DNA of 64,000 nt from Segatella baroniae B14 (lineage in GTDB: Bacteria > Bacteroidota > Bacteroidia > Bacteroidales > Bacteroidaceae): assembly GCF_022024235.1 (NCBI RefSeq), contig NZ_CP091800.1, forward strand, positions 424,001 to 488,000, in the 5' to 3' direction. The position numbers and the translations under genes were made by a program. Positions 1-64,000 of this stretch are shown here, one piece after another. The notes under the pieces were generated by a model that saw nothing but the letters and a program-made list of their open reading frames with translations, was not told where the DNA came from and made no database searches. The stretch's first letter is position 1. Every line of letters starts with the position of its first letter.

Positions 1-248
1 CTACTGAAGACTCCTCGAAGAGTAGCATCTTTAAAGCAATAGCCTTGTCGGGCTGCGAAGGCATTGCGGACAACTCGCAGTTCACATACATTGAGCTGAC
101 TTAAATCCATATTTAGATCAATGTTTTTTTTCAGTTTTTCTACATTGATGTGGGCTTTCCCTGGGAGTATAATCCCTTGTGCCATTGCGGTTACACCCAG
201 TATGAGGTGTATGGTCAGCGTGAAAATAGTAGCATTTAGTTTTTTCAT
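1..248 (-). CDS. YARHG-domain exported protein (partial, N-terminal part)
   Basis: Seen: reading leftward from an ATG at 248, the frame is open to the window edge. It encodes a signal peptide (MKKLNATIFTLTIHL..., probable cleavage after AMA-Q) followed by a segment with LRVVRNAFAARQGYCF and LRGVF. Known: that pattern (LR..RN...ARHGY.F....L..YF) is the YARHG domain, found in extracytoplasmic proteins and of unknown biochemical role. Only about 82 residues lie in the window. The gene starts 5 bases after the stop of the upstream gene (254-766), so the two are probably co-transcribed. Inference: an exported accessory protein; the rest of the protein is outside the window. Confidence 0.6.
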   Translation of the reverse strand, partial: MKKLNATIFTLTIHLILGVTAMAQGIILPGKAHINVEKLKKNIDLNMDLSQLNVCELRVVRNAFAARQGYCFKDATLRGVFS

Positions 249-253
249 AACTA

Positions 254-766
254 TTATCGTTTAAATTGTTTTTTAGCTTCTTGTTCTGTAGTATCGTAAA
301 TCAGATATCTGATAAAGGAAGGACCAAATTGTCCCATTTTAAACTCGGCAACCAACCATTTATCCCCCCGTTTCTCCAAACTTCTGATATGATGATTTAC
401 ACATCTAAAATTTTGTAGACTACCGGCCAGACGGGATCCTAGCCACATCGGTCGAATTTTACCATTGACATTCTTAAAAATAAAGAGTCTTCGAGCTTTC
501 TGGGGATAGAATCGGGTACCTTTGACCACTCCGATAAGAACTTCTTCTGTACCGTTATTGTCTATATCAGCCGTTTGCATTTGATATATCGGATAGGGCA
601 GTGGCCACTCATGGAGTGACGAATCGGTTTGGAGTTGTAAATAAGATAAACTGTCGTTTACCTTTCGTAACCGATATGTCTGTGCATACATCTTGTTAAT
701 GCATAGTATACTTAACAACCACGCAATGCCGACAACACTCCAGATAAGATGGTATAGAGCGTACAT
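254..766 (-). CDS. small exported protein of unknown function
   Basis: A 170-aa protein with a hydrophobic N-terminal segment (about residues 5-25) ending in MYAQ, which looks like a signal peptide or membrane anchor. The mature part holds an ADIDNNGTEEVLIG stretch resembling the acidic DxDxNG loop of FG-GAP/VCBS-type repeats, so calcium binding is possible but unproven. The C-terminus is basic. No enzyme motif is visible. A -7-like box (CAAAGATA at 818-825, read on the minus strand as TATCTTTG) lies about 50 bases upstream. It precedes the YARHG gene by 5 bases, and the two probably form an operon. I do not recognise a named family. Confidence 0.6.
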   Translation of the reverse strand: MYALYHLIWSVVGIAWLLSILCINKMYAQTYRLRKVNDSLSYLQLQTDSSLHEWPLPYPIYQMQTADIDNNGTEEVLIGVVKGTRFYPQKARRLFIFKNVNGKIRPMWLGSRLAGSLQNFRCVNHHIRSLEKRGDKWLVAEFKMGQFGPSFIRYLIYDTTEQEAKKQFKR

Positions 767-866
767 GATGTTATCGTAATATTCTTTTTATATGAGTAAT
801 GATGAGTTAATGTTATGCAAAGATATAAAACATTTATATCGTTTATTTATTATTTAACACTTTTTT

Positions 867-898
867 TCTGCACTTATTAATAAAATCTTTTATATTTG
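867..898 (+). promoter_or_regulatory. Bacteroidota-type promoter of the rubredoxin gene
   Basis: TATATTTG at 891-898 matches the Bacteroidota -7 consensus TAnnTTTG. A weak -33 element (TCTG, 867-870) lies 20 bases upstream. The predicted transcript starts near 902, about 47 bases before the rubredoxin ATG. Confidence 0.55.
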
Positions 899-948
899 CA
901 ATAATGAGATTAATAAAAATAGTATTATACCCTTAAATTCAAAACATT

Positions 949-1113
949 ATGAAAAAATACGTATGTAATGTGTGTGGTTACATTTATGATCCAAAAGTAG
1001 GTGATCCTGATAGTGGTATTGCAGCTGGAACAGCTTTTGAAGACATCCCAGATGATTGGGTATGTCCGCTTTGTGGAGTAGGAAAGGGAGACTTTTCTCC
1101 AGTTGAGGAATAA
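949..1113 (+). CDS. rubredoxin
   Basis: A 54-aa protein. It has the two knuckles of rubredoxin, [12 protein letters not shown] near the N-terminus (Cys6, Cys9) and [10 protein letters not shown] near the C-terminus (Cys39, Cys42), with the usual acidic middle ([17 protein letters not shown]). The four cysteines bind one iron in an FeS4 site; rubredoxins are small cytoplasmic electron carriers, often feeding oxygen- or peroxide-detoxifying enzymes in anaerobes. The length is typical of the family (52-56 aa). It has its own promoter (867-898) and terminator (1170-1206), so it is a single-gene unit. The only possible start is the ATG at 949. A longer antisense open frame over it is not a gene. 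Confidence 0.97.
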
Positions 1114-1169
1114 TAAATATTATATGTAGGGGAGAGCTACAGTTCTTTCTTATAGTGTATGATATGTAT

Positions 1170-1206
1170 GAGGTTGTGTCAAAAGTAGCAGACACAACCT
1201 CTTTTC
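1170..1206 (+). terminator. intrinsic terminator after rubredoxin
   Basis: Perfect 11-bp inverted repeat: GAGGTTGTGTC (1170-1180) and GACACAACCTC (1191-1201), loop of 10, followed by TTTTC. It stands between the convergent rubredoxin gene and the lipoprotein gene ending at 1227 and could serve both. Confidence 0.85.
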
Positions 1207-1226
1207 GTCTTACACATCCCCTCCCT

Positions 1227-1904
1227 TTATCGATTAGCTACTATTATTTTTCTAGTCATATCAGCAAACCCCTCAAGAGTTATCCAGGTGTTAGGGAGCA
1301 ACTCTGGTTGTGTTGCGTCCCAGTGATATAGAGCAGGGAAAGGGTAACTCTTTTTATCTGATTGGATAATATAAACAATAGCGTAGTAATTTCCTTTCAG
1401 CATTACGCGGTCAACGCACAACACTCGCTTTTTCGATGGCGAAATGATAAGGTTACGCCAAAAATCTTCATTCTGCAATTTACGATTACTATTCCACTCA
1501 CCTGGTAATTCTACGACACAGTCACTCTTGATATTCAAAGAATAGTTAGGTGCCCATTCATGATTATCTTTGTCAAGTCTTAAAACCATGAATTTATCTG
1601 CAAATACGAATTCTACTCTTTTGTTCTTAAATGGCAATTGGTTGATGCTTGCTTTAATTAAATCATAAGCTGCATACTGATGATTATAATTCGATTGGTT
1701 AATAAAATTCAACTTATAACCACCTGTATAATTTGGAGACAGTAAATCTTCCCTCAGCGGATATTTAATATTCGTTTTAGAATTGATAATCTCATATGGA
1801 TTCTCTTGAATACTTAACTCTGAAGAGTCTGTAAAATCGAAATTCGAGTTTGCACATCCTGATAACAGAAGGGCAGCCAGCATGATAACTATTGAATTTT
1901 TCAT
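1227..1904 (-). CDS. lipoprotein of unknown function, linked to a TonB-type receptor
   Basis: About 225 aa from the ATG at 1904 (another ATG directly before it at 1907). I prefer these starts because MKNSIVIMLAALLLSGCAN is a clear lipoprotein signal with a lipobox (LLSGC). A longer frame reaching 2039 would overlap the upstream receptor gene and hide this signal. The mature part has no motif I recognise; it is rich in Asn, Lys and aromatic residues. The gene begins about 12 bases after the stop of the outer-membrane receptor (1918-4233), so it is probably its operon partner. Inference: a surface or periplasmic lipoprotein accessory to that receptor. Confidence 0.7.
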   Translation of the reverse strand: MKNSIVIMLAALLLSGCANSNFDFTDSSELSIQENPYEIINSKTNIKYPLREDLLSPNYTGGYKLNFINQSNYNHQYAAYDLIKASINQLPFKNKRVEFVFADKFMVLRLDKDNHEWAPNYSLNIKSDCVVELPGEWNSNRKLQNEDFWRNLIISPSKKRVLCVDRVMLKGNYYAIVYIIQSDKKSYPFPALYHWDATQPELLPNTWITLEGFADMTRKIIVANR

Positions 1905-1917
1905 CATATTATGTTTA

Positions 1918-4233
1918 TTAGAATCGACGTATTTCATTTGACTTCGTATTTGCTTGATGTCTTTTTTGTTTATAATTAAATGAATAAGAAACCAAAAGGA
2001 AAACATTTTTGTTATCCCTATTGCTGTATGAAGCATCATTTATCCAATCACATCGTGTCGTGCTAGTACGTGAGCGAGGGCACAAAACGTTATTGACTGA
2101 TAATTCGAAAAACCAGCTTTTTATATTTTTTGAAAGAGAGAGTTGAGTGTTCCATTGTTCCGTAACCTCCCTAAAGAGAGAATAGTTCTTGCCATAGTAG
2201 TCTACAAACAGCGTGATACTAAAGTCATTTTTCAACTCGAAAGTATTATGCACTTTGAAATTCACATATGGATGATTGAAATGATAAGGAGTATCCATAT
2301 AGGTATATGAGAAAGTTTGCCCACCTAATCCAATCTCAAGGTACGGCGTATAGATACCAAAATGTTGCCACCAGTTTACTCCAACATTCCATCGTTTATA
2401 ATTTGAAATATTTGTTGCCTGAGACAATACGATATCTTTTGATTCTCCCAATAAACTTCTCTTCATGGCGATATCATCATTAACGAAATCTAATGAACCT
2501 ATCAAGCGTAAGTTCTTGTACGATGCTAGCATATTAATAGAATTCGTATAAGAATAATCTAACTTGGAATTTCCTTGGACATAGTAGTAGCGGCTTTGAT
2601 ATTCTATGTTATCATTCAGTTCACCATAGTTAGGTCTTCTGACGGTTTGTCTATAGCCCAAAGAAATATTAGAGACATCATTTGGATGATAGGATATATT
2701 CAATGAAGGGAACAAATCATTATAATCACGACTTTGAGATTTCTGCTTCATATTTCCGACAAAATACTGCCAGCTGGCATATTCATAACGCAATCCTGCA
2801 TTCATGGAGAATTTCCCTATCTGGGTATTTAGATTCGCATAAGCAGCTCCAAGAATTTGTTCATTTTTATTCTCCGCATTTTTCATTTCTGTTTCGATAT
2901 TATTTTCATCGAAATCGAAAGTTTGTTTATAGCGTGAATAGGTGAATTCTCCGCCATAATTAAGAGAGACTTTGGTTGTTATCGGAGTATTGATGTCTGC
3001 AACAAAGGAGTTCATCAAATAATGAGACTTATTTTTCGTTGAGACCTCTACATCATTTTGTTCCCCGTAGAATAGTTTTCTACTCTGCGTTCCGACTAAG
3101 ATATCATCCGTAAAGTCAAGTCTTGTCTTGCCAAGAGAAAGAGTGTAAAATGTATTCGTAAGCCATTGAATCGGGACATTTTTTGATTTATTTATTCCAT
3201 CTGTATGAAAATCATTAACCCCATCCGTGTAATGATTAATTATAGCATCATCAATAGTATGGTTATGCTCATATTTTGTAATCCTTGTATTGAAGCCAAT
3301 GGTTTGCCGGGTTGAAGGTTGATAGGTAATGCCTAAGTTACCATCAAGAAAAGTCATGTCATAGTCTAATGTCGTATTATTGGTATACAATAGATTAGGC
3401 TCGCTAATAACAGACGTTCTATCCTCGGTGTATTCCTGAGTTTTATAGTTGGCATGACCTATTCCTCCTGTGATTTGCCACTTACCGGAATTATACACTA
3501 CAGAGGCACCCTCATTGTTGGAGAATTTTCTACCTTTAGTAATACTTGTATATGCATTTCCTCCCAATCCATCAGGGTTATCAACTGTAAATATCTTGAT
3601 AACCGCCTTCACATCTGAAGAATACCGAGATCCGGGATTTGTAATCACCTGCACTTTTTTTATCCGGTCAGAGTTGATGGTCTTAAGGATATTTGCATCG
3701 TAAACTTTACTATTGTTTAAATAAACAACAGCCCCACCACGACCAAATATATTGTACTCGCCACCACCACCTGAGACAAATGGTATTTGATTCATTAAAT
3801 TATCCAGCGAGCCAGCTTTAGCTAAAATCGTGTTTTGAACATTTGCAGTAATGATATCATTTTCATTTTTAAAAAGACTGCGCTTTCCTTTCACGACAAC
3901 TTCTCCTATCTCGGTTGATTTATTTTTCAAAATAATATGTAGAGGCTGTTGAAATGTTTTCGCTAAACTGATGGTGTCAGACGACATACCTACATAAGAA
4001 GTTATAAGATAACCTGGGGTTTTCTTTCTTTGAATGGGTAAAGAAAAAGTTCCTTTTGGGGACGTTGTTGTTCCTGTAACAAAATGCATACAAGAATCGA
4101 CTTGCACTACATTCGCAAATTCAACGACATTTCCGTTGTCATCGTAAACAATTCCCTCAATCTTTTGTTCCTGAGCAGACAGAGTTACAGGCGATATGAC
4201 CAAAAGGGAAATAATTAAATTTGAGGTTTTCAT
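1918..4233 (-). CDS. TonB-dependent-receptor-like outer-membrane beta-barrel protein
   Basis: 771 aa with a signal peptide (MKTSNLIISLLVISPVTLSA). Residues ~25-105 form a carboxypeptidase-regulatory-like beta-sandwich (IEGIVYDDNG...). A plug-like region follows (~110-225; LMNQIPFV, GRGGAVVYLNN, ITNPGSRYSSD). The rest is a long barrel of alternating aromatic strands. This is the arrangement of the 'outer membrane beta-barrel family' (OMP_b-brl_3) rather than a full SusC: no SusD partner and no typical SusC plug motif. It probably imports or senses a ligand, using TonB energy. Its start is the ATG at 4233. It leads a two-gene operon with the lipoprotein at 1227-1904. The substrate cannot be told from sequence. 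Confidence 0.85.
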   Translation of the reverse strand: MKTSNLIISLLVISPVTLSAQEQKIEGIVYDDNGNVVEFANVVQVDSCMHFVTGTTTSPKGTFSLPIQRKKTPGYLITSYVGMSSDTISLAKTFQQPLHIILKNKSTEIGEVVVKGKRSLFKNENDIITANVQNTILAKAGSLDNLMNQIPFVSGGGGEYNIFGRGGAVVYLNNSKVYDANILKTINSDRIKKVQVITNPGSRYSSDVKAVIKIFTVDNPDGLGGNAYTSITKGRKFSNNEGASVVYNSGKWQITGGIGHANYKTQEYTEDRTSVISEPNLLYTNNTTLDYDMTFLDGNLGITYQPSTRQTIGFNTRITKYEHNHTIDDAIINHYTDGVNDFHTDGINKSKNVPIQWLTNTFYTLSLGKTRLDFTDDILVGTQSRKLFYGEQNDVEVSTKNKSHYLMNSFVADINTPITTKVSLNYGGEFTYSRYKQTFDFDENNIETEMKNAENKNEQILGAAYANLNTQIGKFSMNAGLRYEYASWQYFVGNMKQKSQSRDYNDLFPSLNISYHPNDVSNISLGYRQTVRRPNYGELNDNIEYQSRYYYVQGNSKLDYSYTNSINMLASYKNLRLIGSLDFVNDDIAMKRSLLGESKDIVLSQATNISNYKRWNVGVNWWQHFGIYTPYLEIGLGGQTFSYTYMDTPYHFNHPYVNFKVHNTFELKNDFSITLFVDYYGKNYSLFREVTEQWNTQLSLSKNIKSWFFELSVNNVLCPRSRTSTTRCDWINDASYSNRDNKNVFLLVSYSFNYKQKRHQANTKSNEIRRF

Positions 4234-4490
4234 AACTGATTTCAGAGATGCAATTTGGTGTTTTTTTTATATTTAATTATTGTCGGTTAATTTGTATTTA
4301 TCGGCAAAAAACGTTCCTCAAAAGGGACATGCTAAAGTAAATATTAATTATCGAAATAAAAAAAACTTCATATATTTTAACCATTCTTTTAACTCTTGTT
4401 TATAATTAGTTGTGCTATTCATGCGCCGGCGTTTTTATGTTTAGATGTGCCGGTTATCAAATATATCTAATATTATCGATGACATTATCA

Positions 4491-4602
4491 GTGATATTAT
4501 CGGTAATCATAAATACACTTAAAGGAGACTAGCATCACTGCTAATCTCCTTTTCAAGTAGAGTAGATTAAATTTCCATAATTAAGAAATTTAACTTTTTT
4601 CG
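4491..4602. repeat. ~110-bp intergenic direct repeat, copy 1
   Basis: Matches 12453-12562 base for base apart from two one-base indels (an extra T in the 'agattaaa' run and an extra C in 'taacttttt'). It contains a terminator hairpin (4521-4552). It lies 18 bases beyond the stop of the thioredoxin-family gene. The rest of the gene-free stretch 4234-4490 is AT-rich upstream sequence of the receptor gene; I see nothing else defined in it beyond short GATNTTATC-like repetitions at 4475-4505. Confidence 0.9.
4521..4552. terminator. bidirectional hairpin terminator inside repeat copy 1
   Basis: Arms AAAGGAGACTAGC (4521-4533) and GCTAATCTCCTTT (4540-4552) pair with one C/A mismatch and a 6-base loop. 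A/T tracts on both sides let it act in either direction; the obvious client is the minus-strand operon ending at 4621. Confidence 0.75.
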
Positions 4603-4620
4603 AGGGAAAATGATCTCATG

Positions 4621-5454
4621 TTATTTACTGTTTACGAGTTTATCGAAATAATCATTGAATTCAGGGGAAGACGGTCTCATCGCATCGGATGTGATGAAAC
4701 GGCCTTGCCTGTCGACGATGATAAAACGTGGAATACCTATCACGTGATAGGTGCTATCGAGCACTTCATCGCCCTCGGGCGTAACCAGATATTGATGCCA
4801 TGAAGTGGGATGTTTGGCAAGGAAAGCCGTCCAACGCTCGCGTTTCTTGTCACATGCAATACTCATGATATGTACGTCGCTGCAATGGTTGTAACGCTGC
4901 TGGAGTTTTTCTATGAAAGGTATTTCCTCAATGCAGGGCACGCACCATGTTCCCCAGATGTCTATAAACAGCAATTTGCCGCGGAAATCAGTCAGTTTAA
5001 GTATGTTTCCTTTTTCATCAGTAAATGTGAAGTCGGGAGCTGGTTTGCCAGAATAGAGGGCACTATTCTGGCGGACACTTTCTTCATAGGCATTCCGCAC
5101 CTTCTGACGGATAGAGTCTGTGGAACTGGCAGCAAGATACATATCAAGGATAGGCTTGGGATCCTCGGTGGTCGTCATCTGTATCAGGTCGGTAGCGATA
5201 AAGCCTTTGATGCGCTCACGCCACTCTACATTTTCCAACTTTTGGTCAGCTACTTTCAGCATTTCCCTGAAATAGTCATTGCCATTCACAAAGTCTGTTT
5301 CAGGCAACTGAGCTATCATATATTCCATCAGAGCCTGAGCATCATAGGTATTAGGAATCGTAAAACGCTCACTCTGATTCTTCTGTGCACTGGCTGTAAG
5401 AGAGAGAGTTGCCAGTAGCACAAACATTGAAATATAGTAGAATCTATTCATCAT
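4621..5454 (-). CDS. exported thioredoxin-like protein (TlpA/ResA type)
   Basis: About 277 aa. The signal peptide (NRFYYISMFVLLATLSLTASA) fixes the start at the ATG pair 5451/5454, so the start codon overlaps the 3' end of the SusD gene (stop at 5444). The first half (~25-135) is a helical region of no clear family. The second half is a thioredoxin fold (~140-277) with PAPDFTF, the redox motif WCVPC, and the cis-Pro loop GIPRFI. Known: TlpA/ResA proteins reduce or isomerise disulfides in the periplasm. As the last gene of the sigma-FecR-SusC-SusD operon it may service the redox state of the imported substrate or the receptor; that is inference. Translational coupling to SusD is likely. Confidence 0.9.
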   Translation of the reverse strand: MMNRFYYISMFVLLATLSLTASAQKNQSERFTIPNTYDAQALMEYMIAQLPETDFVNGNDYFREMLKVADQKLENVEWRERIKGFIATDLIQMTTTEDPKPILDMYLAASSTDSIRQKVRNAYEESVRQNSALYSGKPAPDFTFTDEKGNILKLTDFRGKLLFIDIWGTWCVPCIEEIPFIEKLQQRYNHCSDVHIMSIACDKKRERWTAFLAKHPTSWHQYLVTPEGDEVLDSTYHVIGIPRFIIVDRQGRFITSDAMRPSSPEFNDYFDKLVNSK

Positions 5455-7027
5455 AATTCCAATCTTCTTCATTTCTTTCATCATCTTCGTCTTTATTGAT
5501 TTCAACTTTCTCCTTCAGGATATCGCCGGCGGTGTAGTTGTTCTGCACCAACTGATTACCACTACGGGTGATTTCGAGGTTGGTGAGGGGAATAGCGTAG
5601 CGCTTCGACTTAACAGGTAGGGTGTATTTGTAGACCATGCTATAGTCAACAATATTGTTGGATGCTGCGTAGAAAGTGTGCTCTACCGTCACATCGTCAG
5701 CAGTGGTTTCGTTAAAAGCCAGGCGGCGGATATCGAACCAGCGCATCACAAAGGGCATCTCACGATGGCGCTCTTCAAGAATCAGACTGATGGCCTCATC
5801 CTGACTGTCAGCAGACAAGTCTACCAGCTCAGCCCCCTGACGAATACGGGCACGACGCAACTTATTCAAGTACTGCATGGCCTCTGAGACCTTATTCTGT
5901 CGGGCCAGTGCCTCAGCGGCTGTCAGTAGCATTTCAGGAACGGTGGGACCCGATTGTACCTCATCGCCACTGATATAGTTTTTAAACTTACAATAAAGGA
6001 TATCGTCTCCGAAACCACTCAATCCCGTATCCCATAGTCCATATCTCACAAAGAACTGCTTGAATCTCAGGTCGTTCTCCTGATCATAGAGAGCAATGAG
6101 ACTCTCTGAGGGAATCAGATAGTTGCCGCTGTTGACAGCGAAATACTGTGAATAGTAGTTCTCCTGGTAGTCAGCCATCTGGTTGGGGGCATACTGATAC
6201 AGTTCGGAATAATAAACCTTATTTTCCTTTCCACTGGAAGGATTCCAGAGATTGTTTTCAACGAGTTTCAGGGAGTTGTAGTCTTGCAGAGTTGCCTTTG
6301 TACTTTTTAGAGCCTCCTGGGCATACTGCGCAGCCTGAGCATAATCCTGTGTGAAGAGATAGTAGCGTGCCAGCATGGCCTGCACGGCAGGTTTGCTGAC
6401 TCGCCATCGTAGATTAACATCACTGACAGGTGTCTCAAGGGCTGCCTGAAGATCGGCTAAAATAAAGGCGTATGTATCCTGGATGGATGAGCGTATCATG
6501 GACTCTTCATAGTCCGTTGACTGTTTCAGCGGCAAACCAGGTTCGTTAAGGTTCTCCTGAGCATAAGGCACACAGTAAGTCTGCACCAAGTTCCAGTTGG
6601 CCATAGCCCGCATGAATCGGGCCTCAGCGATGTAAGCCTGCCGTGACTGGTCGTTCAAATCCTCTACATTGTCGAGGTCATTTAGGATAAGGTTGGCCGT
6701 AAAGACCTTCTTAAAACCGTCCTCCCAAACTTCATTACCCCACTGATTGTTGGCAATATCGTCAACAGAGAAAACCAGTCCTCCTAAATAACTTTCCGAG
6801 AGCCAGCCAATCTGATCTAACATGTCAATTGTCAGACCGATGTCGTCTGAGGATGAAACAACAACAGATGTTTTGGCATTAAAGATGCTACTATTATTGA
6901 GAAGGGCCTCAATCTGCTCAGAACGGTTGATTACCTCATTATCCCCTTTGCTCGGCACCGTGTCGAGATAGTCGTTACAAGCGACAAATATCATTGAGAC
7001 AACTATGGAATATATAATTTTCTTCAT
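5444..7027 (-). CDS. SusD/RagB-family nutrient-binding lipoprotein
   Basis: 527 aa. It has a lipoprotein signal (MKKIIYSIVVSMIFVAC, Cys17) and then NDYLDTVPSKGDN, the standard SusD opening. A TPR-like helical scaffold follows, with EARFMRAMANWNLVQTY (the EARFLRA signature) at ~130-150. Near the C-terminus are the typical LTAAEALAR, YLNKLRRARI and LILEERHREMPFVMRWFDIRR segments. Known: SusD proteins sit on the cell surface and close like a lid over the SusC barrel to capture the ligand. It follows the SusC gene by 12 bases and overlaps the thioredoxin gene. The ligand is unknown; a glycan or peptide are both possible. Confidence 0.95.
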   Translation of the reverse strand: MKKIIYSIVVSMIFVACNDYLDTVPSKGDNEVINRSEQIEALLNNSSIFNAKTSVVVSSSDDIGLTIDMLDQIGWLSESYLGGLVFSVDDIANNQWGNEVWEDGFKKVFTANLILNDLDNVEDLNDQSRQAYIAEARFMRAMANWNLVQTYCVPYAQENLNEPGLPLKQSTDYEESMIRSSIQDTYAFILADLQAALETPVSDVNLRWRVSKPAVQAMLARYYLFTQDYAQAAQYAQEALKSTKATLQDYNSLKLVENNLWNPSSGKENKVYYSELYQYAPNQMADYQENYYSQYFAVNSGNYLIPSESLIALYDQENDLRFKQFFVRYGLWDTGLSGFGDDILYCKFKNYISGDEVQSGPTVPEMLLTAAEALARQNKVSEAMQYLNKLRRARIRQGAELVDLSADSQDEAISLILEERHREMPFVMRWFDIRRLAFNETTADDVTVEHTFYAASNNIVDYSMVYKYTLPVKSKRYAIPLTNLEITRSGNQLVQNNYTAGDILKEKVEINKDEDDERNEEDWNYDE

Positions 7028-7039
7028 ATCTGATACTGT

Positions 7040-10000
7040 TTAAAATTTGATACTTGCGCCGATTGTACATGTCAGTTCCGGACGGTAACTGCCAGGCAGA
7101 TAGTCTGGATGATAGTTCTTGGAGTTGGCCGCCCAAATGAGCCCGACATTTTCCAGTTTTCCAAATACGGACACATCTTTCAGCCTGAGTCCAGTGAGCC
7201 ATTTGTGAGGCAACTGATAATTCAGGTCAATCTCACTCAGGTAGATATAGGAGGCATCCTCCACAGCCATGTTGAGTGAACGTGGGTACATGCTCCACCC
7301 CGAGTAGCTCATCAGGCTGATGGGGTTCCCATCGTCATCGACGGTGGGCAGTGGCATCATGTTCGTCGGAGTGGTAATCACACTGCCCGAAGAGTCCATC
7401 AGATCACCAACCTGAGCAAGTACATTGCTTTTTTCACCCCAACTGGTGATATAATTATAGTTGAACTGTGGCATTGTCATCTTACCACCAAAGCGACCAT
7501 TCATATAGGCACTCAGCGAGATGGTTTTCCATTGTACGGTAAAATTCAATCCTGCCGTATGAGGAGCAATCGTCGTACCCTGATAGTGAAGCAAACTTTT
7601 CCAGGGCAGATAGAACAGCGACTCATCATTGATGCTATACTTATTGCCTTCTGTATCAAGCACACAAGGTACTCCATTATTCAAACCGCCGTACTCAAAG
7701 GTAAAAATCGGGCTCATGGCATAGCCTGGAATATAGTCGGAATTGAGGAAATCGCTCACATTATTTATTTCCGTATACAGTTTCGTAACTTCATTTTTAT
7801 TATAACTATACGTCAGGTTGCCGCTCAACGTAAAATCGCCAATAGCCCCTTGAGCACCCAACGAGAGTTCGATACCCTTATTGGTCAGTTCTGCATTATT
7901 GAAGGATGCCGATGACGTACCGTTGACAGCAGCGATATTCACAGAACCTAACACGTCAGTACTCTTTTTGTTATAGACATCAACAGAACCGAACAAATGG
8001 TTATTCAACAAAGCAAAGTCCAGGCCAATATTCGTGATAGCGGTCTTCTCCCAGCGCAGGGTAGGATTACCGTAGTCGTAGATACTGCCAGGGTACTGTC
8101 CTGTCCACTCGTCAACGCTTGATGAGGAGATACTGACCGTTGTATGCGCAGAAGAGGCCGTGGCAGCATTTCCGTTTTGGCCATAGGTGAGACGTAGCGT
8201 CAGGCGATTTACCAGATCAGTTTTACTCAGCCACGACTCATTGGCCAAGTTCCAAATCGCGCCCACTGACCAGAGGGGGCTCCAGCGATATTTTGGTTTC
8301 GAAGTTATTAGGTTTGAGGCATCGCTACGAGCAGAGAACGACACACCATAACGGTCGTCAAACATATAGGCAACATTACCATAGAACGATACGAAACGGT
8401 TGTGATTCCATGAGTCATAGACATGTTCCTTGCCATTTTGAGGCACACCCATGATGCTGCTCTGAGAGCCATCCATCGTATCAACATAGCCTTCTTGACC
8501 AACAGTGCCACCATTGGTTGCCGTCACACCCCAAAGATAGGGATTCGTCCAAGACTCGTAGTAATAGTTACTAATCTCATTACCAATCACGGCATTGATG
8601 GCATGCTTCTCTCCCAGAACTTTATCAAAGGTGAGGTCGTTGCGGAAGAGGTTACTGTGATTCTTACCTTTGTCATTGATGACGAGATCACCCGCCGGTA
8701 CAGCAGAGATGCCCAGGGCATTGCCATCCATGTCACCGGGAGTGTAGTAATTCACATAGTAACGTGTATAGAAACTCTCCTCATCGTTTGTACGCTTCTG
8801 CGTATAACGACTTGACTCAAACTGGAATTTGGAATTAAAGCGCAGTCCGTCGATAATATTCACTTGTAAACCAGCCTGCAAGCGGAACTGGGTGTTGTTC
8901 ACTCGCTGCCGACGACTTCGAGCCTCCTGAAGCAGGTTGTAGTTCATGTTGTGATAAGTGAATCCACTCCAGTCGAACATATTGAGCACATCACTGTTAT
9001 AACTGCCGTGGAAGTGACAAGCGTAAGAACCATCAGAGTTCACTAGCATTTCATAGGGAGACAGGATACTCAGATTGCTGATTCCTATCTGTGAAGAGTG
9101 ACGATTGTCATTCACCAGATTCAGCCCCAGATTCAGACTGACATATTTATTAATCTGGTATTCGTTCTGCCAGTCCATTTTCCACTGGTTGTTGCGACTA
9201 CCTAGAAAATCCCCTTTCTCATGGATAAACTCTACCGAGAACCGCGTTCCCCACTGGCCGATGCCACCGCTGAGAGCTACGTTGGTCATACTCTGAAGGG
9301 GGCGTTGCAACAGATTGTCCCTGATTTGTTTCGTATTGTCAAGTGAAGCCAAATCTGCCAATTGACGATTCATCTCAGCCATATCCATTGTTCCCCAGTT
9401 GTATCCTTGATATAGAAGTAACTGAGACTTGGTAAGTCCTGAATAGAGGTTAGTGATATTACGAGAATATGGCGAACTGATCATACTTTTCTCAAAGAGC
9501 CATTTCTCATAGTTAATCGTCTGTGAAGCAGAAGTAAGATTAGTCAGCTGATGTACATTCTGTTTCTTAGCAATCGTTAACTGTGTAGAGCCTTCCACCG
9601 TCCACTGTCCATCTTTCTGACCTTTCTTTGTTGTGATTACAATAACGCCATTGGCAGAACGCGCTCCCCAGATACTGGCGGCAGCGGCGTCTTTTAGGAA
9701 AGTGATACTCTCGATATCCTTTGGGTTGATACGCTCCAACGCATTCAAATTAGGGTTGGTCGATGCTCCACTACTAGGATTATCCATCACAGGGAAGCCA
9801 TCGATGACCACTAGAGGGGTATAGTCAGCATTCATCGTTGAGGTGCCGCGGATTGTGATGGTTTTACCACCGCGCCCATCATCCACACTCTGCATACCGG
9901 CTACAAGTCCATCAAGGGCTAAAGAAAGGTTTCCTGTATGGCGTTTCTCGATATCATTATGCTTCAGAATAGTAAATGAGCCCGTTGCCCGTTCTTTCGA

Positions 10001-10621
10001 AATGGTCTGATAACCTGTTACAACTACCTCATTCAGGCGGTTGTCTGATATCATCCTGATATTCTGTTTTATGTCAACCGTTCCCTGTGCGAAATCTGAC
10101 GTGTGAGTCTGCATGCCCAGATAAGCATACTCCAACTGACAGACTGTCGTGGGGGCATTGATGACGTAATGACCGGTATTATCCGTTACCGTCTGTATAC
10201 CCTTGTCTTTCACTCTGACAACAGCACCTGGCAGTGGCTCACCCTGATCATCACGTACCACGCCCTCAATATGGCGAGTACGCCCTTTCTGGTCGCGATG
10301 GGTGATGGTGACGATACTGCCATTGATGGTGTATTTGCACCCTAGCTGTTTGAGTACATCGCCCAACACACGTTCTGCAGACACATCCTTCACGCTGATC
10401 GTCACCAACGGCAGTTGCCTGATAAGTTCTGAGCTACAGACGAAGTCGAGCCCCGTCTGTTTCTTCATCTCCGCCAAGAATTCCTTCACTCCAACTTTGG
10501 TCAGGGTGAAGGTCACGGGCTTGTTTTTGACCGTCTGAGCCGTAGCGGGCAGCAAAGTCGCCGTACCCGCCAACAGAATCAAGACCAATACAAGCCGTCT
10601 CATAGTTGTCTTAACTTGCAT
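7040..10621 (-). CDS. SusC/RagA TonB-linked outer-membrane transporter with STN signalling domain
   Basis: 1193 aa. A signal peptide ends in PATAQ near residue 29. Then comes an STN domain (~33-108; VTFTLTKVGVKEFLAEM, VTISVKDVSAERVLGDVL), a carboxypeptidase-regulatory-like domain (~115-200), and a plug with NEVVVTGYQTISKERATGS, PLVVIDGFPVMD and FLKDAAAASIWGARSANGVI. The 22-strand-type barrel follows. The STN domain is what contacts a FecR anti-sigma protein in the periplasm, and the FecR and sigma genes lie directly upstream, so this is a transporter that also signals (cell-surface signalling). It heads the SusC-SusD-thioredoxin part of the operon, 8 bases after fecR. All expected domains are present. 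Confidence 0.96.
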   Translation of the reverse strand: MQVKTTMRRLVLVLILLAGTATLLPATAQTVKNKPVTFTLTKVGVKEFLAEMKKQTGLDFVCSSELIRQLPLVTISVKDVSAERVLGDVLKQLGCKYTINGSIVTITHRDQKGRTRHIEGVVRDDQGEPLPGAVVRVKDKGIQTVTDNTGHYVINAPTTVCQLEYAYLGMQTHTSDFAQGTVDIKQNIRMISDNRLNEVVVTGYQTISKERATGSFTILKHNDIEKRHTGNLSLALDGLVAGMQSVDDGRGGKTITIRGTSTMNADYTPLVVIDGFPVMDNPSSGASTNPNLNALERINPKDIESITFLKDAAAASIWGARSANGVIVITTKKGQKDGQWTVEGSTQLTIAKKQNVHQLTNLTSASQTINYEKWLFEKSMISSPYSRNITNLYSGLTKSQLLLYQGYNWGTMDMAEMNRQLADLASLDNTKQIRDNLLQRPLQSMTNVALSGGIGQWGTRFSVEFIHEKGDFLGSRNNQWKMDWQNEYQINKYVSLNLGLNLVNDNRHSSQIGISNLSILSPYEMLVNSDGSYACHFHGSYNSDVLNMFDWSGFTYHNMNYNLLQEARSRRQRVNNTQFRLQAGLQVNIIDGLRFNSKFQFESSRYTQKRTNDEESFYTRYYVNYYTPGDMDGNALGISAVPAGDLVINDKGKNHSNLFRNDLTFDKVLGEKHAINAVIGNEISNYYYESWTNPYLWGVTATNGGTVGQEGYVDTMDGSQSSIMGVPQNGKEHVYDSWNHNRFVSFYGNVAYMFDDRYGVSFSARSDASNLITSKPKYRWSPLWSVGAIWNLANESWLSKTDLVNRLTLRLTYGQNGNAATASSAHTTVSISSSSVDEWTGQYPGSIYDYGNPTLRWEKTAITNIGLDFALLNNHLFGSVDVYNKKSTDVLGSVNIAAVNGTSSASFNNAELTNKGIELSLGAQGAIGDFTLSGNLTYSYNKNEVTKLYTEINNVSDFLNSDYIPGYAMSPIFTFEYGGLNNGVPCVLDTEGNKYSINDESLFYLPWKSLLHYQGTTIAPHTAGLNFTVQWKTISLSAYMNGRFGGKMTMPQFNYNYITSWGEKSNVLAQVGDLMDSSGSVITTPTNMMPLPTVDDDGNPISLMSYSGWSMYPRSLNMAVEDASYIYLSEIDLNYQLPHKWLTGLRLKDVSVFGKLENVGLIWAANSKNYHPDYLPGSYRPELTCTIGASIKF

Positions 10622-10628
10622 CTTTTAT

Positions 10629-11690
10629 TTATTTAATGGTTATCACATTTCCTTCAGTACGAATATCAACCTCAGCCACAGTGGCAATAGCCTCTAACGA
10701 GGCATTTATTTCATTGTAGCGACTCAGAATTCCAGTAAACAAAATCTCACGACTCGGCTCACTAAGGAACTGTACCTTCATGCCATACCAACGGGAAAGT
10801 ACATCCATCAATCGCCAAAGTTGACAGTCCTCAAAAACAAAATGTCCAGTGTTCCAAGCAACGTACGGCTCTACATCGATATTTTCCATTAGACATTGAT
10901 TATCGTTTATTGAACATTTCTGCTTGGGGCGCATGAGTTGTTCTGAACTACCTGAAGGGGTTACACCTACAGAGCCGTTTACGAGAACGATTTCCGTGCT
11001 ATTCTTGCCTCGCGTAGAGACGTTAAACTCTGTGCCATAAGCAGTTGCCATACCTTGTGGAGTGTGGACTCTAAAGGGATGAAGACGATCTTTGGCTACC
11101 ATGAAGTAGGCCTCGCCGTCAAGTAACACGTCACGAGTATTGCCTACAAATTTTTCGGGATATATAATGTGCGTATTATAATTAAGATGTACTAACGAGC
11201 CATCCGGAAGTGTCAGCCAAAATTCTTTATTACTACGCGTGGTTACTTGCTTGGCAGTAAGCAATTGCTCCACCACTTCATCCTCTTGGATATGGTAGGT
11301 TGAGTGTAGATTCTCACTTACTGTCTGTGTACCCAAATTTTGTACAAAAGGGGTTACAGAAGCCTCTTGTCGACCACTTTTCTGACTCATTGCTATGGCG
11401 TGCTGTACTTCCTCAGACACCGTTGGCGGGATAACTTTAGCGTATTGCCACCACCAAAATAGGCCACATACCAAAAACGCAGCAACAGCGGCAACCATGG
11501 CATATCGGTAGCGTCTGCATAATTCCAGACGGGGACTTCTGGTCATAGTTCCCGTTCTCATCAGCATCTGCTTCAGCGCCTTCTCTGCATCTGTCGCGGC
11601 ATAGTCATCGTAGCGTCTGACGAGATCCTCGTCTTCCCCACAATGTTCTTGAATATCATGGAGCAAGTTATCTAGCGTTTCTTTGTTCAT
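10629..11690 (-). CDS. FecR-family anti-sigma factor
   Basis: 353 aa. It has a cytoplasmic N-terminal helical part (~1-75), one membrane helix (~82-100, AVAAFLVCGLFWWW) and a periplasmic FecR domain (~170-270; FWLTLPDGSLVHLN, DVLLDGEAYFMVAKD, FRVHTPQGMATAYGTEFNV). At the end is a DUF4974-type module (~280-353; FEDCQLWRLMDVLSRWYGM). Known: such proteins hold an ECF sigma factor at the membrane until the STN domain of the partner receptor signals. It sits between the sigma gene (11756-12337) and the STN-SusC gene, the classic order for this circuit in Bacteroidota. Confidence 0.95.
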   Translation of the reverse strand: MNKETLDNLLHDIQEHCGEDEDLVRRYDDYAATDAEKALKQMLMRTGTMTRSPRLELCRRYRYAMVAAVAAFLVCGLFWWWQYAKVIPPTVSEEVQHAIAMSQKSGRQEASVTPFVQNLGTQTVSENLHSTYHIQEDEVVEQLLTAKQVTTRSNKEFWLTLPDGSLVHLNYNTHIIYPEKFVGNTRDVLLDGEAYFMVAKDRLHPFRVHTPQGMATAYGTEFNVSTRGKNSTEIVLVNGSVGVTPSGSSEQLMRPKQKCSINDNQCLMENIDVEPYVAWNTGHFVFEDCQLWRLMDVLSRWYGMKVQFLSEPSREILFTGILSRYNEINASLEAIATVAEVDIRTEGNVITIK

Positions 11691-11755
11691 ATAAACCCTT
11701 TTTTATCTCTATACGCATGAACACTCAAAAAGGGTACAAGTTTGTGCAAAAAAAA

Positions 11756-12337
11756 TCAAGCAAATATAATCATCATCAGTGCTGCTGCCTCGGGAGAGAG
11801 CGACTTGCGCATTTTCTCAATTCCCCTCAGACGAATCTTTTTCACAGTATTGACACTTATCTGCATCGCCTCTGCAATCTCGTGATTCTTTTTTCCTTCC
11901 ATGATATGTAGAAAAACTTCGCGATGTTTTTCTGGCATTTCATCAAGTGCCATGAATAACTGGCGATACAGTTCCTCTTTGTGCTGAACCAAATCACCGT
12001 TATCATCTGTCTGCATCTCCCGATAGATCTGTTCCACATGGATTGCATGCTTCTGCGTAACCTGTTGACGTCTCAGATAAGTGATACTCTCATTTCTCAC
12101 AGCATTAAATAGATAGGCCTTCAACATACCTATCGTTTTGAATGTATTTTTATTTTTCCATGATCCATAGAAAGTTTCCTGAACGATATCTTCAGCAATA
12201 TTCCTACCACCCACCATCTGCATGGCATAAGCAACCATAGCCTTATAGAAATGCCTATAAAGCATGGTTAGCGCTGCATTGTCCCATCGATGGATAACGT
12301 CAAGACTCAGTGGTTTTATGTAATTTCCCTCTTGCAT
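11756..12337 (-). CDS. ECF-type RNA polymerase sigma factor
   Basis: 193 aa. Region 2 is seen at ~20-90 (LYRHFYKAMVAYAMQMV, AEDIVQETFYGSWK, AYLFNAVRNESITYLRR) and region 4 at ~125-180 (ALDEMPEKHREVFLHIMEGKKNHEIAEAM, VNTVKKI). The length suits ECF sigma factors. Its partner anti-sigma gene begins 65 bases downstream. It should direct transcription of the SusC-SusD operon behind it, and perhaps of itself. A -7-like CAAAATTA (12346-12353) lies only 8 bases before the ATG, and a 9-bp inverted repeat (12408-12433) lies further upstream; either may set its own expression. Confidence 0.95.
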   Translation of the reverse strand: MQEGNYIKPLSLDVIHRWDNAALTMLYRHFYKAMVAYAMQMVGGRNIAEDIVQETFYGSWKNKNTFKTIGMLKAYLFNAVRNESITYLRRQQVTQKHAIHVEQIYREMQTDDNGDLVQHKEELYRQLFMALDEMPEKHREVFLHIMEGKKNHEIAEAMQISVNTVKKIRLRGIEKMRKSLSPEAAALMMIIFA

Positions 12338-12407
12338 TTTGATTCCAAAATTACTGAAAAGATTTCATATTGAAATGCTTTTCTGCTATTTTTTATCTGT
12401 TTTGTAA

Positions 12408-12433
12408 AAATATACCATGTTTACGGTATATTT
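12408..12433. promoter_or_regulatory. inverted repeat upstream of the sigma-factor gene
   Basis: Perfect 9-bp arms AAATATACC (12408-12416) and GGTATATTT (12425-12433) around an 8-base spacer, about 70-95 bases upstream of the sigma start. It could be an operator or a weak hairpin; no T-tract identifies it as a terminator. Confidence 0.4.
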
Positions 12434-12452
12434 CATTAAGCGAGGATTATAG

Positions 12453-12562
12453 GTGATATTATCGGTAATCATAAATACACTTAAAGGAGACTAGCATCAC
12501 TGCTAATCTCCTTTTCAAGTAGAGTAGATAAATTTCCATAATTAAGAAATTTAATTTTTTCG
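12453..12562. repeat. ~110-bp intergenic direct repeat, copy 2
   Basis: Second copy of the element at 4491-4602, in the same orientation and nearly identical. It lies about 75 bases beyond the stop of the second SusD gene (12636). Both copies therefore follow the 3' end of a minus-strand uptake operon, and the 7.9 kb between them is exactly one sigma-FecR-SusC-SusD-thioredoxin unit. Confidence 0.9.
12483..12514. terminator. bidirectional hairpin terminator inside repeat copy 2
   Basis: Same hairpin as at 4521-4552: arms at 12483-12495 and 12502-12514. It would end the minus-strand SusC-SusD operon (17450-12636). Confidence 0.75.
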
Positions 12563-12635
12563 TATTTATAATTTTTTGATAATCATCTCATGCCTTTCAA
12601 CGTTATCAATAGAATTGATGTGTTGAGTATTTTGA

Positions 12636-14219
12636 TTACTTATTAGCAGGGTGATCATATGTAGAAGTACGTACATCCCAGTACATCTTGCTGTAGTAAT
12701 TATTGGTACCATCCTGGAGCTTTGCAACAGCAGCTTTCCAGTTAGCACCGTTTAATGTACTTTCGTTGGTAGGATACTTCACACGAGAAATGATATCCCC
12801 TTTAGTATCGCTCAATGGAGAGAATTTATACTTGGTAGTGCCTAGTATTGCAGAATACTCATTAGGGCGAACAATCTGTTCTGGATAACCTGTACGGCGA
12901 ATCTCAGTCCATGCTTCAGTACCATTGCAGAAGAGATCAAGATACTTCTGGATAGCTACGGTCTCAGCATCAACTCTGCCAGAAACGGCTGATACATAAG
13001 TATCTATATCTTCGGCAGAGATAACGCCACCTGCTAAGTTAGACCAGTATTCGATAGATGCACGTACACCTTCTTCGTAATCACTCTTGTTATAACCATT
13101 GTACTCTGCTTCGATAAACTTCTGTTCTGCATAAGTCATCAATGGTACTGCAAAGTTTTTGGTCAGACACAATGGTGGGTTAGAGGACCAGTTGGTAACT
13201 TTATCCTGAGAATAAAGTTTAGCCTGGATACCAGTCTGAGTAGCTACTGCCATACCGTTATAGTCACCATTTGCGTTAGGAGAAGAGTAAATCTGCAAAC
13301 GTGGGTCTACTACACCTTCCCATGGATGTGATTTCTGGTTCAAAGTATCAGGTTGACCTTTTAGCAAGTCAGCAAGAGTCTTGTTCAAGCTGAAGTCGTT
13401 ACGTCTGTCAACGAAGTAACCCTCGTATAACTTACAATAGTCGGTACCAGAACTTACATACTTAAAATTAGCAGCATCATCATTGCTTGTCATCACACCA
13501 CTGGCAAGAGCCTCCTTGATGTATGTTTTCCAGTTAGAATCAACCTTAGAGAGGTGGATGGCCAAACGGCATTTCAGCGAGTTACCAAACTTTTTCCACT
13601 TTGATGCATCACCGTTATAGATAATATCGCCCGATGTAAAAGCTACTTCGTTCTCATCGATCATATTTACAGCCTCAGTCAATTCATTGATCATATTCGT
13701 GTAAATATCTTTCTGATCATCGTAAGCAGCATAGAGTATACCTTCGTCTTCCAGTTTCGCCACTTCAGAGTATGGTACGTTGCCCCATGTATCAGTGATG
13801 ACATCCATCAACCACACCTTCATAATCTTGGCAGCAGCAATCTGGTTGGCATTAGCACCATATGCAGAGTTTGTAGCAGCGTGATTATTCTGATTCTCCT
13901 TAATTACCTTATCAAAGTTAGCAATACCCTGATACAGATAATTAAAGTAACTGTTGTTTACAGATTCACGAATCTGGTAACGGTCTTCCTCTGTATAGTT
14001 AATCTGGCTCCATTGCTGTGCATAAGCCAAACACTGGCGGCCACTAAACCATACATCGTAGATATTATCCATAGTCCATTTTTGAGCACCTTCCATCAAC
14101 ATATTAGATGGAACAGCCGATGCATTGTTAGGACTCACATTCATTTGCTCCAAGTCGCTGCACGCAGTGGCAGAAAGAGCGATGCATCCTGCATATATAT
14201 ACTTTAAAAACTTATTCAT
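12636..14219 (-). CDS. SusD-like (SusD_2 type) nutrient-binding lipoprotein
   Basis: About 527 aa from the ATG at 14219; another ATG lies two codons upstream at 14225. A GGGAG eight bases before the second ATG favours it. There is a lipoprotein signal (KFLKYIYAGCIALSATAC). The mature start SDLEQMNVSPNNASAVPSNMLMEGA and the motifs YAQQWSQINYTEEDRY, AAAKIMKVWLMDVITDTWGNVPYSEV and YAEQKFIEAEYNGY are those of the SusD-like_2 branch (PF12771 type), distinct from the RagB-type SusD at 5444. Known role: surface capture of a ligand for the adjacent SusC. It follows that SusC by about 20 bases. The terminator in repeat copy 2 follows it. Confidence 0.93.
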   Translation of the reverse strand: MNKFLKYIYAGCIALSATACSDLEQMNVSPNNASAVPSNMLMEGAQKWTMDNIYDVWFSGRQCLAYAQQWSQINYTEEDRYQIRESVNNSYFNYLYQGIANFDKVIKENQNNHAATNSAYGANANQIAAAKIMKVWLMDVITDTWGNVPYSEVAKLEDEGILYAAYDDQKDIYTNMINELTEAVNMIDENEVAFTSGDIIYNGDASKWKKFGNSLKCRLAIHLSKVDSNWKTYIKEALASGVMTSNDDAANFKYVSSGTDYCKLYEGYFVDRRNDFSLNKTLADLLKGQPDTLNQKSHPWEGVVDPRLQIYSSPNANGDYNGMAVATQTGIQAKLYSQDKVTNWSSNPPLCLTKNFAVPLMTYAEQKFIEAEYNGYNKSDYEEGVRASIEYWSNLAGGVISAEDIDTYVSAVSGRVDAETVAIQKYLDLFCNGTEAWTEIRRTGYPEQIVRPNEYSAILGTTKYKFSPLSDTKGDIISRVKYPTNESTLNGANWKAAVAKLQDGTNNYYSKMYWDVRTSTYDHPANK

Positions 14220-14238
14220 TGTCATTTCTCCCTATCAA

Positions 14239-17200
14239 TTAAAATTTGAGATTTACAGTAAAACCATAGCTGGCTACCATTGGAGTAGCACCACCCTCGA
14301 TACCCTGAACGTTACCAGATGAGGTGACAATCATTTCTGGGTCAAAGTGCTTGGTATCAGGACCCCATACGGCCAAGTTGCGACCATAAGCAGAGAGGCG
14401 AAGATACTTTACAAAATAGTTTGGATTCAACTTGAAGGTGTAACCCAGGTTGATTTCGCGGAGTTTGATGTAGTCAGAACGTAATACATTCTGTGCACCA
14501 GGACCAGTATAATAGTTCTCAAAGTAATCACGTGCATCTACAGTCTTGGTATTTACACCAGTACTCTTGTATGTACCATCAGCATTCTTGATGAGGTTAC
14601 CGCTTTCATCTACAGCAGCAACATATCCCTGTGCTACGATACCATTCTCACGAACACCATTAGCTGCAGTTTCTTCGAACATACCGCAATATGTACCCCA
14701 CATCTGTGTGGTAGAGAAGAAGTGACCACCCTTAGAGAAGTCAAACTGTATGCTTGCATCGAAGTTCTTATAGCGGAATGTGTTGTTCCATCCACCTGTA
14801 AAGTCAGGGAAGATGTTAGCAACACTTACGTAAGAATCGGTAGCCAAATACTGACCTGTTTCTGGATCAACCAATTTGTGACCCTCTGAATCATAGAGGA
14901 AGTCTTTCGTACGGATGACACCATATTCTTCACCAACAACAGCACCGATTTCAGCTGCGAATGGAGCGCTGGCGATACGATAGTAATCTACACCATCGGT
15001 AAGACTCTTCACCTTGTTCTTGTTAGAAGAGAGGGTGAGGTTGGTGTTCCACTCAAAGTCTCTATTCTTGATAGGTGTAGCATGGAGTGCGAACTCAATA
15101 CCGCTGTTAGAGATTTCACCAGAGTTGATCATCTTATACAGATAACCGGTTGTACCTGATACAGACAAAGGAAGAATTTCGTCCTTAGTATTGGTATGAT
15201 AGTAGGTGAAGTCGAAACCTAAACGATTATTCAAGAACGATGCCTCGAGACCGATTTCGAATGAAGTGGTAGACTCTGGTTTCAAGTCGGCATTATTTAA
15301 TGTGTTAGGTAAGCGATAACCTGGAGTATTACTGTCGATATTGGTATACTGTGTATAGGTAGAATAGATCTGATAAGGATCGGTATCGTTACCTACTTGA
15401 GAGAAACCAGCACGAATCTTACCGTATGACAACCAAGGTGCTTTTTCCTTCAAAACCTCAGAGAACAACCAGCTGGCTGATACAGAAGGGTATACGTAGG
15501 TGTTATTGCTAGAAGGAAGAGCAGAAGACTTATCACCACGAAGAGTAGCCTCCAAATAAAGTTGGTCTTTATAGCCCACTGTTACATCAGCAAAGAGAGA
15601 GTTAGTACCCTTTTCACGCTTTAAGTTATCTGATGTTGGTGTAGATATAGAGTTGGCTAGATTATAGAAGTCAGCGATAGCAAGACCGCCCTTTGTCGTA
15701 CCATAAAGATACTCATAGTGGCGCTTCATGATATTGGCACCGACATTGGCACTCAGACTGAAATCCTTAAATTTCTGAGCATATTGCAACATAAACTCGT
15801 GGTTGATTTCATACTGTTGACGACTATACTCTGAATATTTAGACTCCTCTTGTGAACCGACAGCATTACGCTCATACTGCTTGTCTACATAAAAGTCAAG
15901 ATTAGCCTTATACTGGAATTTCAACTCAGGAAGAATCTGATAGCTGAAACCGAGATTACCATAAATACGGTTACGAACATCATTTTCATAAGTCTTATAG
16001 CGGCTCCAGTATACATTGTTGTGGTAAGCTGGAGTAGGATCATCTACGCTATTACGGTTCCAGGTAGCCTGTGTTCCGTCTGGATACATATAGTATTCTT
16101 CCAGCTCGTTCATATTTAGCTGACGCTGACCCCACTGTGTGAACTTAACCATGATGTTATTATCACCATAACCAGTATCCTGACGACCCTTGGTACGGTT
16201 ATTAAAGTAGTTCACATTCGTGAAGATATTCAGTTTCTTATCCTTGCTGGTTACGTTACCTGTAACATTCAGTGTATTTTTATACTGACTACTGTTTGGT
16301 AAATAGCCCTTCAGATCAGTATTGGTATAAGATACACGGAAAGAACCATTGTCTAGAGCCTGAGATACGGCAATATTATTGGTGAAAGAAACACCGGTAT
16401 TAAAGAAGTCACGATAGTCAGAAGAAGCAGGACTCCAAGCCGATGTCGTAGGATCGCCTACTTTGCCATTTGCTTCCCATTTCGCAAGATCATACCATGA
16501 AAGTACCTGTCGGCCATCGAGTTTTGGACCCCAGCTTTCATCCATACCGTAATCTACAGTAGTATATTCTTTACCATTGATAATAGCTGTGCCGAAATCA
16601 TCTTCGCCATAACCACCACCATATTCGCTCTGCAGTTTAGGCAATTTAGTAACAGACTCAAAACCGACAGTTGAAGTAAAGTCTACCTGTAAGTCTTTAC
16701 CCTTAGCATGCTTTGTAGTAATCATGATAACACCGTTAGCAGCACGGCTACCATAAAGAGCTGTAGCAGCAGCACCCTTCAATACAGAGATATTTTCGAT
16801 ATCATCAGGGTTGATATCCTGTACCAAGTTACCGTAGTCGTAACCACCAGCACCGCGAGCGGTACTTGTGCTGTTGTAGTCAGTACCCTCGATAGGCACA
16901 CCATCTACAACGAAAAGAGGCTGGTTATTACCAGAAAGTGAGTTGTTACCACGAATCAAAATCTTAGACGAGCCACCCATGCTACCAGCACCAGATGAGA
17001 TACTCAAACCAGCTACTTTACCCTGAAGTGCATTAACAGGGTTGCTCAAACCACCACGGCTTTTCAGCAAATCAGAACCAGCTACCTCACTGACCGCATA
17101 ACCCAGTGCTTTCTTTTCACGAGAAACGCCTAAGGCTGTAACTACAACCTCGTTCAATAATTTGTTATCTGGATCTAGGCTTATTCGCAAGTTACCAGAG

Positions 17201-17450
17201 GCATTTACTGTTTTTTGCTGCATTCCCAGATACGAAATAACGAGTTTTGCACCACTTGGTACTGATAACGAGAACTTACCATCAACATCGGTAAGTGTTC
17301 CCGTTTTAGTTCCAGCGACGATGACAGAAGCACCAACTACTGGTAAGCCATCTTCGCTGAAATTACGGTACCCTGGACTTGTGTTTGTGCCATTGCTATT
17401 CCGCAACTGAGGAATGAGCATGCCAAAATTGTCGTAAGTCTTTTTTCCAT
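14239..17450 (-). CDS. SusC/RagA TonB-linked outer-membrane transporter, frameshifted near the N-terminus
   Basis: The long frame (to 17421) encodes about 1050 aa of a SusC protein. It begins inside the regulatory beta-sandwich (SEDGLPVVGASVIV...), then shows the plug (NEVVVTALGVSREKKALGYAV, PLFVVDGVPIEG, VLKGAAATALYGSRAANGVI) and barrel, and ends in GFTVNLKF. Its apparent first residues (MLIPQLRNSN...) are not protein-like. In the next frame an ATG at 17450 starts a proper signal peptide, MEKRLTTILACSFLSCGIAM followed by AQTQVQGTVIS, which runs into a TAG. The two frames join if one base is restored near 17357. So this is a SusC gene with a single-base deletion, or a sequencing error. As written, the protein would lack a signal peptide and not reach the outer membrane. 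No sigma/FecR partner or STN domain is seen. Confidence 0.9.
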
Positions 17451-17582
17451 AAAATCTCTCTTTAAACTAAATGTTCTAGTTATAAGTATTATTCACATTT
17501 TCTCTCTCAAATCATCTTGCAGAAGTAGTAATAAAGGTAGACAAAATCGGCAAGATTCTTACGATTTGATCCTTAACAGTTG

Positions 17583-17614
17583 CAAATATAAATCAAATTT
17601 ATTAAACATACAAA
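17583..17614 (-). promoter_or_regulatory. Bacteroidota-type promoter of the second SusC-SusD operon
   Basis: Read on the minus strand: TTTG (17614-17611), 20-base spacer, TATATTTG (17590-17583). This fits the -33/-7 consensus. Transcription would start near 17578, leaving a leader of about 130 bases before the ATG at 17450, which supports 17450 as the true start. Confidence 0.6.
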
Positions 17615-18108
17615 TATTTTTCTTCTTTTTTGTTAGAAAATAGCTTTTTTATGTTACATTCTAATACTAAAAGTATGGTATATGATTATAAATAGAAATT
17701 TTATGTATGTTTTGCTTCGCAATCTGTTAAGTAAGCCTAGCTTCTTCCACTCTTCCGATGGTTAAAAGAATAGTCTATTTTGTTCTTTTTAATTTTATTT
17801 GCTGTTTTCCTTTCATAGTGCAAGGTGTTAGTGCTGTTTATGTGTTCTTTTGTTATGTTATGTATGCAAAAATAATCAAAACGTTATTTATTTACGTTAT
17901 TAATTAGCAATAATTTATTAAATATCTTGTAATGATTACAAAATGATAGTTTTATCTTTTATTTAGCTATTGATATAAAAGTAATGCGGTTATAATTGTT
18001 TCTATTTGATAGATGTTTGATAATTTTTGAAGAGCGATAGGGGATATGTAGATATTGATTGGCTGGAATATACGAAGTAGTATATATTCGAGTGCAAAAA
18101 GCTAAGGA
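17615..18108. other. AT-rich intergenic stretch, nothing defined
   Basis: About 490 bases between the SusC promoter and the HAD phosphatase gene. It is strongly AT-rich with many T runs and has no open frame with protein character. It may hold far-upstream control elements of the SusC operon, but I cannot name one. Confidence 0.5.
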
Positions 18109-18837
18109 TTATAGCATTTCTTGTATTTGGCTGAGTTTATCAGTCGTCAGCAGAATATGCGAATCCATATCTTTTTGCACATTCCATCGGTTGAACCAGA
18201 TGGCATCGAGCCCATAGCCAAGTGCACCAAGAATATCCGTATTATAATTATCGCCAATCATGAGTGTGGAGTCCTTGTCAGCTCCCGTAATATGAAGTGC
18301 ATAATCAAAGAAACCCTTGCCAGGCTTGTTTTCTCCTGCATCTTCACTGAGTATAATATGGTCGAAATACTGGAGCATATCCGAAGCTTGCAGCTTCTTA
18401 TATTGTACTTCATGGAAGCCATTACTACAGATTGACAGATGATAGCCCTCGTTACGAAGATACTGCATTAAATGGTGTGCTCCCTCCACGGTACCCGGTT
18501 TGCAAGAGCAGAGATCGAGATATTGGTCACTCACCTCACGGCAGAAATCGTCAGTTAGCCAACTTGTATCTGTGCCTGGCAGGCAACATTCAAGGATAGG
18601 GCGTCTGAATCGTTCTACGATGAGCACATCACGTGTCATCTCTTTGCGGGTATACCGTGCCCACACATCCTCGTTAGTTGTCCAGTATGCAGTAACGAAT
18701 GCATCGAAATCAGGAATCATGTTAGACCAAGAACGGAGCTCGTAAAGTTCGCGTAGAGCGATTGAATTATTACCACGAGTATCATAGAGTGTATCATCGA
18801 AGTCGATGAACAGGTGAGTATATTTCGGATTTTTCAT
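18109..18837 (-). CDS. HAD-superfamily hydrolase, YjjG-like nucleotidase
   Basis: 242 aa from the ATG at 18837. The HAD signature motifs are present: I DFDDTLYD (nucleophile Asp12, acid Asp14), II SICSNGF, a lysine in the segment around ENKPGKGFFDYAL (motif III), and IV MIGDNYNTDILGA. The helical cap (~20-90) and overall length match the YjjG family (noncanonical pyrimidine nucleotidase, which hydrolyses modified nucleoside monophosphates) better than other HAD families. Substrate assignment is by family likeness only. The start is chosen because a full promoter lies at 18843-18873; a longer frame would start inside it. The mRNA would then be almost leaderless. Confidence 0.88.
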   Translation of the reverse strand: MKNPKYTHLFIDFDDTLYDTRGNNSIALRELYELRSWSNMIPDFDAFVTAYWTTNEDVWARYTRKEMTRDVLIVERFRRPILECCLPGTDTSWLTDDFCREVSDQYLDLCSCKPGTVEGAHHLMQYLRNEGYHLSICSNGFHEVQYKKLQASDMLQYFDHIILSEDAGENKPGKGFFDYALHITGADKDSTLMIGDNYNTDILGALGYGLDAIWFNRWNVQKDMDSHILLTTDKLSQIQEML

Positions 18838-18842
18838 GTGTG

Positions 18843-18873
18843 CAAAGGTACGAAAAAAAAATATTGTTATCAA
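18843..18873 (-). promoter_or_regulatory. promoter of the YjjG-like gene, giving a near-leaderless mRNA
   Basis: Minus strand: TTG (18873-18871), 20-base spacer, TACCTTTG (18850-18843), matching the Bacteroidota consensus. Only five bases separate the -7 box from the ATG at 18837. Confidence 0.65.
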
Positions 18874-18971
18874 TTATGTGTCGTTTTATGTTGACTTGGA
18901 CATGCCTAATAGCTTACTTATAATGGAAATAGAATATTTGTTCAACTCGCTCATGCATGATAAGTTATAAA

Positions 18972-19250
18972 CTAGGCATATACTTTTGAAAGTTTAGCTA
19001 CAATCCTTTCTCTTTCTCCACTTTCTCTAGTGGAAAGTCGAAGTATTGGGATATTGTAAGAAGCTAAAATGTGGTCCTTAATGTCATCGCGTTCTTTTTG
19101 TTTAGTACCTTCGTGATGATAAGTGTAGCCATCTGTTTCAACAACGAGTACTGTTTGGTGGCTAATCTTATCATAAATAAGAAAATCAAGATGAGTAGTA
19201 TCATGCATTACAAAATCGTGTTCTTTTTGAGGTAATTCATAAATCAACAC
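18972..19250 (-). pseudogene. C-terminal fragment of a superfamily I helicase (nuclease-like domain)
   Basis: 92 codons from a GTG at 19250; a stop codon lies four codons upstream in frame. The sequence (THLDFLIYDKIS, VLVVETDGYTYHHEGTKQKERD, IKDHILASYNIPILRLST) is the DUF2726/PD-(D/E)XK-like domain that closes a family of large AAA/SF1 helicases in Bacteroidota. Alone it is far too short for that family (about 1000 aa or more). Shortly before it another frame reads LKYSSVDL, hinting at decayed sequence. A fragment of the middle of such a helicase lies on the same strand at 32691-32876. I read the two as ends of one disrupted gene. An independently expressed small protein is the alternative. 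Confidence 0.6.
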
Positions 19251-19262
19251 TTGAATACTTTA

Positions 19263-19830
19263 AACGCTGATAATCAGCAATTTAAATCTTAAACAGTAGA
19301 AAAGTGGTCCTGTGTGTTTTTTACCTTGGCTTGTGAGGGCAGATTTTACGTATTTAACTTTCATAAACGTGTAGATAGGGGGAAATTATGACAGACTGAT
19401 GAGGCATAAGTACCTCAAAATGCGTCCTTTTAAGAAGATTTTCTTCCGTATCGGAGCATAATTACAATATTTTTTTGTATATTGCACCGAAGATTGCTTT
19501 TTGCCCATACATATTTGTGATCACCACTGCTGATAATGATAATAATAACAATAATAAATCTAATATCCGCAGTTAATAATTAGATTCAAATTGCAAGTGC
19601 CTGAATATAAGTGACTTCGAGAAATCACAGATTCCATGTTATGAGCCTGTAGAGTACTTGTTATAGACAGAATATATTGTTGAACCCTAAAACCAAAATA
19701 TATGCGTATGCCACCATAGCAAGACACAATAGGACATAAAGACTGGACGTCCACTTTTGATTCTTGTATTCTGATAATTGGGGAATTGGAGGTTTGCTAT
19801 TTTTATAACATTCAAAAAACAGATAGCACA
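19263..19830. other. gene-free leader region before the surface-protein block
   Basis: About 570 AT-rich bases between the helicase fragment and the 58-aa peptide gene. It should contain the left junction of the inserted block and the promoter of the block. Near-matches to the -7 box are TATATTGC (~19478) and CATATTTG (~19510), neither perfect. No protein-like frame was found. The leader after either box would be long (about 300 bases). Confidence 0.45.
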
Positions 19831-20007
19831 ATGAAGAAAGCGTACACGAAACCGGCGATGAGGGTGGTAGCCCTCCAGCAGCGGCATCATCTGCTCGGCA
19901 TGAGTGGAGAGATTTCTGGGTATCAGAAGTCGAGTAGCGGATTCAGTCAGGACGAGAGCGACAGCAGCAACGCCCCACAGAGCCGCGGCATCTGGGACAA
20001 TGACTGA
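19831..20007 (+). CDS. 58-aa peptide heading the surface-protein block
   Basis: 58 aa from the ATG at 19831 (MKKAYTKPAMRVVALQQRHH...). It has a basic start with the K-x-Y-x-KP-x-x-x-V-x-x-L-Q pattern, a turn at LLGMSGEISGY, a Ser/Gln/Asp-rich middle and an acidic end GIWDND. Small proteins with this shape are common in Prevotella and Bacteroides next to lipoprotein and fimbrillin genes; their function is unknown to me. There is no classical signal peptide. It is the first gene of the block, 34 bases before the fimbrillin-like gene. It could be a precursor peptide or an accessory protein. An earlier in-frame ATG at 19786 would add a non-matching extension. Confidence 0.65.
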   Translation: MKKAYTKPAMRVVALQQRHHLLGMSGEISGYQKSSSGFSQDESDSSNAPQSRGIWDND

Positions 20008-20041
20008 AGCAAGTAAAAAAAAACGAAAACGTTAATCCATT

Positions 20042-20980
20042 ATGAGAACGAAAGAACAATTTCTGATGCTTTGGATGCTCGGCGGCATGATGCTGGCCGG
20101 GCTGGCGGCCTGTTCGGGCGACTACGACACGGCCACAGACGGCAGCGCGCCGCAGACGGCCGACGACGGCGTCAAGGTACGACACATTACCATTACGGAG
20201 ACCGAGGAGGAGGCGGCACGGCAGATAATGACTCGCGCCTCGCTTGCTGAGGGTGACGGCATCCTCACCGCCTTGTGGACGGCGGACGACGGGCTGACGT
20301 ACTGCAATTTGAGCAGAGTGGATCGTGGTAATAGCGATGCGCCCTACAGCGGCCTGCTGATAGCCAACTCCACTGCTGCCACCTCGCAGTTTACAGGCGA
20401 CGTGTATTGCCTTGCTGGTGACTACCTGGCGGTGGTCTATCCAGCCACGACTTTCGAGACGAACGATAGCTATACCATCTCGCTCACGGGACAGAACGGC
20501 ACGCTCAGCAAGCTCGCCACCAACTACCACTACGTCTTTGGCAAGGCAACCGTGACAGAGGTGACCGAAACGACGGCCAACGCCACGATAGGGAAGATGA
20601 AGAGCCTGCTGACGGTGTGCAAGTTCTCGTTTAAGGATAAGAATACGGGCGATGCCATCCCCATCAAGTCACTCAGCATTAGTTATAGCACTGGTGACTC
20701 AAACAACGGAAAATATCCGCAGTCGGCTACGGTGGCCATCGGTGTCAATACGGCGCAGAATGATGTCCATGCAACGGGTGCAGATATCACAGCGCCCCTC
20801 ACGATTACTGCCTCTGGTCAGACGGAGGTCTATGTCGCCCTGCTGCCCACCGCCGCGCAGAGCACCTTCAACTTCACCGTCAGTGATGGCAACGGCAATA
20901 CCTATAGCGGCACGGCCAATGCCACGCTCGTTGAAGGAGAATACGTGGATGCCACGGGGCTGAAACTTACAAAACAATAA
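20042..20980 (+). CDS. fimbrillin-family lipoprotein
   Basis: 312 aa with a lipoprotein signal (LMLWMLGGMMLAGLAAC, then SGDYDT). The mature part is low in charge and beta-rich: ATTFETNDSYTISLTG, TIGKMKSLLTVCKFSF, KSLSISYSTGD, LTITASGQTEVYVALLPTAAQSTFNFTVSDG, and ends EYVDATGLKLTKQ. This two-domain beta pattern with a 'YxATGLKLT' type ending is that of the fimbrillin (FimA/Mfa-like) superfamily. Such lipoproteins are exported, lipidated, cleaved at the surface and polymerised, or serve as anchors and tips. It is followed 19 bases later by the pyrophosphatase-like lipoprotein gene. No other fimbrial subunit is present, so a true fimbria is uncertain. Confidence 0.75.
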   Translation: MRTKEQFLMLWMLGGMMLAGLAACSGDYDTATDGSAPQTADDGVKVRHITITETEEEAARQIMTRASLAEGDGILTALWTADDGLTYCNLSRVDRGNSDAPYSGLLIANSTAATSQFTGDVYCLAGDYLAVVYPATTFETNDSYTISLTGQNGTLSKLATNYHYVFGKATVTEVTETTANATIGKMKSLLTVCKFSFKDKNTGDAIPIKSLSISYSTGDSNNGKYPQSATVAIGVNTAQNDVHATGADITAPLTITASGQTEVYVALLPTAAQSTFNFTVSDGNGNTYSGTANATLVEGEYVDATGLKLTKQ

Positions 20981-20999
20981 CAGGAAAAAGATAAAGACT

Positions 21000-22112
21000 A
21001 TGAATAAGAATAGACTTTGGCTGATGGCCACCATCCTCGTCTGTGGCTTGGGACTATTCACCTCATGCTCGTCGGAAGACGATCCTCTGGTGATACCCGA
21101 ACAGGGGAAGGCGTTTCGCGCTATGCTGAAAACGCTCGACTGGGGAGCAGACACGACATTCGTGTATGGTCACAAAACGCCTGACGTGGATGCCGTCTGT
21201 TCGTCGTTGGGTTATGCCAAGCTGATGAATGCGCTGGGCTACAACTGCAAGGCAAAGGTGTCGAGTGCGACCAACCGCGAGACAGCCTATATCTCTGGCG
21301 TGTTCGGCTTTGAACTGCCCGAATTGAAGAGCAGTGTGGTGCCGCAGACACGGCTCATACTGACCGACCACACCGACTATGCCCAGTGTGTGGACGGTGC
21401 CAGGGAGGCTATCATCCTACAGAAGATAGACCACCACGTAGAGGGCGACATTCAGGACAGCGGCATTCCCTACGTTCGCAGGGAGATGATTGGCTCCACC
21501 TGCACCATCATCTACGAGATGTACAGGGAGACAGGTGTCGACATCGACGATGAGACTGCCCGCATTCTGCTTGCCGGATTGCTGTCGGACACACGTAATC
21601 TCACCAAGACTACCACTCAGCATGAGGACTCCGTGGCATGGACGGCGCTGGTCGCCCAGTTGCAGTTGGAGGACAAAGTGGCAGAGATTAACCGCCAGAT
21701 GACCGATGCCGCCAATAATTACGATGGCATGAGCGATGGCGAGATCTTTCTCTCGGACTATAAGGAGTATGAGATAGGTGGCAAGGCTATCGGTTTCGGT
21801 TCGCTTAATTGCAAGGCAAGCGAGATGGATGACTTTATCAGCCGTATGTTGGGCGTGATGCCCCAGGTGATGTGCGACAACAGGCGCGACATGCTGTTTG
21901 CCAAGATCGATAATCTTGTACCCAATCCCGACGAGAGCGATCCTGACACGCCTTTCGTGGAAGACGGCACCTATTTCATCTATTACGGTGAAGGGACTCA
22001 GGCTGTGGCCGAGGCCATCTTCGGACCGTCGCTCCGTGAAGGTGTAACCTACTCCAAGGAAGAACTATCACGTAAACAGATTGTGCCGAGAATAACAGAA
22101 ATACTGCAATGA
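21000..22112 (+). CDS. lipoprotein form of family II (DHH/DHHA2) inorganic pyrophosphatase
   Basis: 370 aa. It begins with a lipoprotein signal (RLWLMATILVCGLGLFTSC, lipobox FTSC). The remainder is a DHH-DHHA2 phosphoesterase: GHKTPDVDAVCSSLGYA (metal motif I), LTDHTDY (motif II), KIDHHVEGD (the DHH motif), EMIGSTCTIIYEMY, LLAGLLSDTRNLT, and in the C-terminal domain YSKEELSRKQIVPRI, the substrate-binding SRK-x-x-VP motif. Known: family II pyrophosphatases (PpaC) are Mn/Co enzymes of the cytoplasm that split PPi to phosphate. All key residues seem kept. The odd point is the lipidated, exported form inside a surface-protein operon. What it hydrolyses outside the cytoplasm is open (PPi, nucleotides, polyphosphate). 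Confidence 0.85.
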   Translation: MNKNRLWLMATILVCGLGLFTSCSSEDDPLVIPEQGKAFRAMLKTLDWGADTTFVYGHKTPDVDAVCSSLGYAKLMNALGYNCKAKVSSATNRETAYISGVFGFELPELKSSVVPQTRLILTDHTDYAQCVDGAREAIILQKIDHHVEGDIQDSGIPYVRREMIGSTCTIIYEMYRETGVDIDDETARILLAGLLSDTRNLTKTTTQHEDSVAWTALVAQLQLEDKVAEINRQMTDAANNYDGMSDGEIFLSDYKEYEIGGKAIGFGSLNCKASEMDDFISRMLGVMPQVMCDNRRDMLFAKIDNLVPNPDESDPDTPFVEDGTYFIYYGEGTQAVAEAIFGPSLREGVTYSKEELSRKQIVPRITEILQ

Positions 22113-22135
22113 AATAAACCCAAAAGATAAAGACT

Positions 22136-25100
22136 ATGAAGACAAAAGAACAACAAGGATTCAGGCGGTTGGGACGCAGGGCGTTCGGGCTGCAAGTGCT
22201 GATGCTCTTGCTCGTGATGCTCATCGGGGGAAGCCCGACGACGTGGGCCAACGATGACCCCGGTGGAGGAACCTACACCTTCTGGACCAACGCTGAGGGG
22301 GTAAAAGATATAAAAGACTATTTCAAGACCGTTAGTGCCTTTAGCTTCGCTGACGATAAGTATTTCTGGGAATTCGAGTTCAAGGCCATGCAGCACGCCT
22401 ATCTGGAGAATCACGGAAAGATATACCTGCAGACGAACGACAACAAGTGGCACACAGTGGCTGAATGGGACAAAGAAGCCAACAGCAACAATGTCAGTTT
22501 CAGTGTCAAGGATGAGTCTTGGGGTAACATCGTCATGGTAAGCGGCAACGACTTGGCCAGTATCGGCGGCATCATGACCCTCCGGTTCAAGCCCATACAA
22601 AGGTGTTTCGACGATGGCGTGAAGCGCATCAAGATGGAATACGACATATGGGAGTGGATGAACTATATCCATGATGATGTACCTCGGGGTGACATCCGAT
22701 ATGAGAAGGACCTCAATATGGCGTTTGCCGACAATGAACCCACACCCGACCTGGAGGTGGACTGGGCCGATGACTACTGCATCAGTCTCAAGGCCAGGAA
22801 CGTATATGACAAGCGCAACCAGAACAACAATGTCAAGCAGTATTACACAACATACAGGATAGTTAGTGGCGACAGAGTCAATAACGGCCGATACATCAGC
22901 GAAACAATGAATGTATCTGACTTCACCGTAACTGGTGAACACGGAGGGATGATAGATGTTGAAAGAAACGCTGTTGCCAGAATTAACAACCTGATATGCG
23001 GCGCATACTTCCATCCGATGGGCATTCGCTTTACCCCCACCATCGAATATGTCCCGTATGGGAATACCAACCACCAGAGCAACACTCCTGTCACACTCAC
23101 CCGACCGGCGAAAGAGATTATCATCGACCCTTTCACCTGCGCAAAGAGCCTCAATGTGGACTTTGACAAATGGACCAGGAAGAACACCATTCGCTGGACA
23201 CGCTACGAGGAGCAACGCGGCTGGAGCGTGAACTGCATGGTGACACGCCCTTGCCGCACGGACGGCAAGTGGTACGTCATCCGCTATGAGGATGGTCAGG
23301 CAGCAGACACCTACACCCTCATTGCCGAGATGAACGGCGATGCCACCGACCTCAAGGTGGAGGACAGCGACATCGACTACGATAAACGCTACAACTATCG
23401 CGTCATCTTCCTGCCCGTCGTGCTGGCAGACAAATACGACAAGGACCATCTGACCAGTGGCGTGCTGGCAAACCCCGAAAGGCTACTGACGAACTTCTGG
23501 ATAGAGCAGCAGGTGAGCACACAGCTTGAGATGCCCATCAAGCTGACACAGGACCGCAGTTACGACGGAGCCGTGCGCCTGAAGTGGGAATACTGCGCTG
23601 CCCCCACGGGCGAGAACTGGACGATTGAATACCGTCCGGCAGAGACAGGCAGTGCCTGGCGCGTGCTCGACAACAGCATGATGGTCGATACGGAGGCATC
23701 GGAGGCCAGCTTCGATGCCGAAGGGTCGGTGTGCGACATGATGGACTATCGTGTAAAAACCACCTATATGAACCGAGACTTCTACTCTAACGTCTATACT
23801 GGCAACCTGCCTGCTGGCAGCTACATCAGCGAGGTGAATGCATCGACAGGCACGGAGGAGAAGACCGTCATCGTGAAGTGGAAGGTGGCTCGCGCCGACG
23901 TTACAAACGATATCTACTTCCGTGTGCTGCGCCGCGTCATTGGCGATACAGACTGGACGCTGCTCACCGACGAGATTCATGGCACGGCCACGGAATACAC
24001 CTATACCGATGACCGTCCGCTGGCCGGCTCGTACTATGAATACTCCGTGCAGGCCTACGGCGCGAAGTGCGACGAGCAGATCGTGAAGACCGACGAGGTC
24101 ATCGCCCCTGGTTTCTCGCAAGCCCGAGGCACCATCACTGGTCACATCTCCTACGGCTCGGGAACAGCCGTCGATGGCGTGAAGGTGAACCTCGTCAAGG
24201 CCAGTGCCGACGAGCAGACCGACCAGCCGCAGTTCCTCTCGCGCTACATCGAGGGTGCAGGCAAGGGCTTGCAGTGGACGACTGCTAACAAGGAGAAGTA
24301 CGCCAACGTGCTCAGCGGTGACGGCACCTTCACCATACAGTTCTGGGCACGGCCAAAGAGCGTGGATGCCGGAGGAGCCGCCAACCAAACCATTCTGCGA
24401 TTAGGCAACGGACTGGAGCTGGGCGTGATGAGCGACGACGGCACACATTTCTATCTGAACAGAGTCATCCACTATGACAATAGGCTGAACTCGCATCACT
24501 TCAATAAGAGCCTGCCGTTCAGCACCACCGACTTTACCCACGTCACCGCCGTCTATGACCACGGCATGTTGACTTGTTATGTGGGCACCGACTCGCTGCT
24601 GTCGTACACACTCGATTGCACTCAGTATAAGGACTGGAACATTGGCAGCGATCCCACCCTCGCTGTGGGCGGCATCGAAAGCATGTACGCAGGTATGGGC
24701 CAGTCCTTCAACGGCTATATTGACGACATCCGCCTATGGAACAGAGCCCTGAGCAAAGAAGAGGTGGAAGCCAACTACACCCGTATCCTCGGTGGTACGG
24801 AGTACGGTTTGGTGCTCTACTGGCCGCTCGACGAGGGACTCGGTGTGAAGGACTATGCCTTCGACGTGGCCCGTCAGGACGGCATCTACCAGCTGAACCA
24901 TCCTGAGGTTGGACTTAATGCCACGCCGTCGGCCACCGTGCCGCAGCAGTTGGGTCTTTACGGTGTGACCGACAAGAATGGCAACTATATCATACGCGGT
25001 ATTCCGTTCCAGCAAGGCGGCACCAACTACGAGATTGCCCCGCTGTACGGCGTGCATCAGTTCAATCCCGTCACACGCTCGATGTTCGTCAGCCCCACCT

Positions 25101-28100
25101 CGCTGACGGCTAACAACATCGACTTCGAGGATGTGTCGTCGTTCCCCATGGAGGGATACGTTTACTATGCCGGCACGAACATTCCTGCCGAGGGCATACA
25201 GTTCTATGTGGATGGTCAGCTGCTGACCACCGATGGCGAAGTTCAGCAGAGCGATGCACAAGGCCGCTACAGAATCTCCGTTCCTATAGGCGAGCATTTT
25301 GTCGAAGCCAAGCTGGGCAATCACAAGATGGTCAATCAGGGCCGCTTCCCTATCAAAGGTAAGCGTAACTTCAATGCCCCTGTGACCTATAATTTTTCCG
25401 ATTCCACACTCGTGAACTTTGTAGGGCGCGTCAGTGGCGGCGAACGTAACGACACACTGGCCGTGGGCTTCGGAGCGTCGAAGAACAACATTGGCACGGC
25501 CACCATCACGTTGAAACTGAACAACGAATCGTTATCGTTCAACCGCGTGGAGGGCAAGCCCCAAACATCGGCTACCCAGATTCGCACGTGGGAGAGCGAC
25601 ACTGTGAGCATCAACAGCACGGCATGGACAGGCTTCGAAGGCGGCGACGCACGCTACATATTCATCAATACCGACCCCGCGACGGGCGAGTTCTCGGCCA
25701 AGTTGCCACCGCTGAAGTACATCGTGAAGAACATCGAGATACCTAAGAACCCCGACATAGAGTTCAATATCCTGCCAGAGATAGACTTGAGCAACGTGCT
25801 GAAGGAGCAGATCGACTCGTTGTGGCAGGTGGATGAACGGGGCGACTCCGTGCTAAACAAGTATAAGTACCACACCAAACTTGTGCAAACCTACTTTGCC
25901 ACACCTCAGGTGGACATCAGCCAGCCCAAGAGTGGCAAGGACGTCTTCGGCATACAGGAATACAAGGGTGAGGACGAACTGGGCAAGTTTACCGTCAGCG
26001 ACCTGTGGACACGCACGGATGAAGGTGCCGTCAGCTACAAGTACGGTTATCCTATCTATAAGATGGGCGATGAATATCACACAGAACTCTACGGCTATGA
26101 GGTCTATACGAACTACGACAACGGAGAGGCTGCCAACGACACCATCCCCCTCGCCGGCCAGGTTATTACTGTGGCCAACGAGATGTCGAGCGACCAGACC
26201 ATCGTGGCCGTGCTTCCGCCCGGTGAAACCGAATACCAGTTGGGCCAGGTGTACGACCTGAAGAAGAACCAATTGGTGCTTGACTCACTGGGACGCTACG
26301 CCTTCAAGTGGAATGCCGGAGCACCCAACGTCGTCAGTCCGTACACCCGTCATCTGGGCATCACGCTGGAGCGCAAAGGACGTACCTACGCCCCCAATGG
26401 CATAAATGCCATCGTCGTGGGCAGTCTTCCTATCGGCAACAACTTCGTCACCAATGGCCCCGACCAGGTGCTGATGGTGCTGCGCGACCCGCCAGGCGCT
26501 AAGTCGAAGACCGTGTGGAAGACTGGCTCGACCAAGACGAAGGTGAGAAGTTCCACCAGCGGAGGCTATGGCAACGAGAAGATGATGTATGAGGCAAACT
26601 TAGGTGCGAAGGTGAGATTCATGTCGGGCTTCGGACTCTACTACGAGACCACAGACCTTGACAATACCTCTGATATAGGCGGTGGAATTCACTATACGTG
26701 GAACAAGAACTCATCGACCGAAAAGACGTGGACGCTGACCGCTACCGAGCAGGTATCCACCGGTGCCACTAAGGACTATTGCGGATCGAATGGCGATGTC
26801 TTCATAGGCTACAGCACCAACCTGCTCATGGGCAAATGCCGCAAGGTGGGATTCTTCCGCGACAACGAGACGGCGCCCTTCGAACTGAAAGACGATGTGG
26901 CTACCAGCCTGGGCGACAGCGTGACAACAAAGTTCATGTACTCCACCTACGAGATTGAAGAGGTGATGATTCCGAAGTGGCGGGAGACACGCAATGGCTA
27001 CCTCACGCAGCACTTCGATACTGAGGCCGAGGCCCGCGCTTTCGTGAATAACACGAGCGAGGTGCTCTATGCCACATGGGTCAAGGAGGATGATACAAGC
27101 TACGGACAGGAGGGCACCTACGTGCAGGTGACACCCGCCGCATGGGAGAGCCTCACAGATTTTGTGGCCGAAGACAAGGTGGCCTGGTGCAACAATCAGA
27201 TAGAAAGCTGGCAAAAGGTCCTCTACAACAACGAATACGACAAGGTGACGGCTATTGAGAATCGCGACAAATACTGGCAGCGCAACATCTCGTTCGATGG
27301 TGGATCGGGCTACTCCTACACAGCCCGCAATGATACGACCAAAGTGGTGAAACACAACTATTCGCACAATCTGGGAGGTATCGTAAAGGGTGGTTTCTCA
27401 ACGAAAAACACGGCCGCTTCCATACAGTTCAAGACGAAGATGTCAGTCGACACAGAGAACGGTTGGGCTTACTCCACCACTGAGAGCGACTACGACGAGA
27501 ATACGAAGGACTATGCCGAGTTCGACTACACCTTTGATGACGGCAACAAGGGCACCGACTTCTCAGTGGATATCTACAAGTCGCCTACGGGCTGGAGCGA
27601 CATCTTCAGTATCTTCGGCGGACAAAGCTACAATCCCTATCAGAAGGAAGAGAAGACCCAGTACTACGAGCCGGGACAGCACATTCTCTCCAACGGAACG
27701 GAACAGATGGAGAATCCCGACATACAAATCAGCACTGACGGCGGCATCGCTGTCAAGAGTGCCGTACTGACCGACATACCCGCCGGACAGACAGGGCAGT
27801 TTACCCTGCATCTGTCGAACATCAGTACCACCACACAGGGCTTCGACTTTACCTATAATCTGTCGGTTGCGGAAGGCACCAACCAGCATGGACTGGAGAT
27901 ACTGATGGACGGTGTGCCTGCCAATGGACGAGGCATATTCATCCCCGCCGGCGAGACGGTGAAGAAGGTAATCACCGTTCGACAGACTGACCAGAGCGTG
28001 CTCGACTATGAGAACATCGAACTGTGGTTCTCGTCAGCATATCAGGCCATCAAGATTCACGATATCGCTAAGTTGAGCGTACATTTCAAGCCCTCGTCAT

Positions 28101-31100
28101 CGCCCGTGGAACTGGCAATCACCGAGCCGGTGGTGAATTGCAAGACGGACAGTGCCCGTCTGGAGATGAAGGTGAAGGGCTTCAACCGCCAGTTCAAGAA
28201 CCTGAAGAACGTGGGCGTGCAGTACCGTTTCCAGGGCAACACGCAGTGGACGGCCCTGCATACGTGGGTGACCAACAAGGCCGACTCGCTCAATGCCAAC
28301 TACAACCTGCTGCCTGCCACGGGCGACCTGCCGCTGGAACTTAAAATGATTAGCGACCAGAGCTACCCCGAGGGCAACTACGAGTTCCGCGCCTTCACCA
28401 CCACACCCTACGGCAACGAACAGGTGCAGGTCTATAGCGACGTCATCAACGTCGTCAAGGACATCACCCGACCCATCAACATCTTCACACCTACACCTGC
28501 TAACGGCATCTTAGGCTACGGCGACCAGCTGGTCATCGAGTTCAACGAGGACATCGTGCCGGGCTACGTGAGCGACAACAATGTCATCGTCACCGCCAAG
28601 CTCAACGACACGCAGGTGGACCATGAGGTGGCACTGCAGCTGATGCCTTTCGGCGAAGCACCGCGCACGGTGAACCCCGTGTTCCTGCAGGGCGACTTCT
28701 CCATCGACTTCTGGCTCTACCGCCGTGACAGCGGCACGCTCTTGTCCTTAGGCAAGACAAATTCGAGATTTGCACTCAACGTCCGCGACGACGGCTACGT
28801 GGTGGCTACCGTGGGCGGGACACAGCATGTGAGCGACCGCCCCATGCCCAAGGACGAGTGGACCTTCGTGGCACTGAGTTACAAGGCCAGTACCATGACC
28901 TTCGACATGGAGGCGTCGGCAGACCAGGCCGGTAACGTGATGCTGTTCGAGGACCGCCCCGTGGAGCTGAAGGACCTGGAGGCCTTCAGCTATACCGATG
29001 ACTATCACCTCTACCTCGGCGGCATCGACGCCGACATCCACTCGCTGAGCCTCTACAATATCTATCGCGACGTTCACAAGGCCACCGCCACCAAGGATCA
29101 AGCCAAGGACAGCTACGTCTATGGACTGGCCAACTACTGGCCATTTGACGAGGGCCACGGCTTCACGGCCGCCGACAAGCGCCACACCCACGACTTCTCC
29201 GTTCCCGACCGCTGGCTCTTGGAGAACGTGAACTACGGCCTGCGCATGGACGACAACGAGGGTGCGAAGATCGACATCACACAAATCAACACCAGGCCCG
29301 GCGACAGCTATGCCATAGAGTTGTGGCATCGAATCAGCGACTATGACGGCAAGGATGTGGTATTCGAGACGACCACGCCCAACCAAGGCAAAGACCAGCA
29401 GCAGCACAACAAACTGAAGCTGCACTACGACGGGAAGAAGAACCTGATTCTCAACTACGACAAGGATTCCATCATGGTGGCCAGTGCCGAGGACTTCCCC
29501 GAAGTCATGGACTGGCGTCATCTGGCACTCAACGTGGTGCGCGGCCAGGCAGCCAGCTTCTATCTCAACGGCCAGCGCACAGCCGTCATCGCCGAGACCG
29601 ATGTGCCGCCATTGGAAGGCTCCGTGCTCGTCGTGGGCAAGGATGCCAAGGATTCCTGGGTCGATGAACTGCGCATCTGGCACGCCTCGCTCAGCGAGAG
29701 CCGTCTGCAGCAGAACATGTACAACACCATCGACACCGCCGACATCTACAGTCGCGGCCTTGTGGCCTACTATCCCTTCGAGAAGACGGGCAAAGACAAT
29801 GGTGTCCCCACGAAGGTGCAGACCTTGGAGAACATGGCTCATCCCAGTGCGCTCAGCGGTTTACCCGCCGTGATAGACACCACCCTCGCCACCTTCTCGC
29901 GCTTCGCACCGCCCCTGAAGAACGCTCCCGACGAAACACCCATTAACACCACACCCGTCGCCTCGGAGCGCAAGCTCATCATCAACCTCACTGGAGAGAA
30001 TAGCCGGCTGCGCCGCATCGAGGGCACCACGCTCAACATCACCGTGGACCAGATCCGCGACCTGCACGGCAACACCTCGCTGCCCATCCGCTGGACGGCC
30101 TACGTGCAGCAGAACACGCTGACGTGGATGAAGGACTCGGTGAACATCATCAAGAAGTACGGCGACGACTATACCTTCGACGTGGACATCGAGAACAAGA
30201 GTGGCAGCACCGAGCTATATACCTTATATAATATGCCGCAGTGGCTCTCGCTCGTCGACAGCGAACGCACGGACGACGTGAGTCCGCTGAAGACGAAGAC
30301 GCTGCGCTTCGAGGTGAACCCGCTGGTGCCCGTGGGCAACTACGACGTGGCCATCGGTCTGTTGGGCAACAACGGCATTCTGGAACCGCTGCGCATCGTG
30401 ATGAAGGTACGCGGCGAGAAACCGCAGTGGGCCGTTGACCCGACGAAGTACGACCACAACATGTCGATTATCGGACAGGTGTATATCGGCGGCATCCTGA
30501 TGGAGAACCCGGAGAGCATGGTGGCCGCCTTCATCGGCAATGAGTGCCGAGGCGTGGCATCGCCCGAGAAGGTGCGCGGCGCGGCCTACGTGACGATGAA
30601 CGTCTATGGCACCGACAACAAGCGGTACGACATGGGCAAGGAAGTGAGCTTCCGCATCTGGGATGCATCGAAGGGCGTGGCCTACACCGACGCCAATATC
30701 GCCGTGACGGTGAAGACCGCTGCCATGAAGGACTCCACCGTGACCACCGTCATCTTCGGCCAGGATAAGATACTGGGTGACTTCGACACGCCCGCCATCT
30801 GGACGAAGAGCGAGAACGTGGAGCAGCTCATCCCCATCCACCAGAACTGGAACTGGATAGCTTTCGGCGTGGAGCCGCAGAGCACCTACCTCGACCATGT
30901 GTTCGGCGCATACGCGGAGTGGAGCATGCTGCTCAAGAGCCGTGATAATTGGAACGACTACAACGGTGCCCAGTGGGGCGGCGGCACGCTCAAGAGTGCG
31001 AAGGCCAACGAGATGTACAAGCTGAAGATAGACCGCCTGCCAACCACGAAGCAAGATGAGCCTAACAGCCTGCTCGCCGTGTCGGGCCGACAGCTGAAGG

Positions 31101-31873
31101 AGGACAAGGAGAGGGCCGTCACGCTGGCGAAGGGCTGGAACTGGATAGCCTACACACCGCTGACGACGATGACCGTGGATGAAGCGCTGGCTGCCGCCAA
31201 TCCGCAGAAGGGCGACATCGTGAAGTCGCAGACGGGCGTGGCCATCTACAGCGAATACGGCTGGGAAGGCAGTCTGAAGGCCTTGGAGAGTGGACGCGGC
31301 TACCTGTACTACAGCAACGCCAACGACACAAAGTCGTTCCTCTATCCGACGGAAACGGCAGCATCGGCTGCAAGGGTAAATACCCGCATGGCAGCATCAC
31401 GGGGTGCAACCGAAGACCTGCGCATCTTCAATCCCGTGCCCCTGGGCCTCTATCCGAGCAACATGACGATGGCCATTCAGCTGCGTGACGGAGACGCTGT
31501 GGTTGACACCGCCGAGGTGGCCGCCTTCATCGGTGACGAGTGCCGCGGTGCAACACGCGCCAGCGACAACGCCCTCTACTACCTTGTCATCAGTGGCGAC
31601 GGAGCCGGACAGTCCATGGTGCTGCGCACCTGCACCGACGGCAAGATCATCGACATCGACAACACGCAGACATACGTCAGCGATGCTAACATCGGCACAT
31701 CGTGGGAGCCTTACGTCCTCGACCTGAGCAGTGCGCTGTCTGGCATCAGTTCGATTGTCACAGACGACAATGACGACTCCGACTGGTGGACCCTCCAAGG
31801 CTTTAAGATAGGTCGCAAGCCCACGCAGCCTGGCGTGTATATACATCACGGACAAAAGATAACTATCAAGTAA
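22136..31873 (+). CDS. giant (3245 aa) LamG-domain surface protein with T9SS-type C-terminal signal
   Basis: The signal peptide is at ~18-38 (LQVLMLLLVMLIGGS...TTWA). The N-terminal 650 residues are beta-rich, with fibronectin-III-like parts near 475 and 575. At ~665 a carboxypeptidase-regulatory-like beta-sandwich starts, is interrupted by a LamG/concanavalin-like domain (~730-900; FTIQFWARP, YIDDIRLWNRALS) and resumes at ~943 (GVTDKNGNYIIRG). A second such sandwich starts near 1007. Two more LamG domains are at ~2185-2360 and ~2390-2560 (WVDELRIWHASLS). The C-terminal third repeats AAFIG(N/D)ECRG (~2796, ~3128) and NWNWIA/GWNWIA (~2903, ~3000). The end, GFKIGRKPTQPGVYIHHGQK, is the pattern of a type IX secretion sorting domain, so export to the cell surface is expected. 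LamG domains usually bind glycans or proteins; an adhesin or glycan-binding role is inference. Confidence 0.9.
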   Translation: MKTKEQQGFRRLGRRAFGLQVLMLLLVMLIGGSPTTWANDDPGGGTYTFWTNAEGVKDIKDYFKTVSAFSFADDKYFWEFEFKAMQHAYLENHGKIYLQTNDNKWHTVAEWDKEANSNNVSFSVKDESWGNIVMVSGNDLASIGGIMTLRFKPIQRCFDDGVKRIKMEYDIWEWMNYIHDDVPRGDIRYEKDLNMAFADNEPTPDLEVDWADDYCISLKARNVYDKRNQNNNVKQYYTTYRIVSGDRVNNGRYISETMNVSDFTVTGEHGGMIDVERNAVARINNLICGAYFHPMGIRFTPTIEYVPYGNTNHQSNTPVTLTRPAKEIIIDPFTCAKSLNVDFDKWTRKNTIRWTRYEEQRGWSVNCMVTRPCRTDGKWYVIRYEDGQAADTYTLIAEMNGDATDLKVEDSDIDYDKRYNYRVIFLPVVLADKYDKDHLTSGVLANPERLLTNFWIEQQVSTQLEMPIKLTQDRSYDGAVRLKWEYCAAPTGENWTIEYRPAETGSAWRVLDNSMMVDTEASEASFDAEGSVCDMMDYRVKTTYMNRDFYSNVYTGNLPAGSYISEVNASTGTEEKTVIVKWKVARADVTNDIYFRVLRRVIGDTDWTLLTDEIHGTATEYTYTDDRPLAGSYYEYSVQAYGAKCDEQIVKTDEVIAPGFSQARGTITGHISYGSGTAVDGVKVNLVKASADEQTDQPQFLSRYIEGAGKGLQWTTANKEKYANVLSGDGTFTIQFWARPKSVDAGGAANQTILRLGNGLELGVMSDDGTHFYLNRVIHYDNRLNSHHFNKSLPFSTTDFTHVTAVYDHGMLTCYVGTDSLLSYTLDCTQYKDWNIGSDPTLAVGGIESMYAGMGQSFNGYIDDIRLWNRALSKEEVEANYTRILGGTEYGLVLYWPLDEGLGVKDYAFDVARQDGIYQLNHPEVGLNATPSATVPQQLGLYGVTDKNGNYIIRGIPFQQGGTNYEIAPLYGVHQFNPVTRSMFVSPTSLTANNIDFEDVSSFPMEGYVYYAGTNIPAEGIQFYVDGQLLTTDGEVQQSDAQGRYRISVPIGEHFVEAKLGNHKMVNQGRFPIKGKRNFNAPVTYNFSDSTLVNFVGRVSGGERNDTLAVGFGASKNNIGTATITLKLNNESLSFNRVEGKPQTSATQIRTWESDTVSINSTAWTGFEGGDARYIFINTDPATGEFSAKLPPLKYIVKNIEIPKNPDIEFNILPEIDLSNVLKEQIDSLWQVDERGDSVLNKYKYHTKLVQTYFATPQVDISQPKSGKDVFGIQEYKGEDELGKFTVSDLWTRTDEGAVSYKYGYPIYKMGDEYHTELYGYEVYTNYDNGEAANDTIPLAGQVITVANEMSSDQTIVAVLPPGETEYQLGQVYDLKKNQLVLDSLGRYAFKWNAGAPNVVSPYTRHLGITLERKGRTYAPNGINAIVVGSLPIGNNFVTNGPDQVLMVLRDPPGAKSKTVWKTGSTKTKVRSSTSGGYGNEKMMYEANLGAKVRFMSGFGLYYETTDLDNTSDIGGGIHYTWNKNSSTEKTWTLTATEQVSTGATKDYCGSNGDVFIGYSTNLLMGKCRKVGFFRDNETAPFELKDDVATSLGDSVTTKFMYSTYEIEEVMIPKWRETRNGYLTQHFDTEAEARAFVNNTSEVLYATWVKEDDTSYGQEGTYVQVTPAAWESLTDFVAEDKVAWCNNQIESWQKVLYNNEYDKVTAIENRDKYWQRNISFDGGSGYSYTARNDTTKVVKHNYSHNLGGIVKGGFSTKNTAASIQFKTKMSVDTENGWAYSTTESDYDENTKDYAEFDYTFDDGNKGTDFSVDIYKSPTGWSDIFSIFGGQSYNPYQKEEKTQYYEPGQHILSNGTEQMENPDIQISTDGGIAVKSAVLTDIPAGQTGQFTLHLSNISTTTQGFDFTYNLSVAEGTNQHGLEILMDGVPANGRGIFIPAGETVKKVITVRQTDQSVLDYENIELWFSSAYQAIKIHDIAKLSVHFKPSSSPVELAITEPVVNCKTDSARLEMKVKGFNRQFKNLKNVGVQYRFQGNTQWTALHTWVTNKADSLNANYNLLPATGDLPLELKMISDQSYPEGNYEFRAFTTTPYGNEQVQVYSDVINVVKDITRPINIFTPTPANGILGYGDQLVIEFNEDIVPGYVSDNNVIVTAKLNDTQVDHEVALQLMPFGEAPRTVNPVFLQGDFSIDFWLYRRDSGTLLSLGKTNSRFALNVRDDGYVVATVGGTQHVSDRPMPKDEWTFVALSYKASTMTFDMEASADQAGNVMLFEDRPVELKDLEAFSYTDDYHLYLGGIDADIHSLSLYNIYRDVHKATATKDQAKDSYVYGLANYWPFDEGHGFTAADKRHTHDFSVPDRWLLENVNYGLRMDDNEGAKIDITQINTRPGDSYAIELWHRISDYDGKDVVFETTTPNQGKDQQQHNKLKLHYDGKKNLILNYDKDSIMVASAEDFPEVMDWRHLALNVVRGQAASFYLNGQRTAVIAETDVPPLEGSVLVVGKDAKDSWVDELRIWHASLSESRLQQNMYNTIDTADIYSRGLVAYYPFEKTGKDNGVPTKVQTLENMAHPSALSGLPAVIDTTLATFSRFAPPLKNAPDETPINTTPVASERKLIINLTGENSRLRRIEGTTLNITVDQIRDLHGNTSLPIRWTAYVQQNTLTWMKDSVNIIKKYGDDYTFDVDIENKSGSTELYTLYNMPQWLSLVDSERTDDVSPLKTKTLRFEVNPLVPVGNYDVAIGLLGNNGILEPLRIVMKVRGEKPQWAVDPTKYDHNMSIIGQVYIGGILMENPESMVAAFIGNECRGVASPEKVRGAAYVTMNVYGTDNKRYDMGKEVSFRIWDASKGVAYTDANIAVTVKTAAMKDSTVTTVIFGQDKILGDFDTPAIWTKSENVEQLIPIHQNWNWIAFGVEPQSTYLDHVFGAYAEWSMLLKSRDNWNDYNGAQWGGGTLKSAKANEMYKLKIDRLPTTKQDEPNSLLAVSGRQLKEDKERAVTLAKGWNWIAYTPLTTMTVDEALAAANPQKGDIVKSQTGVAIYSEYGWEGSLKALESGRGYLYYSNANDTKSFLYPTETAASAARVNTRMAASRGATEDLRIFNPVPLGLYPSNMTMAIQLRDGDAVVDTAEVAAFIGDECRGATRASDNALYYLVISGDGAGQSMVLRTCTDGKIIDIDNTQTYVSDANIGTSWEPYVLDLSSALSGISSIVTDDNDDSDWWTLQGFKIGRKPTQPGVYIHHGQKITIK

Positions 31874-31888
31874 TAACTATCACGACGA

Positions 31889-31916
31889 GGAGACGGGGTA
31901 CATCCCCGTTTCCTTT
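31889..31916 (+). terminator. hairpin between the giant gene and traX-like gene
   Basis: GGAGACGGGG (31889-31898), TACAT loop, CCCCGTTTCC (31904-31913): a 10-bp stem with one G-U pair, then TTTC. The T-run is weak, so read-through to the TraX-family gene is possible. Confidence 0.6.
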
Positions 31917-31952
31917 CATAAAAATGAAGAACTGGATAACATCGTAAACATT

Positions 31953-32690
31953 ATGATTAGAGTAATGATGGAAAAAGGACTGAGCGGCAACGCACTGAAG
32001 GTCATCGCCATCGTCGCCATGACGATCGACCACCTGGCTTGGGTGGGCATTGAGACCTACGAGCAGGCAGAGACGCCGACGCAGATATTCCTGCACTGCA
32101 TCGGACGGCTGACGGCCCCGATGATGATATTCTTCGTGGCCGAGGGCTATCACCACACGCACGACTTCCGCCGCTACCTACGCCGTCTGCTCATGCTGGC
32201 CGTGGTGAGCCACTTCGCCTTCTGCTATTTCAACATGTCGGGCTTCAACCCGCTCGGCAACCTGCTCTTCAATGCCACGAGCATCGCCTGGCCGCTGCTC
32301 TGGGGGCTGATACTGCTGAAAGTATGGGACATGGAGCGACTTGCCCGATGGCAGAAGGTCGGTGTTACGTTGGTGGCCTGCCTGCTCACCTGCACCTCCG
32401 ACTGGAGTTGTGCCGCCCCGCTGGCCATACTCATGATAGGCCGGAACCGGGGCTGCTTCCACAAGCAGATGCTCTGGATGATGGCCATCATCTCGCTCTA
32501 CGCCGTCGCCTTCTTCATATTCCACAGTCCCACCTACGGCATGGTCCACCTGGCCTGCTGGCTGGCAGTACCGCTGCTGGCGATGTACAACGGCCAGCGA
32601 GGACGGCTGAAGTGGCTCGGCAAGTTCTTCTACTATTACTATCCCGCCCACATGGCGGTAATAGGCCTGCTGGCCCGTTGCTTCCAATAA
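31953..32690 (+). CDS. TraX-family integral membrane protein (putative acyltransferase)
   Basis: 245 aa with about seven hydrophobic segments. The N-terminal signature ALKVIAIVAMTIDHLAW, then CIGRLTAPMMIFFVAEGYHHTHDFRRYLRRLL, matches the TraX family (K.IA...M..DH, GR...P...F...G...T....Y..RL). Known: TraX of the F plasmid acetylates the N-terminus of pilin. Chromosomal homologues are widespread and mostly uncharacterised, and are thought to be membrane acyltransferases. Here it follows the giant surface protein by 79 bases and shares its G+C-rich composition, so it may modify a product of the block or an envelope glycan; that is inference. Starts at 31953 or 31968 (ATG) are both possible. Confidence 0.8.
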   Translation: MIRVMMEKGLSGNALKVIAIVAMTIDHLAWVGIETYEQAETPTQIFLHCIGRLTAPMMIFFVAEGYHHTHDFRRYLRRLLMLAVVSHFAFCYFNMSGFNPLGNLLFNATSIAWPLLWGLILLKVWDMERLARWQKVGVTLVACLLTCTSDWSCAAPLAILMIGRNRGCFHKQMLWMMAIISLYAVAFFIFHSPTYGMVHLACWLAVPLLAMYNGQRGRLKWLGKFFYYYYPAHMAVIGLLARCFQ

Positions 32691-32876
32691 CCGTGAGGTA
32701 CCAGAATTAATCCAATCTTTGATTTTAGGTGGATAGGCTTTTTCTTTTTTTTGATATTCTTCTTGAAAAAACATCATTTGGTTTGCTCTTTTACCCAAGG
32801 TTGCAACAAGAAAGCCTAGATCCTGTTTGGCTAATTTTTCGAGTACATTTTCTACTGCAGAGTTATTATTAGAAAT
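32691..32876 (-). pseudogene. internal fragment of a superfamily I helicase
   Basis: Minus-strand frame after a stop at 32877-32879. It reads ISNNNSAVENVLEKLAKQ, then DLGFLVATLGKRANQMMFFQ, then AYPPKIKDWINSG. The 'SNNNSA-x-ENVLEKL...GF-x-VA-x-LG' pattern is the segment just after the Walker A region (motif Ia) in large Bacteroidota AAA/SF1 helicases. The Walker A part and everything downstream are missing; the frame runs directly into the 3' end of the TraX-family gene. Together with the C-terminal fragment at 18972-19250 on the same strand, it brackets the G+C-rich block. Confidence 0.6.
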
Positions 32877-33249
32877 TTAGTGGACAGCAATAAAATAGTT
32901 TATAAAGCGTAGAACGGAATAAGTAGGAAATGAGCCTAGAATATGAATTATAGAAGATGAAAAAAGCAAAATGACTGATTTTGTTTTCTATAAAAGATAA
33001 ACTGCATACTGAAATCCGGAGTGAAAGCATGGATGAAATTATAAATGAATGACGTTTAGTGGATAATTTGCCCGACACTACAATGGCCCTCAATATGCAC
33101 AGAATAAATACGACGAGAAGCTGCAGAAGGCTTATGGTATTAGTAATAGCCTATGATATGTGGTTGTGGTGATAGATGTATTTTTGTTCAATTCCTTAAT
33201 TTAGAATTATAAGTCTAGATGAGTTTTTTTATCTGCTCATTATAGTAAA
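32877..33249. other. decayed intergenic sequence
   Basis: About 370 bases without an intact gene. The part 33076-33153 (+) has a codon-like run ending in a stop (NGPQYAQNKYDEKLQKAYG), which may be the tail of a lost gene I cannot identify. Nothing else is recognisable. Confidence 0.35.
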
Positions 33250-33277
33250 AAAGGCAGGAAATCAAATTCCTGCCTTT
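33250..33277. terminator. terminator after the HigA-like gene
   Basis: AAAGGCAGGAA (33250-33260), ATCAAA loop, TTCCTGCCTTT (33267-33277): perfect 11-bp stem with A/T tracts on both sides. It would end the minus-strand toxin-antitoxin transcript. Confidence 0.85.
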
Positions 33278-33295
33278 GATAAAAAGCTTTACTTT

Positions 33296-34381
33296 CTAAT
33301 TGAATAGTTCGAAACTTTCTACATGCATTGCAAATGGTAAAATTCCTAGATGCTGTAACCTTCCTACTATGATTGCAGGGTGGGTATTGAATGTTGCCGC
33401 ATAATGCTTTAGGGCTGTTGATCCAAAATCGTTGCTTGCAATAATGAGATTGGTTTCCTTTTCTGTCAATAAGACATTTGATGAGAACTCATTGGCCTGT
33501 TTTTCCTTTTTTAATTGTTCTTCATTATAATCGATGTCTTCAAGAAATATGTCTTTCTTTCCATGTAGGAGAATATGTCCTATTTCATGGAAGAAAGAGA
33601 ACCAAAATGTATCATATCTTTTGCTTCTTCCTGAAAGTTGAATGCATGGGATATTGTTAATCCATCTTGTTGAGCCGCTGATTGGGGCTTTTCTCAGGCA
33701 CGGAGTGTAGATGAGCTTTATTCCACATTCTGCACATAAGGATTGTAGTTGCTTTGGAAAGTTATTAGGCTCCTTTCGCATAAGTTCTTTCATAGCTGAT
33801 AGTTTACTTCGTAGCAAATTTTCGGAGTATTTAACTTTTATGTTGATCTCCGATGCTTGAAGTTCACCTTTTCTTAACCATGCAGAAATGGCATACGGTT
33901 CTTTTGTTGTAGCCAGGGAAATGCGAAAAGCAACTTTTAATTGCTGATTCATATAGTAATTCTCCCATGCATTGGGTGAACTTACTCCGAAGAAGTCAAG
34001 AATGACAGCAGTTTTCTCATCTTGAACAGTTTTCTTTTCAATCCAGCCTTGATTGACCATGTCTGTATATGGAAATTTTTTAGCCCATTCCGCAAAAGAT
34101 GCAATTTGCTCTCGACGCTTTGATCGAGCAAGGCATTCGTCATATATGCGTTGCCTATTCATCCAGAAATTAGCAGGAATTTTTGTGACGCTTTCGAAAG
34201 TTACAGCCATTTCTGGGGTAATAGAACTGATGCCTTTAATAATGGCAATTATAGTCTTCTCTGGTTTAGAAGTGCGCACTGCGAACTCCTTAACAGACAT
34301 ACCCATTTCTTTCATTTTCTCATTTAAGGTAGTTCCTGGGTGAGAAACATTTTCTGGGATATATAAGTTCTTTGTTGCCAT
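33296..34381 (-). CDS. HigA-like antitoxin: XRE helix-turn-helix fused to ImmA/IrrE metallopeptidase domain
   Basis: 361 aa. Residues ~13-75 are an XRE/HigA-type helix-turn-helix (HPGTTLNEKMKEMGMSVKEFA, PEMAVTFESVTKIPANFWMNRQ). The C-terminal half is an ImmA/IrrE-type zinc peptidase domain with HEIGH at 265-269 and a later KEKQANEFSSNVLL segment carrying the third ligand. Known: such two-domain antitoxins pair with HigB/RelE-type toxins and repress their own operon; the peptidase domain may react to stress or phage. It follows the toxin remnant (34401-34677) by 19 bases, in the toxin-first order usual for HigBA. A terminator follows at 33250-33277. Confidence 0.88.
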   Translation of the reverse strand: MATKNLYIPENVSHPGTTLNEKMKEMGMSVKEFAVRTSKPEKTIIAIIKGISSITPEMAVTFESVTKIPANFWMNRQRIYDECLARSKRREQIASFAEWAKKFPYTDMVNQGWIEKKTVQDEKTAVILDFFGVSSPNAWENYYMNQQLKVAFRISLATTKEPYAISAWLRKGELQASEINIKVKYSENLLRSKLSAMKELMRKEPNNFPKQLQSLCAECGIKLIYTPCLRKAPISGSTRWINNIPCIQLSGRSKRYDTFWFSFFHEIGHILLHGKKDIFLEDIDYNEEQLKKEKQANEFSSNVLLTEKETNLIIASNDFGSTALKHYAATFNTHPAIIVGRLQHLGILPFAMHVESFELFN

Positions 34382-34400
34382 ATTCTTTTTGTTTTAAATG

Positions 34401-34677
34401 TTATTTGCCGTGGTAGTTGTCTATTTCTTCTATTTCAATACTATCAATCTCTATCCAAATATACTTGCCGTTAGAATCCGTTGGAATAGGATGTGCCGTT
34501 GGAGTGAAAATTAGTCTGTAAGGCTGATCCAGGTCGCATGCCCATTGGCCTTTTTTATTGCCAACTAGTTCGTGGTAGTGACCTGGCAAGTATCTGACCT
34601 CTTCCAAAGTGCTGGCTGTGTAGAGATCATCTAGTCTCTGCTTCTGATCTTGACGTTTTCGATAGCTGTAGATCTTT
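34401..34677 (-). pseudogene. N-terminally truncated HigB/RelE-family toxin
   Basis: The open frame reads RKRQDQKQRLDDLYTASTLE, then EVRYLPGHYHELVGNKKGQW, DLDQPYRLIF and ends EIEEIDNYHGK. These are the conserved core and C-terminus of HigB-like toxins (RL..L..A..L..., LPG..H.L.G..KGQ.S.DL..P.RL.F). About the first 20-25 residues, including the initiating Met, are absent: the frame is cut by a stop that coincides with the end of the GH31 gene (stop at 34678-34680). A 68-aa product from a TTG at 34607 is possible but would lack the first helices. So the toxin is probably dead while its antitoxin remains. Confidence 0.7.
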
Positions 34678-37056
34678 CTATTTTACATTAATCCCCTTAC
34701 CTGTGTAAGTAACGGTCTTTTCTATTCCACCAATCACCTTCACGCGGAAAGTGCGTGTCTGTAGCATGCCTGGGAAGGTGCCTTTGCGCTTGCCGATGGT
34801 GAGCGTCTTCGTTTTGTCGTTCCAAGTGAGTGGAATGGTAGAGTAGATACCCTTCTCGTAGTTGTAGTTGTCGCCCTCGTCTTCATAAAGAGTGAAAGAG
34901 GCATCAGCACCAGGATAAACCACGATGTCAAGATTGTCATAGTGGTTCTCGTTGGCGTACTGCACGTCGGGACCAAGTGGAAGGATTGAACCGGCCTTAA
35001 TATAAAGTGGTGAATGACTGATAGGTGCATTGGCAGTGAGAGTCTGTCCACCATTGTAGCGTCTACCGGTCCAATAATCGTACCACATGGCGCCTGCGGG
35101 TAGATAGACGCTGAAGGTTTTGTTCGCTTTCCAGTCTACTGAAGTGTAAGTCTCGCGTTTTCCGTCTTTGCGGTCCCATCCACCCAACGGGTCGGTGCGT
35201 ACAATCTTCTCTGTGGTGTAGAGTGGGTTAACGACAGGGCAGACGAGCACGTTGTGGCCGAAGAGATACTGGCGGTTGTTGTTCCATGTCTGTTTGTCAT
35301 CTTTGAAATCCATGAAAAGAGCTCGCATGAAAGAATCGTTGTATTTCGTTACCTGCCATGACTGACTGTAGATGTAAGGAAGAAAGCGATAGCGAAGTTT
35401 CACGGCATCTACTAAAGCATCGTAAATAGGTTCGCCAGATTTACCGAAATAATAGAGTTCGCGATAGACGTCTGTGCCATGGCTACGCATCATCGGAGTG
35501 AAAGCGCCAAACTGCATCCAGCGAACGTAAAGTTCTTGATATTGTGGGTTGCGAGTGGCTGAGTTGAAGCCTTGCGTATTATATGAACCGGCGAAGAACC
35601 CACCGATGTCGGTGTTCACGTTAGGGTTGGCGGTGAGGGTATAGTTGAGACAGATAGGTACTTGTTTACGAAAACTCTCCCATGAAGAGCTGATATCGCC
35701 GCTCCAGGTGTTGGCACCATAACGCTGCTGACCGGAAAAATAAGAGCGGGTGAGGATGAATACTCGCTTATCACGGGTTGTGGCGCGTTGGTGGTCGTAC
35801 ACTCCGCCCACCGTCATGAGTGGGTACGCATTGCGGACACTGCGATAAGAGCCCATGGATGTAGGCTGATCTAAGTCGCTCTCTTTGTAGCTGAGATGGT
35901 CGGGGTCGGTGGAGTCCATCCACCAGGCATCAATACCCATATTGTAAAGATTACTGAGATATTTCCAGTAGATATCGCGTGCCTCACTGCTGTAGGCATC
36001 GTAACAACGTACACCACTCGGGTAGTCCATGCGTGGAGGCCATTGTGTCAGACCGCTCTGAGGCCATGTCTCGAAGTCGAGCAGGAATCCCTTTTTCTTC
36101 ATATCTCGGTAAGCCTTAGTCTCGGGTCCGAAAGAAGCCCATATAGAGATGCTCATGTGAGCTTTCTGTTTGTGTACCTCGTCAATCATCTGTTGGGCGC
36201 GATCAAAGTCTGGGTTGATAAACTCCATAGCATTCCAAGTGTAGTTGCTGCCCCAGTATTGCCAGTCTTGAATTATACCGTCAAAAGGTACTTTGAGGTC
36301 GCGATACTTGTGTACTACATCCAGCAGCTCCTGTTGGGTCTTGTAGCGTTCTCTACTCTGATGGAAACCGTATGTCCACAGAGGGAGCATAGGTACTTCT
36401 CCAGAAAGGTGTCGCATCTCAGCAATTACTCCATCGGCATTGCCACCATAGATAAAGTAATAGTCGGCGAGTTTGCCCACTTCCGATTCCAAAACGACAT
36501 GACCTGCTTCTCCTTCGGCTGGGGTAATCAACTGAGTTGGCGAATAATTATCCCAAAAGATACCATAGCCTTTGATGCTCTGATAAAAATGGGCGAAGTC
36601 TTCCAAGTTGCTTTGTATCATGCGACGATTTTCGCCACGCTGACTCATTTTGCCGTTTTGTAAAAGGCCAACTCCGTAAATACTTTCGTCTGCATCGACA
36701 GCAAAAGTTTGTTTTACCTTAAACGCACCACGGTCGAGGTTCGTAGTTATAGGGGTGAATGTGGTTTCTCCTTCGCTGGTGAGAATATTGCCTTTGTTGT
36801 CGGCAAAGGTTACCTTGCCATCTTGCACTGTAACTTTGAGAGCTGATGATTGATACACGGTGGCGGTTCCTTTCTTGGTTTGGGTTACTTTCACCGGTTT
36901 AGGTTGTGCGATGACTACGAGTGATTTTTTTTCCTCGTTTACACCATTGTCCTTGATGATGCGGACAGTGTTAGGGGTGTAAAATACGACTTTCTGTGCC
37001 CAGCTAGCGGTGGCCAGCAAAGGGTAGAGAACTAAGAGTAATGTCTTTTTCTTCAT
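34678..37056 (-). CDS. exported GH31-family glycosidase (alpha-glucosidase/alpha-xylosidase type)
   Basis: 792 aa with a signal peptide (KKKTLLLVLYPLLATASWAQ). Domain order: N-terminal beta-sandwich (~25-220), TIM barrel (~230-560) and C-terminal beta domains with a DUF5110-like end. The nucleophile motif is WWMDSTDPD (Asp381) and the acid/base motif is TWSGDISSSW (Asp454), both intact. The Ser-Thr after the nucleophile resembles the alpha-xylosidase branch, but substrate cannot be fixed. It is a retaining exo-enzyme acting on terminal alpha-linked glucose or xylose in the periplasm or at the surface. A -7 box lies at 37131-37138. Its stop codon directly abuts the truncated toxin frame. Confidence 0.93.
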   Translation of the reverse strand: MKKKTLLLVLYPLLATASWAQKVVFYTPNTVRIIKDNGVNEEKKSLVVIAQPKPVKVTQTKKGTATVYQSSALKVTVQDGKVTFADNKGNILTSEGETTFTPITTNLDRGAFKVKQTFAVDADESIYGVGLLQNGKMSQRGENRRMIQSNLEDFAHFYQSIKGYGIFWDNYSPTQLITPAEGEAGHVVLESEVGKLADYYFIYGGNADGVIAEMRHLSGEVPMLPLWTYGFHQSRERYKTQQELLDVVHKYRDLKVPFDGIIQDWQYWGSNYTWNAMEFINPDFDRAQQMIDEVHKQKAHMSISIWASFGPETKAYRDMKKKGFLLDFETWPQSGLTQWPPRMDYPSGVRCYDAYSSEARDIYWKYLSNLYNMGIDAWWMDSTDPDHLSYKESDLDQPTSMGSYRSVRNAYPLMTVGGVYDHQRATTRDKRVFILTRSYFSGQQRYGANTWSGDISSSWESFRKQVPICLNYTLTANPNVNTDIGGFFAGSYNTQGFNSATRNPQYQELYVRWMQFGAFTPMMRSHGTDVYRELYYFGKSGEPIYDALVDAVKLRYRFLPYIYSQSWQVTKYNDSFMRALFMDFKDDKQTWNNNRQYLFGHNVLVCPVVNPLYTTEKIVRTDPLGGWDRKDGKRETYTSVDWKANKTFSVYLPAGAMWYDYWTGRRYNGGQTLTANAPISHSPLYIKAGSILPLGPDVQYANENHYDNLDIVVYPGADASFTLYEDEGDNYNYEKGIYSTIPLTWNDKTKTLTIGKRKGTFPGMLQTRTFRVKVIGGIEKTVTYTGKGINVK

Positions 37057-37130
37057 ATGGTTATATTCTTGTTAAGGTTGAATGATTCAGTTTAATTCCA
37101 TTCCTGTATAAATTCTCACTTATAACCTTG

Positions 37131-37138
37131 CAAAGGTA
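37131..37138 (-). promoter_or_regulatory. -7 box of the GH31 gene
   Basis: CAAAGGTA on the plus strand, TACCTTTG on the minus, fits TAnnTTTG; a second match (CAAAAGTA) lies at 37150-37157. No clear -33 element is seen at the right spacing, so an activator may be needed. Transcription would start about 70 bases before the ATG. Confidence 0.45.
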
Positions 37139-37405
37139 CTTATTTTTATCAAAAGTAAAGTATTTATTTGAAATTTTGTGCATAATAGGTTAAGCATTTT
37201 ATGAACTCTTTCTTTTACTAAACTTGATAAGTAATCGAAAATAACCAATTTTAGACACTTATTATTCGTTGTGCCTACCTTGCTATCCTGCAGATTGAAA
37301 AGAAAAAATCAAAAAAAAGGCCTCTTCTCAAACTGCTCATCTAGAAGAAAAAATGGAGCTTTTATAGAAGAGAATCTTTACAGATGTATCCCTTTTTTTT
37401 AGTCG

Positions 37406-37520
37406 TGCTCTAAAACCCAAGCTCCTAACCTCCATTAGCTATGGGTTTACCTCGTTAACTCTATGGTCTTATCGAATAAACTCTAAGGTTTTGCCCCCTA
37501 GGACCTTGGGTTTTGGAGCA
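37406..37520. repeat. 115-bp imperfect inverted repeat in a gene-free stretch
   Basis: The ends 37406-37428 and 37498-37520 are inverted copies (TGCTC-T/C-AAAACCCAAG...), matching at 20 of 23 positions, about 70 bases apart. Inside are shorter related pieces (AACTCTATGG and AAACTCTAAGG). The rest of 37139-37660 is AT-rich and shows no gene. The element has the shape of a foldable, possibly mobile or palindromic intergenic repeat; no transposase lies inside. Confidence 0.6.
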
Positions 37521-37660
37521 TCAAGAATGTAAAGAAAATACAAGTCGCTGATTGATAGGAGTTTATAAAGGTAGTCATAATTCCCGTATTTCACTCCCTA
37601 CTTACGATTCGTGGATAATATGCGAATCTCACGGCACCTTTTGTAAAATAAAAATAAAGC

Positions 37661-37706
37661 TAATTTTGAGGAAGGTTGATGGTGTGGCAGAAATACGGAT
37701 AGCCAT
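37661..37706. repeat. 46-bp duplicated 3' end of the HAD phosphatase gene
   Basis: Perfect match, same orientation, to 40899-40944, which encodes the last residues (DGYPYFCHTINLPQN) of the HAD phosphatase. Here it is joined to the broken PepSY gene. It marks a past rearrangement. Confidence 0.9.
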
Positions 37707-38026
37707 TAGAAAGATGTAGAGAAAACTGCCGACTGTGCCTAGGAAGGTGAAGATATGCCCCGTATGTACTTCGAGAGCGAGATTCCAAAGCGAAATAGGC
37801 AATTGGTACATGCTTTTAGGTTGTGGTAGGCGGTCTGTTCCCCCATCGTAAGTGCAATAAAAGGGTTGTCCGAAATCGTTGCTGATCAACTTCTAGGTAC
37901 ATTTACATTGCCAAATGCCTTGCGATGGTTCAGTATGATGCCTGATATACAAAATAGAAGTATGAATAGGCATACAACTATGCCTATCCATTTATGTTGT
38001 TTTCGGAAAAATATTTTTGCTTTCAT
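37707..38026 (-). pseudogene. PepSY-associated membrane protein, internally deleted remnant
   Basis: From the ATG at 38026 the minus strand encodes a typical PepSY_TM start (MKAKIFFRKQHKWIGIVVCL, then a membrane helix ending SGIILNHRKAFG). It then hits a stop after about 47 codons. In another frame the text continues with ISNDFGQPFYCTYDGG and LWNLALEVHTGHIFTFLG followed by SFLYIFLM, the C-terminal membrane segment of the same family. Intact members are several times longer, so most of the middle is gone and the two ends are out of frame. At 37706 it fuses to the duplicated end of the HAD gene. Members of this family are often found in iron-uptake loci. Confidence 0.7.
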
Positions 38027-38091
38027 ATGCATTTAAATATTTATTTATAAATATAATACATCCTATTCTATTGTACTGAGGTGAGTTTAGT

Positions 38092-38110
38092 TTGTTGCAA
38101 TCTGCAACAA
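38092..38110. promoter_or_regulatory. 19-bp palindrome upstream of the PepSY remnant
   Basis: TTGTTGCA-ATC-TGCAACAA: perfect 8-bp arms around 3 bases. The TTGTT...AACAA shape is like operators of CRP/FNR-superfamily regulators. It lies 66 bases before the PepSY remnant's ATG and 20 bases past the DUF488 stop. It is also a possible small hairpin ending the hemerythrin-DUF488 transcript. Confidence 0.45.
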
Positions 38111-38130
38111 TGTCGATGAAGTTGGAAGTC

Positions 38131-38487
38131 CTATCTCAATATCCAGTCACGAAGGATGATAGCGTGGTTGCATGTCTTGGAACGTGCGCCATAAACTAGA
38201 GTTATATCTGTATTGTGTAATAGCTCAATACACCGATAGGCAAAAGCCTTGACTGTAGGATTGTTTGCCAGTTCTTCTTCATATCGAGTTTTAAACTCTT
38301 CGAAATTTTCTTCCTTATGCCCAAACCATATTCTAAGTGTTGGAGTAGGGGCAACCTCTTTAGCCCACTCGTCTAAATGAGCAGTATTCTTACTGATACC
38401 ACGAGGCCACAAACGGTCTATCAGTATTCGATAGCCGTCTGTCTTTTCTACCTGCTCATAGATTCGTTTTATCTTCAGTTCATGCAT
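38131..38487 (-). CDS. DUF488-family protein
   Basis: 118 aa, matching the short DUF488 family: KRIYE, GYRILIDRLWPRGISK near the N-terminus, EWAKEVAPTPTLRIWFGH, FKTRYEEEL, and near the end ITLVYGARSKTCNHAIIL. The function of this family is not established; the conserved Arg and Cys/His positions suggest an active site. It is soluble, with no signal peptide. It begins 4 bases after the hemerythrin gene, so it shares that gene's promoter and its likely stress control. Confidence 0.88.
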   Translation of the reverse strand: MHELKIKRIYEQVEKTDGYRILIDRLWPRGISKNTAHLDEWAKEVAPTPTLRIWFGHKEENFEEFKTRYEEELANNPTVKAFAYRCIELLHNTDITLVYGARSKTCNHAIILRDWILR

Positions 38488-38491
38488 TTAT

Positions 38492-39037
38492 TCATTCTAT
38501 TGTTGTTATTCCCTCTGCAGCAATGGCACGAGGAAAAAGTATTTCGTCTTCCAGTTTAATGTGTTCTCCAAGCCATGCTACAAAAGCTGTCAATTTGTTG
38601 GTAAGCATTATGCATGGCTCTGATGATGCAAACGGTTCTAGTTGCTGGTTCATAATGCCTAGTATACGATCATAACGCTCCAGTTCTCCACTGTGTTCCG
38701 TCATCATTACGCGGATGGGATATTGTACTGATCCGCAATGAAATGTCTGTGGTTCACTTCCGCTGTCTATAGTTGTCTGGAGTTTACAAATGTATGGAAA
38801 AAGTATGCTCTCTTCCTTCTGGAAATGGTTTGATAGGTCGTTGAAACTCTCACTCAAAAGAGTTACCACATGCTGCATATCTACGGTACCATCTAAATTT
38901 TTCAACATATCTGCTTCACGTCGCATTGCATCTACATACATCACGCATCCCTCGTGGTAATTGTTTATAATGTAGTTTACCAACTTGTTCATAGGCCATT
39001 CTTGGGCTTCATTGATTACTTGTTTAAATTCTGTCAT
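38492..39037 (-). CDS. hemerythrin-domain protein (iron-sulfur repair/RIC-like)
   Basis: 181 aa. It has the two half-sites of a hemerythrin-like diiron fold: NYIINNYHEGCVMYVD, LSNHFQKEESILFPYI, VMMTEHSGELERYD and WLGEHIKLEDEILFPRA. The HxxxE and HxxxD/E spacing matches di-iron carboxylate binding. RIC proteins (YtfE/ScdA) have this arrangement behind a short N-terminal domain and protect iron-sulfur clusters from nitrosative and oxidative damage. A oxygen- or NO-responsive role is inferred. It heads a two-gene operon with the DUF488 gene. A -7 box lies at 39069-39076 and a 14-bp palindrome at 39099-39112. Confidence 0.88.
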   Translation of the reverse strand: MTEFKQVINEAQEWPMNKLVNYIINNYHEGCVMYVDAMRREADMLKNLDGTVDMQHVVTLLSESFNDLSNHFQKEESILFPYICKLQTTIDSGSEPQTFHCGSVQYPIRVMMTEHSGELERYDRILGIMNQQLEPFASSEPCIMLTNKLTAFVAWLGEHIKLEDEILFPRAIAAEGITTIE

Positions 39038-39068
39038 CTTTTTTCCTATTTAACTTTTTAAGATGGCG

Positions 39069-39112
39069 CAAAAGTAATTTTTATGTATTTATTGGATGGT
39101 AACATATGTTAC
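39069..39112 (-). promoter_or_regulatory. hemerythrin promoter with CRP/FNR-like site
   Basis: The -7 box is CAAAAGTA (TACTTTTG on the minus strand, 39076-39069). No -33 TTG is present. Instead the perfect palindrome GTAACATATGTTAC (39099-39112) is centred about 41 bases upstream of the predicted start, the spacing of a class II activator site. Confidence 0.55.
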
Positions 39113-39720
39113 GTTTTGAACGATTTAACACTTTTTATATTTTTAATTTGCATCTCGATGCTCGATGGGGACGCCACAACAGTCAGCGTTATGGAGGCAT
39201 CTTCAGCATGTATCGTAACCACTGGTCTAATACGCTCTCTACCAATTTCAGTGATATGGATAACTACAAGGTGAACAGCAATGCGAATCCTGTTACACGT
39301 GTGTTCAGTGTAAAAGACAAGTTTACGCTTCGTTCTACAGATGGGCTAAAAGTTTCGGCACATGCAAGTTACTATTTTCGTCAAGTTCCGCGAGTAACAA
39401 ATGAACCTGAGAGATATCGCGATTTCTCGGCTGGCATAAAGGGCGAATGGACCATTACTGATAATGACTATGTTGAGTTGGCATATGCTTTCGATCAGTA
39501 CGATAAGTCGACACTGCAACGTTCACAGAATCTCGATATACGTTCATACAGTAATGTTCAGAATAGTGTTCGCGCACTTTACAATCATACGATGGGTAGG
39601 GGGGATATCTTGACCGTGGGTGGTGACATGATGCGCGATTACCTAATGAACGACAAACTGACAGAAGGTGCTCAGGATTACCTCATTAATGGAGCACATC
39701 TTGAAGATTATAGCCGTGCT
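39106..39720 (+). pseudogene. fragment of a TonB-dependent receptor barrel
   Basis: The frame lacks a signal peptide and plug and opens inside a barrel: LDARWGRHNSQRYGGIFSMY, FSVKDKFTLRSTDGLKVSAH, DFSAGIKGEWTITDNDYVEL, ILTVGGDMMRDYLM. These strands are typical of TonB-dependent receptors for iron or cobamide-type ligands. After about residue 190 the sequence changes to another, membrane-type remnant. So only a central slice of a receptor of perhaps 700 residues survives, without a translation start of its own. Confidence 0.7.
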
Positions 39721-40159
39721 GAACTGAAGGCAATACGGGGGTCGAGACCGGAGTATCTTATTATGCCTGCCACTTTCGGTATGTGGGTGGTTGTCATGCT
39801 TTTCTACGTATTCTGCACTAAGACGGGATGCGACTTTATCAACTGGTTGCAGAATCATTGTTTGCCAAGAAATCGCAGATTTAGCAACCTGCAAGGTGGT
39901 ATCCGTGTAGGCATTTTCTATATTGATGCTGAAGAAAGAATTGCATATTGCAGCCTGGGGGCGCAATATACGTTATGCATTGGCAACCGTTATCGTGTTC
40001 TGGACATTTGTGGAGATTATGGCCCGTAATGGCTTTTTCAATGAGATATGGGTTGAACCTTTAAATCATATCCGCGAAATGACTTTCATTCTCACGATAT
40101 TTATCATCGTTGTAGCTCTTACCATATTCTGTTCCAAGTATATCAAGACAGAAGATTAG
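39721..40159 (+). pseudogene. remnant of a small membrane protein, frameshifted
   Basis: Joined in frame to the receptor fragment. A hydrophobic segment (IMPATFGMWVVVMLFYVFC) is seen at 39760-39820. Around 39920 the good coding frame shifts and continues as LKKELHIAAWGRNIRYALAT, then VIVFWTFVEIMARNGFFNEI, then a last membrane helix, to a stop at 40159. It has two or three transmembrane segments in all. I do not recognise the family. With the PepSY and TonB remnants nearby it may be part of a lost iron or haem uptake locus. Confidence 0.5.
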
Positions 40160-40229
40160 GTTAAAATAGCAGCGTCTGTTTACATACGGTTCAGTTTTTT
40201 TTACTACTTTTGTGTTCTGATAATATATA

Positions 40230-40790
40230 ATGAGTATGACAGAGAAAGAAAAGATGCTGGCTGGTGAGATTTATTCTGCCGTTGACCCTCAGCTGATAAA
40301 TGAATTGACTGAAGTAAAGGAGATTATTCATGACTATAACTTATTACGACCCTCGGAGAAACAGAAGGCAAGAGAGATACTGAGAGGACTCTTGGGATAC
40401 ATCGCTGATGACGATTTTCTGATTATCCAGCCTTTCTACTGCGACTATGGCAAGCAGATAAGGATAGGCAAGCGGTTTTTTGCTAATTTCAATTTTACAG
40501 TGCTCGACGAAGCTCCAGTAACAATTGGCGATGATTGCTTTATAGGACCAAATGTCAGCATCTATACGGCTTGTCATAGTACCAACCCTGTGGAACGTAA
40601 TAGTCGCCGTGAATGGTCTAAGTCTGTTCGCATCGGTGACAATGTGTGGATTGGTGGAAGTGTTACCATTCTACCTGGGGTTACTATTGGAGACAATGTT
40701 ACCATAGGTGCTGGAAGCGTAGTGGTGAAAGATATACCTTCGAACTCTATTGCAGTAGGTAACCCATGTAAGGTAATTAAGTCTATATAA
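40230..40790 (+). CDS. maltose O-acetyltransferase-like sugar acetyltransferase
   Basis: 186 aa. It has an N-terminal Mac domain (~5-55; EKEKMLAGEIYSAVDPQLIN), then left-handed beta-helix hexapeptide repeats (VTIGDDCFIGPNVSIYTACHSTNP; VRIGDNVWIGGSVTILPGVTIG; VTIGAGSVVVKDIP) and the ending GNPCKVIKSI. The catalytic His is at about 116 in YTACHS. Known: these cytoplasmic trimeric enzymes transfer acetyl from acetyl-CoA to maltose, glucose or related sugars. A -7 box (TACTTTTG, 40205-40212) precedes it by 18 bases, so it is likely a single-gene unit. ATGs at 40230 and 40236 are both possible. Confidence 0.92.
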   Translation: MSMTEKEKMLAGEIYSAVDPQLINELTEVKEIIHDYNLLRPSEKQKAREILRGLLGYIADDDFLIIQPFYCDYGKQIRIGKRFFANFNFTVLDEAPVTIGDDCFIGPNVSIYTACHSTNPVERNSRREWSKSVRIGDNVWIGGSVTILPGVTIGDNVTIGAGSVVVKDIPSNSIAVGNPCKVIKSI

Positions 40791-40793
40791 TGC

Positions 40794-40901
40794 GAGTTCA
40801 CAATAGAAGTGCAATTAAAACAAATCATTACTGACAATGGACTTGAATTTGCTTCACACGAGAAGATAACCAAGAGTATCAAATCTCTTGTCTATTCTTA
40901 A
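40794..40901 (+). pseudogene. IS30-type transposase fragment
   Basis: Open frame of about 35 codons reading EFTIEVQLKQIITDNGLEFA then SHEKITKSIKSL. 'ITDNG-x-EFA-x-HE-x-I' is the second acidic motif of the DDE integrase core in IS30-family transposases. Nothing else of the element survives. It sits exactly at the right-hand copy of the 46-bp repeat, so it may have caused the local rearrangement. Confidence 0.6.
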
Positions 40902-41833
40902 TTTTGAGGAAGGTTGATGGTGTGGCAGAAATACGGATAGCCATCGTCGATATCGAGAGCTTGTTCTACGATACAGTTAGAGTCTGCCTGCCAATATTTT
41001 TTGAGTGTTTTTCCTCCGAGCACGTCTAAAGCGCGAGTATCGTTCGGATTAAGAATAATCTTTAGCGATTGGGCATATTGCATCATCTCTAAATCGCCAC
41101 GGCTATTGCCTGCAGCCAACAGTGGCTTTACCCCTATATACTTCTTGATAGCATTCACCTTGCCAGCTTCGAGCGAAAGTGGACGTTCACATTCGTCCAT
41201 GAGTTTGCCATCAGCACCTTCTTTGATGCGTATGCCGATAATATGGTCTTCAGGAATACCAAAGGCTTCGGTACATACCTGCTGATAAAGGAGTTCTAGA
41301 GAACCTGTGACCACCCAGATTTCAAAATTGTGGCGCTTCAGATTGGTGATAAGTGTCTGCATATCGGTGAAGACTTTAGAAGTGTAGCACCGGTTATAGG
41401 TACGGATACCGATTTGGCGAGCCTCTTCTCGTGTCATGCCACTCAGCATGCGGGCATAATAATGATAATACTCGTCATCAGTAAGCGTTTCTTTTTCGCT
41501 GCAGAATTTTTCGAAGAGTGCATATTTCTGTTTGGAAATATCGTCAGTTTTACCTCGGTAGGCGGCCATATAAGAGAATAAGGCCTCATCGTTGAGATAA
41601 TACGGACGTTGTCCGATAAGTGTGCCATCACAATCGAATACAGCTACTTTACGGCTTTTCATTGTGTCTGTCGTTTGTAGGAAGTGGGTTACCTGAGCAT
41701 TGCTGTGTCTGCTCCATCCCGTTATCTGCTGATAAGGTATGGAAGTCTGGTTAACCGTACGGCAAGAGGTTACGAGGAAAAAGGTTACTAACAGAGCGAT
41801 AGTTAAGACCTTGTCAGTGTATTGTGGCATCAT
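40898..41833 (-). CDS. HAD-family phosphatase, lipoprotein
   Basis: 311 aa. There is a lipoprotein signal with Cys24 (ALLVTFFLVTSC). HAD motifs: VFDCDGTLIG (Asp67, Asp69), WVVTGS (motif II), and AAGNSRGDLEMMQYA (motif IV, here with GNSRGDLE instead of GDSxxD). The order and helical cap match the phosphoserine-phosphatase-like HAD subclass (HAD-IB). An exported acid-phosphatase-like enzyme that frees phosphate from small phosphoesters is likely; the substrate is unknown. A -7 box (CAAAGTTA, 41859-41866) precedes it. Its last 46 bases are duplicated at 37661-37706. Confidence 0.85.
   Translation of the reverse strand: MMPQYTDKVLTIALLVTFFLVTSCRTVNQTSIPYQQITGWSRHSNAQVTHFLQTTDTMKSRKVAVFDCDGTLIGQRPYYLNDEALFSYMAAYRGKTDDISKQKYALFEKFCSEKETLTDDEYYHYYARMLSGMTREEARQIGIRTYNRCYTSKVFTDMQTLITNLKRHNFEIWVVTGSLELLYQQVCTEAFGIPEDHIIGIRIKEGADGKLMDECERPLSLEAGKVNAIKKYIGVKPLLAAGNSRGDLEMMQYAQSLKIILNPNDTRALDVLGGKTLKKYWQADSNCIVEQALDIDDGYPYFCHTINLPQN
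40899..40944. repeat. 46-bp repeat, copy in the intact HAD gene
   Basis: This is the native position of the repeat also seen at 37661-37706: it is the 3' end of the HAD phosphatase gene. Confidence 0.9.
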
Positions 41834-42001
41834 GATTCATATTTACTAAAAAACGATACAAAGTTACAAAAATATTTTTTACACGATGATGTTTCATCGG
41901 TTGATTCATGATTTTTGCAACGAAGAAAGAAAACGTTATCACTAGTTTGTGGTATTTTATTTTACCAAATTATAGCGATATAATTTACCATGTCAACGGG
42001 A

Positions 42002-42032
42002 TTGTGTGGGCAAACAGACAGCCGTACCTTTG
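42002..42032 (+). promoter_or_regulatory. promoter of the third SusC-SusD operon
   Basis: TTG (42002-42004), 20-base spacer, TACCTTTG (42025-42032): a full Bacteroidota consensus promoter. Predicted start near 42036, leader about 60 bases. Regulation by the HTCS at 49009 is likely but its binding site is not evident. Confidence 0.65.
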
Positions 42033-42096
42033 CACCACCGAAAAAAAGCATTTATAAACTGCTTGCGAATAACTTTATAAATCTAAGTGTTAGCGT

Positions 42097-45000
42097 ATGG
42101 AATTTAAAGTAAAAAAACTACAACAACTTAAGAGGGACCTTATTTTGCTGACTGGTCTGTTGGTACAACTATCAGCCTGGGCGCAAGATATTATAGGTAC
42201 TGTTCGTGATGCTCATACCGGTGAGCCTATTATCGGTGCAGTGGTGAGTGTAAAAGGTAAAAGTGCGAATAAGCTGACATCGGTTACAGATATCGATGGT
42301 AAGTTTCGTCTGAAAGTGGATAATACACCAACTGTTCTTCTTATTTCGTATACAGGGTATAATCCAGAGGAGGTAGATGTGTACGAACTGACCAATGAGG
42401 GTATCGACGTAAATCTATCTGAAAATCTGAATCACTTGCAGGAAGTGGTGGTCGTGGGTTACGGTCAGCAGAAGAAGAGTGACCTGACGGGTGCTTTGAC
42501 ACAGATCAACAGCGAAACGCTGACAGAACGCCCGGTGCAAAATGTATTGCAGGCACTGCAAGGTAAGGCGCCTGGTGTACAGGTAAGTTCAAATAATCGT
42601 CCTGGTGAACTGGGAAGTGTACTTATACGTGGTAGTCGTTCTTTGTTGGCTGATAATGCACCATTATACGTTGTAGACGGTATACCGTTTACAGCTGGTT
42701 CGCTATCGGATATCGCGCCAAGTGATATTGAGAGTATCGAGATACTTAAAGATGCTTCTGCCACCGCTATTTATGGTTCGCGTGGTGCGAATGGTGTCAT
42801 TCTCGTGAATACGAAGAAGGGGGCTAAAGGTAAGGTAACGATCAATTACGATGGTACTTTCAGCTGGAGTACACTGCACTCGCTGACCGACTGGATGAGT
42901 GCGGGTGAACTGCTTGACTATAAGCGACAGGCTGCTATTACGGGTGGAACCTATAATGGCTCGTATGGTACAGCTCCAGATCCTGATCGTGATAAAGTGC
43001 TCTTTATCGGTACAGAGGAGTGGTGCGACCGTGTCATCAAGTCTGGTTATCAGTATGATGCTAATGGTAATGTGGTGCTTCGTGATGCAACAGAAGCAGA
43101 AAAAGCTGCAGGCTATGCAGACCAGGTACCTGTATACGATTCATCGAAACTGTTGAATACCGACTGGGCTGATTTGGCTACTCGTACAGCTTTCTCACAG
43201 AATCATCAAGTATCTTTGTCGGCTGGTAGTGACAAGAGTAAACTGTATATCTCGTTAGGCTATCTTGACCAGCAAGTGCCGATGAAAGACCAAGACTATA
43301 CCCGTGTAACGGCCAATGTGAATGGTAGTATACAAGCTACCCAGTGGCTCAATGTCGGTTTGAATCTGAATGCTGCTTATTCGCTGAAAAATTATGGTAT
43401 CGTGCAAAACTCATCGAATTCCGTAGCTAAAGATTCATATGGATTGGCTCTGAATACACTTCCATGGGTACCTGCTTATAATGAAGACGGAAGTTATCTT
43501 ATCGGAAGTACTAGTGGTAGTGCAGGACATAACATCCTATCGGATATCGATGAGTCGGAAAACGAATATCGCTATTATGCGACCAACCTTAGTTCTTATG
43601 CTGAGCTTGATTTCGGTCATATCTATGCTCCTTTACAGGGTCTGAAGTGGCGTACCAACTTTGGTGCCCAGTTCCGTAGTTCACGCTATGGCAGTTACTA
43701 TGGAGAAAATTGGAGTAACCCTTATGAAATAGTAAGTACGGCAGCAGGTGTAGCTTATAATCAGCATAGTGAATCTCTGTCATGGACACTTGAAAATCTG
43801 ATTTTCTATGAAAAAGACATTACTCCAGACCACCACATCGGACTCACCCTGTTGCAGAGTGCAGAACGTTATCGTACAGAGTCGCTCAATGTGCGTGCTT
43901 ATGGTACCGTTTATCCAACTGCAAAATGGTATGATGTAGGCGATAGTGACGATCAGCAGACAACCTATGGTAGCAGTTACACCAACTGGACCCGTGCTTC
44001 TTATATGGCCCGTCTGAACTATGCTTTTAAGAACCGCTATCTGCTTACTTTGACGGGTAGAAAGGATGGTGCAAGTGTACTGGCAGAAGGTAACAAGTGG
44101 GATTTCTTCCCATCGGCAGCTTTCGCATGGAAGGCAAGTGAGGAAAGTTTCCTTAGGGATGTAAAATGGCTCGATCAGTTGAAACTTCGTGCTGGATATG
44201 GTGTTACGGGTAACTCGTCTGTGAGTGCTTATTCTACTTCTGGTTCTGTAACTTCTGAATTCGCCAGTATCCCATTTGGTATTGGTGGTAATGTATCGAA
44301 TACTACAGGTGCCAAACCAGACGTAATGCCAAATTATAACTTGAAATGGGAGCGTACTTCTTCATTTAATCTGGGTGTAGACTTCAGTGTATTCAGAGGA
44401 CGCCTCAATGGTTCGATAGACTTCTATACCTCTCGTACAAGCGATGTCATTATGAACCGAAGCATACCGGTGATTACGGGATATGCACAGATACGTTCGA
44501 ATGTCGGTGAAACACAAAATAGAGGTTTTGAACTTGCATTATCAAGCACGAATATCCAGACACGCAACTTCACCTGGCAGACAGATTTGAGTTTCTCTAC
44601 TAATCATGAGGAAATCGTAAGTCTTGTAAATGGTAAAGAAGATATGGCAGCCAATAACTGGTTTATCGGAGAAGCGTTAAACGTGTATTATGACTATAAA
44701 TACGACCGTATCTGGCAAAATACAGAAGAGGATGCTTTGCTCAGAGCAGCTTATTCTGCTAACGGTTTAACCTTCTTGGCAGGACAGTATAAGATTAAGG
44801 ATCAGCCGCTAATTCTTGTTGATGAGAACACTGCAGGAGCTAAATCTTTCACTTATAATGGTACTACCTATTATTATGAGAATAATGGTTTTGGTACCTT
44901 TGATGAAGATGATAAAGTGGTATACAATAAATCGCCAAAGTGGGAAGCTGGTTTGACAAATACTTTTAAATATAAGAATTGGACCCTGAGTACCTATATC

Positions 45001-45414
45001 TATGGTCGATTTGGTGGATGGTATTATGGTTTGACACAGACCATAGGTCGTAGAGTAGAAAACGATACTTGGAGCGAAACGAACACCGATGCAGCTTTTG
45101 CTCAACCTACAACAGCTACACGTACCACTGATTACGACTATGTACGCAACTATTCACGTAGCGACATGGTACTGGTGAAGAATATCGGTTTGTCGTATAC
45201 CTTTAAGCGCAGACAGTTACGTTCGCTCGGACTCGGCAGTGCTGAAGTTTATGCGCAGGTGCTCAATCCGTTTATCTTTGGTGGAGAACTGGTTAAGGCT
45301 GGTATCAACCCTGATGATGTAACCGGATGGACAAGTAGTAATCATATCGGTGGACAGACGAACAATACAGCCATCACCAAGAGTTTTGTATTAGGAGTAA
45401 AATTAGGTTTTTAA
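42097..45414 (+). CDS. SusC/RagA TonB-linked outer-membrane transporter (PUL)
   Basis: 1105 aa. A signal peptide (LILLTGLLVQLSAWAQ) is followed by a carboxypeptidase-regulatory-like domain (~30-115; IIGTVRDAHTGEPIIGAVV) and the plug with EVVVVGYGQQKKSDLTGAL, LIRGSRSLL, PLYVVDGIPF and ILKDASATAIYGSRGANGVI. Then comes a large barrel ending FVLGVKLGF. There is no STN domain, so control should come from the HTCS rather than from a FecR/sigma pair. The SusD partner follows by 14 bases. With the HTCS and the GH95 gene downstream, it forms a polysaccharide-utilization locus; the glycan is probably one that carries alpha-linked fucose or galactose (inference from GH95). Confidence 0.96.
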   Translation: MEFKVKKLQQLKRDLILLTGLLVQLSAWAQDIIGTVRDAHTGEPIIGAVVSVKGKSANKLTSVTDIDGKFRLKVDNTPTVLLISYTGYNPEEVDVYELTNEGIDVNLSENLNHLQEVVVVGYGQQKKSDLTGALTQINSETLTERPVQNVLQALQGKAPGVQVSSNNRPGELGSVLIRGSRSLLADNAPLYVVDGIPFTAGSLSDIAPSDIESIEILKDASATAIYGSRGANGVILVNTKKGAKGKVTINYDGTFSWSTLHSLTDWMSAGELLDYKRQAAITGGTYNGSYGTAPDPDRDKVLFIGTEEWCDRVIKSGYQYDANGNVVLRDATEAEKAAGYADQVPVYDSSKLLNTDWADLATRTAFSQNHQVSLSAGSDKSKLYISLGYLDQQVPMKDQDYTRVTANVNGSIQATQWLNVGLNLNAAYSLKNYGIVQNSSNSVAKDSYGLALNTLPWVPAYNEDGSYLIGSTSGSAGHNILSDIDESENEYRYYATNLSSYAELDFGHIYAPLQGLKWRTNFGAQFRSSRYGSYYGENWSNPYEIVSTAAGVAYNQHSESLSWTLENLIFYEKDITPDHHIGLTLLQSAERYRTESLNVRAYGTVYPTAKWYDVGDSDDQQTTYGSSYTNWTRASYMARLNYAFKNRYLLTLTGRKDGASVLAEGNKWDFFPSAAFAWKASEESFLRDVKWLDQLKLRAGYGVTGNSSVSAYSTSGSVTSEFASIPFGIGGNVSNTTGAKPDVMPNYNLKWERTSSFNLGVDFSVFRGRLNGSIDFYTSRTSDVIMNRSIPVITGYAQIRSNVGETQNRGFELALSSTNIQTRNFTWQTDLSFSTNHEEIVSLVNGKEDMAANNWFIGEALNVYYDYKYDRIWQNTEEDALLRAAYSANGLTFLAGQYKIKDQPLILVDENTAGAKSFTYNGTTYYYENNGFGTFDEDDKVVYNKSPKWEAGLTNTFKYKNWTLSTYIYGRFGGWYYGLTQTIGRRVENDTWSETNTDAAFAQPTTATRTTDYDYVRNYSRSDMVLVKNIGLSYTFKRRQLRSLGLGSAEVYAQVLNPFIFGGELVKAGINPDDVTGWTSSNHIGGQTNNTAITKSFVLGVKLGF

Positions 45415-45428
45415 TGGGAGATTAGTAC

Positions 45429-47780
45429 ATGAATAAAATCGTAAAAAATATCATATATTTTACAGCGCTGGGGGCTACATTGACCAGTTGCTCAGATAGT
45501 TTCCTGAAAGAAGAGATGGTAAGTACCATCACTCAGGATTATTTTGAAACTCAGCAGGGTTTAGATCAGCTCATAGTAAGTACTTATAATGCTGTTCGTC
45601 TGCGTCATCCTTATCAGGAAGGTGGATACATGTTTGAAACCGGTACAGATGTTGGTATCTGCAGTGGGTCTACAGCAGTGAATAATTTTTCTTCGTCAGC
45701 CTGGTCTTCTTCTGGTACCATCGCTACCCAGGGTAATACCTTCCTGGGTACGCAGAGCAAACAGCAGTCGGGCTATATCATCAATGCTTATCCTGTAGTG
45801 GCAGCTTGTAACCGAGCCATAACCGCTATCCGTTCGGGTAATGCTGTGGGCGACTATGCCACGGATGCAAATTATGCCGCACGAAGACTGTCAGAAGCCC
45901 TCTTTAATAGAGCTTATGTATTGTTCAGTCTGAACACACTTTTTGGTGATATCTATATTCCTACAACGAGTGTAACGACTATGCCAGACAATTTCGACTA
46001 TAAGCGCCAGCCTGCAGAAGAACTGTATCGCCTTCTGATAGGTGACTTGCGTTATGCTTACGAGCATCTGCCAGCCAGCTATAGTGACTCAGAGTTTGGT
46101 CGAATAACCAAGTATGCTGCTGCTCACTTCCTAGCCAAACTATACCTTTATCGTGCACAGGGTGCTGCGTATGGTACGAGCGAATATGGTAGAAATACTG
46201 ATGGAACTATCGATAACACTCATGCGAAATCGTATTTGGGACAGTTATATAAGGGTAATGTCAGTACCGATCTTGATTCGGTTATTTACTATGCGAATGC
46301 CGTGATAGGGAGTGGACAATATCAACTGGAGAGTAACTATGGTAATATTTTCAAGTGTGGCATCGGTGACTGGAGTAACGAAGGAAGTAAAGAACTTATT
46401 TTATCCGCAGTTTATGGTAACGGAACCGATAACTATCGCTACGGTAATCGAGTAGTGGCGCTCTTTGCGGGTAAATATGTGGATGCAAAATGGGGTATAC
46501 CAAATTATACCTGGGAAAATGAGACCCAACCTAAGGCAGGATACTATCATAACAATGACTGGGGATTTGATGTCTATACAGATAAAATCAATGATAGTAG
46601 ATATCAGAATTCATTCCATCTGGAATACACTACAGCTTTGAATGGTGGAACTTCTAGCAGTGCTGCTGCCGACGAGAAATATTATGCCTATAACGATGCT
46701 AGCAATGGTACATATACTTGGACTGAAGCTCAGGCGGAATATTTCAATACGCATATTCAACCTACCTATAAGCGTGCGTCCTGGGGTGGTAGAAAGGCTG
46801 TGGCAGGTGAACATAAAATGGGAACAGGCGATTTGGCCTTTGCCTATCTGGAAAATACAAAAGAAACGGCTATTGATGTAGAAGAGGCTGATGCACAACC
46901 ATTTGTACTCTTTGCTCGTTGGATGAAAAAGGATGGCAAGTATTATTATCGTCCACAGATTGTACCTAAAGGTACTCAATATTCTTTTGTCAACGATCTC
47001 GGTTCTGGAGCTTCGACCAACCATTATGGTCTTGAGAATCAAGTTTTGACCGGTGAGCCAGGTACGACAAAATATAATGATCCAAACCGTAGTGGTGTGA
47101 ATGCTCACTTTGGAACTCGTGACGTGCCTGTATTCCGCCTTGCTGAAACTTATCTGCTCCGTGCGGAAGCATACGGTCGAAAGGGTGATTATAGCAACGC
47201 TATTGCTGATATCAACCAGTTGCGCTATCGTGCAGCTTTCAAAGCCGGTGAAACTCGTAACGAGGTGTTGGCTAGATTGTATCCTGGACATGAGCTGCTG
47301 AATGCAGACGAGCAGGTGTATCCTTATACCGTAAGCAATGACGCTTATGCACAGATTAAGGTTGATGCCAGCTATTGGGATGGAACTTCTGCAAAATCAT
47401 TACAAGAGAATTATCCTCCTACCGCAGATACAGACGCGAAGCGTTTTATAGAGTTTATCTATAATGAGTATGCCCGTGAGTTTAATGAAGAAGAAATATA
47501 TTATGAAGGACTTCATCATTCGGGACTCCAGGCTGAGCGCATACAGTGGCATAATCAGATGGGTGCTAATGAAAATAATACGACCTATGCTGTAGGAAGC
47601 TGGGATAGTTCAGACAATACCACGTCGTCTACCGGACAGACGGGTAAGCCAAAAGGAAATTTCCAGAATTATATGACGATTAAGCCATTCCATGTGAATT
47701 TCCTCAATACACTGACAGATGAGGCTGGCCATGCATTGAGCGATGAAGCCAAACAACTCTATCAGAATTATGGATATTAA
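45429..47780 (+). CDS. SusD/RagB-family glycan-binding lipoprotein, unusually long
   Basis: 783 aa with a lipoprotein signal (IIYFTALGATLTSC). SusD hallmarks: DSFLKEEMVSTITQDYFETQ near the start, ARRLSEALFNRAYVLFSL (the EA.F.RA signature) at ~155, LIGDLRYAYEHLP, AAHFLAKLYLYRA and RLAETYLLRAEAYGRKGD near the C-terminus. Most SusD proteins have about 480-680 residues; the extra length lies in the central to C-terminal part (~330-540 and after 620), loops that usually shape the binding face. It works as the lid and first receptor over the SusC at 42097. A strong terminator follows at 47804. Confidence 0.94.
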   Translation: MNKIVKNIIYFTALGATLTSCSDSFLKEEMVSTITQDYFETQQGLDQLIVSTYNAVRLRHPYQEGGYMFETGTDVGICSGSTAVNNFSSSAWSSSGTIATQGNTFLGTQSKQQSGYIINAYPVVAACNRAITAIRSGNAVGDYATDANYAARRLSEALFNRAYVLFSLNTLFGDIYIPTTSVTTMPDNFDYKRQPAEELYRLLIGDLRYAYEHLPASYSDSEFGRITKYAAAHFLAKLYLYRAQGAAYGTSEYGRNTDGTIDNTHAKSYLGQLYKGNVSTDLDSVIYYANAVIGSGQYQLESNYGNIFKCGIGDWSNEGSKELILSAVYGNGTDNYRYGNRVVALFAGKYVDAKWGIPNYTWENETQPKAGYYHNNDWGFDVYTDKINDSRYQNSFHLEYTTALNGGTSSSAAADEKYYAYNDASNGTYTWTEAQAEYFNTHIQPTYKRASWGGRKAVAGEHKMGTGDLAFAYLENTKETAIDVEEADAQPFVLFARWMKKDGKYYYRPQIVPKGTQYSFVNDLGSGASTNHYGLENQVLTGEPGTTKYNDPNRSGVNAHFGTRDVPVFRLAETYLLRAEAYGRKGDYSNAIADINQLRYRAAFKAGETRNEVLARLYPGHELLNADEQVYPYTVSNDAYAQIKVDASYWDGTSAKSLQENYPPTADTDAKRFIEFIYNEYAREFNEEEIYYEGLHHSGLQAERIQWHNQMGANENNTTYAVGSWDSSDNTTSSTGQTGKPKGNFQNYMTIKPFHVNFLNTLTDEAGHALSDEAKQLYQNYGY

Positions 47781-47803
47781 TAAACAAGGAATAGTTAACA
47801 GCG

Positions 47804-47840
47804 AAATCGGGCACGTGCGTAAGGCAAGTGCCCGATTTTT
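47804..47840 (+). terminator. terminator of the SusC-SusD operon
   Basis: AAATCGGGCAC (47804-47814) and GTGCCCGATTT (47828-47838), a perfect 11-bp stem with a 13-base loop, followed by TTT. Confidence 0.88.
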
Positions 47841-47894
47841 ATAGGTAATAATCTACGGGAATCGTATAGATAGCTCCGATAAGCGTTAAGCTAT

Positions 47895-48557
47895 TTATAG
47901 ATATTCTCCTAACATATTCTTAATTCTGGTACTGATATTAGCATTATGCTGCGTATAGCGAATCATGCGACCATGGAATTTTACTTTAAGAATAGCTGCA
48001 TGGTATAAGACACAATGCTCCAAGTCAGGATCATTAGCTCGGATATGACCGTATGCCAAAATCTGCTTGCGATAAGTCTTGGCAACATCTTTTACAGAGT
48101 GTGTCATCAGATAACGCATGCTGATACCCTTTTTCTTTAATATGCTTTCATACTGTATCATCTCCTCATCCATTCTGATTTTATCCTCAGGAATGAGAGT
48201 CGTAATGCATTCGCTTATCATCAGTTTGTCGTCTGTATGCTGGTCAAAAACCTTATGATTAGGATACATCTCTGTATAGAGATATTCACAAGGTATAGTT
48301 ATGGTTTTGCCTTCAGGAGTGAAGACAGTAACATTGTAATTTAGCGTACAAATATTTTGATCAATAAATCCCAGCTTGATGTCTTTGAGGATATCCTTGG
48401 TAGAGGGATTGATATGAAATTCATGCCACGCAGGGTCATTTGGGTTTTCATGTAAATATTGTAATCGGCCTTTAGCCGATGCTTCGATATTGTTGTTACA
48501 ACAATAATATATAGTAACAGCAATTGCTATAACTATAAGTACTACTATTTTTTTCAT
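47895..48557 (-). CDS. membrane-anchored protein of unknown function
   Basis: 220 aa with an N-terminal hydrophobic helix (KKIVVLIVIAIAVTIYYCC) that may anchor it or act as a lipoprotein signal (the Cys pair follows YY). The mature part is rich in His, Tyr, Lys and Asp (NDPAWHEFHINPSTKDILKD, ITIPCEYLYTEMYP) and has no motif I recognise. A -7 box (CAAATATA at 48643-48650) lies upstream. It is transcribed against the SusC-SusD operon and is separated from it by the terminator at 47804, so it is not obviously part of the PUL. Confidence 0.55.
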   Translation of the reverse strand: MKKIVVLIVIAIAVTIYYCCNNNIEASAKGRLQYLHENPNDPAWHEFHINPSTKDILKDIKLGFIDQNICTLNYNVTVFTPEGKTITIPCEYLYTEMYPNHKVFDQHTDDKLMISECITTLIPEDKIRMDEEMIQYESILKKKGISMRYLMTHSVKDVAKTYRKQILAYGHIRANDPDLEHCVLYHAAILKVKFHGRMIRYTQHNANISTRIKNMLGEYL

Positions 48558-48762
48558 TTTGATGCTGATGTTTGGTCTTGAATGATATTATGAAATGCGA
48601 ATAATCTATGTGATAGAAATATACTTTAAAGGTTGTTCAAGACAAATATACATATTAATAGTGATATGTATTCGTATTTCAACCTATATCTTTTGTTTTA
48701 TTGATAATCATTAACGTTTTCGCTCTTTTCCCGTATATTGAAAGCTGAAAGCTAGCTGATAC

Positions 48763-48963
48763 TTAATGTACAGTACCAGCTAGTTTTTCACTACATTCAC
48801 GATTAATCTGTGCAATCTCTTTCTTACCTTCGATATAGTCAAGATAGATATCGTCGACCACGCTTTCGTCATAGTCTTCACATCCACCGGCATCCATGCC
48901 GAGGGCTTCTAAAACGATTTTGAGGCGTTCTTCTTTTGTCGTGTCTTTAATTAATATACTCAT
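48763..48963 (-). CDS. 66-aa acidic cytoplasmic protein
   Basis: 66 aa: starts MSILIKDTTKEERLKIVLEA, has an acidic middle (CEDYDESVVDDIYLDYIEG), and ends with KKEIAQINRECSEK. No signal peptide or membrane segment. The well-formed helix pattern and coding character support a real gene. I know similar small proteins in gut Bacteroidota and Firmicutes but no function. It lies 45 bases downstream of the HTCS gene on the same strand and might be co-transcribed with it. Confidence 0.6.
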   Translation of the reverse strand: MSILIKDTTKEERLKIVLEALGMDAGGCEDYDESVVDDIYLDYIEGKKEIAQINRECSEKLAGTVH

Positions 48964-49008
48964 TGTTTTTATGATTTTATGTTTAAATAATGATTTCGTT
49001 TTGTTGAT

Positions 49009-52000
49009 TTATAGCAATCCTTTTTTCTTCATATAATCTGTAGGCAGATCACCAAATTCAGCTTTAAAACTCTTTCTGAAATAGGCGATACTGTTGATAC
49101 CCACCATAAATGAAATATCGTTAAGACTATATTTATTCTCCATCATCAGTTGTTCAGCATAATGCATCCTGTATTTTCGGATGTATTCGTTGGTAGAGAG
49201 TCCGGTAAGAGCTTTCATCTTACGATAGAGTGAACTTCCACTCATGGCTACATGATCGGCTATCATATTGACATCGAGGTCGTTCCTAATATTATCCTGG
49301 ATGTATTGGTTTACCTTATCCAGGAATTTCTTGTCCGTAGTATTCAGTCTAACGGTTTCATTTGCCGTTGTTATAGCTGTGTATTGTGGATTTTCATCTG
49401 TTTTCAAAAAATCTATAGAATCCGAATTTACAGAAGTTTTTCCATCTTTTTTGGCAGCTGTGAGTGCAGATAACAGCATAAAGGCCTGTCCCACGGTTTC
49501 AGATTTAAAAGTTTTAGGTGGAGTAGTCCTTCTGTTCCCATATTTTAAGACCGTCTCTGTCTGTGATTCGAGAATGACACTGGCCATACGTTTACGTTGT
49601 TGCAGCAGATTGTTAACACGGCTCTCTAGTATAGCATGCGTAAACGGTTTGGTAATATAACTATCGGCACCAGCCTCATAACCTTCCACTTTAGCATCAT
49701 TAGAATCCTTAGCTGTCAATAATATAATAGGTATATGACAAGTACGCATATCCTCTTTCAGAGTACGGCACATCATGTTACCATTCATTTTCGGCATCAT
49801 GATATCTGAGATAATGATGTCTGGAATGGTTTCGAGTGCGATAGCCAAACCCTCTTGGCCATTTTGTGCCTGTTTGACTGTGAAATGTTGTGCAAATGAT
49901 GCTGTCACATATTCGAGAATATCGTGGTTGTCTTCCACGACGAGCATAATCGGCTTTTCGTCTGCAGCTTGGTTATTTTCTGTAGACAGTTCTTTCGTGT
50001 TTGCAGCGGTAGGAGTATGCTGGTTACTTCGTTTAGCTTTAGGATATACATTCTCCTCATCGAGCGATACAACGAAACTGGTACCTTGCTCAAGACTGCT
50101 CTTCAACTGAATAGTACCCTGATGGAGTTCGACCAACTGCTTAACCAAAGCCAGACCGATACCTGTGCCAAAGGCCTGGTGCTTACCTCTCTCTTGGTAG
50201 AAGCATTCGTAAATATGCTCTTGAGCCTTTTGAGAGATACCATGTCCAGTATCACTTATAGTGATATCTACCAAATGCTTATTTAATAGTCTTCGTCGTT
50301 CTACGCTGATATCTATCGACCCTCTTTCGGTATATTTAATAGAATTAGTTACCAGATTATCGACAATCATGCCAATAGCATCCTTGTCAAAATACATTTC
50401 GATACGAGGTTCTTGGGCAAAGAATCGAATCTCTACCTCCTTCTTACGATTGAGTTCTTGATATTTTATAATGCACTCGTGGATATAATCAACAATATTA
50501 TCATGTGATATCAACAATTCTCGAGTTTTGCTCACAGATTTTCTGAATTCAAGGATAGATGTGATTAAATTGTTGAGATGCTGTGCATTCTGATGAATAA
50601 GAGACAACTGATGGTTGACCGAATCAGGTAAATCGGTGCGCTTAGAAATGTCTTCTAGTGGACTCAAAATGAGAGTAAGAGGGGTACGAAGTTCGTGCGT
50701 GATATTCGTATAGAAGCGTATACGCTCTTCGCTCAAAGCCTGTTCGTTAGCCAGATTCATCTTCTCTGATTCTAACAAATATTTTAATTGGATATGACGA
50801 ATAATTGTACGGACTATCACAAAAATGACACCGATAAATACAAAGATATAGAGCATCTTCATCCACCAAGTGAAATACCATGGGGCAGCTATAATCAGTT
50901 TGAACGCTGTATACTTTTTAGGCCAAGGCTGATTACGTAAGTGACACTTTACTAACAGGTTATGTGTACCATAAGGTACCTCATGGAGAATGGCTCTGTT
51001 TTTAGATGTATAGTACCAATCCTTATTGACACCTTCCAGTTTGTAACAATATTCCACACAGTGTCTATATTCATATTCTTGAATATTCAAGTCTATATCC
51101 AGAGTATTCTGGTCTGATTCCACTCTTAATTCCTTTTTGCCAATCAGATTGACGACACTATCTTCTATTTCATTACCATTATTATGGTAGAGATGAAGGC
51201 CAGTGATATACGCTTTAAGTTCTTTGCGACGCGAGAAGATATCCTTTGGATTAAAATAGTTGAGGCCAGCTTCAGTAGTACCGAAATAAATGATATTATT
51301 AAGGCCTTGAGCTACACAGCCAGCCACGAAATCGCCAACTAAGACATTATCGTTATAACCAAAGTTAATAAATTTTCCCTTTCTAAGGCAGCTCAATCCC
51401 TTCGCCGTACTTACCCAGATATCTCCATCACGATTTTGTATGACAGCTCGAATGAAATTACTCTTCAATCCATCTTTTGTCGTATATAGTTTATATTTGC
51501 CCTTAACAAACTGGTTGTCGAATCGTACTAATCCTTCATCCGTGGCAGCCCAGATATATCCATCTCGATCTTGCATCAGATGTGCAGCGGTATTCGTAGG
51601 GAAACCGGTACGTGAGCTAAATCTCTTAACGAGTTTTTCGTTAGGACTATATACATAGATACCGTCTCCCAATACGTTTTCCCACGCATTACCCTTTTTG
51701 TCGAAAACAATAGAGGTAACCATAAACCCCTCTCTCTTTATAGAGCGAATTACTTTTAGCGTATTCTTGTCGACTATAATGACACCGGTGGCTGTACCTA
51801 TTCTTATTCTTCCTAAAGGATCTTCCTGAAAGCATCTGACGTCTTCGTTATTAAGAATATGAGTCATCTGAGAACCTTTGCGTACATAAGCACCATTGAG
51901 ATAGGAACCAAACCATAGATTGCCGCTTTTATCCTTATAAGCAGCCCGTATAACACTGTTATTCATCGAATATTCGGCTATGCGATGTAAATCTGGTGAA

Positions 52001-53181
52001 AATTCAGCCACACCGTAGCCACCTGTACCGACAAAAAGATGATTTTGGTTATCCACCACAAGACTTAATACAGAACGTGCAGATAAAAACTCATCAGAGT
52101 TGGCACCGTATATAATTTTGCGGATAGGTGGTAGAGAATTTGTGATAAAGTTTACCCCTGAACCGTAATGGCCTATCCATAGATTGTGATGGGAATCTTC
52201 GTAGAATGTGCGTACAAAATTACTCACCAGACTATGTTGGGTGTCGCCAGCCGTAATCTGATTAAAATGGAAAACCTCTTTTTGTGAAAGTTCTTGAGGT
52301 GAATGGAGTAGAATGATACCATTTTGTTCGACACTCACCATGATGCGGTAATTCTCAGATATGCCGATGGTGAAAATGCGGTGGCCATCTATCTGTGGGT
52401 GATGGATAGGAGTAATCTTGTCTGTAGCGTAATCATACAGGCAGAGCCCCTTACTCGTGCCTACCCAAATATTACCGACAGGGTCTTGATAAAGACTATT
52501 CACTTCATCGCTCATAAGCGATGATGGTTGGATAGAATTAGCACGGTAGTTTTTAGCTTTTCGTGTATGGGTATTAATTAAGGTAAGACCATGATGCCTG
52601 TGGCCTACTAATATCAGTCCATCGCGCAAATCAAGGGCACACCAAAGATCATCATCGGGTAACCCTTTCACATTCTTACTATTATAGTGAGTAAACTTCC
52701 CTGTTTTGTAGTTAAAGTGATCCAAACCACTACTATAGGTAGTAATCCACATATTGCCATCGTAAGCACGTGTAAGATAGGTTATCTCGTTGGCTATCAG
52801 ACTATATCTGTCTTGATTGTTATGTCGATAATTTTTAAAGGTGTTCGTGGCATAATTAAATGCATTCAGGCCACGGTCTCGTGTACCAATCCAAAGTATC
52901 GGTCGTTTGGGATCATCGAGTAGACTTCTAATATTATTATCCGTCAGCTGACCTGGTGATTTATAATAACTGATAAAGTGGGAACCGTCGAAACGATTAA
53001 GCCCTTGTTCTGTGGCAAACCACATGAATCCCCATTTATCCTGTTTTATGTCAAGAATATAGTTGCTGGAAAGTCCTTCTCGGAGTCCCAGCTTTTTTAC
53101 ATCAAAGTCAGTCCTGCTTTGCGCAGCATATATACTTAAACTTAGTAAATAATAAAAAGCAAATAAAAGCCAATGTTTCAT
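49009..53181 (-). CDS. hybrid two-component system regulator (HTCS) of the PUL
   Basis: 1390 aa from the ATG at 53181, chosen because a signal peptide (KHWLLFAFYYLLSLSIYAAQ) follows; a longer frame to 53238 hides it. Domains: two beta-propellers of Reg_prop repeats (~25-640; WFATEQGLNRFDG, LWIGTRDRGLNAF), a Y_Y_Y sensor (~650-780), a membrane helix (~790-810), histidine kinase with His829 (NITHELRTPL) and ATP-binding boxes (DNLVTNSIKYTERG, DTGHGIS, GTGIGLALV), receiver domain with Asp1126 (IIISDIMMPKMNG), and an AraC-type DNA-binding end (~1280-1390; LYRKMKALTG, GINSIAYFRKSFKAEFG). Known: HTCS proteins sense glycan breakdown products in the periplasm and activate PUL genes. It is divergent from the GH95 gene. 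All signalling residues look intact. Confidence 0.97.
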   Translation of the reverse strand: MKHWLLFAFYYLLSLSIYAAQSRTDFDVKKLGLREGLSSNYILDIKQDKWGFMWFATEQGLNRFDGSHFISYYKSPGQLTDNNIRSLLDDPKRPILWIGTRDRGLNAFNYATNTFKNYRHNNQDRYSLIANEITYLTRAYDGNMWITTYSSGLDHFNYKTGKFTHYNSKNVKGLPDDDLWCALDLRDGLILVGHRHHGLTLINTHTRKAKNYRANSIQPSSLMSDEVNSLYQDPVGNIWVGTSKGLCLYDYATDKITPIHHPQIDGHRIFTIGISENYRIMVSVEQNGIILLHSPQELSQKEVFHFNQITAGDTQHSLVSNFVRTFYEDSHHNLWIGHYGSGVNFITNSLPPIRKIIYGANSDEFLSARSVLSLVVDNQNHLFVGTGGYGVAEFSPDLHRIAEYSMNNSVIRAAYKDKSGNLWFGSYLNGAYVRKGSQMTHILNNEDVRCFQEDPLGRIRIGTATGVIIVDKNTLKVIRSIKREGFMVTSIVFDKKGNAWENVLGDGIYVYSPNEKLVKRFSSRTGFPTNTAAHLMQDRDGYIWAATDEGLVRFDNQFVKGKYKLYTTKDGLKSNFIRAVIQNRDGDIWVSTAKGLSCLRKGKFINFGYNDNVLVGDFVAGCVAQGLNNIIYFGTTEAGLNYFNPKDIFSRRKELKAYITGLHLYHNNGNEIEDSVVNLIGKKELRVESDQNTLDIDLNIQEYEYRHCVEYCYKLEGVNKDWYYTSKNRAILHEVPYGTHNLLVKCHLRNQPWPKKYTAFKLIIAAPWYFTWWMKMLYIFVFIGVIFVIVRTIIRHIQLKYLLESEKMNLANEQALSEERIRFYTNITHELRTPLTLILSPLEDISKRTDLPDSVNHQLSLIHQNAQHLNNLITSILEFRKSVSKTRELLISHDNIVDYIHECIIKYQELNRKKEVEIRFFAQEPRIEMYFDKDAIGMIVDNLVTNSIKYTERGSIDISVERRRLLNKHLVDITISDTGHGISQKAQEHIYECFYQERGKHQAFGTGIGLALVKQLVELHQGTIQLKSSLEQGTSFVVSLDEENVYPKAKRSNQHTPTAANTKELSTENNQAADEKPIMLVVEDNHDILEYVTASFAQHFTVKQAQNGQEGLAIALETIPDIIISDIMMPKMNGNMMCRTLKEDMRTCHIPIILLTAKDSNDAKVEGYEAGADSYITKPFTHAILESRVNNLLQQRKRMASVILESQTETVLKYGNRRTTPPKTFKSETVGQAFMLLSALTAAKKDGKTSVNSDSIDFLKTDENPQYTAITTANETVRLNTTDKKFLDKVNQYIQDNIRNDLDVNMIADHVAMSGSSLYRKMKALTGLSTNEYIRKYRMHYAEQLMMENKYSLNDISFMVGINSIAYFRKSFKAEFGDLPTDYMKKKGLL

Positions 53182-53227
53182 TATGAATACTCTCGTATGT
53201 ACTTGTTTTCTTACACATGTATGGATG

Positions 53228-53350
53228 CAAAGATACATTTTTTTTGATTAGTGTGCTTCTTTATTGATCATAAAAACTATCTTTTTGGACAAATAATCAT
53301 ATAAAAAGCAGTTTTTGGGGGGCTTTGTGTGTCAATTTTTAGTATATTTG
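53228..53350. promoter_or_regulatory. divergent promoter region HTCS / GH95
   Basis: Two -7 boxes face away from each other: CAAAGATA (53228-53235, minus-strand TATCTTTG) for the HTCS gene, and TATATTTG (53343-53350) for GH95, 22 bases before its ATG. Neither has a good -33 element, which suits activator-dependent control by the HTCS. Confidence 0.5.
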
Positions 53351-53371
53351 CGTATCTAAAAACCTTCATAT

Positions 53372-55780
53372 ATGTTAAAATCCATACTGTTGTCTGGTTT
53401 CCTGCTTATGAAGTTTTGGGCTCCTTCATGGGCACAAATGCAACTTCTCTATCATGAGCCTGCTCACTATTTCGAGGAATCTTTACCGATTGGTAATGGT
53501 AAGCTTGGCGGATTGGTCTATGGTAATCCGAAACACGATACGATTTATCTAAACGATATCACTTTGTGGACTGGTAAGCCTGTAGACCTAGATGAGGGAA
53601 AGGGAGCTTCTTTATGGCTACCAGAAATACGAAAAGCACTCTTTGCAGAAAACTATCGTAAGGCCGATTCTCTACAATTGCATCTGCAAGGAAAAAATTC
53701 AGCGTTTTATCAGCCTTTAGGTACACTTCAACTTACTAGTTTAACAGACGAGCGTTATTCTGATTATCAGCGTCAACTCGATCTGGATAGTTCACTGGTT
53801 AAAATCAGTTATCGACAAGGTGGAGTACTGTATCAGCGTGAATATTTTGCTGATAATCCCGACAATATGCTGGCCATTCGTATTAGTGGCGACAAAAAGG
53901 GAAGTGTTTCGATGGATATTTCTATCGGTTCGCTGTTGCCAGTACAAGTGAAGGCTTCGCTTACCAGAAGTTTGCAGGCTAATACCGCTCAAGGTCAACT
54001 TACGATGTTGGGACATGCTCAAGGCGTCAGCAGCGAATCTACTCATTTTTGCACCATGCTTCAGGCTCGTGCTCAAGGTGGGACAGTTCAGGTAATTCAT
54101 GGAAAATTGAGAGTGGAACATGCTGATACCCTTATTATATATATAGTGAACGAAACCAGTTTTGCTGGTGCTGATAAACATCCGGTGCAAGATGGTGCAC
54201 CTTACCTCGCTCAGGTAACTGATGATTTATGGCATTTGCAAAATTATAGCTATGACGAATTGCGTAGTCGTCATGTAGCTGATTATCAGAAGTTTTATAA
54301 TCGAGTCAAACTTCGTCTCGGTACAGTCGATCATGCTCCACAAACCGTGGATACATGGTCACTCCTAAAAAACTATGGTAAGAATCATCAAGCGTATCTT
54401 GACCGTTATTTAGAAACCCTCTATTTCCAATATGGGCGCTATCTACTGATCAGTTGTTCTCGTACATCAGGTGTTCCCGCCAATCTACAAGGGCTTTGGA
54501 ATCACTATCTGGAAGCTCCATGGCGTGGTAATTACACCGTAAATATCAATCTGGAAGAGAATTATTGGCCAGCAGAAGTTGCCAATCTGAGTGAGATGGA
54601 AGAACCCATTCACGATTTTATGGCATCTTTAGCTCAAAATGGACATTTCACGGCGCACCATTTTTATGGGATAGACCGAGGTTGGTGCTCTTCACATAAT
54701 AGTGATATCTGGGCCAAAACCGCACCGGTAGGCGAGGGCAGGGAAAGTCCGGAGTGGAGTAACTGGAATATGGGAGGAGCATGGTTGTCATCTACACTTT
54801 GGGAACATTATCTCTATACACAAGATCTTGATTTTCTGCGTCGTACTGCTTATCCTATTCTGAATGGCGCTAGTCAGTTTGTTTTACGTTGGCTTGTGGA
54901 TAATCCCCAAAAATCGGGTGAGTTGATTACCGCCCCAAGTACCAGTCCTGAGAACGAATATGTGACCGATAAAGGATATCATGGTACAACTTGTTATGGT
55001 GGTACAGCAGATTTGGCCATTATCCGCGAATTATTGCTGAATACCCTTCATGCACGACAAGTGCTCGGACTGAAAGAGAAAAAAGAAGACCAAAAAGGTT
55101 ACCCTACTGTCAGTGAGGCTTTAGCCCGATTACATCCTTATACGGTAGGCAAGGATGGTGATCTCAATGAATGGTATTACGACTGGAAGGATTACGATAT
55201 TCATCATCGACATCAGTCACATCTTATCGGACTCTATCCTGGGCACCATATCACGATAGATCAGCAGCCACAGTTGGCTGCTGCTGCAGAGAAAACGCTG
55301 CTGCAGAAGGGTGAAGAGACTACCGGCTGGAGTACGGGGTGGCGTATAAACCTTTGGGCTCGCCTGCATCGGGCGGATATGGCCTATCGCACTTTTCAGC
55401 GTTTGTTGCAATATGTAACCCCAGATCAGTATCAGGGTAAAGACCGTATGCATCGAGGTGGAACCTATCCGAATCTCTTTGATGCCCATCCGCCTTTCCA
55501 AATCGATGGAAATTTCGGTGGTACCGCAGGTGTTTGTGAAATGTTACTGCAGAGTGAGGTTGATTATAGTAAACGTAAACCTCAGTATCATGTCTATCTT
55601 TTACCTGCTTTACCAGAAGAGTGGAAAGACGGCGAAGTAAGTGGACTTTGTGCCCGTGGGGGTATCGTTGTGAACATGAAGTGGAGAAACGGAAAGGTGG
55701 TAGACTATCAGTTGACTTCGAAGACAGGTAAGCCTGTTAAGGCCATTGTGCATGTAAATGGACAAATTATACGAGAATAA
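53372..55780 (+). CDS. GH95-family glycosidase (alpha-L-fucosidase/alpha-L-galactosidase type)
   Basis: 802 aa with a signal peptide (LLSGFLLMKFWAPSWAQ). The N-terminal beta domain carries the family's start ESLPIGNGKLGGLVYG, LNDITLWTGKP and ALFAENYRKAD. The (alpha/alpha)6 barrel has RTSGVPANLQGLWN, VNINLEENYWPAEVANL, NEWYYDWKDYD, WSTGWRINLWARLHRADMAY, and FQIDGNFGGTAGVCEMLL. Known: GH95 enzymes are inverting exo-glycosidases that remove terminal alpha-1,2-linked fucose or the related L-galactose. It is probably periplasmic. Located beside and divergent from the HTCS, it is the one clear carbohydrate enzyme of this PUL, which suggests a fucosylated or galactosylated plant or host glycan. Confidence 0.95.
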   Translation: MLKSILLSGFLLMKFWAPSWAQMQLLYHEPAHYFEESLPIGNGKLGGLVYGNPKHDTIYLNDITLWTGKPVDLDEGKGASLWLPEIRKALFAENYRKADSLQLHLQGKNSAFYQPLGTLQLTSLTDERYSDYQRQLDLDSSLVKISYRQGGVLYQREYFADNPDNMLAIRISGDKKGSVSMDISIGSLLPVQVKASLTRSLQANTAQGQLTMLGHAQGVSSESTHFCTMLQARAQGGTVQVIHGKLRVEHADTLIIYIVNETSFAGADKHPVQDGAPYLAQVTDDLWHLQNYSYDELRSRHVADYQKFYNRVKLRLGTVDHAPQTVDTWSLLKNYGKNHQAYLDRYLETLYFQYGRYLLISCSRTSGVPANLQGLWNHYLEAPWRGNYTVNINLEENYWPAEVANLSEMEEPIHDFMASLAQNGHFTAHHFYGIDRGWCSSHNSDIWAKTAPVGEGRESPEWSNWNMGGAWLSSTLWEHYLYTQDLDFLRRTAYPILNGASQFVLRWLVDNPQKSGELITAPSTSPENEYVTDKGYHGTTCYGGTADLAIIRELLLNTLHARQVLGLKEKKEDQKGYPTVSEALARLHPYTVGKDGDLNEWYYDWKDYDIHHRHQSHLIGLYPGHHITIDQQPQLAAAAEKTLLQKGEETTGWSTGWRINLWARLHRADMAYRTFQRLLQYVTPDQYQGKDRMHRGGTYPNLFDAHPPFQIDGNFGGTAGVCEMLLQSEVDYSKRKPQYHVYLLPALPEEWKDGEVSGLCARGGIVVNMKWRNGKVVDYQLTSKTGKPVKAIVHVNGQIIRE

Positions 55781-55826
55781 TTCTGAATAGAATGCTAAAA
55801 AAAGAAGTCATGTGAGAAAAAAATCG

Positions 55827-55834
55827 TACTTTTG
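55827..55834 (+). promoter_or_regulatory. -7 box of the CyuA-like gene
   Basis: TACTTTTG, matching TAnnTTTG, 26 bases before the ATG at 55861. No convincing -33 element. Confidence 0.45.
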
Positions 55835-55860
55835 CACCATTAATAGAAGAGAATTATAAA

Positions 55861-57159
55861 ATGGTGTTGGAAAAGAAAGTGCGAGAACAGATTATTGCTC
55901 TCGTGAATAGAGAAGTTGTGCCTGCTGTGGGATGTACAGAACCTATGGCAGTGGCTTTGTGTACAGCGAAGGCAGCTGAAAATTTAGGTAATCGACGACC
56001 GGAGAAGATAACTGCACGTCTGAGTGCAAATATATTAAAGAATGCTATGGGTGTCGGTATACCTGGTACGGGTATGATCGGACTTCCTATCGCTATCGCT
56101 TTGGGTGCTATGATCGGTAAATCTTCTTATCAGTTAGAGGTGATTAAAGATCTTACCCCCGAAACCTTAGAAGCAGGTAAATGTTATCTGCAAGAGCAGA
56201 CTATTGATATACAACTCAAGAAGGATATCACAGAAAAACTCTACATTGAAATCGTATGCGAAGCAGATGGACATACTTCCACAGCCATTATCGCTGGCGG
56301 TCATACCCATTTTGTCTATGAAAGTGTTGACAGTGAAATACGTTTAGACCAGCTCAACGCTCTGCATAGTGAAGGTGAGGAGGAAGAAATCGCACTCAAT
56401 ATGCGATTGGTGTATGATTTTGCTATGACTGCTCCTGTCGATGAAATGCGATTTATTCTGAAAACTCAGGAATATAATCTTCGTGCAGCTAAAGAAAGTA
56501 TTAAAGGAAACTATGGACATTGTTTAGGAAAAACCATGGATAGACCTTTAAGTCATGGTATTTTTGGCAATACAATCTTCTCGAACATCATATCCAAGAC
56601 GGCTTCTGCGTGTGATGCTCGTATGGGTGGAGCCATGATTCCTGTTATGAGTAATTCAGGAAGCGGTAATCAAGGTATTTGTGCGACTAATCCTGTGGCT
56701 GTCTTTGCGCAGGAAAATGAAAATACCGAGGAAGAAACAATTCGTGGATTGATGTTGAGTCATCTCACGGCTATCTATATTAAGCAGAGTTTAGGAAAAC
56801 TCTCAGCCCTCTGTGGATGTGTGGTAGCTAGTATCGGTAGTAGTTGTGGTATTACCTACTTAATGGGCGGTGATTATTCGCGTATCTGCCATACTGTTCA
56901 GAATATGATAGCCAATCTTACTGGTATGATCTGTGATGGCGCTAAGCCAAGTTGTTCGTTGAAAATCTGTAGTGGTGTAAGTACGGCGATCCTTTCAGCT
57001 ATGCTGAGTATAGAAGGTAAATGGGTTACTTCTGCTGAAGGTATTATTGACGAGGATGTAGACCGAAGTATTCATAATTTGACAAGTATAGGTAAAGATG
57101 CAATGAATGCCACTGATGATATGGTACTTGAAATTATGACTCATAAAAGCAATTGCTAA
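55861..57159 (+). CDS. cyuA: L-cysteine desulfidase-family protein (UPF0597, CyuA/YhaM-like)
   Basis: 432 aa, cytoplasmic. It has the family features: VVPAVGCTEPMAVAL with the iron-sulfur Cys25, LSANILKNAMGVGIPGTG, then GLPIAIALGAM, GGHTHF, ASACDARMGGAMIPVMSNSG, NQGICATNPVAVFA, CVVASIGSSCGITYLMGG, and MICDGAKPSCSLKICSG. The distributed cysteines would hold a 4Fe-4S cluster as in bacterial serine dehydratases. Known: YhaM/CyuA breaks L-cysteine down to pyruvate, ammonia and sulfide in anaerobic growth. Full length for the family. It stands alone between a -7 box and a terminator (57201), 81 bases after GH95. Confidence 0.9.
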   Translation: MVLEKKVREQIIALVNREVVPAVGCTEPMAVALCTAKAAENLGNRRPEKITARLSANILKNAMGVGIPGTGMIGLPIAIALGAMIGKSSYQLEVIKDLTPETLEAGKCYLQEQTIDIQLKKDITEKLYIEIVCEADGHTSTAIIAGGHTHFVYESVDSEIRLDQLNALHSEGEEEEIALNMRLVYDFAMTAPVDEMRFILKTQEYNLRAAKESIKGNYGHCLGKTMDRPLSHGIFGNTIFSNIISKTASACDARMGGAMIPVMSNSGSGNQGICATNPVAVFAQENENTEEETIRGLMLSHLTAIYIKQSLGKLSALCGCVVASIGSSCGITYLMGGDYSRICHTVQNMIANLTGMICDGAKPSCSLKICSGVSTAILSAMLSIEGKWVTSAEGIIDEDVDRSIHNLTSIGKDAMNATDDMVLEIMTHKSNC

Positions 57160-57200
57160 ATTCGTAATCGAAAATTAGAAATGTAATTATATGAAAAATA

Positions 57201-57231
57201 AAAGAGGTGTACTATAAAGTACACCTCTTTT
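57201..57231 (+). terminator. terminator of the CyuA-like gene
   Basis: AAAGAGGTGTACT (57201-57213), ATAA loop, AGTACACCTCTTT (57218-57230): perfect 13-bp stem plus a T-run. Confidence 0.92.
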
Positions 57232-57535
57232 CTATTCGCATTAATTACACATTTGGGTTTCTTTATCCACAACATAAATTATATTCGCATCAAACATCTA
57301 TTATTAAATATCTTTTTTATCCATTTCTTGATTTACTTGAATGGATTTGGATCTCCGTTACGTTCTCAATTTTTATATATGCAAAGTTAAATAATAAGTA
57401 TTTTCATGGATATAACTTTTTGCCAAGAAAACATGAAAAATTATCATGTATAGGTTTAAATGTGCAGAAATAAGGGTATAATTAGCTTTTTAGCCTATTT
57501 TTTTTTGAGTAATAATGATATGGGAGTGAAAACAT
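57232..57535. other. AT-rich gene-free stretch between converging genes
   Basis: About 300 bases between two terminators. Only low-complexity A/T sequence is seen; no gene or known element. Confidence 0.5.
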
Positions 57536-57560
57536 GAAAAACAGTCAAATCAACTGTTTT
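57536..57560 (-). terminator. probable terminator of the OmpA-family gene
   Basis: AAAACAGT (57538-57545), CAAATCA loop, ACTGTTTT (57553-57560); on the minus strand a T-rich run follows. It lies 50 bases beyond the stop at 57610. Confidence 0.6.
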
Positions 57561-57609
57561 CAAGATTTTGATGTATATAGTATTCTCAAGATAAAGCCAA
57601 TATGGTGAG

Positions 57610-58851
57610 TTACTTTTTCTTATACCATACATTAATATAACAAGCGTCACGTAGCCAAGGGAAAATCGTATGAAGTAATTTGTACCAAGTTTGTCCGCCA
57701 TTCAGCTTTATCAACTTTTCTTTACGAAGATCTTCAGGCGTATTGTCTATAATATTAAGAATCTGATTTTTCTCTGCCATTTTACTCTTAGCTACAGCAT
57801 CTCGCAATCCCATCCAGTCTTCTCCTTCTGCAGAAATGGTAATGATATCGGCATCTACACTGGTGAAGTTAAGAATGTATTCCTTAAGAGCTTGAGCACG
57901 CTCTTTAGATAATTGTCGGTTATATTCTTCGTTTCCTTCAGGAGAAGCAAAACCGGTAATGCTGATACTGTTTAAATCTGCGTATTGGTCTACACTGATA
58001 TCTTGAACAGCCTGCAGAATATCGCGAAGCGAACTTGCATTGCCCATGTATTCTCCTTTGATAACCGCATTATTCACAGGGAACCGAACCGTGAGACGAC
58101 GGTCGCGACGGGCCTCGCTACCCACTTCTCTGACGAAAGGATATTTTTCGGCAATAGCCTCAATATTCTTATATTTCTCAGCAGGAGTAAGTTTTTTGTG
58201 AGGTCTTGGTGTATAGACCGCAGGAAGCACCTTAATTTTTTCTTCTTTTTTACCAAGAGTATATACTAAGTTTACTGCAACCTTCGTTGGTCCGAAAAAG
58301 CCCTTTTTGTTTTCATCTAGTTTGGCACCGCAAGTTTCGCAATTATAGCGGTCGTACAGTGCGTAATAATACCCTAGGCCAATTTCTGCTTCTATATCCC
58401 AATGTCCGTCAATATTCCACCTTCTGCCATAGCCCACACCAATATTATAGAATGTACCTTGATATCGATAATCTTTTTTAAACGGAAAAAAGAGAGTCTT
58501 TACCTTATTTATATTAAAAGAGCCAGCAGAAGCATGAATACCCCAAAAACCTTTTTGAAAAACTTCATGAGTCCAATAGCGTAATTCGCCAGTGATATGC
58601 ATGAATCGATATTTCTTATTATTAGGTCTATTCCACGCATTGATACCCAAATCAATATCTGCAGAAATGTGTTTGTTAAGGCCATATTCTGCAGCTACAT
58701 TTGGAGCGAAAACACTCCATTCCACAGCATTTGTCTTGAGCGACAAAGGTATGGAATCTTTTCTCTCATCTGCGTGAATTGTACTAGAAAAGAGAAATAA
58801 AAGGTTTATAAGAATGATAATTTTAGTCGATGCTGATATAAACCGATTCAT
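57610..58851 (-). CDS. outer-membrane protein with DUF3575 barrel and OmpA domain
   Basis: About 413 aa from the ATG at 58851 (another at 58863). A signal peptide (KIIILINLLFLFSSTIHA) is followed by a DUF3575 beta-barrel (~30-200; IPLSLKTNAVEWSVFAPNVA, ELRYWTHEVFQKGFWGIHAS). A linker follows, then an OmpA-type domain (~270-400; VRFPVNNAVIKGEY, SISITGFASPEGNEEYNRQL and SKERAQALKEY). The OmpA part probably binds peptidoglycan, so the protein would tie the outer membrane to the wall. Proteins of this build often accompany fimbrial or exopolysaccharide loci. It has its own promoter (58872-58902) and is divergent from the lipoprotein-DUF4421 pair. Confidence 0.88.
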   Translation of the reverse strand: MNRFISASTKIIILINLLFLFSSTIHADERKDSIPLSLKTNAVEWSVFAPNVAAEYGLNKHISADIDLGINAWNRPNNKKYRFMHITGELRYWTHEVFQKGFWGIHASAGSFNINKVKTLFFPFKKDYRYQGTFYNIGVGYGRRWNIDGHWDIEAEIGLGYYYALYDRYNCETCGAKLDENKKGFFGPTKVAVNLVYTLGKKEEKIKVLPAVYTPRPHKKLTPAEKYKNIEAIAEKYPFVREVGSEARRDRRLTVRFPVNNAVIKGEYMGNASSLRDILQAVQDISVDQYADLNSISITGFASPEGNEEYNRQLSKERAQALKEYILNFTSVDADIITISAEGEDWMGLRDAVAKSKMAEKNQILNIIDNTPEDLRKEKLIKLNGGQTWYKLLHTIFPWLRDACYINVWYKKK

Positions 58852-58871
58852 AGCTATTTTCATTTGAAGTT

Positions 58872-58902
58872 CAAATTTAACTGCTTTTCTTTGAAAAAAC
58901 AA
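58872..58902 (-). promoter_or_regulatory. promoter of the DUF3575-OmpA gene
   Basis: Minus strand: TTG (58902-58900), 20-base spacer, TAAATTTG (58879-58872). Transcription would start near 58868, favouring the ATG at 58851 over the one at 58863. Confidence 0.6.
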
Positions 58903-58980
58903 GTGTTTGTTTATTTTTTTAGTTTTTTATGCCGATTTTGGTCTACTTTTTTCTATCTTTGCTACACTAAAAAGAAAATA

Positions 58981-59472
58981 ATGTTTAAAAGATCGCTATT
59001 CTTTGCTTTAGTTCTCATCATGTACGCTTTGGTTATTTCTTCTTGTTCGAGTGAAGAGGAAGAGATGATTCGTAATCCTAGAGCTTCATATCTTATGACT
59101 ACAGAATTTGACTTTTATTGTGTTGATCATTTTATTTTGGAAGATTCTAATCGGATGACAGTAAGCAGCATGGCTGATCGTATTAGCGCATGTGTTGATT
59201 CTTTTAAGAAATCTTATCCTTATGATTTGCCTTATGAGAATTATATGGATTCTTTATCTCGTTGTGATACTACGATATTGAAACTTTTTAAGGAGCGCTC
59301 CCTAGGCTTTCAAGCTGATATTCAACATTTTGATGAGCTTTTTAAACAGGATAGTGTGGGGCATGGCATCTATACGATGACGATTGTGCCAAAATTGATT
59401 AGATATACTTCCATGAATGTGAGTAGTATGATAGTATACGGTGATACGATAGTGATTAATTATTCGAAGTAG
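58981..59472 (+). CDS. lipoprotein of unknown function
   Basis: 163 aa from the ATG at 58981 with a lipoprotein signal (LFFALVLIMYALVISSC) followed by an acidic stretch (SSEEEEM), a layout that in Bacteroidota often sends lipoproteins to the cell surface. The rest is helical to mixed and rich in Asp, Ser and Tyr, with no family I recognise. The start is set by the signal and by a -7 box (TATCTTTG, 58954-58961); a longer frame upstream to 58864 would begin within the promoter. It precedes the DUF4421 gene by 7 bases and is surely co-transcribed with it. Confidence 0.75.
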   Translation: MFKRSLFFALVLIMYALVISSCSSEEEEMIRNPRASYLMTTEFDFYCVDHFILEDSNRMTVSSMADRISACVDSFKKSYPYDLPYENYMDSLSRCDTTILKLFKERSLGFQADIQHFDELFKQDSVGHGIYTMTIVPKLIRYTSMNVSSMIVYGDTIVINYSK

Positions 59473-59479
59473 GATAGTT

Positions 59480-60751
59480 ATGAAAAGATTTTTTTCTGTC
59501 AGTATTATAGTATTCATGTTTTTATTGGTTAGCCTTAGTGGTTTTGCCGCTGAAGGTACCAATGAAGGCATACAGGTTGACTCTTGTAACATCGTTACCC
59601 CAACATCTTTTTCGAGTGTGTTGTTACCGCAGGATATTCAGAAGGATTCTGTTCAATTACCTGTTAAGAAAAAAGGCTTTTTACCTGCTTTAGGTCGTGT
59701 CGTTGATGGTTTGATTAATTGGTTTACTAGTGATACAGCGTGGGTAGAGCCTTGTCACTATTTCTGTTGGGCACAGTTGCAGTCGCAGCTTACGTATGAC
59801 TTGATGACTCCTCATTTTCATAAAGCTAATGATTTTGAGTTAATTAATCGTGCCGTTATCGGCACACGACCTACTATTATGGCAGGGTTTAATGTCGGAA
59901 TCAGTCTTCTGTCTTATTCCCTTATGTTTCAAATAGGGCGATATAAGAACCAGCATGGTGATACTCGTAGCAATACCGAATTACAGTTGCAAACCTCACG
60001 ATTTGTGATTGATTTATTCCGTATGGAAACGGGCAACCAGTTTAAACTTTATGATGTAAAACTGAATCGACCAGATTTGTTTATTAATGCAGAAGGACAG
60101 TATATCAATTTTATATCTAACAAACTAGAGGGTTTTGACTTTTACTATATTTTTAATTGGAAACATTTCTCCAGTCCTGCAGCTTATTCGATGTCGACCG
60201 TTCAAAAGCGTAGTGCAGGTACATGGATGGGTGGATTTGGTTATAATTCAAGTTCCACCTCTTTCAATGCGAGTGAGTACTTAAAATTCTCAGCTCAGAA
60301 TATAATTCCTGGTAAAGAACAGGAAGTTGCCGACTTGATAGAGGGTTATACTAATATCTCCATGATTTCACCCGAAATGCTCACCTATTTGATGCCCGAT
60401 ATTTCTTATAAGAGTTATTATTTGATGGGAGGTTATGCCTATAATTGGGTACCTGCTCCGCGTTGGTTAGTAGGAGGTTTGGCGATGATGGAATTGAGTT
60501 ATAAGCGTCATTTGTCAGAGAACTATTACTATCGTTATACCGGTCATTATTTTATTCCTGATGCCATGTTCAGACTTGCTGCCATATATAATACTGGTGA
60601 TTGGTATGCGGGAATGGAATCTCAGGCTTTCAGTAATTTCTATCATGATCGTAGATACTGTTCCATCAATATGCATGCTCGGGTGCGTTTCTTTGTAGGT
60701 TTTTATTTCTTAAAAAATAAGGCTTATAAGAAGAAAAAGATTGTTCTTTAG
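59480..60751 (+). CDS. DUF4421-like outer-membrane protein
   Basis: 423 aa with a signal peptide (FSVSIIVFMFLLVSLSGFAA). After a linker, GLINWFTSDTAWVEPCHYFC starts a beta-barrel-like protein with many aromatic alternating strands (MTPHFHKANDFELI, TNTELQLQTSRF-type strands, GGYAYNWVPAPRWLVGG, YYRYTGHYFIPDAMFRLAAIYNTGDWY). This matches the DUF4421 pattern, a family of outer-membrane barrels of unknown role. It ends in a basic tail (KNKAYKKKKIVL). Operon with the lipoprotein just upstream; the pair may form one envelope complex. Function unknown. Confidence 0.7.
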   Translation: MKRFFSVSIIVFMFLLVSLSGFAAEGTNEGIQVDSCNIVTPTSFSSVLLPQDIQKDSVQLPVKKKGFLPALGRVVDGLINWFTSDTAWVEPCHYFCWAQLQSQLTYDLMTPHFHKANDFELINRAVIGTRPTIMAGFNVGISLLSYSLMFQIGRYKNQHGDTRSNTELQLQTSRFVIDLFRMETGNQFKLYDVKLNRPDLFINAEGQYINFISNKLEGFDFYYIFNWKHFSSPAAYSMSTVQKRSAGTWMGGFGYNSSSTSFNASEYLKFSAQNIIPGKEQEVADLIEGYTNISMISPEMLTYLMPDISYKSYYLMGGYAYNWVPAPRWLVGGLAMMELSYKRHLSENYYYRYTGHYFIPDAMFRLAAIYNTGDWYAGMESQAFSNFYHDRRYCSINMHARVRFFVGFYFLKNKAYKKKKIVL

Positions 60752-61181
60752 AGTGTAGGTGATAGATTTTGCATGATTCTCTCTATATTGTCTTATTTCT
60801 TTTTAGCATAATAAGAGTTTTTATGTGTCGTAAAAGAATATGAATAATTATTATATGCTTTCATAAATTGTACATTGATCAATGAACAGGGAGAAAATAT
60901 GCAAAAACAGTACCTTGAATCACCTTAAATATACGTAAAATGTGAGCTAAACTTGTATATTTGTGCATAAAATGGTAGCGATATAGAATAATATACTTTG
61001 CAAGTTTATGAAGAAAATAGTATTTAATATGCACTTTTTTAAAGGTATTTTTAGGAATTATGCTATTAAAGGATAAAAAATACTATCAATTTTTGCAATA
61101 TTGGACGGTAATTACCTTTTTTTCCCTATCTTTGCATTCGCAAAAAAATAGAATAATACAGTTTAATATATATATCCGTTT

Positions 61182-61301
61182 TTTGGGAGGCTGTGGGAGT
61201 GATCTTATAGTTCTCTATGTTGACCCTAAGAGGTCTTTTTAAACTTATAAGAGTAATATTTACTCTTTGGGGAGTTTTGGGAGTGATCTTAGAGCTCTCT
61301 A
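61182..61301. repeat. tandem pair of 36-bp modules
   Basis: 61182-61217 and 61266-61301, 84 bases apart, sharing the core GGGAGTGATCTTA without change and differing at six positions elsewhere. Confidence 0.75.
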
Positions 61302-61326
61302 ATCATGAGTTTAATTGAAATGAAAG

Positions 61327-61358
61327 GAGGCACAGTTTTCGATGTAAGACTGTGCCTC
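61327..61358. terminator. hairpin between the candidate RNA and the TPR gene
   Basis: GAGGCACAGT (61327-61336) and ACTGTGCCTC (61349-61358), perfect 10-bp stem. It lies between converging units: the candidate RNA on the plus strand and the TPR gene ending at 61401 on the minus strand. T-runs on both sides are weak. Confidence 0.7.
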
Positions 61359-61400
61359 TGAAGTTTTACATAAAAACCGTTGATTGATTCTATTCTTGCT

Positions 61401-62672
61401 TTAAGCAGCCTTTTCTAATTTTTTGTTTTTCTTGTATAGTTTGAAGGTAATAAAGCTAATGATACATAAGAAAACAAACATCACAGCAACAGCAATTTCT
61501 GCGATGACAATATGTTTATGCTGCTCTTTTATCGCTCTTTGAGCCATTTTCTGTTGATCTTTCTGAAGCATAATCAACATAATGCGACATTCCTCGAGAA
61601 TATGAGTACGTTTTTGATATTCGGTGTTCATGAACTCTTCATGAGCTAATTTCTCATATTCGTAAGCTTTTTGATAATTTTTCATGCCAGCATAAACCTT
61701 CGCATATTCTAGATTAATATCTTTTTTAGTGATGTAAATAGCATTATTTTTAGCATAAGCGTATGCACTATCGAGGGCCGTTAAAGCTTTCGTATATTCT
61801 CCCTGGTAGAAATATGTTTCTGCTATGGAACGAAAAGCCAATGGTATTCTTGATACACTTACGCGTTTGGCACTTGCCAAGGCCTTATCCGCATATTTAA
61901 TCGCTTCTTTAAACTGTTTCCTTTTTGTCAGTAGTTCGGCCTTGTATGCTAATGTAATAGGTGTTGTTGTATTTTCCTTAATATTGATTGCTAGGGCCTT
62001 ATCTATCCATTCTTCTGCTGATTTATATTTCTTTTGGAAAAATTCGCTTACAGCTTTATGAGTAGCACCGTTATACATCATGAACTTGATGTTTCGCTTT
62101 ACCCCCATTTGATAGCATTCTTCTGCAAACCTTATTCCACTTGTGTCTCGAAGCTGTATGGACAATTCGGAAAGATTGGCCAAAATGATGCCGAATTGTT
62201 CATAGCAGTGGGCACGACGTGCTCTGCTAAGTCCTTCACGATAATACCAACGAGCTAAATAGTTACTACCTGCTTTATTTTCGTATATGCCTATAGCATT
62301 AAATATGTGTGAAGCCAAGGTGTCGTTTTTCACGACATCAGCGCAGTGTTTGGCTTTCCATAAATAACGTAGCCCCTTTTCGCGATTACCGCTAAACAAA
62401 TCTGCAATTCCCAAAAAGAAGTTTGCATAGCCTTCTCCAGTTTCATTTTTCTGGTCTTTAGAAGCTATTATAAGTCTTCGTGCGACAGCTTTCAAATGTA
62501 AATCATCATATTCCCTATTGTACTTATTGCATATTTCAATTAAATCATGGATGCTCTTGTTAGCAAACTCTTTGTCTCCTGGTATATATGTCTTATTTTG
62601 TGCCTTAATCGTAGTTAGGGTACACAACATGATTATCATTATGTATATAATACGTAAAGTTTGCTTCATCAT
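61401..62672 (-). CDS. exported TPR protein with C-terminal membrane helix
   Basis: 423 aa. It has a signal peptide (LRIIYIMIIMLCTLTTIKAQ), then TPR-type helical repeats over ~40-350 (e.g. EGYANFFLGIADLFSGNREK, FKEAIKYADKALASAK, YTKALTALDSAYAYAK, NYQKAYEYEKLAHEEF). A coiled stretch and one membrane helix (~388-410, VIAEIAVAVMFVFLCIISF) lead to a short basic tail ending KKNKKLEKAA. In Bacteroidota this layout is the sensor half of TPR regulators whose cytoplasmic part is a histidine kinase or LuxR-type DNA-binding domain; here the protein stops right after the helix. It may act with a partner or be truncated. The promoter is at 62751-62781. Confidence 0.8.
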   Translation of the reverse strand: MMKQTLRIIYIMIIMLCTLTTIKAQNKTYIPGDKEFANKSIHDLIEICNKYNREYDDLHLKAVARRLIIASKDQKNETGEGYANFFLGIADLFSGNREKGLRYLWKAKHCADVVKNDTLASHIFNAIGIYENKAGSNYLARWYYREGLSRARRAHCYEQFGIILANLSELSIQLRDTSGIRFAEECYQMGVKRNIKFMMYNGATHKAVSEFFQKKYKSAEEWIDKALAINIKENTTTPITLAYKAELLTKRKQFKEAIKYADKALASAKRVSVSRIPLAFRSIAETYFYQGEYTKALTALDSAYAYAKNNAIYITKKDINLEYAKVYAGMKNYQKAYEYEKLAHEEFMNTEYQKRTHILEECRIMLIMLQKDQQKMAQRAIKEQHKHIVIAEIAVAVMFVFLCIISFITFKLYKKNKKLEKAA

Positions 62673-62750
62673 ATTTGACTTAATTATGGTTTAACTTACT
62701 CTTATAACAATGCGATGATATACTATTATCTATTTTTATTACTGTTATTG

Positions 62751-62781
62751 CAAAGATAATGAAAATCAATATTCGAACAAA
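62751..62781 (-). promoter_or_regulatory. promoter of the TPR gene
   Basis: Minus strand: TTTG (62781-62778), 19-base spacer, TATCTTTG (62758-62751). Leader about 75 bases. The remaining intergenic sequence 62782-62973 shows nothing defined. Confidence 0.65.
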
Positions 62782-62973
62782 GTAATTTCTTTGGAATAAT
62801 TTGATTTGGCTTGTAATTTTTTGTTTTAATTGAGCTATTTGCCCTTTTATATGTACAATAATACAACCCATGAAAAACCGAATTCGCACACTCTTCAGTT
62901 TACGATATCAACTTTCAAGTGTGCGAATGTTTAAAGTTTTATTTTTTTAGGTGACGCAGTTTACAGGGTAACC

Positions 62974-63372
62974 TTATCCGATGCCGAGTAATTCTACTTC
63001 AAAAATAAGGGTACTACCTCCAGGAATACCTGGTTGAGAATATTTTCCATATCCTTTTTCTGCTGGGATATACAGTTCCCACTGGTCTCCTACATGCATT
63101 TCCTGCATCGCGATAATCCATCCGTCGATTAGTTCATTCAGTCTGATGGCGAAAGGAGCACCACCGCGACTGCTATCAAACTTTTTACCGTTGATAGTCC
63201 AGCCTGTATAATGAGCTGTTACGATACTTCGTTTACTAGGTTTTGGTCCATTTGCATCACCGCTCTTTAATACCTTATAATATATACCTTGAGGTAGTGC
63301 CATGACCCCCTCTTCTTTAGCTTTTTCTTCAAGCCATTTTTTGTTGGCTGCGGCGTATTCTCTTTTAACCAT
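62974..63372 (-). CDS. FKBP-type peptidyl-prolyl cis-trans isomerase
   Basis: 132 aa, cytoplasmic (no signal peptide). A short helical N-terminus (~1-22) precedes a full FKBP domain: LPQGIYYKVLKSGDANGPKP, IVTAHYTGWTINGKKFDSS, LNELIDGWIIAMQEMHVGDQ, WELYIPAEKGYGKYSQPGIP, and the last strand STLIFEVELLGIG. The Tyr, Phe-Asp, Trp and Tyr residues of the active pocket are in place. Known: speeds proline isomerisation in folding proteins. It lies about 97 bases downstream of the phosphoesterase gene on the same strand and might be co-transcribed. Confidence 0.94.
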   Translation of the reverse strand: MVKREYAAANKKWLEEKAKEEGVMALPQGIYYKVLKSGDANGPKPSKRSIVTAHYTGWTINGKKFDSSRGGAPFAIRLNELIDGWIIAMQEMHVGDQWELYIPAEKGYGKYSQPGIPGGSTLIFEVELLGIG

Positions 63373-63469
63373 AGTCTTTATTGTTTTATTAATATATTCT
63401 CTTTACGATTGTCGTGTAGTGAGCGATATCATATAGCTTGAATCATATCAGACTATTTGTTTTATCGTT

Positions 63470-64000
63470 TCATTTTACTCTAGAAGAGTCTTTGCTAGAT
63501 TTTCTTACTCTTGTCGTGTCCTTGTTTGCATTTCTTATTTTAGAAGAATCTTTACTACCATTGTTTTTCATCAGGCTATCCTTACTATTAGACGTTTTAT
63601 TGTCAGTAGCTTTTTCGTTGGCCTTTTTCTCATAAAGAGCAGTTTCTATTTTAGTTTTCAGAATATCTGATGCATTATAATAGTGTGCATAGTTCTTATA
63701 AGGCTCCGTGATAACTTGCTTGCTGCTACAGGTATAGATGTTACCATAGCGATCGTAGGCTTTCACGATAATCTCTGTATTCTTATTTTTGGGCACATAA
63801 TAATACAGATGGTTCATAATCAAGAACCCATTATTCTTACTGACAAACCAGTAACTTACGCTTTGTGCATATTTGTGATGATAACCAGCGGCAAAAGCAT
63901 CTTGTCCCAATCCGCTGAGTCGTATCATCGGATATTCTTGTCCATCTTCAATGGCCACAATACGCCATTTAGAATCTGCATTAAAAACATTAGCGATGAG
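63470..64000 (-). CDS. calcineurin-like phosphoesterase, C-terminal part (partial)
   Basis: The frame is open from the right window edge to the stop at 63470 (about 176 residues). It begins IANVFNADSKWRIVAIEDGQ and contains IRLSGLGQDAFAAGYHHKYA, HLYYYVPK and IIVKAYDRYGNIYTCSS, which is the pattern of the C-terminal beta domain that follows calcineurin-like metallophosphoesterase domains in Bacteroidota (MetallophosC-type). The catalytic domain would lie outside the window. The last ~50 residues are a Lys/Ser/Asp-rich low-complexity tail in which SKDS-like units recur (NSKDSL, GSKDSSK, NKDTTR, SKDSSR). Assignment rests on the C-terminal domain only. Confidence 0.65.
   Translation of the reverse strand, partial: LIANVFNADSKWRIVAIEDGQEYPMIRLSGLGQDAFAAGYHHKYAQSVSYWFVSKNNGFLIMNHLYYYVPKNKNTEIIVKAYDRYGNIYTCSSKQVITEPYKNYAHYYNASDILKTKIETALYEKKANEKATDNKTSNSKDSLMKNNGSKDSSKIRNANKDTTRVRKSSKDSSRVK

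Follow-up and report, generated by a model that had tools for sequence, protein, structure and literature searches.

The window, a stretch of 64,000 nucleotides from Segatella baroniae B14, contains an open reading frame that starts with ATG and runs without an internal stop; its product consists of a lipoprotein signal, a linker, a DHH domain and a DHHA2 domain (Table 1). Both domains were matched in Pfam above their gathering scores (DHH, E = 1.5e-17; DHHA2, E = 1e-11), with D197 lying just past the end of the DHH match, and no DHHA1 domain, the hallmark sought for the NrnA/GdpP type, was matched in the protein at E 0.001. The genome (3.63 Mb in two contigs) carries this single DHHA2 gene; as to other pyrophosphatases, it gave no match to family I and one to the membrane pyrophosphatase. 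Among named strains, Prevotella lacticifex JCM 34664 is the closest (protein identity 99.5%), and several named MAG matches come from cattle or buffalo rumen and reticulum.

Table 1. Positions in the window of the enzyme gene, its parts and its neighbours
Feature	Position	Strand	Basis or remark
Predicted exported lipoprotein of DHH-DHHA2 (family II pyrophosphatase) type, 370 aa	21000..22112	+	ORF, Pfam, structure matches
Lipoprotein signal peptide, residues 1-22, with predicted lipidated Cys23 (21066-21068)	21000..21068	+	Sequence; signal in 38/38 readable homologous loci
Stretch SSEDD after the cysteine (+2 to +6), resembling the Bacteroides lipoprotein export signal	21069..21083	+	Count of acidic residues; part of PMC6222051
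DHH domain, residues 53-193	21156..21578	+	Holds H58, D62, D64, D123, H124, D144, H145, H146
DHHA2 domain, residues 233-367	21696..22100	+	Holds K255, R358, K359
Upstream lipoprotein, 312 aa	20042..20980	+	19 nt before the enzyme gene
Giant secreted protein, 3245 aa	22136..31873	+	Laminin_G_3 matches; 23 nt after the enzyme gene

The enzyme gene does lie between a lipoprotein gene and the gene of a giant secreted protein, as the first-pass annotation had described, and judging from the spacing, enzyme and giant are probably on one transcript; promoter and terminator scans at the locus were at or near chance level. The same annotation had called the upstream lipoprotein fimbrillin-like, and this part of the description was not confirmed: no Pfam family was matched at E 0.001, and a sub-threshold cadherin match was all that appeared at E 5. 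In a survey of the neighbourhood, the enzyme was placed in 38 loci, L009 and L017 being left out. The giant was found directly downstream only in the window and in L003, L004, L006, L007, L008 and L014 (L005 ends before the giant), so that direct adjacency is confined to the window's species cluster. No giant was present in the available flank of 29 of the 38 loci, where several flanks are cut by contig ends. Two other genera have giant homologs in the vicinity of the enzyme, upstream of it by about 2 kb in G102 (L059) and by about 6 kb in G357 (L046/L082), and the giant query, tails included, has matches in 20 of 23 other carrier genomes, often several. A conserved operon of enzyme and giant was rejected on these grounds, giants being common and their direct adjacency being limited to one species cluster, and owing to this limit the neighbours give little functional evidence.

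The neighbours of the enzyme in other loci were likewise of little help. Seventeen that we chose for inspection comprise peptidase C11, GH3, M13, an esterase with CBM48, YkuD, a D-Ala-D-Ala carboxypeptidase, a peroxiredoxin, an outer membrane efflux protein and a fimbrillin-like protein, among others; four of the 17 had no family, and no common theme was found among them. The neighbours, which vary across loci, were rejected as a clue to function.

Several further observations concern the locus itself. Two identical runs of 19 bases (AAAAGATAAAGACTATGAA), at 20986-21004 and 22122-22140 of the window, cover the enzyme and the giant start codon, respectively. A small ORF of 58 codons at 19831-20007 (MKKAYTKPAMRVV...), with no Pfam family, is located just upstream of the lipoprotein genes. 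The last 49-75 residues of the giant match six further open frames of this genome, 196 to 1162 aa in length, and perhaps form a sorting tail. The giant is followed on the same strand by a TraX family gene (31953-32690; Pfam, 2.4e-25).

The N-terminal signal and predicted placement in the cell

The window protein begins with MNKNRLWLMATILVCGLGLFTS followed by CSSEDD, that is, a charged start and a hydrophobic stretch ending in FTS directly before the cysteine. All 38 homologous loci whose N-terminus could be read, with 32 distinct proteins between them, show a hydrophobic segment with a lipobox-like pattern at its end; among the 38 are the window itself, seven loci nearly identical to it and two contigs present twice. 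The lipobox pattern was of our own making and permissive, start codons were picked by rule, and signals were called without SignalP. The count omits L017, a C-terminal fragment, and L041, a frame-broken copy whose N-terminus is still lipoprotein-like. By this pattern, the lipoprotein signal that the first-pass annotation saw ahead of the enzyme is shared by the whole set of readable loci, beyond what chance would give. By contrast, in the 13 reference family II enzymes about a dozen residues or fewer separate the start from motif I.

The same annotation had named translation from a start downstream of the signal as the fact that would speak against export. The working form would then be a cytoplasmic protein and the signal incidental, a reading that we regard as scarcely credible. 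The window protein does have an in-frame ATG at residue 42, just ahead of the DHH domain. However, in nine of the 38 loci there is no ATG between the cysteine and motif I, and in three of them neither ATG, GTG nor TTG occurs there, so that an internal start is no general explanation; moreover, the signals persist while diverging, and a relative from Selenomonas described below carries a signal of a different, Sec type (judged by eye).

Part of the work on Bacteroides lipoproteins (PMC6222051) describes that the motif CS(D/E)2 beside the lipid cysteine leads to lipoproteins on the outside of the cell and in vesicles. Among the 28 distinct N-termini of our set, 24 have at least two acidic residues between +2 and +6, with +4 and +5 the commonest positions, versus 11 of 176 when the same count was made after other cysteines of these proteins. 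In the window protein, the acids of CSSEDD occupy +4 to +6, compared with +3 and +4 in CS(D/E)2, and the motif is thus shifted by one residue relative to the one tested experimentally, as that source gives it. The acidic stretch after the cysteine favours a location at the cell surface, although the shift has to be counted against the explanation proposed below.

Active-site residues, family and fold

To the 32 distinct lipoproteins we aligned 13 reference family II enzymes, three of which are CBS enzymes whose insert was cut out, and the Selenomonas protein. The window protein has GHKTPDVDAV from residue 57, DHH at 144-146 and SRKQIVP from 357. In the alignment, H58, D62, D64, D123, H124, D144, H145, H146, D197, K255 and R358 are kept in 32 of 32 lipoproteins, and K359 in 31, being R in the remaining one. 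In motif I (GHxxPDxD), the His and both Asp are found in every protein and the Pro is replaced by Gln in two; DHH of motif III and the Asp of SD(T) are likewise invariant in all 32. The His and Asp positions, H58 among them, we take to be the metal ligands. The first-pass annotation had described the active site as apparently intact and had pointed to loss of metal ligands as the observation that would undo its reading; none of these ligands, nor the substrate Arg, is lost in any of the 32 proteins.

The differences lie elsewhere. In motif II, D and H are kept throughout and the third residue is T in 20 proteins, S in nine, G in one and N in two. The C-terminal signature SRKKQ has become SRKQ in the main lipoprotein group, and the residue that follows DHH is not Arg. 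The Arg-Lys pair of SRKKQ corresponds to R295 and K296 of B. subtilis, whose roles are described in a section of PMC11210485. The motif II Asn is also missing in three of the 13 reference enzymes, and 9m0m, a solved structure named family II pyrophosphatase, has DHS; the Asn is therefore no clean marker of family II. In a CBS-pyrophosphatase, as stated in part of PMC10742508, ATP inhibits instead of activating once the highly conserved Asn312 is exchanged for Ala. Asn312 is perhaps the motif II Asn; if so, its loss may be harmless in proteins without CBS domains.

As regards family membership, a passage of PMC3022644 gives the His of motif I as a mark of pyrophosphatases, exopolyphosphatases having Asn there; by this rule, the lipoproteins are pyrophosphatase-like in sequence, with His in 32 of 32 and none showing the Asn of exopolyphosphatase PPX1. 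The combination that characterizes Prune, with DHH as motif II and DHR as motif III, was not found either. Against the NCBI PpaC equivalog (NCBIfam PRK05427), the window protein scored 185.4 bits and the Selenomonas protein 265.9 bits, both below the cut-off of 283, and because of this curated cut-off we do not file the window protein as PpaC. With PpaC (Bacillus subtilis, 1k23/2iw4; Streptococcus mutans, 1i74), the window group shares the DHH and DHHA2 domains, the fold, motif I GHxxPDxD, DHH and the C-terminal Arg-Lys; it differs in the lipoprotein signal, in having mostly DHT or DHS for DHN and SRKQ for SRKKQ, in the lack of Arg after DHH, and in overall sequence, with about 26-28% identity in the structural alignment. 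The catalytic domains are also common to the CBS-domain family II pyrophosphatases (L018-L020), whereas no CBS or DRTGG insert such as theirs was found, by sequence or Pfam, in the DHH domain of the window protein.

Searches against solved structures gave family II pyrophosphatases as the best sequence matches (1i74 at 4.2e-33; with a profile, 1.9e-73 for the family II pyrophosphatases), compared with a profile E-value of 1e-13 for the rival of exopolyphosphatase type. An AlphaFold2 model built from 12 sequences had a mean pLDDT of 84.1 and a pTM of 0.77, residues 1-31 being below 50. With this predicted model, Foldseek placed family II pyrophosphatases on top (2iw4, E = 2.2e-27, TM-score by target 0.81), and VIA-align gave 1i74 a Z of 32.9 (rmsd 3.3, 304 aligned), the yeast cytosolic exopolyphosphatase PPX1 (2qb6) a Z of 28.6, not far under the pyrophosphatases, and DHHA1 phosphodiesterases a Z below 20. 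The fold of the model is thus that of a family II pyrophosphatase overall, though a fold alone is no proof of function.

Taking into consideration the altered motif II and the SRKQ signature, the substrate may not be PPi. We give a limited chance, well short of an even one, to the reading that the enzyme is exported and active with short-chain polyphosphate or another phosphoanhydride as its main substrate, in a pocket that would be reshaped by the changes in motif II, just behind DHH and in the shortened SRKQ loop. The replacement of DHN by DHT, DHS or DHG in 30 of the 32 proteins, the lack of an Arg next to DHH, the SRKQ form of the main group, the score below the PpaC cut-off and the good match of the predicted fold to 2qb6 are all consistent with it. 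On the other hand, the lipoproteins, which share the DHH-DHHA2 fold with PPX1, differ from exopolyphosphatases at the motif I residue singled out in the cited passage of PMC3022644, pyrophosphatases are closer both by sequence and by fold, and 9m0m combines the name of a pyrophosphatase with DHS.

Distribution, tree and the Selenomonas relative

Of 399 genomes sampled from the family, 24 have DHHA2 (22 above the cut-off of the domain family); they belong to six of 30 genera and hold 25 genes in all. Twenty-four of these genes are intact and all 24 carry a lipoprotein signal; the signal is still visible in the 25th, the frame-broken L041. Beyond the window's own genome, DHHA2 was found neither in a sample of 295 genomes of the order nor in one of 395 genomes of the phylum. 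Within the family, the lipoprotein form now has a patchy spread across at least six genera, and identity of the homologous lipoproteins to the window protein ranges from 33 to 100%. One genome, G211, has two DHH-DHHA2 lipoproteins (L024 and L044), one from each subgroup. Two copies are decayed: L041 in G173 is broken by frame changes and L015 has an internal deletion of about 60 residues.

In all nine pairs that we chose for comparison, dN/dS of the enzyme part was 0.05-0.22, the two lowest values coming from pairs saturated in dS and the remaining seven spanning 0.12-0.22; for the N-terminal part, it was 0.21-0.39 in the eight pairs of nine that allowed its calculation. Purifying selection acts on the catalytic part, and the predicted signal sequences diverge yet stay signals. 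Loss of catalysis, leaving an exported protein with a binding or structural role at the surface, would fit the sporadic presence of the gene, the broken copy and the copy with the internal deletion; retention of all metal ligands and the low dN/dS of the enzyme part argue against it, and we consider it very improbable.

A maximum-likelihood tree was computed with the signals left out from 45 rows, namely 31 lipoproteins, the Selenomonas protein and 13 references; L015 was omitted because of its deletion, and Paracoccus L079, an unannotated reference, was omitted from both alignment and tree. The lipoproteins form one group with a support of 98/97, which answers the call for a phylogeny of lipobox-bearing DHH-DHHA2 proteins, and the Selenomonas protein adjoins them (100/97), at a fork that joins long branches according to a program warning, in a tree rooted at the midpoint and with a small sample of references. 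A single origin of export, on a branch that includes the secreted Selenomonas enzyme, is likely from these sequences.

The Selenomonas protein, a DHH family phosphoesterase of 362 aa encoded on Selenomonas ruminantium plasmid pSRC7 (WP_014431014.1, L069), was the best match among plasmid records. It begins with MKKQHQSVLLYCVLFLIWFFIPYTSVEGA, by eye an ordinary Sec secretion signal without lipobox, and keeps the catalytic residues, with DHN as motif II. Like the lipoproteins it bears a signal, and it stands next to them in the tree, identity being 37% over 271 columns; it differs from them in the type of signal, in DHN and in its locus (L069, 2876-10543), where the enzyme gene is found between a transporter of ShlB/FhaC type (TpsB) and a giant filamentous adhesin gene, all co-directional. 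The exported branch of family II pyrophosphatases appears, from these sequences, to span two phyla.

The pSRC7 locus also bears on whether the exported enzyme serves adjacent giant adhesins, for instance through removal of PPi or chelated metal while these proteins are assembled at the surface or modified. In the window too, lipoprotein, enzyme and giant are co-directional and closely spaced, and giants lie upstream of the enzyme in the two other genera named above. Against such a role stand the many placed loci with no giant in the available, in part truncated, flank, the frequency of giants among carriers, and a second giant in the window's genome (G000:C2:188753-194512, L081), about 50-56% identical to the first, beside which no pyrophosphatase is found. 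The link between enzyme and giant adhesins is suggestive only, and we hold this role to be improbable.

Carriage of the enzyme by phages or plasmids was considered and rejected, as no close relatives turned up: viral contigs gave none with two protein queries and two at 30% with an alignment query, and phage and plasmid records gave far relatives only, all below 60% identity. Among the plasmid relatives, L070 (E. coli) and L078 (Pantoea) are pyrophosphatases of family II type, both with DFT as motif II; L070 is accompanied by a universal stress protein, enolase and crcB, and resembles a fluoride resistance operon.

Proposed function and other pyrophosphatases

Soluble pyrophosphatases are usually presented as cytoplasmic housekeeping enzymes. 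In the open-access literature, with most subscription papers outside its scope, we found no description of an exported family II pyrophosphatase; a 2024 review (PMC11210485) treats cytoplasmic and membrane forms, and the word 'lipoprotein' does not occur in the portion of its text that was available. Here an enzyme of a kind normally intracellular is tagged for export with its active site apparently intact, and it probably works outside the cytoplasm, a setting in which this enzyme type has hardly been considered so far.

The best reading, by virtue of the signal, the catalytic residues, the fold and the conservation across relatives, is that of an exported outer-membrane pyrophosphatase of family II type, most likely facing outwards, that would split PPi; we favour it with moderate confidence. 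The first-pass annotation had left open an exported pyrophosphatase or a nucleotide phosphohydrolase, and the first of these has gained from the analysis; the second is less supported, since dinucleotide enzymes of DHHA1 type match worse. We suggest that the protein would leave the cytoplasm through Sec, receive a lipid at Cys23 and be anchored in the outer membrane, where it would be flipped to the outer face; it would also be present on vesicles. It would fold with a transition metal, and by analogy its activity would depend on Mn2+ or Co2+; loading with Mn or Co outside the cytoplasm is put forward as a proposal only. PPi, and perhaps very short polyphosphate, would then be split into phosphate outside the cell. 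The most likely benefit, and the weakest step, would be salvage or clearance near the cell of PPi from lysed cells and nucleotide breakdown; alternatively, the gain may lie in the removal of PPi as a binder of metals and a brake on nucleotide breakdown. The high phosphate content of rumen fluid counts against a need for phosphate as the only motive. The sporadic occurrence of the gene (24 of 399 genomes) and its variable neighbours also count against an exported pyrophosphatase.

The finding extends beyond the window gene to what appears to be an exported branch of family II pyrophosphatases. Its conservation implies that PPi or a similar phosphoanhydride would matter to these gut bacteria as an extracytoplasmic substrate. 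In their metabolic models, a protein annotated as 'manganese-dependent inorganic pyrophosphatase' or 'DHH phosphoesterase' is not to be equated with a cytoplasmic PPi sink. The case is a clean one, with a single gene, a clear prediction and a strain-level relative in P. lacticifex JCM 34664.

Other pyrophosphatases were counted in the family sample of 399 genomes, where the membrane pyrophosphatase is present in 193 and family I in five; in the 208 genomes that are at least 90% complete, the membrane enzyme is present in 137. Part of the absences comes from incomplete genomes. The membrane form was found in six of 24 carriers of the DHHA2 gene versus 187 of 375 non-carriers (p = 0.02), and both family I and membrane forms are absent from 17 of 24 carriers versus 185 of 375 non-carriers (Fisher p = 0.057); in the genomes at least 90% complete, both are absent from 11 of 17 carriers versus 57 of 191 non-carriers (p = 0.006), kinship being uncorrected in all three comparisons. 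A single genus, g14, accounts for ten of the 24 carriers and has just one entry for the membrane enzyme. PF00719, PF03030 and PF02833 are all absent at E 0.001 from 185 of the 399 genomes, and from 57 of the 208 that are at least 90% complete.

The absences in carriers would suit a cytoplasmic form of the protein; however, the 185 non-carriers in the same situation must cope otherwise. For the same reason we rejected the idea that the lipoprotein is the sole pyrophosphatase and hence essential. It is also highly unlikely, in our estimate, that the 17 carriers have no classical pyrophosphatase besides the exported lipoprotein and release some of their PPi to be split outside the cytoplasm, an extracytoplasmic PPi economy with the enzyme as a public good on vesicles. 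A HAD hydrolase encoded in the window (18109-18873) was discarded as a candidate pyrophosphatase, its closest match being 3qnm, with no sign of pyrophosphatase identity. The HAD type represented by BT2127 of Bacteroides has a fold of its own, other than DHH-DHHA2. A passage of the 2024 review (PMC11210485) names BT2127 as a pyrophosphatase in the same bacterial group. Cells without both families may dispose of PPi by this HAD type or by PPi-using glycolytic enzymes.
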